Below, in pieces: positions 1 through 43,394 of a DNA stretch of 43,394 nucleotides. The position numbers and the translations under genes are program-made. The first letter of the stretch is position 1; each line of letters begins with the position of its first letter. The notes under the pieces are model-generated. The model was not told the DNA's origin and did no database searches. It saw only the letters and a program-made list of their open reading frames with translations. This DNA comes from a bacterium (lineage in GTDB: Bacteria; Hinthialibacterota; Hinthialibacteria; Hinthialibacterales; Hinthialibacteraceae): assembly GCA_016125385.1 (NCBI GenBank), contig WGLV01000038.1, positions 1-43,394 of the forward strand, in the 5' to 3' direction.

Positions 1-141
1 AAAGGTCCGAAGATCCGCCAGACCCTTCTTGCCCTGCACCATCGTGATCGCCGCCGTCAGCGTCGTCTTGCCGTGGTCAACGTGACCGATCGTCCCTACG
101 TTCACGTGCGGTTTCGTCCGCTCAAACTTCTGCCTGGCCAT
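1..141 (-). CDS. tuf: Elongation factor Tu, N-terminal 47 residues (cut by window edge)
   Basis: This is the start of EF-Tu, the GTPase that brings aminoacyl-tRNA to the ribosomal A site. The reverse strand reads [20 protein letters not shown], followed by [13 protein letters not shown], which is the EF-Tu P-loop (G-H-V-D-H-G-K-T). The ATG is at 141 and is preceded by a GGAGGTAAAGGAA-type ribosome binding site. Only 47 codons are inside the window; the rest lies beyond base 1. It is the last visible gene of the rpsL-rpsG-fusA-tuf set, 191 bases after fusA. That gap has no gene; it contains an imperfect hairpin overlapping the fusA stop (308-334). Confidence 0.95.
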
Positions 142-332
142 ATTCCTTTACCTCCAAGGCTCAGAGATCTCCCAAGCAACAGCCCGACGCGGGGGCCTGG
201 GGGCCTCGGTCTTTACGCACACAATTGCGGTCTCAACGGCGTTGGTTCCGCATCGCGGTTCGCCGTTTGCGAGGCCGCTGCTTATCGATTCGTATGGTGG
301 TTTATCCAACCGGTTCGTTCTCGGGGAACCAG

Positions 333-2417
333 TTAAAAACCCATACCCGCGACGAGATGATCCTGGACCGGCTTGGGAGCCTCTTCGTAGTGGGACAGTT
401 GCATCGTGTAGGTTGCACGTCCCTGGGAAAGTGAACGAAGACTCGTCGCATACCCGAACATTTCTGAGAGGGGAACCTCACCTCGAATCACCTGCGAGCC
501 GCCGCGTTGTTCAATGCCTGACGTTCGGCCCCGCCGTGAATTCAGGTTCCCGAGAATGTCGCCCATACACTCATCCGGGGAGACAATCTCAATTTCCATC
601 ACCGGCTCTAACAACACCGGCCCCGCCTGACTGACCGCCTCGCGAAACGCAATCGACGACGCGATCGTAAAAGATAACTCCGAAGAATCCGTCGGATGGA
701 AGGATCCTCCGATCAGGCGCACTCCGATATCCACCATCGGATAGCCAATAAGGATACCGCTTTGTTGATTCTCTTTCAACCCCTGTTCAATCGCTGTCAG
801 GAATTCTTTTGGAATATTTTCTTCCGATGCTTCATTTTTAAATTCGAAGCCAGCGTTCCGTTCCAGAGGGTAAACTTCAAGCACTACATGCGCGTACATC
901 GACTTGCCGGATTGTACGCGTTCGTATTTTTCTTCCGCGCGGCCCGTCCTGGTAATCGCCTCCCGGTATGAGACCTGAGGCTTTCCAACGTTTGCCTTTA
1001 CGCCATACTCGCGAAGAATTCGGTCAATGATAATCTCAAGATGCAATTCGCCCATTCCCGAAAGAATGGTCTGACCGGTTTCCTCGTCCTGTTTCACATG
1101 GAAGGTAGGGTCTTCCTCCGCCATCTGCTTCAGGGCGAAATCGAGTTTGTCCTGATCGGCGACGGTTTTCGGCTCGACCGCCACCGCGATAACCGGATCG
1201 GGGTACTTGAGCGGTTCAAGCAGAACAGGATGATTCAGGTCGCAGAGCGTATCCCCGGTCGTCGTAAAATTCAACCCCGGCGCGCAGGCGATATCGCCCA
1301 CACTGACAGAGGTTATCTCTTCGCGCTTGTTGGCGTGCATCCGCAGCAGACGGCCAATTTTTTCTTTTTTCTTTTTGCCGGTGTTCAGTACGGCTTTTCC
1401 GGTCTGAAGATGGCCGGAGTAGACGCGAAAATACGTCATCCGGCCATGAGGATCGGCGACAATCTTAAATGCCAGCGCGGCGAACGGCGCATCGTGCTTC
1501 GGCTCTCGGATTTCTTCTTTTTCCGTTTCGGGGTGATGACCAACCACCGGAGGAACATCGAGAGGTGATGGAAGAAAATCGACAACCGCGTCAAGCATGA
1601 GCTGAACGCCTTTATTTCTCAGCGCCGATCCGCACAAAACAGGAATTACTTCACTCTGAAGTGTGGCTTTGCGAACCGCGGCCTTCAGTTGATTCTCGTC
1701 GATACTCTCCCCTTCCAGAAACCGTGAGAGAATTTCGTCGTCGTAATCCGCTACAGTCTCGATCATCACTTGCCGTGCGGCTTCAGCGGTTTCCTTCAGA
1801 TCATCGGGAATCTCTGTATCGAGAAATGTCGTCCCGTAATCCGTCGTTCCCTCCTCCCACACCCGGGCCTTCATCTGAATCAGATCGACGACGCCCTTGA
1901 AGGAGGATTCCGCGCCGATTGGAATCTGAACAGGCAGCGGCCTGGCGTTCAGCCGATTACGGATCTGATCGACGACGCGGTCGAATTCCGCGCCGATACG
2001 ATCCATCTTATTAATGAATGCAATACGGGGGATACGATACCGGTCGGCCTGCCGCCAGACGGTTTCCGACTGTGGCTCAACCCCGCCGACAGCGCAAAAC
2101 ACGACGACCGCGCCGTCAAGTACGCGCAATGAGCGCTCGACTTCGATGGTGAAATCGACATGGCCCGGGGTATCGATCAGGTTAATAGTGTGGTTGTTCC
2201 AGACGCAATACGTCGCGGCGGAGGTGATTGTGATTCCCCGCTCTTTTTCCTGTTCCATCCAGTCCATTTCGGCGGCGCCTTCATGGACTTCGCCAATCTT
2301 GTGGGTCCGGCCGGTGTAATACAGAACGCGCTCTGTCGTAGTCGTCTTTCCCGCGTCAATATGCGCGGCGATCCCGATATTCCGTATGATGGACAGGTCC
2401 GACTTTTTCGCGTTCAC
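333..2417 (-). CDS. fusA: Elongation factor G (EF-G1)
   Basis: This is the canonical translocase, 694 aa, which moves tRNA-mRNA on the ribosome with GTP hydrolysis. Residues 18-25 form the P-loop AHIDAGKT. The switch-II motif DTPGHVDF and the NKMD guanine-specificity motif are intact. Domains II-V follow, including [13 protein letters not shown] and the C-terminal [16 protein letters not shown] motif. The start codon is GTG (GTGAACGCGAAAAAG). It has only a weak GGAT-like ribosome binding site about 11 bases upstream, which is unusual for so abundant a protein. It lies between rpsG (140-base gap with a strong hairpin) and tuf, the standard str-operon order. A second, diverged EF-G gene lies at 14129-16216. 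Confidence 0.97.
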
Positions 2418-2496
2418 GTTTTTACGTTATCCAGTATTTGAAATCAGAACCCACCGGTTGGCGGCGCGTCAAAAACAACGGGGCGATTCAATGGAA

Positions 2497-2525
2497 CCGC
2501 CGAGCCTCCTGTTGGAGCCCGGCGG
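2497..2525 (-). other. Strong GC-rich hairpin between rpsG and fusA
   Basis: An inverted repeat with CCGCCG / CGGCGG outer arms and a short loop lies in the rpsG-fusA gap. No T-run follows on the minus strand, so it is more likely an mRNA-processing or stability structure than an intrinsic terminator. This is inferred from sequence only. Confidence 0.4.
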
Positions 2526-2557
2526 TGAGTTTCAATCGAATGTGCGAAAAAGAAAGG

Positions 2558-3028
2558 CTACCAGCGATAATGCGCGAAGGCTTTGTTGGCTTCGGCCATG
2601 CGGTGAGTATCCTGCTTTTTCTTGATCGCGTTGCCCTGGTTATTGGCGGCGTCGAGCAATTCGGCGGCCAGCTTGGCCTTCATGCTGCGCTCGCCGCGAT
2701 CACGCGCGGCGCCCACTAACCAGCGGATCGCCAACGCCTGCTGGCGCGCCTGACGGACTTCAACCGGAACCTGGTAGGTCGCGCCGCCCACTCGGCGGGA
2801 GCGAACTTCAAGCGCGGGTTTTACATTATCGACGGCTGAGTTAAACAGCTCGATCGGATCTTTCTGTGCTTTTTCCTTGATCTCATCCAAGGCATCATAA
2901 AAAATCTGTTCAGCCACGGCGCGTTTGCCAGCGAGCATAACGCCGTTGATGAATTTGCTCACCAATACGCTGTTGTACACCGGATCGGGAGCGACTTTAC
3001 GTTGATCTGCACGGTTCTTACGAGACAT
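2558..3028 (-). CDS. rpsG: 30S ribosomal protein S7
   Basis: 156 aa, the normal length for S7, the primary 16S rRNA 3'-domain binder and head assembly protein. The sequence starts [20 protein letters not shown]. It has the family pattern [16 protein letters not shown], the [16 protein letters not shown] stretch and the C-terminal [15 protein letters not shown]. The gene is 34 bases after rpsL, so the two are co-transcribed. The upstream GGAG lies about 11 bases from the ATG. Nothing in it looks unusual. Confidence 0.97.
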
Positions 3029-3062
3029 GTTCTCAGATTCTCCTGCCTGACGAAATCATTAT

Positions 3063-3440
3063 TTACGATGTTTTGGGCTTCTTGGAGCCGTACTTGGAAC
3101 GTCCGCGGCGGCGGGATTCGACGCCAATGGTTTCAAGTACGCCGCGGATTACGTGATAGCGAACGGAAGGCAGATCCTTCACGCGGCCTCCGCGAATCAG
3201 CACGATTGAGTGCTCCTGAAGATTGTGGCCCTCGCCGGGAATGTACGCGTTCACTTCAATTCCATTCACCAGACGGACGCGGGCGACTTTACGAAGAGCC
3301 GAGTTGGGCTTTTTGGGGCTCATGGTCCACACGCGAGTGCAAACGCCGCGCTTCTGCGGGCAGTTCTGCATCGCGGGGGCTTTTGACTTCTTCGCTTTGG
3401 TTTTGCGCCCTTTTTTAATAAGCTGGTTAATCGTAGGCAT
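3063..3440 (-). CDS. rpsL: 30S ribosomal protein S12
   Basis: 125 aa; a decoding-centre protein of the small subunit. I chose the ATG at 3440 ([13 protein letters not shown]) because AAGGG lies just upstream and the family begins this way; a longer in-frame reading to 3476 has no support. The [10 protein letters not shown] loop carries Lys43 (E. coli numbering with Met), and RVKDLP carries Lys88, so the classical streptomycin-resistance positions are wild type. The following motif is PSVRYH, where S12 proteins almost always have PGVRYH: a Gly-to-Ser change at residue 92. First gene after the promoter at 3562-3590. Confidence 0.97.
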
Positions 3441-3561
3441 GTTTGACCCTTTTATCAAAATTCGCCGCGCCGGCACACCGCGATTCGCGATTCCGAGGCG
3501 TAAATCGTTTTACGAACCAAGACCCCCGCAGTGAATTTACACCTTGGGGCACAAGTGAAAA

Positions 3562-3590
3562 AGAATAAGAGCGTTGAGGCTCTTCGTCAA
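3562..3590 (-). promoter_or_regulatory. Sigma-70-type promoter for rpsL-rpsG-fusA-tuf
   Basis: On the minus strand TTGACG (3585-3590) is separated by exactly 17 bases from TATTCT (3562-3567). Transcription would start near 3555, leaving a leader of about 115 bases before rpsL. The -35 lies inside a GAGGCT...AGCCTC inverted repeat. The same TTGACG-17 layout occurs upstream of rpoB (12923-12951). This is a consensus match only, with no start-site data. Confidence 0.55.
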
Positions 3591-3610
3591 GCCTCGTTCA
3601 CGCCTTTCCA

Positions 3611-3632
3611 GACAAAACCCCAAAATATGGGG
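3611..3632 (-). terminator. Weak intrinsic terminator after rpoC
   Basis: On the minus strand CCCCA-loop-TGGGG is followed by TTTTGTCT, about 70 bases after the rpoC stop and just upstream of the rpsL promoter. A second small hairpin (3672-3688, CACTCC/GGAGTG) lies nearer rpoC but lacks a T-run. With only a 5-bp stem, partial read-through into rpsL is likely. Confidence 0.35.
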
Positions 3633-3700
3633 CCGTCATGGACAGTATATATATAGGTCTGCCTTTCCATTCACTCCAAACCGGAGTGCATCAACGTCTG

Positions 3701-8641
<4,941 letters not shown>

Positions 8642-8698
8642 GAGAGGCTGCTCCTCAATTGGTTTCCGTTTCGATCGTTCCGGTCCGGTCAAGCCGGC

Positions 8699-12541
<3,843 letters not shown>

Positions 12542-12916
12542 CAGCGTCTCCTCAGATCGAAACAGTCTGTTCTATATGCAAAGTTGTTGATTTCTCTATT
12601 GTTAATATGCTTCCAACCACGCGAACCGGGCAAACACGCACAAGCGGAACGCCGCCCGGACACCCTCTCGGCCCCGCGTCGCCTACCTGAAAATAACCGG
12701 CGCCACACCGGCCTCGATTCGGCCTAACCAACTGGTAATACGAATTTTACGGAGGGATGCGCCTTCGTGTGGGACACGACTAAACATAGACGACCCTGCT
12801 GTGGAGACAGGGCAATCCCCTACCTGAACGAAAATGTTCCGTGATATCATCGCGCGCTTTGTTTGGAGAGTGTTTCTTGATACACGAAGTCCGGTTTCTT
12901 AAGAAAATGGCTCAAA
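12542..12916 (-). promoter_or_regulatory. Long rpoB 5' leader with a duplicated 13-base element
   Basis: If the promoter at 12923-12951 is used, rpoB mRNA carries about 375 untranslated bases. The minus strand holds TTCAGGTAGG[C/G]GA twice, at 12679-12691 and 12816-12828, with a single mismatch between copies. It also has a CCCTG...CAGGG hairpin beside the distal copy. No open reading frame or known riboswitch core was recognised. The rest of the 12542-13113 gap shows one more GC hairpin (about 12980-13010, CCCCGGCG/CGCCGGGG) and no gene. Confidence 0.4.
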
Positions 12917-12922
12917 GAGTAG

Positions 12923-12951
12923 ATATTAAGTCATGCTATCGAACCCGTCAA
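12923..12951 (-). promoter_or_regulatory. Sigma-70-type promoter for rpoBC
   Basis: On the minus strand TTGACG (12946-12951), a 17-base spacer and TAATAT (12923-12928). The -35 and spacer length match the rpsL promoter. Transcription would begin near 12916. It is the best match I found in the rpoB upstream gap, but it rests on consensus only. Confidence 0.5.
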
Positions 12952-13119
12952 GGGCGATTTAACTTTTTTTCAACAATTCCCCCGGCGCCGATGGAATCCA
13001 GCCGCCGGGGCATTAGTGTACCCGCTATCTTCAATTCGTGAAGCGCTATTGAATTCATCAGGCGATCGGGGTTTGATGGTCTTTCCTGCAACGTACCAAT
13101 TCGATTCTGGAGAATGAAC

Positions 13120-13767
13120 GTGATTGAAGCAGTTATATTCGATATGGACGGCGTTCTGATCGACTCGGAAGAGTTTATACGTAAAGCCTCAGTCGAGTTA
13201 TACCGTCAAAAAGGCTACACGGTCACAGAAGATGATTTCATTCCGTTCACCGGAATGGGTGAAAACCGTTTCATTGGAGGCGTCGCTGAAAAATACGGCA
13301 TCCAGCTTGATGATATCGAGATCGAAAAAAAGCGCGTTTACGCGATCTATGATGATCTGGTCCGGGGCAAACTGCCTCCCCTCGATGGAACGCTCGAATT
13401 CATTCAGAAATGCCGGGATCGGGGGCTGAAACTGGCCGTCGCCACCAGCGCCGACATCCCCAAGGTGGTCATCAACCTGCGTGAAATCGGCCTTACCACC
13501 GAAACATTCGACGCCTGCGTAACTGGTAACGACGTCACCCACAAAAAACCGGATCCCGAGATTTTTTTGACCGCCTCCGCCGGAATCGGCGTCGCGCCCG
13601 AGCATTGTCTGGTGGTGGAAGACGCCGTTTCCGGCGTTGAAGCCGCCAAAGCGAGCGGCGCGAGATGCCTTGCGGTTACCACCAGTTTCCCAGCCGAGCG
13701 TCTGGCGAAAGCCGATTGGATCGCCGCCAACCTCGCTCATGCGCCGGATGATGTCCTGAACTGGTAA
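13120..13767 (+). CDS. HAD-superfamily hydrolase, beta-phosphoglucomutase-like
   Basis: About 215 aa. It belongs to haloacid dehalogenase subfamily IA, whose members dephosphorylate or isomerise small phosphosugars. Motif I is DMDGVLIDSEE near the N-terminus (nucleophile and acid/base Asp). Motif II is ATSAD, motif III the lysine in HKKPDPEIF, and motif IV VVEDAVSGVEAA. A helical cap of about 70 residues lies after motif I. The GTG at 13120 has GGAG seven bases upstream, whereas the ATG at 13114 has it only one base away, so I prefer GTG. The gene is divergent from rpoB. The DxDG-V signature fits beta-phosphoglucomutase or a broad sugar phosphatase; the exact substrate cannot be told. Confidence 0.85.
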   Translation: MIEAVIFDMDGVLIDSEEFIRKASVELYRQKGYTVTEDDFIPFTGMGENRFIGGVAEKYGIQLDDIEIEKKRVYAIYDDLVRGKLPPLDGTLEFIQKCRDRGLKLAVATSADIPKVVINLREIGLTTETFDACVTGNDVTHKKPDPEIFLTASAGIGVAPEHCLVVEDAVSGVEAAKASGARCLAVTTSFPAERLAKADWIAANLAHAPDDVLNW

Positions 13768-13787
13768 TACGAGCAATCGCTCATTAA

Positions 13788-13830
13788 TTTTCTAAAGAAA
13801 CGGGGAGAGGCCAATCAAAGCCCCTCCCCG
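13788..13830 (-). terminator. Intrinsic terminator for the EF-G-like / 69-aa gene pair
   Basis: CGGGGAGGGG pairs with CCTCTCCCCG (10 bp, one mismatch, 10-base loop; stem 13801-13830). On the minus strand it is followed by TTTCTTT. It lies just past the stop of the 69-aa gene. Because the convergent HAD gene ends at 13767, it may also act from the other side, but no T-run follows there. Confidence 0.75.
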
Positions 13831-13855
13831 TGCTATGCAGTTCAAATCGCTTGAG

Positions 13856-14062
13856 TTAGAGATTAACGGCTTCCGGTTCTTCCGGATCGTCCATCTGCTG
13901 TTTCAAGCGTTCGGCTAGCACTTTGCGGACACGGTCAGCCAGATCGTTGGGAACAAGCGATTCGAGGCGATGGCGAAACCCCAGGTCCGCCTCGTGATAA
14001 TCGACTCGTTCTCCCGAACGGCCGGTATCCAGCTCTTCGAGTTGTTTCTTGATGTCTTTCAT
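13856..14062 (-). CDS. Small protein of unknown function, 68 aa
   Basis: I do not recognise this protein. It is short, charged and mostly helical-looking (MKDIKKQLEELDTG ..., ending DDPEEPEAVNL), with no signal peptide or membrane segment. Two ATGs are adjacent. AGGG lies 5 bases before the second (14062) and only 2 before the first (14065), so I use the second. It is 66 bases downstream of the EF-G-like gene in the same direction and is closed by a good terminator, which supports a real co-transcribed gene. The middle (DLGFRHRLESLVPNDLADRV) could be a small interaction motif, but that is a guess. Confidence 0.55.
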   Translation of the reverse strand: MKDIKKQLEELDTGRSGERVDYHEADLGFRHRLESLVPNDLADRVRKVLAERLKQQMDDPEEPEAVNL

Positions 14063-14128
14063 CATCGCCCTGTAAATAACAATAAATAGTTCTTCACTTA
14101 TTCGTTATCGGCGATGAAATTCTCATCT

Positions 14129-16216
14129 TTACTCTTCGTCCGAAATCTCCATTTTATTTTCGGCGACAATCTTCTGCATTACGTCGCTCGGCACCGGCTC
14201 GTAATGGGAGGGTTCCATCTCAAACGTTCCGCGCCCCTGGGTAATCGAGCGCAAATCGATGGCGTAGGTGAACATTTCCGCCAGCGGGACCTGTGCGTGA
14301 ATGATCTGTTTACCCTCGCCGGGGTCCATCCCCTGAACCCGGCCGCGCCTCGAGTTGAGATCGCCCATGACGTCGCCCATGTAATCTTCAGGAATCGTGA
14401 CGTTAACCGACATGATCGGTTCCAGAATGATTGGCTTGCATTTCTCTGACGCCACTTTTCGCACGCACATCGACGAGGCGATCTTAAACGCCATTTCCGA
14501 CGAATCGACGTCATGATATTTTCCATCGAACACCTCGACCGAAATATCCACCACAGGATACCCCGCCGCGATGCCGCGGGTGCGGGCGTCATCGATGCCC
14601 TTCTCAACCGCCGGTACGAATTTCGTCGGGATGGCGCCGCCGAAGATGCTGTTGATGAATTCGTAATCCTTGCCGCGTTCCAGCGGACGCAAGCGGAGAT
14701 GCACTTCGGCGAATTGCCCCCTTCCGCCGGATTGCTTCTTGTGGCGATACATGCCTTCGCCCTGCGCGCTGATGGTCTCACGGTAGGCGACGCGCGGTGT
14801 GGCCAGTTCGACGCTGACCTTGGTCTGCTGCTTTACCCGCTCCATGATCAGGTCGATCTGCATCTGGCCAGCGGCTGAGATCACGTATTCCTTGGTTTCA
14901 AAGTTCCGTTCGAAATGCAGGGTTGGATCGCCGGAAATCAACTTCGGTATCAGCCCGTTCACCTTATCTTCATCGTTCTTGTCGGCGATCCGGAGCGCCA
15001 TGTAAACCTGCGGCTGGGGATAATGCGTGGCTTCGATCAACACGTCGCCGGCTTCGGTTGAGACGGTGTCGTTGGTCTCAAACGCGTCCACCTTGGTCAC
15101 GGCGATGATGTCGCCCGTCGAAGCAGACTGAATGGAAGTGTGCTTCTTTCCATTCACCAGCACCATGTTGCCAACGCGGACCTTGCCGCCCTTGGTGCGG
15201 TTGTGCCATTCGCTTTCGCTCTTGAACACGCCGCTTTCAACGCGGATAAATGAAATCTTGCCGACGAACGGGTCGATCAGGCTTTTGAAAACGAAGCCAA
15301 TCCCCGGTCCGTCTTCCGTCACCGGCGCGTCGAACGTCTCGTCCGACCCCTTCTTAACCGCTTTAAACGTTTTCCGATCCAGCGGCGTGGGAATGTAATT
15401 CACCAGACCGTCCAACAGCGATTCGATCCCGACGCAGTGATACGCGTCAGTCACCAGAATGGGAACAGTGGAACCGGTCAGCGCGCAGTCATGCAGCCCG
15501 TGGCGGATTTCATCGAATTCGATCTTCTCATCATTGAAATAACGCTCCATCAAAGCCTCGTCGGTTTCAACCGCGGCTTCGATGGTCTTCTGCCGGTATT
15601 CCTCGACCCAGTCATGAATGTCGCCAGGGATGTCTTCTTCTTTTGCGACGCCGCCCTTGTCATTTGAAATCTGGACCTTGTCGGTGATCAGATCGATGAT
15701 TCCCTTGAACTCGCCCGCCGCCCCAAGCGGAAGACGCACAGGACAGACCTTCGCGCCCAGCCCTTCCAGCTGATCGAGACATTTCTGGAAATCGGCGTGT
15801 TCGCAATCCATACGATTGACGACCGCCAGCCGGGGTATCCCCATCTCCATGATGTATTCCCAGATTTTTTCGGTCTCGACCTCAATACCCGATTGCGCGT
15901 TGATCACCAGCAGCGCTCCATCCGCCGCGTGCAGCGCGCCCTTGATATCGCCCACGAAATCCGAATAACCGGGGGTATCGATGAATTGAAGGTCACAGCC
16001 TTTAAAATCACATTCAAACACCTTGGAGGACAGGGTGTGCTTTTTGGATTTTTCGTCGTCGAGATAATCGGCGAAGGTATTTCCATCATTGATGCGGCCT
16101 AATCGGTCGATCACGCCGGTATGGTACAGAATCGCTTCGATCAGGGAGGTTTTGCCGCAGCCGTGGTGTCCCACAACGGCGATATTTCTTTTCTGGTTGA
16201 CCGCAACTTGACTCAT
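14129..16216 (-). CDS. EF-G-like translational GTPase (second, diverged EF-G)
   Basis: 695 aa, full EF-G length and domain order, but distinct from fusA in this window. The P-loop is GHHGCGKTS (residues 16-24) in place of [12 protein letters not shown] is at 80-83. The G4 motif is NRMD (134-137), not NKxD. Domain IV/V signatures remain, such as GGRGQFAEVHLRLRPLE and VPLAEMFTYAIDLRS. AGGAGG lies upstream of the ATG. It fits the EF-G II / EF-G-like family, which is widespread, often dispensable and of unsettled function. It is followed by the 68-aa gene and a terminator. Arg for Lys in G4 is conservative but may change nucleotide affinity. The 252 bases upstream (16217-16468) show no convincing gene. 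Confidence 0.9.
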   Translation of the reverse strand: MSQVAVNQKRNIAVVGHHGCGKTSLIEAILYHTGVIDRLGRINDGNTFADYLDDEKSKKHTLSSKVFECDFKGCDLQFIDTPGYSDFVGDIKGALHAADGALLVINAQSGIEVETEKIWEYIMEMGIPRLAVVNRMDCEHADFQKCLDQLEGLGAKVCPVRLPLGAAGEFKGIIDLITDKVQISNDKGGVAKEEDIPGDIHDWVEEYRQKTIEAAVETDEALMERYFNDEKIEFDEIRHGLHDCALTGSTVPILVTDAYHCVGIESLLDGLVNYIPTPLDRKTFKAVKKGSDETFDAPVTEDGPGIGFVFKSLIDPFVGKISFIRVESGVFKSESEWHNRTKGGKVRVGNMVLVNGKKHTSIQSASTGDIIAVTKVDAFETNDTVSTEAGDVLIEATHYPQPQVYMALRIADKNDEDKVNGLIPKLISGDPTLHFERNFETKEYVISAAGQMQIDLIMERVKQQTKVSVELATPRVAYRETISAQGEGMYRHKKQSGGRGQFAEVHLRLRPLERGKDYEFINSIFGGAIPTKFVPAVEKGIDDARTRGIAAGYPVVDISVEVFDGKYHDVDSSEMAFKIASSMCVRKVASEKCKPIILEPIMSVNVTIPEDYMGDVMGDLNSRRGRVQGMDPGEGKQIIHAQVPLAEMFTYAIDLRSITQGRGTFEMEPSHYEPVPSDVMQKIVAENKMEISDEE

Positions 16217-16468
16217 AAACGTATTTCCTCCTGTTTTGCTGTTTCCAAAGTTGAAGCGAGGGTACGCCCCTCCCCTTTGGCGATATGAAGAAAATGATGA
16301 TTCGTATCCGGTTTCCCTTTTTGATCTATATTGAAAACATTCTTCGCCCGCGAGACTCTCACCATGGATATCGGTTTTAATTTCTCGCGAATCAATTCAA
16401 GCAATAGCCTAACATTAGAGTATGGTTAAGAGAAAGTGACGCGGCCGGTAATTTACAAACCAAAATTA

Positions 16469-17821
16469 TCAACGATCCGATTCAATGCCCTTTTCATTAA
16501 CGATCGCCGTCATTCCCTCTTCAACAAGGACTTCTCTTACCCATTCCGGAGCGCCGTTAGCGGTTCGAATCGTCATGCGGTACCTCCCAGGGGGACATGG
16601 AATCGTAAATTCCGGCCCAGTGAGGCACGCCTCATTCGTCCAGTCGATATCTCGAAATGCTTTTCCCAGGTTGGGGTCGCGCGTACTTCCCAGCCCTTCC
16701 AGGCGTACGATCAACGGCTCGCCTTGAGGTTCGTCCAGCGCACACTGAATATACGAAGGTTCATCCCACACCACGTTCATGATGTACTCATCGTATTTCA
16801 CCACTGCGGTATCGCGCTCTTGCGGCCGTCCAGGCGCATACGCCTTGATATCGAAGGCGCCATTGGGCATGGGCAGCATGACATAACCGTCAGCGTCGGG
16901 ATACGCGTTCAACCATTGGCCATCAACTTGTATCCGAATGGTGGCGCCGTCCACCGGTTTGCTGTTTCCATCCAGCGCTTCTCCCGTCATCCCTCCCACT
17001 TCTTCAGGCCGTAATACCCGGTTCACAATTCCGAAAGCGTATGCGGGTGAATCGCCTGGAGCCAGAAACCGGGCGAACGAAACCGTCGCCTCCGGTTCTA
17101 TGCTCACGCGTTCTCCAGGGACCGGAGCCCCGGGTTGAGCGATCCAGGCATAGGCGTATCCCGTTCGCATCGCGGGATCGACCGAGTCAACAATATGAAC
17201 ATCGCGCAACACTTTGGGATCGGTCACGCCGGCGACGATTTCTCCTGTCGGGATCGAAGCAGGTTGGACCCCCCGGTTCTCAACCGAGGTTGTGATTAAC
17301 ACGCCGCGCCATCGCGGCCGCAATTCGTACCGATACATGATGCGCAGATCGTTGCTGTGCGAGTTGACGATGACGCGCGCCACGCCGCCGTTCGGGTCGA
17401 TTTCCACTCCAATCGTCTCAACCGTCACGTCCAGCATCAGCGGAGCGAAAAGAACCAGTTCATCATGCCGCGACCGGCTCATCGCGAGATCGATAATACA
17501 ACCAGCATGAGGCTGCCCTTCCCCTGCGATCACCAGAGCGATATCCCCATTGCGGAGCGCCCAATCGCCGGTTGACCACTCGGCGGCTAAGCCTTGTGGA
17601 GCGTCTTCCCATTCGCTCGAACGAATCGCAAAAGCGGTGGCGGATTCCACCGCGAACACGGGGAATTCCGTCATCGTGATGATAGAATACGCAATGATGA
17701 GCGCTGAAATTGAATACGTGAAGAAAAAATGGAATAACGGAAGAGAACGCCGAACCACGCTCTGTACCGATAACGCCGGATCCTGTTTATAGATTGATTT
17801 CACGATTCTGATAATCATCAT
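16469..17821 (-). CDS. Secreted or anchored protein of unknown function with a carboxypeptidase-regulatory-like domain
   Basis: About 450 aa. The start is uncertain: paired ATGs at 17821/17818 lie inside the end of mgsA (35-base overlap), and a GTG at 17803 is also possible. A basic stretch and a hydrophobic run (LPLFHFFFTYSISALIIAYS) followed by AVES-A look like a signal peptide or anchor. The first about 250 mature residues are beta-rich and contain NGDIALVIAG and SVENRG-type phrases, reminiscent of carbohydrate-associated galactose-mutarotase-like folds, but I cannot name a family. A later segment (GMTGEALDGNSKPVDGATI ... YVMLPMPNGAFDIKAYAPG) is a carboxypeptidase-regulatory-like beta-sandwich. 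It may be co-transcribed with mgsA and the FG-GAP gene. Confidence 0.65.
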   Translation of the reverse strand: MMIIRIVKSIYKQDPALSVQSVVRRSLPLFHFFFTYSISALIIAYSIITMTEFPVFAVESATAFAIRSSEWEDAPQGLAAEWSTGDWALRNGDIALVIAGEGQPHAGCIIDLAMSRSRHDELVLFAPLMLDVTVETIGVEIDPNGGVARVIVNSHSNDLRIMYRYELRPRWRGVLITTSVENRGVQPASIPTGEIVAGVTDPKVLRDVHIVDSVDPAMRTGYAYAWIAQPGAPVPGERVSIEPEATVSFARFLAPGDSPAYAFGIVNRVLRPEEVGGMTGEALDGNSKPVDGATIRIQVDGQWLNAYPDADGYVMLPMPNGAFDIKAYAPGRPQERDTAVVKYDEYIMNVVWDEPSYIQCALDEPQGEPLIVRLEGLGSTRDPNLGKAFRDIDWTNEACLTGPEFTIPCPPGRYRMTIRTANGAPEWVREVLVEEGMTAIVNEKGIESDR

Positions 17822-18248
17822 AATCGGGCAGCACCCTGGCGTATTCCTGATGCATGAGCGGCGAAGAGAACATGAAGTCAGCCGACGCCCGGTTGCACGC
17901 AACCGGAATATTCCACACCGCCGCGAGCCGCAGCAGCGCCTTCACATCGGGGTCGTGAGGCTGCGATTCCAGTGGATCCCAGAAGAAAATTAGAAAATCG
18001 ATTTCGCATTCGGTAATCAGCGCGCCGATCTGCAGGTCGCCTCCGAGCGGACCGCTCTTGAAGCGGGTAACGTTGAGGCCAAGGTTTTCTTGCAGAAGCC
18101 GGCCCGTGGTCCCTGTGGCGAACAGACGGTTTTCAATCAGATGCTCCTTGTTCAATTCCGCCCATTCAAGCAGGTCGTCTTTTTTATTATCGTGAGCGAT
18201 TAGCGCAATCCGTTTTTTGGCGCCAATCACGATGGTCTTCTCACTCAT
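17787..18248 (-). CDS. mgsA: Methylglyoxal synthase
   Basis: 153 aa. It converts dihydroxyacetone phosphate to methylglyoxal plus phosphate, a bypass of lower glycolysis used when phosphate is low or sugar phosphates build up. I chose the ATG at 18248 because AAGGG lies 5 bases upstream and the family begins there. Visible residues are HDNKK (19-23), TGTTGRLL, SGPLGGD with Asp71, FFWDPL and PHDPDVKALLRLA with His98; both catalytic positions match E. coli numbering. The final motif is ASADF, where ATADF is more usual. It lies 44 bases after the FG-GAP gene and overlaps the next gene. Confidence 0.92.
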   Translation of the reverse strand: MSEKTIVIGAKKRIALIAHDNKKDDLLEWAELNKEHLIENRLFATGTTGRLLQENLGLNVTRFKSGPLGGDLQIGALITECEIDFLIFFWDPLESQPHDPDVKALLRLAAVWNIPVACNRASADFMFSSPLMHQEYARVLPDYDDYQNREINL

Positions 18249-18291
18249 ACTCGCCCTTTCTTTTCGCGGATTGCTCCAGATCGGTCTTCTT

Positions 18292-19524
18292 TTATTGTTG
18301 CCCCTGATTGATCCATACGTCGAGACGCGGCGTCTCCCAAGTGTAGGGTTTGTTGAGAATATCGAGGTCGCCGTCTCCATCCAGATCGGCCAGCCGGGCT
18401 TCATGCCACCCGTGTCCTTTGATCAGTTCGGTTTTGTTGAATTCGCCCTTGCCGTCGCCATATAAAATAAACGCGGTGGCGTTGGGGTTATCGGGTTCGG
18501 GTTTGTTGCTCCACTTGGCCATTTCCGCCATGAAGATATCGAGGTGACCGTCGCCATCGACGTCGCCCAGTTGCAGGCTGTGACCGTGAATCACATCGCG
18601 TCCGATCAGGTCGCGCGCCTGCCATGATTCCGTCTTCATGGGATCGCCCTTGCATTCATACAGTTTAACCGGACCGGAACCGTCGCCCGGCGAGATTACG
18701 ATTTCCGGGCATCCTCCCTCGATTAGATCGCCGCCAAAAATCAATCCGCCCGGCGAACCGAGATAAACCGCCTTGAACTTCCCGTCTCCCTCGTACTTGA
18801 ACCAGTAGCTGACGCCAAGAATGTCCTGAATCCCGTCTCCATCGACGTCGCAAGCCGACATGCCTTCAGCGTAAGGCAGTTTTTCGCTTTCAGCCCCTGA
18901 AAAAACTTCGGTCAACAGCCATGATTTCGCTTCGCGCGGGTTTTCAGGAATCTCGGCGAGGAACAGTTTTTTCGCCTGCTGGTTCCAGAACGCCAGTTGC
19001 ATGCCGCCATTGCCGAGGAAGTCGCCGAACGCCTGATCGTGATGTTGATGGGCCCCGCCCTGTTTGATGATTCGCCGCTTCCACGAAATGTCTGGATTGA
19101 AATCAGGTGAGGGGTTTTCCCACCACCACAACTGATCGCTCTGCCAGTCGCCGCCAAAGACCACATCAAGATCGCCGTCGCCATCAATGTCATACGCCGC
19201 CCCGCCCGCTTCAACGGTCAGGTATTCGTTTTCAATAACAATCCGCTTCCAGCCGTCGTCCACTCGCCTGAACCAGACCAGAGCGGGCGCCACCTGGCGG
19301 CAACTGATGATGAAATCATTGACGCCATCGCCGTCAAAATCCCCGATTAACGCTCCGGTCTGTTGCGTCGATTTTCCGGGGACCGGCAGATCGCCGTTTT
19401 TGCTGGTCAGGTGTTTCCATTTCACCGGCGCGGAGGCGGCGTCTATACAACATGTAAAGCATAGAACAATCGCAAGCGTTGCTGATGAAACGAACGAAAT
19501 GAAGGTGCGTTTTCGATTATTCAT
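18292..19524 (-). CDS. Secreted FG-GAP/VCBS repeat protein
   Basis: 410 aa with an N-terminal signal peptide (basic MNNRKR, hydrophobic core, cleavage near DAASA). Five Asp-rich calcium-binding loops of the form DxDGDGxxD are visible: DFDGDGVND, DIDGDGDLD, DVDGDGIQD, DVDGDGHLD and DLDGDGDLD. They are spaced along the chain as in a seven-bladed integrin-alpha-like propeller. Such proteins are usually extracellular and bind partners or polysaccharide; no catalytic domain is visible. First gene of a possible FG-GAP / mgsA / unknown transcript. Why a cytosolic enzyme (MgsA) would sit with secreted proteins is unclear. Confidence 0.85.
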   Translation of the reverse strand: MNNRKRTFISFVSSATLAIVLCFTCCIDAASAPVKWKHLTSKNGDLPVPGKSTQQTGALIGDFDGDGVNDFIISCRQVAPALVWFRRVDDGWKRIVIENEYLTVEAGGAAYDIDGDGDLDVVFGGDWQSDQLWWWENPSPDFNPDISWKRRIIKQGGAHQHHDQAFGDFLGNGGMQLAFWNQQAKKLFLAEIPENPREAKSWLLTEVFSGAESEKLPYAEGMSACDVDGDGIQDILGVSYWFKYEGDGKFKAVYLGSPGGLIFGGDLIEGGCPEIVISPGDGSGPVKLYECKGDPMKTESWQARDLIGRDVIHGHSLQLGDVDGDGHLDIFMAEMAKWSNKPEPDNPNATAFILYGDGKGEFNKTELIKGHGWHEARLADLDGDGDLDILNKPYTWETPRLDVWINQGQQ

Positions 19525-19615
19525 GAGGAGCCATCCCCTAAATCAAATATGATTTACACCGCTGCAACCATTGTAGGCATATCGCGCGCGGACGATAAAG
19601 GCGGGCGCCGAATGA

Positions 19616-19649
19616 GAAGCCCGTCCAGTGAATCATCCAGACGGGCTTC
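19616..19649 (-). terminator. Perfect 10-bp inverted repeat after the YceI gene
   Basis: GAAGCCCGTC (19616-19625) pairs with GACGGGCTTC (19640-19649) across a 14-base loop, just past the YceI stop. A clear T-run is missing on either strand, so it may be a weak or factor-assisted terminator. The rest of 19525-19680 shows nothing else. Confidence 0.45.
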
Positions 19650-19680
19650 GTTACTCGCTTAAGAGACATTCAATTTCAAA

Positions 19681-20310
19681 TTACGCGGTCGCCTCCGCGC
19701 TGAGGTCAAGTTTGATCACCACATCGTCGCGAATCAGATCGTCCGCCTTGCCGGGATACTTGATCTCGAAATCAAAGCGCTTGATAGCGAACTCTGCCCG
19801 CAGATAAAACGATCCCGCCTTCTTTTCGATCATGGCGGGAAAAGAAATTGTTTTGGTTACTCCGTGCAGAGTCAGGTCGCCGGTGACGGTGAATTCTTCT
19901 CCTGATTGTTGGATGGAGGAAACAGTAAAGACCGCTTCGGGGAAAGCCGCCACGTCGAAGAAATCCGCCGTCTGCAGATGCCCGGTCAACCGATCCGTAT
20001 CAGTCCAGACCGATTTCATATCGATGACCACTGAGCCTTCCGCCGTACTCACGTCATCCCCATCCACGTTAAAACCGCCCTTAAAGGTCTTGAAACCACC
20101 GTTGTGGCTGCCCGTGACCTTCGAACCGACGAAACCGATGCTCGAACCTTCAACAAACTGGTAGGCGTAATCACTCGATGCCGCCGGCGCGCTCTCTTTC
20201 GCCGCCATCACCGTCGCCTTAGGGACGCCGTCCGCCGGATTCGAACACGACATAAATCCCGCCAGACAAACCGTCAATCCAAACAATCCCAACCGTTCCA
20301 GAATTTTCAT
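19681..20310 (-). CDS. YceI-family periplasmic lipid-binding-like protein
   Basis: 209 aa from the ATG at 20310, which has AGGGA well placed upstream. A hydrophobic leader ends in GFMSCSNP; the Cys suggests a lipoprotein, although the lipobox (FMSC) is not canonical. The mature part has the YceI lipocalin-like pattern: GFVGSKVTGSHNGGFKTF, VVIDMKSVWTDTDRLTGHL, ADFFDVAAFPEAVFTV, TGDLTLHGVTKTISFPA and the closing DDVVIKLDLSA. Family members bind isoprenoid or fatty-acyl chains in the periplasm; their physiological role is largely open. It is 51 bases downstream of the esterase gene in the same direction, so the two may form an operon. Confidence 0.88.
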   Translation of the reverse strand: MKILERLGLFGLTVCLAGFMSCSNPADGVPKATVMAAKESAPAASSDYAYQFVEGSSIGFVGSKVTGSHNGGFKTFKGGFNVDGDDVSTAEGSVVIDMKSVWTDTDRLTGHLQTADFFDVAAFPEAVFTVSSIQQSGEEFTVTGDLTLHGVTKTISFPAMIEKKAGSFYLRAEFAIKRFDFEIKYPGKADDLIRDDVVIKLDLSAEATA

Positions 20311-20360
20311 ATTGTTCCCTCGCGTGATTGATATCGTAAAAACCAATTGATTTTACGCTC

Positions 20361-21299
20361 TCATTCAGTTGGCAAGTGATAATCGCGCCAGAGCCACCGC
20401 AGCGATTCAGGCAGAATGGCTCCCCCGTGATTCCCGTTATGCGCTCCCTGTCCATAAACGAATTTCACATCATATCCGCGATACATCAGCGCGGCGTACA
20501 TCGACTTGTTGCCCAGCGGCCAGTTGCCGTGTTCATTGTCAAGATCGTTTTCTCCATCCTGCATGAAGATGCGAATCGGGAGTTTTTCAGGATACTTTCG
20601 GATGATGCCGGGATACGCATCGCCGCCGCGAATATTGGTGAAACTCCCCACGTGAGTCAGAACCTTGCGAAACTGATCGGGCCGTTGCCACGCCACTGTA
20701 AACGCACAGATTCCCCCGCTGCTGATGCCGCAGATCGCATGACCGTCTGGATCGTCTGTGATTTTGTATTGTTTCTTCACCTCGGGCAGAATCTCGGTTA
20801 AGAGAAATTTCGCATAATCGCCGCTCAGTGTGTCATATTCAAAGCTGCGGTTTTCCGGTGCGGGTTCCCAGCCCGGCTTGGGCGGCAGTTCCGCTTTTTT
20901 GTGGCCCGGATCGATGAAGACGCCGATTGTAACCGGCATCGCTCCCTGCTGTATCAGGTTGTCGAACACCACCGGGACTCGAAAGTCGCCGTTTTCCCGG
21001 ATATACGCGTGTCCATCCTGGAATACCATCAGCGCGGCGGATTTGGTCCCGTCGTACTGCGCGGGGACGTACACGTAATAACGCCGAATGGTTCCCGGAA
21101 ACACCTGGCTGTCTTTCCAGACGTGCTCCGTAACCGCGCCTTTCGGTACGCCGTCATGCGCGAACGAATCGGGCCCCAATGGATATCTCAATTCGACTCT
21201 CGGCTCCTGTGAAAATGCGCTCTGCATGATCAGCGCCACCGCGATCAGACACAGCGCGGCTCTCCTGATATATACGGATAAATCAAATCCGGATTTCAT
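20361..21299 (-). CDS. Secreted alpha/beta-hydrolase esterase (enterochelin-esterase/esterase D-like)
   Basis: 312 aa from the ATG at 21299, preceded by AAGGGAGGAT. The signal peptide reads through ALCLIAVALIMQSAFSQ. The core has YYVYVPAQYDG, ALMVFQDGHAY, and ICGISSGGICAF with nucleophile Ser193 in GISSG. IFMQDGENDLDNEHGNW and GAHNGNHGG supply probable acid and His residues. This layout matches the putative esterase family of ferric-enterochelin esterase and feruloyl/acetyl-xylan (CE1-like) enzymes. Secretion and the carbohydrate-oriented neighbourhood favour a plant- or algal-polysaccharide ester substrate over a siderophore, by inference. Confidence 0.85.
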   Translation of the reverse strand: MKSGFDLSVYIRRAALCLIAVALIMQSAFSQEPRVELRYPLGPDSFAHDGVPKGAVTEHVWKDSQVFPGTIRRYYVYVPAQYDGTKSAALMVFQDGHAYIRENGDFRVPVVFDNLIQQGAMPVTIGVFIDPGHKKAELPPKPGWEPAPENRSFEYDTLSGDYAKFLLTEILPEVKKQYKITDDPDGHAICGISSGGICAFTVAWQRPDQFRKVLTHVGSFTNIRGGDAYPGIIRKYPEKLPIRIFMQDGENDLDNEHGNWPLGNKSMYAALMYRGYDVKFVYGQGAHNGNHGGAILPESLRWLWRDYHLPTE

Positions 21300-21690
21300 C
21301 GGTAATCCTCCCTTGGGGTTGAAAATCAATTGGATCATCAAATCTGATATGTACAGGAATCTGATCGAGCTGCATCGGGCAAGATGGAGTAAAGGCAAAA
21401 ACAATAATAATCACAAGAATAGTCAACTTTATAATTGCGATTGTTCCAATTTCATAAGAAATAAATACGCTGCCGGTTTTCCCACATCAGCGAACCATCA
21501 TCCTTGAAATTGTTGAAATCGCATGGATACACTATATTTATAGAATTGACCGGGTTATACAGGCTCAACGCATCAGTCGCACCGTTGGCCGTCCTCGACC
21601 TGATCGATGATGGATTATCGGCATAGAGTGGAGGAGCGATTGTCTCGAAAGCGCCTGAACGAAGGGAAGTTGTAACGAGGACGCCCCGGC
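21300..21690. other. Divergent intergenic region, no gene seen
   Basis: 391 bases between the divergent esterase and CrtO-like genes. It is AT-rich in its first half. A plus-strand promoter candidate is listed separately. On the minus strand TTGACT occurs about 115 bases before the esterase ATG, but no well-spaced -10 accompanies it. No convincing ORF or RNA gene was found. Confidence 0.4.
21510..21538 (+). promoter_or_regulatory. Candidate promoter for the CrtO-like / CotH genes
   Basis: TTGTTG (21510-21515), 17 bases, TATATT (21533-21538). The -10 is good (5 of 6) and the -35 weak (3 of 6). Transcription would start near 21545, leaving a leader of about 145 bases. Confidence 0.3.
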
Positions 21691-22290
21691 ATGTCTGATG
21701 ATTTCAGCGTGAAAAAACTTGGCGTTCAGGCGTACTGGAAGTGGCTCTCGCTCACTCTCATCTCAACAGCGCTGTCAGCCGCTGGTCTGATTGGAACGAT
21801 ATCGAACCCTGATCGCCGCCCGCTGATTTTTGTGGCATCGGCGTCATGGATCATCGTTTTGATCGTATCCGCGTTATCTCGCGATTTCCTGATCCGGATG
21901 GACCCGAGGCGGTTCCGATTCGCGGGCTGGGAACAAGATGGGCGATTTTACGACAATGTGGGCATCGCCGCATTTCACTGGCTGCTCTTGCACACATTTC
22001 TCGGTTGGTTGAGTCCAACGCTTAAATTGAGTTCCAGCCGATCCGGAGTCGAACGCCTCTTGCGAGAGATGAATTTCGCCGAGGGCGTGCATCTGATAGC
22101 CGGATTGATCACGCTTGGTCTCGCCGGGGGGAGCCTTGGCTCCGGGCATGAAATCGCCGGGTTGTATTTTTTTATCTCGGCGATCGTATTACATGCCTAT
22201 CCGCTGATGCTCCAGCGATGGAATCGGGGCCGCATCGCGCGGATGCTCCACAGGATCGATTCGCAGAGTGAAACAGTGCGATCCTGTTGA
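21691..22290 (+). CDS. CrtO-like integral membrane acyltransferase family protein
   Basis: 199 aa with hydrophobic segments near residues 18-36, 45-62, 92-107, 132-146 and 155-170. The pattern resembles the glycosyl-4,4'-diaponeurosporenoate acyltransferase (CrtO) family: a W-E-Q-D-G-R-F-Y-D motif near residue 80, FHWLLLHTFL after it, a conserved E..H pair in FAEGVHL, and the closing HAYPLMLQRWNRGRI, close to the family's N-x-P-x-x-x-QRYNR-R-L signature. No carotenoid genes are nearby, so the acceptor could be another glycolipid. The ribosome binding site is weak. It ends 66 bases before the CotH/LTD gene and may be co-transcribed with it. Confidence 0.6.
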   Translation: MSDDFSVKKLGVQAYWKWLSLTLISTALSAAGLIGTISNPDRRPLIFVASASWIIVLIVSALSRDFLIRMDPRRFRFAGWEQDGRFYDNVGIAAFHWLLLHTFLGWLSPTLKLSSSRSGVERLLREMNFAEGVHLIAGLITLGLAGGSLGSGHEIAGLYFFISAIVLHAYPLMLQRWNRGRIARMLHRIDSQSETVRSC

Positions 22291-22356
22291 GAATATATGA
22301 CTGAATTGATGACCGTATTTTGTGACCCACGGTAATTTTGAGTCAGGGGAGATTCA

Positions 22357-25300
22357 ATGCCTTGTAAACCTGTTTTGACGTACATCATTGGGTTATTCGC
22401 ATTCACAATCATTGTTTCATTATCCGTCCGCGCGGACGTCGTAATCAACGAAATTCATTACGACCCCGATCTCAGCACGGAATGGGTTGAGTTCATTGAA
22501 CTGTTCAATGATTCGGACGCCGCCGTCGACCTTTCCGGCTGGCGCATCGCCAACGCCGTCGACTTCACTTTTCCGCCGGGAATGTCCATTGCCGCCCACG
22601 GATTTCGGGTCGTCGCACAAGACCTTTCCGCCGTAAGGAACAAGTACGCCGTTCCAACGTCCGTCATGGCGGGGCCGTTTCAGGGCCGTCTCGCCAATGA
22701 AGGCGACAAGGTCGAATTGCATGACGCCCAGGGCAAGACGATAGACGAAGTCGATTACCAGCTCGGTTTTCCCTGGCCCACCACTGGCGACCCCATCCCG
22801 GCTAATTCATCTGGAACCAGCCACTCCATTCAGTTGGTAAACCCATCGTTCGACAACGATCTGGGCGGTTCATGGCGATCCGCGGCGCCCACGCCGGGCA
22901 AAGAAAATTCCGTCTTCGCGAACAATATCGCGCCGCAAATCCGTCAGGTCGAGCATTCTCCCAAACAGCCCAAATCAAACCAGCCGGTAACCGTCACCGC
23001 CAAAATCACCGACCCCGACGGCGTCGCTTCCGTCAATTTGCTGTATCAGATCGTCGATCCAGGCCACTATATCAAGCTCAGTGACGCGGAATATCAAAGC
23101 ACGTGGCAAACCGTCGCCATGCACGATGATGGTTCCAATGGAGACCTCATCGCGGGCGATTTTACTTACACCGTGATTCTGCCGCCCGAGTTACAGGTGC
23201 ACCGCCGCTTGATGCGCTATCTCATCACCGCATCGGATACACACGGTGAAACGGTCAAGGTTCCTTATGATGACGACCCCCAACCGAACTTCGCCTATTT
23301 TATTTATGACGGCGTTCCAGATTGGACCGGATCGGCCCGCCCCGGCCGTGAGCCGGAAGTGACTTACAGCGGCGATATGCTCAGTTCGGTTCCGGTTTAT
23401 CAGTTGATCTCCAGCAAGGATGAAGTCGAGCGCTGCACATGGATCGAACACCGCTCAGACAACGAATATCACTACATGGGGACCCTCGTGTATGACGGCG
23501 TGGTTTACGATCATGTCTGGTTCCGCGCTCGCGGCGGCGTCTGGCGCTATTCGATGGGCAAGAACATGTGGAAGTTCAACATGAATCGCGGCCATTACTT
23601 TCAGGCGAAAGACGACTACGGCCGCCCTTACGCCACCAAATGGAACAAGGTCAACCTCGGCGCCAACATCCAGCAGGCCGATTACCTCCATCGCGGCGAG
23701 CAGGGCATGTTTGAATCGGTGGGCTTCCGTTTGTTCAATATGGCGGGCATGGAAGCCTCAAACACCAACTTCGTCCATTTCCGCATCATTGATGAAGAAA
23801 GCGAAGTTGGAACCAATAACGCGGCTCACCCGCCCATGACCGATCGCGGAACTCAGTATGACGGCGATTTCTGGGGTCTGTACCTCGCGGTTGAACAAGT
23901 CGACGGCCGCTTTCTCGATGAACACGGCCTGCCGGACGGCAACCTCTACAAGATGGAGAACGGTTGGGGAGAGATTCGTAATCAGTCTCCTTATGGCGTC
24001 ACCGATTCATCCGACCTGCGCTCTTTCTTGTCAGGATATTCGCAGCGTCCATCCACACAATTCTGGAGAGACCAGACAAACCTCGATCGCTACTATAACT
24101 ATCGATCCATCGTTGAAAGCATTCATCAATACGACATCGCCAATGGCAAGAATTACTACTATTATCTGAACCCTGAAACCAACAAATGGTTCCAGATTCC
24201 CTGGGACCTTGATCTGACCTGGGCCGACAATATGTACGGCCAGGGAGACGACCCATTCAAGCAGGCGGGCATCCTCAATAACAATTCCATCGATCGCGAT
24301 TACCAGAACCGCATGCGCGAGATTCGCGACCTGCTTTACAATCCAGACCAGACCAACCAGTTGATTTACGAATACGCCCGTTTCATCTATAACCCTCATG
24401 GCGAGTCGTTCGTCGACGCCGACCGCGCCATGTGGGACTACCACTGGGTTATGGGAAATCAGGCCGCCAGCCGGGGGTATAACAATCCATCCAAATCCGG
24501 TCAGGGACGCTTCTATCAGATCGCCCCGACCCGCGACTTCCCCGGAATGCTGCAGATCATGAAAGATTACGTTCTCTCGCGCGGCGACTGGATCGACCGG
24601 CGTATCCTGGATAACGATATCAACGTTCCTGAAACGCCCGTCATTCTGTCGAAAAGCGATGATTTCAGCGTGAACAATCTGGTTTTTGAGACCAGTGAAT
24701 TCAGCCCCACCGCGTCAAACAGCTCGTTCGCGGCGATGAAATGGCGCATCGCCGAAGTCGAGCCTTTTTCTAAACCGTGGGATCCCGCCGACTCGGGTCC
24801 GCCGGGTTTCAATCTGTTGATTTCCGATAACGATCGCTGGAAGTACTTCAAAGGGACTCAGGAGCCGTCCGAACCGCGCACCGCATGGCGCGAACGCGAT
24901 TTTAACGACTCCAGCTGGCAGGCGGGCCCCGCCCCCATCGGTTATGGCGAAACCGTGATCCGCACCAATCTGGATGACATGCGCGGCGGATACACGACTT
25001 TTTATATGAGGAAGACGTTTACCGTCGATGACCTCAATAAAATAGGTCCGGTAACCGCATACATGCTGTACGACGATGGGTTCAACATGTGGATCAACGG
25101 CGTCCTCGTCGCCCAATCCAACGTCGATTCAGATGACTTGCCCTATGACGCGGTCGCCGAGCATCGCGAAAACACGAATTATGTTGAGGTTCCCCTTCCC
25201 GATCCCAGCGGCTATCTCGTCGAAGGAACCAACATCATCGCCATTCAGGTCGTCAATCAATATCTCAGCCAGAGTTCGGATTGCTTCATGGACCTCGCCC

Positions 25301-27081
25301 TGGTGGCGCCGGATAAAGAGGAAGAACCCGAGCCCGGCGCCGACCCGTTCGAAGAAATTCTCAAACGCAAGGATCCACTGAAGTACGAAATCGATCCGGT
25401 TTGGGAATCGGAAGAACTGACTTCGTTCCAGAAACAGATCGCCATCCCAGCTGACAAGGTCGCGGCGGGCCATACCTATCGAGTCCGCGTCAAAATGAAG
25501 GACGACAATGGCGTGTGGAGCCATTGGTCGCTGCCGGTTCAATTCACCGCACAAGCGGCGGACACCGAACTCGCCGCCCTGCAAAACCTGCGCGTGACCG
25601 AACTCATGTACAACCCGCCCGGCGGGACGGATTACGAATATCTTGAACTGCACAACACCAGCCAGACCGAAACGATCGATCTCAGCGGCTTTGCCATGAC
25701 CGATGGCGTATCATTCGTCTTCCCACCCGGCTCAACCATTGAGCCGGATCAATACGTTTTACTCACTCACGCCGCATCGGACATCGACCGCGCCGCGTTC
25801 AGACTGTATTACCAGTTAGATAACGCCATACCAATCTATGGCCCCATCACGGGCAAGTTTGACAACGGGGGCGAGCAACTCACCCTGCAAACCGCCACGC
25901 TGGGCCGGACCGTCGTCTCTTTTGAATACGGGGATGGTCGCGGATGGCCTCTCGCCGCCGATGGCTCGGGTCATACCCTGGTCCCGCTCGGCTCCTCCAT
26001 CATAGACGAACCGGACGGCTCTCTCGATTACGGGCGCAACTGGCGAACGAGCGCTTATATTGGCGGCTCTCCCGGCCATGCCGATCCCAATCCCTTACAA
26101 AGCCTGATCCTGAATGAGATCGCGGCGAACACCTCGGATGACGATGACTGGGTTGAGATACTGAATCCGTCGCCTGACGCCATTCACCTCGGCGGTTGGT
26201 ATCTCAGCGACGACAAGGGGCAGCCTGATAGATGGCCGCTGCCCGCTCTGGATCTGAAACCGGGCGAATCGATCGTCTTCGACGCCAGCACAGGCTTCAA
26301 CGTAAATGGAGAAGGATTTGCGTTCGGCCAGAACGGTGAGGACGCCCTGCTATCTTATCTGCCTGGCGGCGGTCATGATCGCGTCGCTGACGCCGTCAGT
26401 TTCAAAGCGCAGGATCTTGACGAAACGTGGAGCCGCGCCGCGGGCCCGGGTGAATTCTGGGGCGCCGCGCCTCCCACGAAAAACCGTCCCAACGCGGACG
26501 CGCTGGTTTCAATCTCGATTGACGAGCTGATGTATCACCCCCTGGATAACGGGGACGCCGCCGATTCCACGTCGCTTGAATACATTGAACTGGTCAATTC
26601 AACTAGTTTCCCCCTCGCGCTTTCGACGCCGCTCGGCCCGTGGCGCATTGATGGAGGCGTCGAGTTCATCTTCCCGCCCGGCGTTACGTTGCCTGCGGGC
26701 GGACGGCTGCTGGTGGTGGGCTTTGATCCCAGCGATTCCGCGCGGCGTCATGCCTTTCTCGACGCGTACCAGTTGAATGACCAGACCGTAACGCTCGAAG
26801 GACCCTTCACCGGTTCTCTCTCCAATCGTGGAGAACGGGTCGCGGTCGAAAAACTGCTTGGCGTCGATCCTGCGGACGGCTCGCTTGCCTGGTCGATCGT
26901 CGATGAGGCGATTTACTTCGACCGCGCGCCCTGGCCGGCGGAAGCGGACGGCACAGGCATGGCCCTGCAACGCGTATCGACGCGCATCTCGGCGAACGAT
27001 CCGCTTAACTGGCGGGCCGACGCCCCAACGCCGGGTGAACGCAATTCAAATACTCCCGTGTCGAACTGGATGGTGTACTGA
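22357..27081 (+). CDS. Large secreted protein: lamin-tail domains around a CotH kinase-fold domain
   Basis: 1574 aa. Signal peptide residues 1-26 (ends SVRA). Lamin-tail domain 1 spans about 27-185 (VVINEIHYDPDLSTEWVEFI, DLSGWRI, FPPG). An Ig/FN3-like segment spans about 195-320. The CotH domain (about 340-745) has RARGG, DRYYNYRSIVESI, GKNYYYYL and PWDLDL (Asp617 and Asp619); the last is the metal-binding Asp motif of the CotH atypical secretory kinases. A jelly-roll-like segment (about 835-975; YDDGFNMWINGVLVAQSN) follows, then an FN3-like piece. Three more lamin-tail domains start near 1075, 1248 and 1384. No sorting signal is obvious at the C-terminus. AGGGGAG precedes the ATG. The protein is probably a cell-surface or matrix factor; the target is unknown. 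Confidence 0.88.
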   Translation: MPCKPVLTYIIGLFAFTIIVSLSVRADVVINEIHYDPDLSTEWVEFIELFNDSDAAVDLSGWRIANAVDFTFPPGMSIAAHGFRVVAQDLSAVRNKYAVPTSVMAGPFQGRLANEGDKVELHDAQGKTIDEVDYQLGFPWPTTGDPIPANSSGTSHSIQLVNPSFDNDLGGSWRSAAPTPGKENSVFANNIAPQIRQVEHSPKQPKSNQPVTVTAKITDPDGVASVNLLYQIVDPGHYIKLSDAEYQSTWQTVAMHDDGSNGDLIAGDFTYTVILPPELQVHRRLMRYLITASDTHGETVKVPYDDDPQPNFAYFIYDGVPDWTGSARPGREPEVTYSGDMLSSVPVYQLISSKDEVERCTWIEHRSDNEYHYMGTLVYDGVVYDHVWFRARGGVWRYSMGKNMWKFNMNRGHYFQAKDDYGRPYATKWNKVNLGANIQQADYLHRGEQGMFESVGFRLFNMAGMEASNTNFVHFRIIDEESEVGTNNAAHPPMTDRGTQYDGDFWGLYLAVEQVDGRFLDEHGLPDGNLYKMENGWGEIRNQSPYGVTDSSDLRSFLSGYSQRPSTQFWRDQTNLDRYYNYRSIVESIHQYDIANGKNYYYYLNPETNKWFQIPWDLDLTWADNMYGQGDDPFKQAGILNNNSIDRDYQNRMREIRDLLYNPDQTNQLIYEYARFIYNPHGESFVDADRAMWDYHWVMGNQAASRGYNNPSKSGQGRFYQIAPTRDFPGMLQIMKDYVLSRGDWIDRRILDNDINVPETPVILSKSDDFSVNNLVFETSEFSPTASNSSFAAMKWRIAEVEPFSKPWDPADSGPPGFNLLISDNDRWKYFKGTQEPSEPRTAWRERDFNDSSWQAGPAPIGYGETVIRTNLDDMRGGYTTFYMRKTFTVDDLNKIGPVTAYMLYDDGFNMWINGVLVAQSNVDSDDLPYDAVAEHRENTNYVEVPLPDPSGYLVEGTNIIAIQVVNQYLSQSSDCFMDLALVAPDKEEEPEPGADPFEEILKRKDPLKYEIDPVWESEELTSFQKQIAIPADKVAAGHTYRVRVKMKDDNGVWSHWSLPVQFTAQAADTELAALQNLRVTELMYNPPGGTDYEYLELHNTSQTETIDLSGFAMTDGVSFVFPPGSTIEPDQYVLLTHAASDIDRAAFRLYYQLDNAIPIYGPITGKFDNGGEQLTLQTATLGRTVVSFEYGDGRGWPLAADGSGHTLVPLGSSIIDEPDGSLDYGRNWRTSAYIGGSPGHADPNPLQSLILNEIAANTSDDDDWVEILNPSPDAIHLGGWYLSDDKGQPDRWPLPALDLKPGESIVFDASTGFNVNGEGFAFGQNGEDALLSYLPGGGHDRVADAVSFKAQDLDETWSRAAGPGEFWGAAPPTKNRPNADALVSISIDELMYHPLDNGDAADSTSLEYIELVNSTSFPLALSTPLGPWRIDGGVEFIFPPGVTLPAGGRLLVVGFDPSDSARRHAFLDAYQLNDQTVTLEGPFTGSLSNRGERVAVEKLLGVDPADGSLAWSIVDEAIYFDRAPWPAEADGTGMALQRVSTRISANDPLNWRADAPTPGERNSNTPVSNWMVY

Positions 27082-27157
27082 TGAGTTCGCCTGACAAACA
27101 TAAGGCGTCTTTTCTGATTCACGCCGCTTGATTCCAGCCCTCTTTATACCGCATGAT

Positions 27158-27198
27158 TCTACCCATCCCGCCTGGCGGGGTGGGTAGATTCATTTTTT
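27158..27198 (+). terminator. Strong hairpin with T-run after the CotH gene and just before tolC-like gene
   Basis: TCTACCCATCCCGC pairs with GCGGGGTGGGTAGA (14 bp with one G-T wobble) over a 3-base loop. TTCATTTTTTG follows on the plus strand. It ends about 30 bases before the ATG at 27229, leaving no room for a normal promoter between them. It could therefore be a terminator with read-through or an attenuator for the efflux operon. Confidence 0.8.
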
Positions 27199-27228
27199 GT
27201 TGAAATATGTCATCGGGATGTAACAAAT

Positions 27229-28824
27229 ATGTATTTGAGCCGCCTGACTTTGATTGCGATTTTATCCTCGGCCGCCCTGCATGGCTGGGCTCAGCCTGAC
27301 GACTGGCTTGATCAAGCGCGAGTCATCACCCTTCGCGACGCGCTGGTAATCTGCATTGAGCAGAATCTGAATATTCGAGCGGAAGCCCTTGAGCCCGTCA
27401 TCCAGCGGCAGGACGTCGAGATTCTCGACGCCGACTTCGATCCGGCTCTATTTGGCTCGCTCTATGCAAATGAAGACAATACGCCGTCGTCCTCTTCACT
27501 GACGGCGGGCGGTTTTAACCAATCCGAAAGACAGGGAGCGCGAGCCGGGGTCCGGCAAACGTTCGAGACCGGGCTCGAAGCCGATCTCTCGTTCGATACC
27601 CTCCGGTCTCAAAACAACTCTCGTGTACAGGGTCTCAGCCCGCAATACCAGAGTTATCTCACTCTGAACCTGACCCAGCCAATCCTGAAAGGATTTGGAG
27701 CCAATATAAACACAACCCAACTCCGAATCGCCCGCAACGACGTGCAGGCCGCCATCTTCGCCTATCAGGACCGCATCCGCCAGATCGCCTACCAGGTCGA
27801 GCGATCTTACTATCAGCTTTCGGAAGCGATTGAGGTCTATCACCAGCGAATCGAATCCAAGAAACTTGCTCAGATACTCATTGACGGAAACCGCCAAAAA
27901 TTCGACGCCGGCCTTGTACCCATCAGCGAAGTTCAGCAAGCCGAATCGGCGGCCGCCGCCCGTGACGAACAGATCGTCCTCGCTCGTCAAAACGTTGAAA
28001 TCGCCTCCAATCGATTGAACGACCTGCTTGAGTTCCGCAACCAGAACCGCCAGGCGGCGCCCATGCTCGCCTCAGAGCCGCTACAGGTCACGCCCTATCA
28101 ACCAATGGAGTTCGATGAGTGCATGAGCGCCGCGCTCGAACAACGCCCTGATTGGCAAGAACAGCAACTCAATTTTCAGAACTGGGACATCCGCCTCGAA
28201 TATTCACGCAATCAGCTGTACCCCAGCCTTGATCTTGAATCGACTCTGACGCTCAACGGTCTTTCCGGAGTTCTGCGAGGCGCCAGCATCTTTGATGAAA
28301 ACGGCGACCAGCTGCGCAATCCACACGCGGGCGGGTATTTCGATTCATACGGCAATATGGTTGAAGGCGAGGGGTATACGTGGTACGTCGGTCTCCGCGT
28401 CGAATTTCCACTCGGCAATCGCGCCGCCCGCGCCCGGCTTCGCATGTCGGAGGAGCAGAAAAAGCAGGCATTGCTTGAATTACAGCGTATGCAGGGATCC
28501 ATCGAAACGGAAATCAAAAACGGCCAGGTCAATCAGAGCCGCAGTTGGGAACGAATTCTCGCCGCTGAACGTTTCGTTCATCTCGCCCAAACCACGCTCG
28601 ATCAGGAAATGCAGAAACTGCAGGAAGGCGCCACCGACGCTTTCCATGTACTCGATCTTCAAGACGACCTGGTCGACGCCCGCCTGCGGTTGATCTCGGC
28701 CCGGGCGGATTTTTTATTGGGCGAGGCGGAACTTTTCAACGCGATGGGCGCGACTATGAAACGACTGAATATATACACTGGCGTTGAACGCGGATTGTTT
28801 TCAGGCCTGATCTCATCGGAGTAA
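27229..28824 (+). CDS. TolC-family outer-membrane efflux channel
   Basis: 531 aa. The signal peptide ends HGWAQ. Two outer-membrane-efflux-protein repeats follow: one with VITLRDALVICIEQNLNIRAEALEP, NLTQPILKGFG, YQVERSYYQLSEA and DAGLVPISEVQQAESAAAARDEQ; one with ALEQRPDWQEQQLNFQNWD, YSRNQLYPSLDL, GLRVEFPLGNRAAR and EGATDAFHVLDLQDDLVDARLRL. It forms the trimeric outer-membrane exit duct of a tripartite pump. The gene is 6 bases before the adaptor gene, so the three pump genes form one operon. The ribosome binding site is poor (GGGATG about 10 bases upstream), consistent with control at the preceding hairpin. Confidence 0.92.
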   Translation: MYLSRLTLIAILSSAALHGWAQPDDWLDQARVITLRDALVICIEQNLNIRAEALEPVIQRQDVEILDADFDPALFGSLYANEDNTPSSSSLTAGGFNQSERQGARAGVRQTFETGLEADLSFDTLRSQNNSRVQGLSPQYQSYLTLNLTQPILKGFGANINTTQLRIARNDVQAAIFAYQDRIRQIAYQVERSYYQLSEAIEVYHQRIESKKLAQILIDGNRQKFDAGLVPISEVQQAESAAAARDEQIVLARQNVEIASNRLNDLLEFRNQNRQAAPMLASEPLQVTPYQPMEFDECMSAALEQRPDWQEQQLNFQNWDIRLEYSRNQLYPSLDLESTLTLNGLSGVLRGASIFDENGDQLRNPHAGGYFDSYGNMVEGEGYTWYVGLRVEFPLGNRAARARLRMSEEQKKQALLELQRMQGSIETEIKNGQVNQSRSWERILAAERFVHLAQTTLDQEMQKLQEGATDAFHVLDLQDDLVDARLRLISARADFLLGEAELFNAMGATMKRLNIYTGVERGLFSGLISSE

Positions 28825-28830
28825 ACAAGC

Positions 28831-29961
28831 GTGACGAAGTCATCGATTGCCTTGATAGGTATGATCGCCGCCGCGATGATCGCCCAGGGATGCGGTCAGA
28901 AAGCCGCCACCGAGGCCGCCAAGGCGCCCGCCGTCATCCCCGTTCTGGTTCAGCCCGCGCGTGAGCAGCGCGTCGAGTATACCTATGACCAGGTAGGCGC
29001 TCTTAAAGCTTTTCAGGAAGTCGTTATCAAGGCGGAAACCGCCGGCGCCATCACGGAGATCAATTTCAAAGAAGGCCAGCCCGTTTCCAAAGACGATGTG
29101 CTCGTTAAACTCGAAGACGATAAAATCCAGGCGCAAATCAGGAATAACGACGCCTCGCTTCAGCAACTCGAAGTTCGTCTCGCCAATCGCAAAAAAGAAC
29201 GGGAACGCAACGAACCCCTTGTCAAATCGAAACTCGTCTCTCCCCAGCAGTTCGACGACATCGTCGCCGACATCAATGAACTCGAAGCCATGATCGCTCA
29301 GGCGAAAGCGGCCCGGTCGCTCAATCAGGAACGCCTCGCCGATACGCTTATCCGCGCGCCCTTCGACGCCACCGCCGGCGCCCGTTCCATCTCCATCGGC
29401 GACTTCGTCGAAGTTGGTGATCCGGTGGTGACGCTGGTCGCCCTTGATCCTCTTGAAATCCAGTTCCAGGCGCTTGAACGCGAACTGCCCCGAATCTCCA
29501 TCGGTCAGGACGTATCGCTCAATGTCGACGCTTATCCCGACCGCACGTTTCACGGGACCGTCTATTTCATCTCCCCCCGGGTCGACGACCAGACGCGCAC
29601 CGCCGAAATCAAGGCGCGCATCGACAACGGCGATCGTTTACTGAAACCCGGTATGTTCGCCCGCGTCTCACTCATCACCGAGGTGCATGAACGCGCCGTC
29701 GTGGTTCCCACCGAGAGCATCATCCGCACCGAGGATGAATACTTTCTCTATTACGTGGAAAACGGCGCGCCGCACAAACTCGTCGTCCAGATTGGGAAAC
29801 GTACTCCCGACTGGTCTGAAGTCATCACTGATCCCCCCGTGCTTCATGAAGGAGTTCCCATCATCGTGGAAGGAAAATACGCGGTGAAAGAGGGCGCCGA
29901 GATTCAGATACTCGACGCGCCCGCCGCCGTTGAATCCACCGAACCCGCGATTCAGGAGTAA
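28831..29961 (+). CDS. RND efflux periplasmic adaptor (membrane fusion) lipoprotein
   Basis: 376 aa with a GTG start; GGAG lies 9 bases upstream. The leader MIAAAMIAQGCG has a lipobox ending in Cys21, so it is probably lipid-anchored. In order: lipoyl/biotinyl half-motif (VVIKAETAGAITEINFKEGQPV), alpha-helical hairpin of about 75 residues, second lipoyl half (LADTLIRAPFDATAG), beta-barrel (PLEIQFQALERELPRI, DRTFHGTVYFISP, LKPGMFARVSL) and membrane-proximal domain. It links the RND pump to TolC. It starts 6 bases after the tolC-like gene, and its stop is 6 bases before the pump start. Confidence 0.93.
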   Translation: MTKSSIALIGMIAAAMIAQGCGQKAATEAAKAPAVIPVLVQPAREQRVEYTYDQVGALKAFQEVVIKAETAGAITEINFKEGQPVSKDDVLVKLEDDKIQAQIRNNDASLQQLEVRLANRKKERERNEPLVKSKLVSPQQFDDIVADINELEAMIAQAKAARSLNQERLADTLIRAPFDATAGARSISIGDFVEVGDPVVTLVALDPLEIQFQALERELPRISIGQDVSLNVDAYPDRTFHGTVYFISPRVDDQTRTAEIKARIDNGDRLLKPGMFARVSLITEVHERAVVVPTESIIRTEDEYFLYYVENGAPHKLVVQIGKRTPDWSEVITDPPVLHEGVPIIVEGKYAVKEGAEIQILDAPAAVESTEPAIQE

Positions 29962-29967
29962 GGGGGC

Positions 29968-32900
29968 ATGTTTCTACCCACGTTTTCGATTCACCGGCCC
30001 GTCGCCGCCACCATGCTGGTGGCGGTCTTCGTCGTATTCGGCGTAATCGGTCTCGGCCGCCTCGGCGTCTCCCTTTTCCCCAATGTCGATTACCCCATCG
30101 TCAGCGTCAGAACCGACTGGGAACACGCGCGGCCCGAAGAAGTCGACAACGACGTCACCGACGCGTTGGAAGACGCGGTCAGCGGCGTCAGCGGAATCAA
30201 ACACATCACCTCCCAGAGTTCCGAAGGCCGTTCAACCATCACCATCGAATTCGAACTCGATAAAGACATCGACGTAGCCGCTCAGGAGGTTCGAGACAAG
30301 GTTTCGTCCGAACTCGACGAGCTTCCGCGTGAGGCGGAACTGCCAACCATCGAGAAACAGGACGCGAACGCTCAATCCATTCTGATGCTCGCTATCACCG
30401 GGCAGTACGCCGTGGAAGACCTGACCCGCATCGCGCAGGATCACGTCCGCCCCATGATTCAGAAAATCGCAGGCGTGGGCGAGGTTCCCTTACGCGGAGA
30501 CCGCCGCATGGAAGTTCACATCCGCCTGTATCGTGAAAAACTCGCGGCGTATGGTATCGGCGTCAATCAGGTCATCGACGCGGTCCGCGCTCAGCACGTG
30601 CAGGTCCCCGGCGGCAAGGTTGAAACCAGCGCGCAGGAATTCAGCATCCGCACGCTGGCTGAATTCCCCACGCCCGAAGCCTTTAACTCGCTCATCGTCG
30701 CGAACTGGAAAGGCGCTCCCATCCGCATCCGCGATATTGGCTACTCGATAGGAGCGCGCGAAGAAGACCGCGGCGCCTCGAAAATTTCGACCGATGGCGT
30801 GACCAGCAAAACCGTCTCACTGGGCGTGAATCCACGAACCGGCGCCAACGAAGTCGCCATCGCCAACAAGGTCAAAGCCCTCCTGCCCGACATCCGCCGT
30901 TCGCTGCCCGAAGGCGTATCCATTCAGATTTCCGTCGACCGTACTCACTTCATTGAACAATCCATCCGCGAAGTGGAAGATCACCTCATCATCGGCGGAA
31001 TCTGCGCCGCGCTGGTCATCTTTTTCTTTCTGCAGAATTTCCGCACCACGCTGATCAGCGCCATCTCCATCCCCGTCTCCATTCTCGCCACCTTCGCCTG
31101 CATGTACGCCCTTGGCTTTACCATGAATAACATGACCATGCTGGGGCTGGTGGTCGCGGTGGGCATCGTCATCGACGACTCGATCGTCATGGTTGAAAAT
31201 ATCTTTCGCCATCGCCGCGAACTAAAAAAAACCGCCATGCAGGCGGCGCTCGACGGCTCATCCGAAATCGCCTTCGCGGTGGTGGCCGCCACGATGGTAT
31301 TGGCCGGCGTTTTTCTGCCGGTGGCCTTTATGGGCAGCATGACCGGCCGCTTCTTTTACCAGTTCGCCATCACTGTGGCGTTTTCCGTGGCGATCTCGAT
31401 GCTGGTCGCGTTGACGCTGGCGCCGATGTTGTGCTCGCGGATGCTGCGACTGCAGGGGCATACCTCCGTCATCTTCATGCCGTTTGAATGGTTTATGGCG
31501 TTCTCCGTTCGGGTTTATCGAATACTGCTTCGATTCTGCCTGCGCTATCGGTTCATTGTCATTCTTCTCGCCGCCGCCGCGATGGGAGGCGGCTGGATGA
31601 TGTACGAACGCATCGGCAAGGAATTTATCACCGCGGAAGATCAGAGCCGCTTTCTCATCCGCGTCGTGGCGCCGCTTTCGTACTCACCAGAGAAGACCGA
31701 AACCGTCATGGATCGGATTCGTTCGATTTTGAACTCGATCCCCGAAGTACAGATCTTTTACTCTTTCGTGGGCGCGGGCGGATCAAACAAAGGGTTTGCT
31801 TACGTCACGCTGGTTCCCAAAAGCCAGCGCGAGCGAAGCCAGTTTGACATCCAGTCTCTCGTACGCCAGAAACTCAAATCGCTGCCCGACGTGCGCGCCT
31901 CGGTCACCGATCTCTCTCCGCTGGGCGGCCGCTCGCGCAATGAAGACATTCAACTCGCGATTCAAGGCCCAAGCATTGAGGAGATCGACAAGTATTCAGA
32001 AATACTGATGGACCGTATTTCGGAAACGCCCGGCTATATCGGCGTGACTCGTGATCTGGAAATCGGCAAGCCGGAGGTCCGCGTGCTGATCGATCGTGAC
32101 AAGGCGGCCGACGCGGGCGTTGAAGTCAGCGAAGTGGCTCGCGCGGTCGGCGCGCTGATGGGCGGCGCCATCGTGGGCGAGTATAAAGAAGGCGGCAAGA
32201 GTTATGACATCCGCGTTCGGCTCGACGAACAGGAACGCCTGATTCCGGAAGATATTGAGCGAATCTATTTGAAAAACTCAAAAGGCGAACTGGTTGACGC
32301 CGCGGGCATCGTGCGCCTGGAAGAAGGCGTCGGCCCCAGCGTCATTACCCGTCTCGACCGCCAGCGTTCGGCGACCATATACGCCAATCTGGAAGGCAAG
32401 GTACTCGGCGACGCATTGGAAGAAGTACGTGCGATGGCCAACGAAGTATTACCGGAAGGGTACAACATCAAGTTCGGCGGCCGCGCCGAGTCATATACCG
32501 AAACGGGTGATTACGTCGTTCTGGCTTTTGTGTTATCGATTATCCTGACCTACATGATTCTCGCGGCGCAGTTCGAAAGTTTCGTGTATCCGTTCTCGAT
32601 CATGATGGGTCTGCCCCTGTCGTTTGTCGGCGCATTCGGCTTGTTACTCGCGCTGGGCAACACGCTCAACCTGTTTTCAATGATAGGAATGATTCTGCTG
32701 GTCGGTCTCGCCACCAAAAACGGCATTCTGCTGGTTGAATACGCCAACCAGCTTCGCGATAAAGGCCTGTCGATCAATGAAGCGCTGATCGAATCGGGCG
32801 CGACCCGTCTGCGCCCCATCCTGATGACGGCGGTCTCCACCATCGCGGGCGTAATTCCCGTCGTGATCGGTCTCGGCGAAGGTAGCGAGAGCCGCCAGCC

Positions 32901-33045
32901 GATGGGCGTGGCGATCTCCGGCGGTATGATTTCTTCCACCTTCCTCACCCTGCTGGTCGTTCCTGTGGTATATTCGTATCTCGATCAATTCACGCGTTGG
33001 CGTTTTCTCCAGTTTCTGAAACGCGGCGTGTTCGTGGATGACTGA
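29968..33045 (+). CDS. RND-family inner-membrane efflux transporter (AcrB/MdtB-like)
   Basis: 1025 aa, full length with the RND plan of 12 transmembrane segments and two large periplasmic loops. TM1 starts near residue 12. In TM4 the proton-relay pair is Asp403-Asp404 (GIVIDDSIVMVEN), and in TM10 Lys917 (GLATKNGILLVEYANQL) completes the relay. The periplasmic phrases FPNVDYPIVSVRT, SSEGRSTITIEF and GVGEVPLRGDRRMEVHI match hydrophobe/amphiphile pumps. The substrate may be drugs, bile-like compounds or lipids; it cannot be read from sequence. GGAGTAAGGGGGC precedes the ATG. Last gene of the pump set; the GH2 gene follows 52 bases later and might be transcribed with it. Confidence 0.95.
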   Translation: MFLPTFSIHRPVAATMLVAVFVVFGVIGLGRLGVSLFPNVDYPIVSVRTDWEHARPEEVDNDVTDALEDAVSGVSGIKHITSQSSEGRSTITIEFELDKDIDVAAQEVRDKVSSELDELPREAELPTIEKQDANAQSILMLAITGQYAVEDLTRIAQDHVRPMIQKIAGVGEVPLRGDRRMEVHIRLYREKLAAYGIGVNQVIDAVRAQHVQVPGGKVETSAQEFSIRTLAEFPTPEAFNSLIVANWKGAPIRIRDIGYSIGAREEDRGASKISTDGVTSKTVSLGVNPRTGANEVAIANKVKALLPDIRRSLPEGVSIQISVDRTHFIEQSIREVEDHLIIGGICAALVIFFFLQNFRTTLISAISIPVSILATFACMYALGFTMNNMTMLGLVVAVGIVIDDSIVMVENIFRHRRELKKTAMQAALDGSSEIAFAVVAATMVLAGVFLPVAFMGSMTGRFFYQFAITVAFSVAISMLVALTLAPMLCSRMLRLQGHTSVIFMPFEWFMAFSVRVYRILLRFCLRYRFIVILLAAAAMGGGWMMYERIGKEFITAEDQSRFLIRVVAPLSYSPEKTETVMDRIRSILNSIPEVQIFYSFVGAGGSNKGFAYVTLVPKSQRERSQFDIQSLVRQKLKSLPDVRASVTDLSPLGGRSRNEDIQLAIQGPSIEEIDKYSEILMDRISETPGYIGVTRDLEIGKPEVRVLIDRDKAADAGVEVSEVARAVGALMGGAIVGEYKEGGKSYDIRVRLDEQERLIPEDIERIYLKNSKGELVDAAGIVRLEEGVGPSVITRLDRQRSATIYANLEGKVLGDALEEVRAMANEVLPEGYNIKFGGRAESYTETGDYVVLAFVLSIILTYMILAAQFESFVYPFSIMMGLPLSFVGAFGLLLALGNTLNLFSMIGMILLVGLATKNGILLVEYANQLRDKGLSINEALIESGATRLRPILMTAVSTIAGVIPVVIGLGEGSESRQPMGVAISGGMISSTFLTLLVVPVVYSYLDQFTRWRFLQFLKRGVFVDD

Positions 33046-33097
33046 TCCACGCCGTTTCAATCCGATTTCTATCAATATCTCATCGTGGGAGGCGATC

Positions 33098-35935
33098 ATG
33101 CGTTTCTATTTCCGCGCGATTTCAAGCATTCTGGCCGCGTCGTTCCTGCTGTTGTCTTCAGCCGCGTTCGCCGATCGGGCGGTCAGCGATTTCAATCTTG
33201 ACTGGCGTTTCACCCAGGGAGAACAACCCGGCGGCGTCACTGGACTCACGTTTGATGATTCTCAATGGGATCCGGTTAATCTGCCTCACGATTGGGCCAT
33301 CGCCGGACCGTTCAATCCAGATGAAAACGGCTACGCAGGCAAGCTGCCCTGGCGCGGAGTCGGCTGGTACCGCAAGATTTTCCAACTCAGCGCCGGCGAC
33401 GCGGGACGCCGCGTGTATTTTGATTTCGATGGCGTGATGGCTTTTCCCAAAGTGTATATCAACGGAAGCCTGGCGGGCGAATGGGATTACGGATACATGT
33501 CATTCCGCGTCGACGCGACCCCATACGTAAAGTTCGGAGAGGAAAATGTCATCGCGGTGATGGCCGACACGCGCCAGCACGGCACGCGCTGGTATCCAGG
33601 CGCGGGAATCTACCGCAAGGTGGTGATGAGCGTGTGCGACCCCGTGCATATCGCGCACTGGGGCGTCTTCATATCCACGCCGGAAGTCAGCGATGAAAGC
33701 GCTGTGGTCCGTATTCGCGTTTCCATCGAAAACCATGAAAGCGATGACGCGCCGATCGAAGTAAACGCTCAACTGATCGATCCAGGTGGACGCGGCGTGG
33801 TGGACGGCGCCGTTGTTGAGTCCATCCCCTCGCACGGGGCTCACGACAGCCTTCAGTTCCTTACCGTCGAACGCCCTCTGCGCTGGGACATCGACGCCCC
33901 CAATCTATATCGGGCCCTCGTCACTCTCAAACGCGATGGAAAGACGATCGATTCCAAAATGGTCTCATTTGGAATCCGGTCATACGAATTTACCGCGGAC
34001 GACGGTTTTCACCTGAACGGCCGACGCGTCCAGTTGTACGGGGTAAATCTCCATCACGACCAAGGGCCGCTCGGCGCCGCGTTTTATCCTCGCGCCATGC
34101 GCCGCCAGTTAGAGATTATGCGCGACATGGGGTGCAACGCGCTGCGTACCAGCCACAATCCACCCGCGCCCGAAGTGCTCGAGATTTGCGATGAACTGGG
34201 CATCGTGGTATGGAACGAGAGTTTCGATAAATGGAACTCCACCGCCGATCGCCTCAATGGCGTCCCGCTGGAAGAGCATGGCGAAAAACAGATTCGCAAC
34301 TTCGTCATGCGCGACCGCAACCACCCCAGCGTCGTACTCTGGTCAATCGGCAACGAAATTGGCAACCAACCTTATGATAAAGAAGGCAAGTCGCCCGAAC
34401 GAGTCCGTTATATGAGTGATTTCGTCCGCAAGTACGATCCCACCCGTCCAGTCGGCATGGGCTGCTTTATTCCCAGCACCGCCGACGAACCCATCCTCGA
34501 CGCGCTCGACCTCACCGGATGGAACTACGCCCGGCGCTATGCCAATTACCGCGATCATTATCCGAACAAGCCCATTCTGTACAGCGAATCGGCTTCGGCG
34601 TTAAGCACGCGCGGCTTTTACGAACTGCCGTTGGCTACTGAAAAAACAGACTACTCCGCTCAACATCAAGTCGATTCGTATGACCGCAACGCGGCGCCGT
34701 GGTCCGACATTCCCGACCGCGAATTCAAACTGATGGAAGACGACGACTTCGTCGCTGGCGAATTCGTCTGGACCGGATTCGACTATCTGGGCGAGCCGAC
34801 GCCCTTCCCTCAAGAGGCGCGCAGTTCGTACTTTGGCATCGTCGATCTCTGCGGCATCCCCAAAGACCGGTTCTATCTCTACCGCTCATACTGGCGGCCT
34901 GACGCCCTTACCGTTCACATTCTCCCGCATTGGAACTGGAACGATCGCATCGGCCAACCCGTACCCGTTTACGTCTATACCAACGGTGACTCGGCGGAAC
35001 TGTTTTTGAACGGGAAATCTCTGGGGATGAAAACAAAAGCGAAGACCCTCACGGCGCCTGAAACGATGACGCAAAATCAGCCCGCCAGCGCCAGCACCGA
35101 GGAACTGGACAAGGGCAATAGCGCTTCACTCGCCGTGGATGGCGATCCAGACACGCGCTGGTGCGCGTCGAACGCCAACCCCGATCAATGGTGGCAGGTC
35201 GATCTCGGCGCCGTAAAACCGGTCCGTTTTATCGAAATTGAATTTCAGCAGGATGCACAAAATTACCAGTACCACGTCGACGCCTCCACAGACGGTCAGT
35301 CATGGGAGACGCTCGTCGTCAAGAACGGCAATGAGCGGAAAGCGTCGCGTGTTGCGTATAACGTAGACGCGCGGGCGCGCTATCTCCGGGTACAATTTAC
35401 TCGGCTGCGGCGTAACGCCTGGGCGAGCATCGTTGAATTCACCGCGCGGGATCGAGAAGCGGAATCTTCCTATTATCTTCCCATGAACAAATACCGCCTT
35501 CGCTGGAATGACGTCGTCTATCAACCCGGCGAATTGAAGGCGGTCGCTTACAGCAACGGCGTCCAGATCGGCGAGGCGGTCATGCGCACGGCGGGCGAAC
35601 CCGCATCCCTGCACCTCACGCCCGACCGGGCGAGACTCAACGCCGATGGTTACGATCTGTCTTACATTCTCGTCGAAGCGCTCGACGACAAGGGTACGCT
35701 CTGTCCGCTGGCGGATAACAAGGTCGAGTTTACGCTCGACGGCCCCGGCGAAATCGCGGGCGTGGGCAACGGAAATCCGCTTTCACTGGAACCGTTTCAG
35801 GCGAATTACCGCAAGTTGTTTTATGGGAAGGCGATGTTGATCGTACGGACCAAGCCGTCCGAAACAGGAGCGATTCGCATTACGGCGAAGTCGGAAGGAC
35901 TGCGTGACGCCTCTGTTCGCCTGACGGCGGAATAA
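33098..35935 (+). CDS. Secreted GH2 glycosidase (beta-galactosidase-like) with an inserted F5/8C domain
   Basis: 945 aa from the ATG at 33098 (GGGAGG 7 bases upstream). The signal peptide ends AAFA. The sugar-binding domain has NLPHDWAIAGPF and GVGWYRKIF. The catalytic TIM barrel has WSIGNEIGNQ (acid/base Glu420) and YSESASALSTRG (nucleophile Glu497). This matches the GH2 beta-galactosidase group with a C-terminal DUF4982 domain. That domain begins at NWNDRIGQPVPVYVYTNGDS (about 612), breaks after NGKSLGMK (about 645) and resumes at YRLRWNDVVYQPGELKAVAY (about 798). Between the halves lies an F5/8C (CBM32-like) module (SLAVDGDPDTRWCASN, WWQVDLG). A bacterial Ig-like end follows. It probably acts on a galactoside-containing polysaccharide. 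Confidence 0.92.
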   Translation: MRFYFRAISSILAASFLLLSSAAFADRAVSDFNLDWRFTQGEQPGGVTGLTFDDSQWDPVNLPHDWAIAGPFNPDENGYAGKLPWRGVGWYRKIFQLSAGDAGRRVYFDFDGVMAFPKVYINGSLAGEWDYGYMSFRVDATPYVKFGEENVIAVMADTRQHGTRWYPGAGIYRKVVMSVCDPVHIAHWGVFISTPEVSDESAVVRIRVSIENHESDDAPIEVNAQLIDPGGRGVVDGAVVESIPSHGAHDSLQFLTVERPLRWDIDAPNLYRALVTLKRDGKTIDSKMVSFGIRSYEFTADDGFHLNGRRVQLYGVNLHHDQGPLGAAFYPRAMRRQLEIMRDMGCNALRTSHNPPAPEVLEICDELGIVVWNESFDKWNSTADRLNGVPLEEHGEKQIRNFVMRDRNHPSVVLWSIGNEIGNQPYDKEGKSPERVRYMSDFVRKYDPTRPVGMGCFIPSTADEPILDALDLTGWNYARRYANYRDHYPNKPILYSESASALSTRGFYELPLATEKTDYSAQHQVDSYDRNAAPWSDIPDREFKLMEDDDFVAGEFVWTGFDYLGEPTPFPQEARSSYFGIVDLCGIPKDRFYLYRSYWRPDALTVHILPHWNWNDRIGQPVPVYVYTNGDSAELFLNGKSLGMKTKAKTLTAPETMTQNQPASASTEELDKGNSASLAVDGDPDTRWCASNANPDQWWQVDLGAVKPVRFIEIEFQQDAQNYQYHVDASTDGQSWETLVVKNGNERKASRVAYNVDARARYLRVQFTRLRRNAWASIVEFTARDREAESSYYLPMNKYRLRWNDVVYQPGELKAVAYSNGVQIGEAVMRTAGEPASLHLTPDRARLNADGYDLSYILVEALDDKGTLCPLADNKVEFTLDGPGEIAGVGNGNPLSLEPFQANYRKLFYGKAMLIVRTKPSETGAIRITAKSEGLRDASVRLTAE

Positions 35936-35949
35936 TCGAGGCGAATTCT

Positions 35950-36648
35950 TTATTTCAATGTCGAGCGGGCGCCGTCATAGGGTTTATCCGGCGTCCGCGT
36001 GACTTTTTCCATCTCTCTGGCTTTCAATTCCAGTGAAATGTTTTTCACGTCCCCATTCACGGTGATTGCAAGCGACGCGGGATCGCAGCGCTCATGCCAA
36101 GCCTCTAACCGATAGGCTCCGGCGGGAACGCTTTCAAATGCGAACGAGCCATCAGCCGCAACGGCGGTGTATAACGGAGTATCGACGACCAGAATCAGAC
36201 CGTGCATATTGGGATGAATGTCACAGAAGATGTGGAATAAGCCGGTTTTGTCGAATGTCTGTTCTTTATAATACCCGCGCGGATAACGCCCCAGGTTGAA
36301 TTTGGGTTCGTGGCTGAAAATGTTATGAAACCACGGGTCTGCGTTACCGAAGAGCACTTTTCCACCCTTGTGGACCGCCGTTACGTGGGGAACGAATTCC
36401 TTGTCTTTCTGATTCATCCATACCGGGCCGGGCTTCAATGCCGCCAACGCCTTGCGCGCCGCGTCATCCGCAGGCAGGAGATAAACGTAAACGTCCTTCA
36501 CGTCTGAGGCTTTTTCAAAGCCAAGCAGGGTCTTCTCCAGGAAAGAAACCGTCCCTTGGACCTGATATCCACCGAACGTCTCCTGCGCCGCCGCGCTCAG
36601 CGCGAAAAATACGCACCATGCCATTGTCACTTTTGCAACCAAACGCAT
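35950..36648 (-). CDS. Secreted cupredoxin-like protein with a carboxypeptidase-regulatory-like domain
   Basis: 232 aa. The signal peptide ends LSAAAQ. A plastocyanin-like fold is suggested by the ligand pattern WFHNIFS (His108) and CDIHPNMHG (Cys142, His145, Met148), the classical His-Cys-His-Met set of a type 1 blue-copper site. After it, DTPLYTAVAADGSFAFESVPAGAYRLEAW is split between the end of the cupredoxin fold and a small carboxypeptidase-regulatory-like sandwich. Such proteins are often labelled methylamine-utilisation-like but serve in electron transfer or copper handling. The 3' end is 14 bases from the GH2 stop (convergent), and the gene is divergent from the porin gene. Confidence 0.85.
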   Translation of the reverse strand: MRLVAKVTMAWCVFFALSAAAQETFGGYQVQGTVSFLEKTLLGFEKASDVKDVYVYLLPADDAARKALAALKPGPVWMNQKDKEFVPHVTAVHKGGKVLFGNADPWFHNIFSHEPKFNLGRYPRGYYKEQTFDKTGLFHIFCDIHPNMHGLILVVDTPLYTAVAADGSFAFESVPAGAYRLEAWHERCDPASLAITVNGDVKNISLELKAREMEKVTRTPDKPYDGARSTLK

Positions 36649-36844
36649 GTCCCCAGCCTTTTTAACCCGTTCGTGATAGTCGACAGATAGTTATTGTATC
36701 GTGGATCGCATGCAAATACCAATTGATCGCTCGAATGGACGCGCATTCAATCACCGCTTTTTACACTGGAAATCCACCAATGATTTTCATAAGATTGCTG
36801 TACTGAATTGTTCGAATACTGAAACCTCATTTTGTAGAGAGTGG

Positions 36845-38251
36845 ATGAAAACACGCGCCCTGCTACTTCTTGTTCTGCTGTTGATTCAGCCGTCCGTTTT
36901 CGCTCAGGACGAGCGCGCCGCTGATTTTGAACGCCGGTTGCGGGCGCTGGAGCAACGTCTTGGCATGCCGTCGTCAGCAGGCGGCGCTCAGAACATGGAT
37001 GCGATGATGAAGCGTCTCGAAGCGCTCGAGCAAGCCGTCTATGGAAGCGCAGCCGAAGGCGCCGCTCCAACCTCGGACGATGCGGAGATTCCCCCGCCTC
37101 CACCCGAAGCAGGCGGCGATCTCGAATGGCATGAATGGACCAGCGACAAAGACGCCGTTTCGCCCGTGGGCGACGGTTTTTCTCTCCCTAAACCCACGGA
37201 TTACCTGAGCGCGTATGGCGGCGGCCTCCAGTTCTCAGGCTACGCGTGGGTGAGTTACGTTTTCGACGACAAGCGCGACATCAACACCTTCCGGTCCAAT
37301 TCAATCGAACTCGATATCACCAAAGACCTTACCGACTGGGCCGTATTTGGAACCGATCTCGATTTTTTTAACGAAGGCCTCGACCCGGTTCTGGCTCCGT
37401 TTCGCCATTCCCGCTATTCCTACGGCGCGGGCGGGGGCTACGGCGGCGCGGCGCTGGGCGGAGACGACGACGACGACTTCGTGCTCGAACAATTGTTCGT
37501 CCGCATGCGCGCGACGGATTCGGTCGAAGTTACGCTGGGCAAGTTCAATGTCCCCACCGGACTCGAACCCCGCGATGGCAACAGCCGCTATTCCATCATC
37601 CCCAGTTTGCTGTTCCCGCTCTGGCCGCGCGATCTGACCGGCGTCATGGTTACCTACAAACCGACCAGCGATCTCACTATCAGTCCTTACGTATTCAACG
37701 GATGGGATCTCGACGAAAACAACAACAATTCATTCATCGGCGCGCTCTATACCTCTTACCAGATCACTGAACCGTTGCGCGTCGCGTCAACGGTCGCCTA
37801 TGGTCCGCCTTTCGCCAATAACAATACCGATGACGCTTTATTGTTCGACGCTGAGTTGCGCTACACCCCGATCCCCGGTCTCTGGACGGGGATTGAGTTC
37901 ATGTATGGAAACGTACAAACCGAACATTTCACCGGATACAAGACATTGGGTGAAATCGACTACTACGGAGTCCTCGGCCTCGCTCATTACGATTTTAACA
38001 AATTTTTCGGCTTGACCGCTCAAGGCAGCTGGGTTGATGATGTGGACGGTTTTCTGTGGGGCAAACCCGCCGATCGGTATGAACTCTCGCTGATTCCAAC
38101 CTTTTATCTCACCGACGGCTTTGAAATCCGGCTGCAATATCAGCATGTTGAATCGAGTGAACCGCTGCAATTCGATTTGAAACCTGTATACAAGTCCCGG
38201 ACGTCAAACAGCGACGATATCTTCGGCGCCGCCGCGTACTGGTGGTTCTGA
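36845..38251 (+). CDS. Outer-membrane beta-barrel porin (OmpL/OprO-like)
   Basis: 468 aa from the ATG at 36845, with an AGAG-type ribosome binding site. The signal peptide ends VFAQ. A short coiled coil follows (FERRLRALEQRLG and MMKRLEALEQAVYG), perhaps for trimerisation or peptidoglycan contact. An acidic/Pro linker and an alternating beta-barrel domain come next: FSGYAWVSYVFDD, VEVTLGKFNVPTGLEPRD, LTGVMVTYKPTSDLTISPY, FEIRLQYQHVESSEPLQFDL, and a closing aromatic residue in AAAYWWF. The C-terminal Phe is typical of barrel assembly. The substrate is unknown. Divergent with the cupredoxin gene across 196 bases without a gene. Confidence 0.8.
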   Translation: MKTRALLLLVLLLIQPSVFAQDERAADFERRLRALEQRLGMPSSAGGAQNMDAMMKRLEALEQAVYGSAAEGAAPTSDDAEIPPPPPEAGGDLEWHEWTSDKDAVSPVGDGFSLPKPTDYLSAYGGGLQFSGYAWVSYVFDDKRDINTFRSNSIELDITKDLTDWAVFGTDLDFFNEGLDPVLAPFRHSRYSYGAGGGYGGAALGGDDDDDFVLEQLFVRMRATDSVEVTLGKFNVPTGLEPRDGNSRYSIIPSLLFPLWPRDLTGVMVTYKPTSDLTISPYVFNGWDLDENNNNSFIGALYTSYQITEPLRVASTVAYGPPFANNNTDDALLFDAELRYTPIPGLWTGIEFMYGNVQTEHFTGYKTLGEIDYYGVLGLAHYDFNKFFGLTAQGSWVDDVDGFLWGKPADRYELSLIPTFYLTDGFEIRLQYQHVESSEPLQFDLKPVYKSRTSNSDDIFGAAAYWWF

Positions 38252-38274
38252 TCAACCCGGCCGATTATCGCCGG

Positions 38275-39615
38275 TTATACCACCGCCAGCGAAATCAGCC
38301 AGCCAAGCATCCCCGCCGCGCATCCCTGAATCGCGCTGCCCAGCGACTGCCAGCGGTATCCTTCCGCGACGCTCATGTTGGAGAATTGAGTCACTACCCA
38401 GAAGTAACTGTCGTTGGCGTGAGAACAGACCATCGATCCCGCGCCGATCATGACGACGGTTAACGCGGTCTGCGCGGGAGACGCCAATTCAAGCGCCTCC
38501 ATCAACGGACTTATCAACGTGGCCGTCGTAATAATCGCCACCGTGGATGAACCTTGCGCGGTTTTGAGCGCCGCCGCCAGTATAAATGGCAACAGTACGC
38601 CCAGCCGCCAGTGTGACAATGGACCGCCGATAGCGTCCGCCATTCCAGACGCTTGCAGCACCTTGCCGAACGCGCCACCCGCGCATGTGATTAATATAAT
38701 CACCGCCGCCGCGTTCAGCGCCGTACTCATGACTCCAGATTCAGAGTCGCCGACGCGTGACCATACCCGGCCGGCGAGGGAATATGCAACCGCCACGCCA
38801 AGCAGTATGGCGACGACTGGCGACCCCAGAAAACGGATCGCCTTCGTCACTCCCTCCCCGCCGAACGGCGACCAGGGAGAAGCGGCCAACGATCCCATCA
38901 GGATCAACACCAGGGGAATCGCGATCGGCGCGAACGCCGCGATCGCGGGCGGTGCGTCATGAAGTGCGGCGTTCCATTTTTCATCGCTCAGGTCTTCCAC
39001 TTCAACGCCATCCCGCTTCCGTCCCAGCGTCCGGGCGAATAACCATCCCGTCAACATCGCGGCCGCGCTGATCGGGAATCCGAACAGCAACACCAGCCCG
39101 AGATCGGCGTGAAGAATCTCCGCCGCGGCGATAGGGCCTGGAGTGGGCGGAACCATGGTATGCGATGCATACAGCCCCAGACTCAACGCCATCGCCGCGG
39201 AAGGCAGCGTCACCGTCGCGCGCTTCGCAACCGCCTTCATCAGCGGAGAAAGAATAACAAAGCCCGAATCGCAAAATACCGGAATCGAAACCACATAGCC
39301 GATCAGAGACATCGCCAGCGGCGCGCGTTCCGTTCCAACTCGCCGCAAAACCGCGTCCGCCAACGCGAGCGCTCCTCCCGAGCGTTCGAGAATCACTCCA
39401 ATGATCGTACCCGCCACGATCACAACGCCGATGCCGCCCGCTACCGAACCGAAACCCTGATTCACAGCGTCGACGACTTTCAGCGGATCCATACCGGATA
39501 TCAGCCCGAATCCGAACGCCGCCGCCAGCAACGCCAGGAAAGGATGGACGCGCCAGCGCGCGGTTGAAACGACGATACCCGCGACGGTGAGGCATAAAAG
39601 AATGACCACAAACAT
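38275..39615 (-). CDS. GntP-family permease (gluconate/aldonate-like)
   Basis: 446 aa with about 12 hydrophobic segments. Family signatures are VHPFLALLAAAFGFGLISG, GFGSVAGGIGVVIVAGTIIGVILE, SIPVFCDSGFVILSPLM, TMVPPTPGPIAAA, and AAALKTAQGSSTVAIIT near the end. GntP-type transporters are proton symporters for gluconate and related sugar acids. Upstream AGGGAG sits 8 bases from the ATG. The gene lies beyond the terminator at 39722-39751, so it has its own promoter in 39616-39721, though I see no clear consensus. The 3' end is convergent with the porin gene. The substrate is likely an aldonate, by family. Confidence 0.92.
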   Translation of the reverse strand: MFVVILLCLTVAGIVVSTARWRVHPFLALLAAAFGFGLISGMDPLKVVDAVNQGFGSVAGGIGVVIVAGTIIGVILERSGGALALADAVLRRVGTERAPLAMSLIGYVVSIPVFCDSGFVILSPLMKAVAKRATVTLPSAAMALSLGLYASHTMVPPTPGPIAAAEILHADLGLVLLFGFPISAAAMLTGWLFARTLGRKRDGVEVEDLSDEKWNAALHDAPPAIAAFAPIAIPLVLILMGSLAASPWSPFGGEGVTKAIRFLGSPVVAILLGVAVAYSLAGRVWSRVGDSESGVMSTALNAAAVIILITCAGGAFGKVLQASGMADAIGGPLSHWRLGVLLPFILAAALKTAQGSSTVAIITTATLISPLMEALELASPAQTALTVVMIGAGSMVCSHANDSYFWVVTQFSNMSVAEGYRWQSLGSAIQGCAAGMLGWLISLAVV

Positions 39616-39721
39616 ATTGAATACTCCCTGCCTGATATCAAATCATATTCATACATCATCCTCGCTGATTTATTCACGAAGGTCTATGCGGCGAACGGGA
39701 TTGGATTCAGCGGGGCACAGC

Positions 39722-39751
39722 AAAAAACGCCCGGACAAAGCGTCCGGGCGT
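39722..39751 (-). terminator. Intrinsic terminator, minus strand
   Basis: ACGCCCGGAC (39727-39736) pairs perfectly with GTCCGGGCGT (39742-39751) over a 5-base loop. On the minus strand TTTTTT follows. It ends the AspT-like transcript, whose stop is at 39978, leaving about 225 bases of 3' untranslated RNA, and insulates the GntP gene downstream. Confidence 0.85.
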
Positions 39752-39808
39752 TCGTGAACTGCAACAGCTTTTGAATTGATATAAAGAGAATTCAATTCAG
39801 ATGAATTT

Positions 39809-39910
39809 ATGAATTCAATTTCATTTTTTATTACTCGGGTTGACGAGGCCGAAGGCCGAGGAACCCCACTCCCCAAAAGGGCCAGGGTGGGTGGGCGAAA
39901 ATGAATTCAT
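39809..39910. repeat. Small element bounded by imperfect inverted repeats, MITE-like
   Basis: ATGAATTCAATTTCATTTT (39809-39827) and AAAATGAATTCAT (39898-39910) are imperfect inverted repeats. They enclose a GC-rich core with a GGCCGAAGGCC mini-hairpin and CCCCAC/GTGGG-type arms. Several more GAATTC-containing half-repeats lie at 39787-39806. It lies in the 3' untranslated region of the AspT-like gene. There is no ORF. It could be a dispersed palindromic element, a MITE relic or an RNA structure. No other part of 39616-39977 holds a gene. Confidence 0.35.
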
Positions 39911-39977
39911 GGTTTACTGCAATAGAATTCCCACAGAAAAATCCGAACATAGTTTTGAACCAATCCAACTACGTTTC

Positions 39978-41645
39978 TCACATGAAAGCGAGGACGATAA
40001 ACTGCGCGCAGAGAATGCGCAACAGCATGGTCAGCGGATACACCGTCGCGTAAGAGGTCGCCGCGGCGTCTCCCGGCGCCAGCGCGTTGGCGAAAGCCAG
40101 CGCCGGCGGATCGGTCATGCTGCCGGCCAGCATACCGCATACGCTGAGATAATTCACATTGAAGAGCGCTTTGGCGATAAAACCCACCAGCATTAGCGGG
40201 ACGATGGTAATCAGCGCGCCATAGCCCATCCAGTACAGGCCGTCGCCATCCATCAGCGTCGGGATGAATTTTTCGCCCGCGCTCAGTCCCACACACGCCA
40301 GAAACAGCACGATGCCCACTTCACGCAGCATCAGGTTGGCGCTTTTCGGCATATACCACACCAGCGGTCCGACGCGGCCGATAATGCTCAACGCCATCGC
40401 GGCCAATAGCGGTCCACCCGCCAAGCCGAGGGTAAATGGCGCCGGCATACCCGGAACCGGGATCGGAATCGAGCCCAACAACACGCCCAGCGCAATCCCC
40501 AGAAAAATCGGGATCATGTTCGGATGATTCAGTTCCGCTTCCGAATCGCCCAGCGACCGCGCCGCGTCCGCCAGTGTTTCACTCTTTCCGACCAGCATCA
40601 GCGAGTCGCCGTATTTCAAGCGCGTTTCCGCCGACGGTACGAATTCCAGATCGAAACGGCGGATGCGCGTTACCGCCACGCCGAAGCGCTCTTCGAGATT
40701 AAGCGAGCTCAGCCTGCGGTTCACCAGATTCGCGTCAGAGACCAGAGCGCGCCGCGTGGTGATCGAACGGTCGATATCCTTGAAATCCACATTGCTGGGC
40801 GCGCCCACCACGCGATGGATCGCTTCCACGGCGTTTTTGGGCGCCACCAGGTAGATCACGTCATTCGGCGCCAATAAAGAATTGCCGTTGCCCACCGTCA
40901 CCATGCCTTCATGCATCATTCGCGATACCACGACCGGTGTATTCAGCGCTGAAGCCATCGCCTTCACCGGGCGGTGAAACAAGGATGGATTCTCAACGCG
41001 AACGCTGATCGGCGTCGGTTCGCTGCTTGCGGCGGCTCGTCCCGAATGCAATGCTTCCGCCTCATGTTCTGGTGAAATGTTGAACGCACGCCGGATCGCG
41101 ATCATCGTGATCAGAATTCCGATGATGCCGAACGGATACGCCACCGCGTATCCCACGCCCGGCAGCTTCACCAGTTCTTCCGAGGTTCCGGGCAAACTGC
41201 GCAACGCCTGTGTGGCCGCGCCGAGTGAAGGCGTGTTGGTGGTCGCTCCCGAAAACAGCCCAGCCGCGACGGGAATCTCCAACCCCGTGATTTTCGCAAT
41301 GGAGATCGCGATCGCCATTCCCATGAGAACGATGGTTCCCGCTAACAGGTTTAGCCGTAAACCATCTTTGCGTAACGACGGTAGAATGTTGGGGCCGACC
41401 TGAACGCCGATGGTATAGATGAACAGGATCAAACCGAATTCCTGCGCGAAATGACGAATCTCCGGGTTGATTCGCATATGGAAATGAGAAAAGAAGATGC
41501 CCGCGAATAACACGCCGGCGATGCCCAGCGAAATTCCCTTGATCCTGATGCGCCCCAGCGCGACGCCCACTGCGGTGACCATGCTGAGAACCATAACGGC
41601 CTGAGCGATCGAGTTGCCTGAGAAGAGTTCAGAAAACCAGTTCAT
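39978..41645 (-). CDS. AspT/YidE-family transporter with two RCK_C domains
   Basis: 555 aa from the ATG at 41645 (AGG 9 bases upstream). It has two membrane blocks. The first (about residues 1-190) has EFGLILFIYTIGVQVGPNILPSLRKDGL and GLFSGATTNTPSLGAATQAL. The second (about 380-555) has EVGIVLFLACVGLSAGEKFIPTL, CGMLAGSMTDPPALAFANAL and ATVYPLTMLLRIL. These are the repeated YidE/YbjL duplication halves. Between them two TrkA-C/RCK_C cytosolic modules (SLLAPNDVIYLVAP and RLKYGDSLMLVGK) probably sense a ligand. AspT relatives exchange aspartate for alanine; others are of unknown substrate, so the solute here is open. Terminated at 39722-39751. Confidence 0.9.
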   Translation of the reverse strand: MNWFSELFSGNSIAQAVMVLSMVTAVGVALGRIRIKGISLGIAGVLFAGIFFSHFHMRINPEIRHFAQEFGLILFIYTIGVQVGPNILPSLRKDGLRLNLLAGTIVLMGMAIAISIAKITGLEIPVAAGLFSGATTNTPSLGAATQALRSLPGTSEELVKLPGVGYAVAYPFGIIGILITMIAIRRAFNISPEHEAEALHSGRAAASSEPTPISVRVENPSLFHRPVKAMASALNTPVVVSRMMHEGMVTVGNGNSLLAPNDVIYLVAPKNAVEAIHRVVGAPSNVDFKDIDRSITTRRALVSDANLVNRRLSSLNLEERFGVAVTRIRRFDLEFVPSAETRLKYGDSLMLVGKSETLADAARSLGDSEAELNHPNMIPIFLGIALGVLLGSIPIPVPGMPAPFTLGLAGGPLLAAMALSIIGRVGPLVWYMPKSANLMLREVGIVLFLACVGLSAGEKFIPTLMDGDGLYWMGYGALITIVPLMLVGFIAKALFNVNYLSVCGMLAGSMTDPPALAFANALAPGDAAATSYATVYPLTMLLRILCAQFIVLAFM

Positions 41646-41934
41646 GATGATTAACCTGCTTTCAATCAGAAAAGAAACGATGATGAACGACAATTGAACG
41701 GGTTTAAATCACTTGGACTCAACAGCCCTGAGTGTACCGGGTGAATGGTTTCGAGGATCGGGAAGGGGCGGTCAGGCGGGTAACTGCGCAGACGGCGGAC
41801 ATGATGTTATTTAACCTCGCGATGAAGTAATATGTTACGTCTCATGAAATACGCAAACGCCGCGCCAATCAAAACAGAGATACGCAAGTTGGGACTTTTA
41901 TTATAGTTATATTTTTATCCAGCAATCAGCTCTG

Positions 41935-41976
41935 TTCGTCATCCCAATTTGGAATCTCATAATTGGAATTGACGAA
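41935..41976. repeat. Imperfect inverted repeat in AT-rich promoter region
   Basis: TTCGTCATCCCAATT (41935-41949) and AATTGGAATTGACGAA (41961-41976) pair with a 1-base bulge and one mismatch around an 11-base loop. The right arm contains TTGACG (41969-41974), followed after 18 bases by TATACA. It could be an operator overlapping a promoter, or a transcript hairpin. Confidence 0.45.
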
Positions 41977-42016
41977 GAAGAATGGAATAGTGTATACAAG
42001 TTTCATACAGATACAA

Positions 42017-42048
42017 TATAATGATTATTATCATGTTACTAATAATCA
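42017..42048 (+). promoter_or_regulatory. Perfect -10 hexamer followed by a perfect 9-bp inverted repeat
   Basis: TATAAT at 42017-42022 runs directly into TGATTATTA (42022-42030), a 9-base spacer, and TAATAATCA (42040-42048), a perfect inverted repeat. TGTATACA (41991-41998), an 8-base palindrome, lies where a -35 would be. It looks like a regulated promoter with an operator at the transcription start. The next gene downstream on this strand is the sigma factor at 42386. Confidence 0.45.
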
Positions 42049-42257
42049 AAGAGAGACTTGGAATGTCGAAGAAAACGTGATGCATTCCGCCCTGTTGATA
42101 TGACGGAGCGAGGGACTTTGATCCACAGAACCATCCCGATGGTTAAACAATTCGCCCGGATTGCTGGATTATGCCGGATATCGATCGAAGTTGTGTCAGT
42201 TGTGTCATTGGATCAGGTGCAGAACCGATCTGCCGAATTGACTGAAGCCTTATGACC

Positions 42258-42283
42258 GGAACCAGTTCTCGACTCCATACTGA
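42258..42283 (+). promoter_or_regulatory. Candidate ECF-type promoter upstream of the sigma gene
   Basis: GGAAC (42258-42262), 17 bases, CTGA (42280-42283). GGAAC is a common -35 core for ECF sigma factors, and self-activation is common in this class. No other ECF promoter in the window was found to compare it with, so support is weak. Confidence 0.2.
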
Positions 42284-42385
42284 ATTCAACAATTGGCGCC
42301 GTTTTCATCGAGTGAAATTTTGCTGGAGCGCTGAATCCGATACAATAAATGCGGCAAGATGGAAATCCAACGAATCCGGAGAATC

Positions 42386-42964
42386 ATGCCCCAACATACT
42401 CTGCCCGATCCCGATCAGTGGGTCGACCAGTTTGGCGACTTGCTGTACCGCTATGCGATTCACCACCTGCGGCGTTCCGACGCGGCGGAGGACGCCGTTC
42501 AGGAGACCTTCATCGCCGCACTGCGCGCCCGCGATTCGTTTCAGGGCCGCTCCTCTCCCCAGACATGGCTGGTGGGTATTCTCAAGAAAAAGATCTTCGA
42601 CGCGATGCGCAAACAATACCGCGAGCGTCCCGTTTCTGAACCGGTCGATGGCCTGCATGAAGCCTTTTCCGAGAACGCCTTCTTCAAATGGGGACACTGG
42701 GTCAATCCTCCCTCAGCGTGGAATTCACCCGAAAAAGCGCTGGAAGACGATGAGTTCTGGGTGACGCTCAACCAGTGCATGGAGGGCCTGACGCCGTCAA
42801 TGAGCGAGGCCTTCTCATTGCGTACGCTGGAAGATTGCCCTACGGAAGATATTTGTAATATTCTCAATATCAGCCCGACTAACCTTGGCGTATTACTCCA
42901 TCGCGCTCGGTTAAGGCTGAGGCAGTGTCTTGAAAACAACTGGTTTCAGCGAGGCGAAAGGTAA
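42386..42964 (+). CDS. ECF-type RNA polymerase sigma factor
   Basis: 192 aa from the ATG at 42386 (CCGGAG 5 bases upstream). Region 2: DQWVDQFGDLLYRYAIHHLRR, then AAEDAVQETFIAALRARDSF and TWLVGILKKKIFDAMRK. The linker has GHWVNPPSAWNSPEKALEDDEFW. Region 4 is LRTLEDCPTEDICNILNIS and LGVLLHRARLRLRQCLENNWF. This pattern, with the GHW...W linker and CLE..WF ending, matches the TIGR02943-type sigma-70 family. It directs polymerase to a small stress regulon. It is followed 4 bases later by the zinc-finger gene, its probable regulator. Confidence 0.92.
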   Translation: MPQHTLPDPDQWVDQFGDLLYRYAIHHLRRSDAAEDAVQETFIAALRARDSFQGRSSPQTWLVGILKKKIFDAMRKQYRERPVSEPVDGLHEAFSENAFFKWGHWVNPPSAWNSPEKALEDDEFWVTLNQCMEGLTPSMSEAFSLRTLEDCPTEDICNILNISPTNLGVLLHRARLRLRQCLENNWFQRGER

Positions 42965-42968
42965 AGGC

Positions 42969-43223
42969 ATGTTCTCCTGCAAAAAAGCGTCTCACCTCAT
43001 CTCTGCTTCGCTCGACCGCGGCCTCACCGCCGGAGAGCGCTTTTCGCTTCGCTTTCATCTGGCGATCTGCGGAATGTGCCGCAACTTCCGCAAACATGTC
43101 TACTTTCTTCACGATATGAAAGATCAGTGGCCCACAGCAGCCGATTCGCTTCACTCCGATGAAAGCCTCACCGATGAAGCGCGTGAACGAATCCAGAACG
43201 AAATTAACCGCACCGATCATTGA
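42969..43223 (+). CDS. Putative zinc-finger anti-sigma factor (zf-HC2)
   Basis: 84 aa from the ATG at 42969, four bases after the sigma stop; translation is probably coupled. The reading can be extended upstream to a TTG at 42930 that overlaps the sigma gene, but MFSCKKASHLISASLDRGLT is the usual family start. The zinc motif is FHLAICGMCRNF (H-x3-C-x2-C), with Cys4 a probable fourth ligand. There is no membrane segment, so this is a soluble, cytoplasmic type. Such proteins bind the neighbouring ECF sigma and release it on redox or metal change. The transcript ends at 43262-43284. Confidence 0.85.
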   Translation: MFSCKKASHLISASLDRGLTAGERFSLRFHLAICGMCRNFRKHVYFLHDMKDQWPTAADSLHSDESLTDEARERIQNEINRTDH

Positions 43224-43261
43224 TCCGGTACGAGATAGCGCACTCGCAAGACGTAATGCTT

Positions 43262-43284
43262 GAGGCCGCAAGGCCTCCTTTTTT
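43262..43284 (+). terminator. Intrinsic terminator after the sigma/anti-sigma pair
   Basis: GAGGCC-GCAA-GGCCTC, a 6-bp stem with a stable GNRA tetraloop, is followed by a T-run of seven. The remaining bases to 43394 show a possible 11-codon reading (43305 on, with AGAGGTG before it) but no gene I can support. Confidence 0.85.
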
Positions 43285-43394
43285 TGCCCGGGGAAAGAGG
43301 TGAAAATGTCTAGCCCCGTTTTTTTGATCCAGTTGAAGTGAGAGTTTTTGCGTTGTTCTTATGCTTGTGAATCCTGTGAGGAAACGAGCGCGCT

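Follow-up and report, generated by a model that had tools for sequence, protein, structure and literature searches.

The closest described systems are those of Neisseria meningitidis and Haemophilus influenzae. In N. meningitidis, the gene of the ECF sigma factor sigmaE has that of a small zinc (ZAS) anti-sigma factor, MseR, directly 3' to it; in the passages cited here, the sigma operon is described as autoregulated and the anti-sigma gene as part of a six-gene operon (PMC2893595, PMC3240639). The sigmaE promoter is given there as GTMAGBWTT ... CGTCTAAH (PMC2893595). In H. influenzae, RpoE2 and its small zinc anti-sigma factor HrsE are placed in ECF group 13, and the cited passages describe a large gap upstream of rpoE2, only slight self-activation, and a dmt transporter and msrAB as neighbours (PMC7907618).

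The locus analysed here lies in a stretch of 43,394 nucleotides (hereafter the window), which is one whole contig of a 5.5-Mb, 77-contig genome; its nearest relatives among the genomes compared belong to the same family and to other genera. An AspT-type transporter gene and an ECF sigma gene diverge from a 740-nt gap (41646-42385), within which an AT-rich stretch is found at 41860-42060 (hereafter the island; Table 1). The sigma factor scored 180.6 bits against the NCBIfam model TIGR02943, above the cut-off of 162.2, and has an alternative possible start at 42359. The zinc anti-sigma factor, whose gene starts 4 nt after the sigma gene, scored 64.4 bits against NF052368 (NCBIfam cut-off 50), and its HLAICGMC fits the ZAS motif HxxxCxxC. 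Judged from families and gene order, the pair is of the Neisseria sigmaE/MseR kind, with the ECF sigma factor and the small zinc anti-sigma factor directly 3' to it in common. The window differs from the meningococcal system, with its autoregulated sigma operon and six-gene anti-sigma operon, in that the gap upstream of sigma lacks such a promoter. It shares the small zinc anti-sigma factor and the large upstream gap with H. influenzae, whereas the neighbour is an AspT-type transporter gene instead of dmt and msrAB. A direct repeat, GAAATACGCAA / GAGATACGCAA, stands at 41846-41856 and 41877-41887, 31 nt apart.

Table 1. Features of the divergent gap and its flanking genes, in window coordinates.
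Feature	Position	Strand	Remarks
AspT-type transporter gene	39978-41645	-	Pfam Asp-Al_Ex and TrkA_C
TATAAT, possible divergent -10 box	41900-41905	-	toward AspT-type transporter gene; in no 10/12 site
Gapped imperfect inverted repeat	41935-41976	strandless	13 pairs; between two possible divergent promoters
TTGACG	41969-41974		
8-bp palindrome TGTATACA	41991-41998		
Sigma70-like promoter candidate TATACA-18-TATAAT	41993-42022	+	10/12 matched
ATACA, three copies	41994, 42005, 42011		
TATAAT	42017-42022	+	
Perfect 9-bp inverted repeat, 9-nt gap	42022-42030 / 42040-42048	strandless	operator-like
Putative leader, ~357 nt	42029-42385	+	start placed 7 nt after TATAAT
ECF sigma factor gene, TIGR02943 (Sig70_famx1)	42386-42964	+	Pfam Sigma70_r2, Sigma70_r4_2; NCBIfam
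TGTAAT-N16-CGAC	42854-42879	+	within sigma codons (TGT AAT ... CCG ACT)
Zinc anti-sigma factor gene	42969-43223	+	zf-HC2; NF052368; ZAS motif HLAICGMC

The promoter class to be expected in the gap was approached through the relatives of the sigma gene. Six peptide patterns returned 80 loci, of which 25 (L032-L056, E 5e-37 or better) were taken as the family and the remaining 55 served as controls only. The upstream stretches of 29 sigma genes (the window's gene, two paralogues, the gene of genome G001 and those of the 25 loci) were compared, and in 7 of them a paired-word search turned up GTCG-N16-CTTACA, which reads TGTAAG-N16-CGAC on the opposite strand. The 25 family loci contain the pair TGTAAG/CG[AT]C 29 times at a spacing of 16 and 0-2 times at each spacing of 10-15 and 17-22; the 55 control loci (324 kb) do not contain it. 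The motif stands upstream of anti-sigma genes and of genes whose translations we read as MsrA/MsrB, thioredoxin-like and DUF3179-like. The relatives' TGTAAGG ... CGAC is close to the meningococcal promoter as quoted in the cited passage (PMC2893595). Judged by where it lies, by its constant spacing and by its likeness to the Neisseria consensus, TGTAAG-N16-CGAC seems to be a promoter of this sigma factor, and beside TIGR02943-type sigma genes it is a candidate regulon motif. TGTAAGG also occurs within a site listed for photosynthesis genes of Rhodobacter (PMC4344238). Among open-licence literature titles, none on TGTAAG-N16-CGAC or on a promoter inside this sigma gene was found.

This motif is absent from the whole gap of the window. 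The best score in the gap was 0.8, against a mean of 5.4 for the best scores of 100 single-base shuffles and 20.6-31.3 for the sites of the matrix, which was built from the matched sites themselves. Among the relatives, 24 loci had enough sequence (400 nt or more) upstream of sigma, and only 1 of them carried the motif there, within 400 nt and on the same strand. Another promoter class is thus expected in the gap on both counts: a vegetative promoter should lie somewhere upstream of sigma, and 41993-42022 is a candidate for it. Not every sigma factor of this kind has a vegetative promoter, since the sigmaE of N. meningitidis is reported to autoregulate its own transcription (PMC2893595).

Hexamers resembling TTGACA and TATAAT 16-18 bases apart were found at 41993-42022, where the promoter scan paired TATAAT with TATACA at 41993 over a spacer of 18. 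This is the sole 10/12 site in the window on either strand at these spacings. Since ten whole-window shuffles gave 0-5 such sites each, the number of sites (one) is not above chance, and at least one occurred in 9% of shuffled islands and in 13% of shuffled gaps. The candidate is therefore supported by its place and direction and not by number, and its status as the sole 10/12 site carries moderate weight. It resembles a bacterial sigma70-type promoter with an overlapping operator in its -10 box TATAAT, in its 10/12 match over both hexamers and in the palindrome covering the inferred start point, and is unlike a typical sigma70-type promoter in that the -35 box matches at only 4/6 positions and the spacer is 18. 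TTGACG and TATAAT, 42 bases apart, were rejected as one -35/-10 pair, the distance being too large. A weaker TACAAT at 42341-42346 would yield a short sigma leader and is a possible promoter. TATAAT on both strands, as observed here, occurred in 10% of island shuffles.

The original prediction had described an AT-rich island with nested repeats around a -10 box, and this description was borne out in part. The AT content is 67% in the island versus 44% across the window, and no other 100 bases of the window are as AT-rich as those from 41951 (74% AT). A list of the window's 15 AT-richest places, compared with the gene map, has 13 within or next to gaps between genes and 2 within genes. The predicted 8-base palindrome, the three ATACA copies and TATAAT were all located within 41991-42022, and the perfect 9-bp inverted repeat was located over the inferred start point, where it reaches from the final base of the -10 box to roughly +20. 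Chance levels were taken from dinucleotide shuffles of the 201-nt island. Any 8-bp palindrome was seen in 0.71 of the shuffles, TATAAT in 0.24, and a perfect 9-bp repeat with a loop of 3-20 in 0.0175; of the three, the perfect 9-bp repeat alone stands out against these shuffles. Across the 43 kb of the window there are 15 such repeat matches in 11 distinct places, and among them 42022-42048 has the AT-richest arms.

The imperfect 15-bp inverted repeat containing TTGACG, also predicted, stood in a modified form only. Its arms, TTCGTCATCCCAATT (41935-41949) and AATTGGAATTGACGAA (41961-41976), match at 10/15 positions when aligned without a gap, which was equalled by 96% of shuffled islands. The ungapped test undervalued the repeat: a gapped hairpin emerged from the fold, in which a one-base asymmetry allows the arms to give 13 pairs. 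The hairpin (41930-41985) has a folding energy of -16.4 kcal/mol and a z of -2.49, with 3 of 200 shuffles as good; a z of -2.49 is reached by about 3% of the 5,418 scan windows. The sliding fold scan gave z -3.26 at the hairpin, too weak to rank among the window's 25 strongest places (25th z -3.83). The half-site pattern of the repeat matched the genome 5 times, of which 2 were its own arms, versus 1 in the control. Several other identities were rejected: a replication origin (one one-mismatch DnaA box at 42119; 16 boxes in the window, 16.6 expected), a repeat element (41700-42380 matches the genome once, namely itself) and a tRNA (tRNA search). DNA comparison with plasmids and phages gave no match and so no sign of an origin from a mobile element.

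We judge it about equally likely to hold or to fail that the island is the promoter region of the divergent gap, with a vegetative promoter, the repeat as its operator and a leader of ~357 nt. The vegetative (sigma70-like) promoter at 41993-42022 would start an RNA near 42029 that carries ~357 untranslated bases ahead of the ECF sigma gene and the anti-sigma gene after it. H. influenzae rpoE2, with its large upstream gap and slight self-activation, is a precedent (PMC7907618). A protein on 42022-42048 would block RNA polymerase, and the repeat may thus be a site at which a regulator could prevent the start. The AspT-type transporter gene may be served by another promoter, on the minus strand of this AT-rich stretch. 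The sigma genes of the relatives seem to be read mostly from promoters other than the sigma-type one, and a vegetative promoter in the island agrees with this.

It is worth noting that there is a less probable, though credible, interpretation: the elements of the island may be products of chance in an AT-rich gap, with the sigma gene read from elsewhere (for example, from TACAAT at 42341-42346) and the repeat bound by nothing. The frequency of 8-bp palindromes and of TATAAT in the shuffles, and a number of promoter-like sites not above them, agree with this interpretation. So does the repeat itself: no conservation was seen in the DNA comparison with 40 other genomes, and no second exact copy with a gap of 5-13 was found in the 5.5-Mb genome and none in 14 other genomes. 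Without a second exact copy, an operator has no regulon support. Among the 29 sequences compared for a shared operator, the island palindrome was in 0 of the 28 other sigma upstream stretches. Against chance, however, a 9-bp repeat reached by 1.75% of local shuffles coincides with the best promoter-like site, in a stretch that contains the AT-richest 100 bases of the window. That the repeat is a Fur/PerR-type box, with the operon under iron or peroxide control, is very improbable. Scanned with box sequences that we take to be those of PerR and Fur, the AT-rich DNA here gave 12/14 positions both for a PerR-type box, ATATAATGATTATTA (42016-42030), and for a Fur 7-1-7 box, TAATGATTATTATCA (42019-42033). 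With up to 3 mismatches the window holds 4 PerR-type matches versus 0.42 expected and 5 Fur-type matches versus 0.95 expected, 3 of each in this gap; AT-rich DNA, however, readily yields such matches. PerR genes are often divergent to rubrerythrin-like genes, and the one Fur-family gene found in the genome (L118 2190-3395) is divergent to a gene whose product we read as rubrerythrin-like. The gap of that Fur-family gene, however, contains neither box pattern within 3 mismatches; its locus has one Fur-type match, ~0.9 kb beyond the gap, with 0.1 expected. A 19-base Fur box with up to 3 mismatches matched the genome once, outside the island; the island's own 17 bases, with up to 2 mismatches, matched nowhere else in the genome; and a 12/14 box match was present in 0 of the 28 other sigma upstream stretches. 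Both the gap of the Fur-family gene and the scans of the genome weaken the reading as a Fur/PerR box.

The original prediction had also left open whether the promoter drives a small RNA or a long leader of the sigma gene, as no ORF follows for more than 300 bases. The last point was confirmed, in that no family-supported ORF precedes 42386 (possible start 42359), and 0 of 6 small frames tested before sigma exceeded the Pfam cut-off. The leader fits, the promoter-like site facing the sigma gene, while the small RNA did not find support. A small regulatory RNA from 42030-42380 would agree with a promoter-like site followed by no supported ORF, but we regard it as very improbable. There is no terminator-like site in 41600-42450, and the fold of 42029-42385 shows no excess structure (z 0.20; -0.08, 0.67 and 1.16 for three parts of the stretch). 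A search with Rfam 15 over 41500-42500 with E up to 5 gave nothing above the gathering threshold; the two sub-threshold snoRNA matches are both outside the stretch. No DNA likeness of the stretch outside the sigma gene was seen in 40 other genomes, 13 of them from the same class (up to 8 candidates scored per genome), and none in plasmids and phages. The only DNA match in the 40 genomes was in one genome and covers 57 bases of the sigma gene. The nearest relative found belongs to another genus and has 51% sigma identity, so that the missing DNA conservation, including that of the island repeats, for which conservation in relatives had been proposed as a check, has little power. The leader contains a tandem 9-mer, AGTTGTGTC, twice at 42189-42206. 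On the minus strand, a frame of 42 aa (41957-42085) could encode a small membrane protein expressed from the island, which we consider most improbable. The frame has a hydrophobic middle and a Shine-Dalgarno-like AGGGCGGA right before its ATG; such a hydrophobic look, however, is common to any AT-rich frame, no Pfam match above the cut-off was obtained, and no relative was found in 14 other genomes.

While the relatives seldom have the sigma-type promoter before sigma, they often have it before anti-sigma, and frequently within the sigma codons. The exact motif precedes anti-sigma, at +411 to +888 from the start of the sigma match, in 14 of the 25 loci; it lies within the sigma coding sequence in 8 of these and past the sigma stop codon in 6, all from Verrucomicrobia. 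The 8 include L047, in which the sigma frame stops right behind the site, short of the end of the protein match, so that this gene may be broken or misread. An exact TGTAAG-N16-CG[AT]C is missing from 9 of the 25 loci. In four of these (L042, L048, L049 and L050) CGAA replaces CGAC. In L033 and L051, TGT AAG is present, but CG[AT]C or CGAA is missing at the right place.

The place of the motif within the sigma genes allowed an analysis of codon choice. Fifteen of 26 sigma genes (that of G001 and those of the 25 loci) have Cys-Lys at the motif place, and in 15/15 it is coded by TGT AAG. Some of the 25 loci are close kin, so that the p-value obtained, in which all count as independent, is too small. 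The window's gene and the two paralogues were left to a separate comparison, in which paralogue 2 was not used. Elsewhere in these genes the shares of TGT and AAG were 0.237 and 0.421. Cys-Lys elsewhere was coded by TGT AAG in 3/23 cases in the same loci and in 10/69 in the control loci, counted in all six reading frames over open frames no shorter than 150 aa, some of them not real genes, after removal of the site by pattern. None of the six locus-finding peptide patterns covers the Cys-Lys place. When CGAA is counted, 13 of the 15 genes have the site, which starts 71-119 nt before the anti-sigma ATG, chosen automatically as the in-frame ATG that lies farthest upstream within 60 codons of the zinc motif. 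The 15/15 use of TGT AAG suggests that an anti-sigma promoter is embedded in the sigma coding sequence of the relatives. In the window, TGTAAT-N16-CGAC stands at 42854-42879, 115 nt before the anti-sigma start. Its -35 element ends with T and not G, and its score of 15.1 is under that of every matrix site; it would be a weak form of the promoter-like motif conserved in the relatives. From this weaker match at a conserved place, the anti-sigma gene of the window may have a sigma-type promoter as well.

Tentatively, and with slightly less than even confidence, we propose that supply and feedback are split at this locus: sigma would be made from the vegetative promoter of the island, and anti-sigma from a sigma-dependent promoter in the region-4 codons (42854-42879), a dual-use stretch that, by record titles, is found in several phyla. 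The island itself may be an ordinary promoter region, which matters mainly for annotating the start of the sigma operon, and the embedded promoter may be the more telling control element. If the proposal is true, this is a compact negative-feedback design that can be read from codon choice alone, and it offers a regulon motif that can be tested for sigma factors of this methionine-sulfoxide-repair kind, which occur in many little-studied bacteria.

Loci L036, L037, L039, L040, L053, L056, L052 and L112 carry the motif before the msr-like and similar genes named above and before other genes beside the sigma family. In the window's genome, exact TGTAAG-N16-CGAC occurs 4 times versus 17 for a reversed-pattern control, which counts against a large regulon there. 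One of the 4 sites (L121 1501) precedes by 143 nt a gene whose product shares 48% identity with a G001 protein that has a spondin domain. In G001, the gene of that protein directly follows the sigma/anti-sigma pair, and the stretch separating it from the pair contains an exact site (L113 4037); the two G001 sites score 17.6 and 16.9 by the matrix. The gene in the window's genome is thus a possible target of the window's sigma factor.
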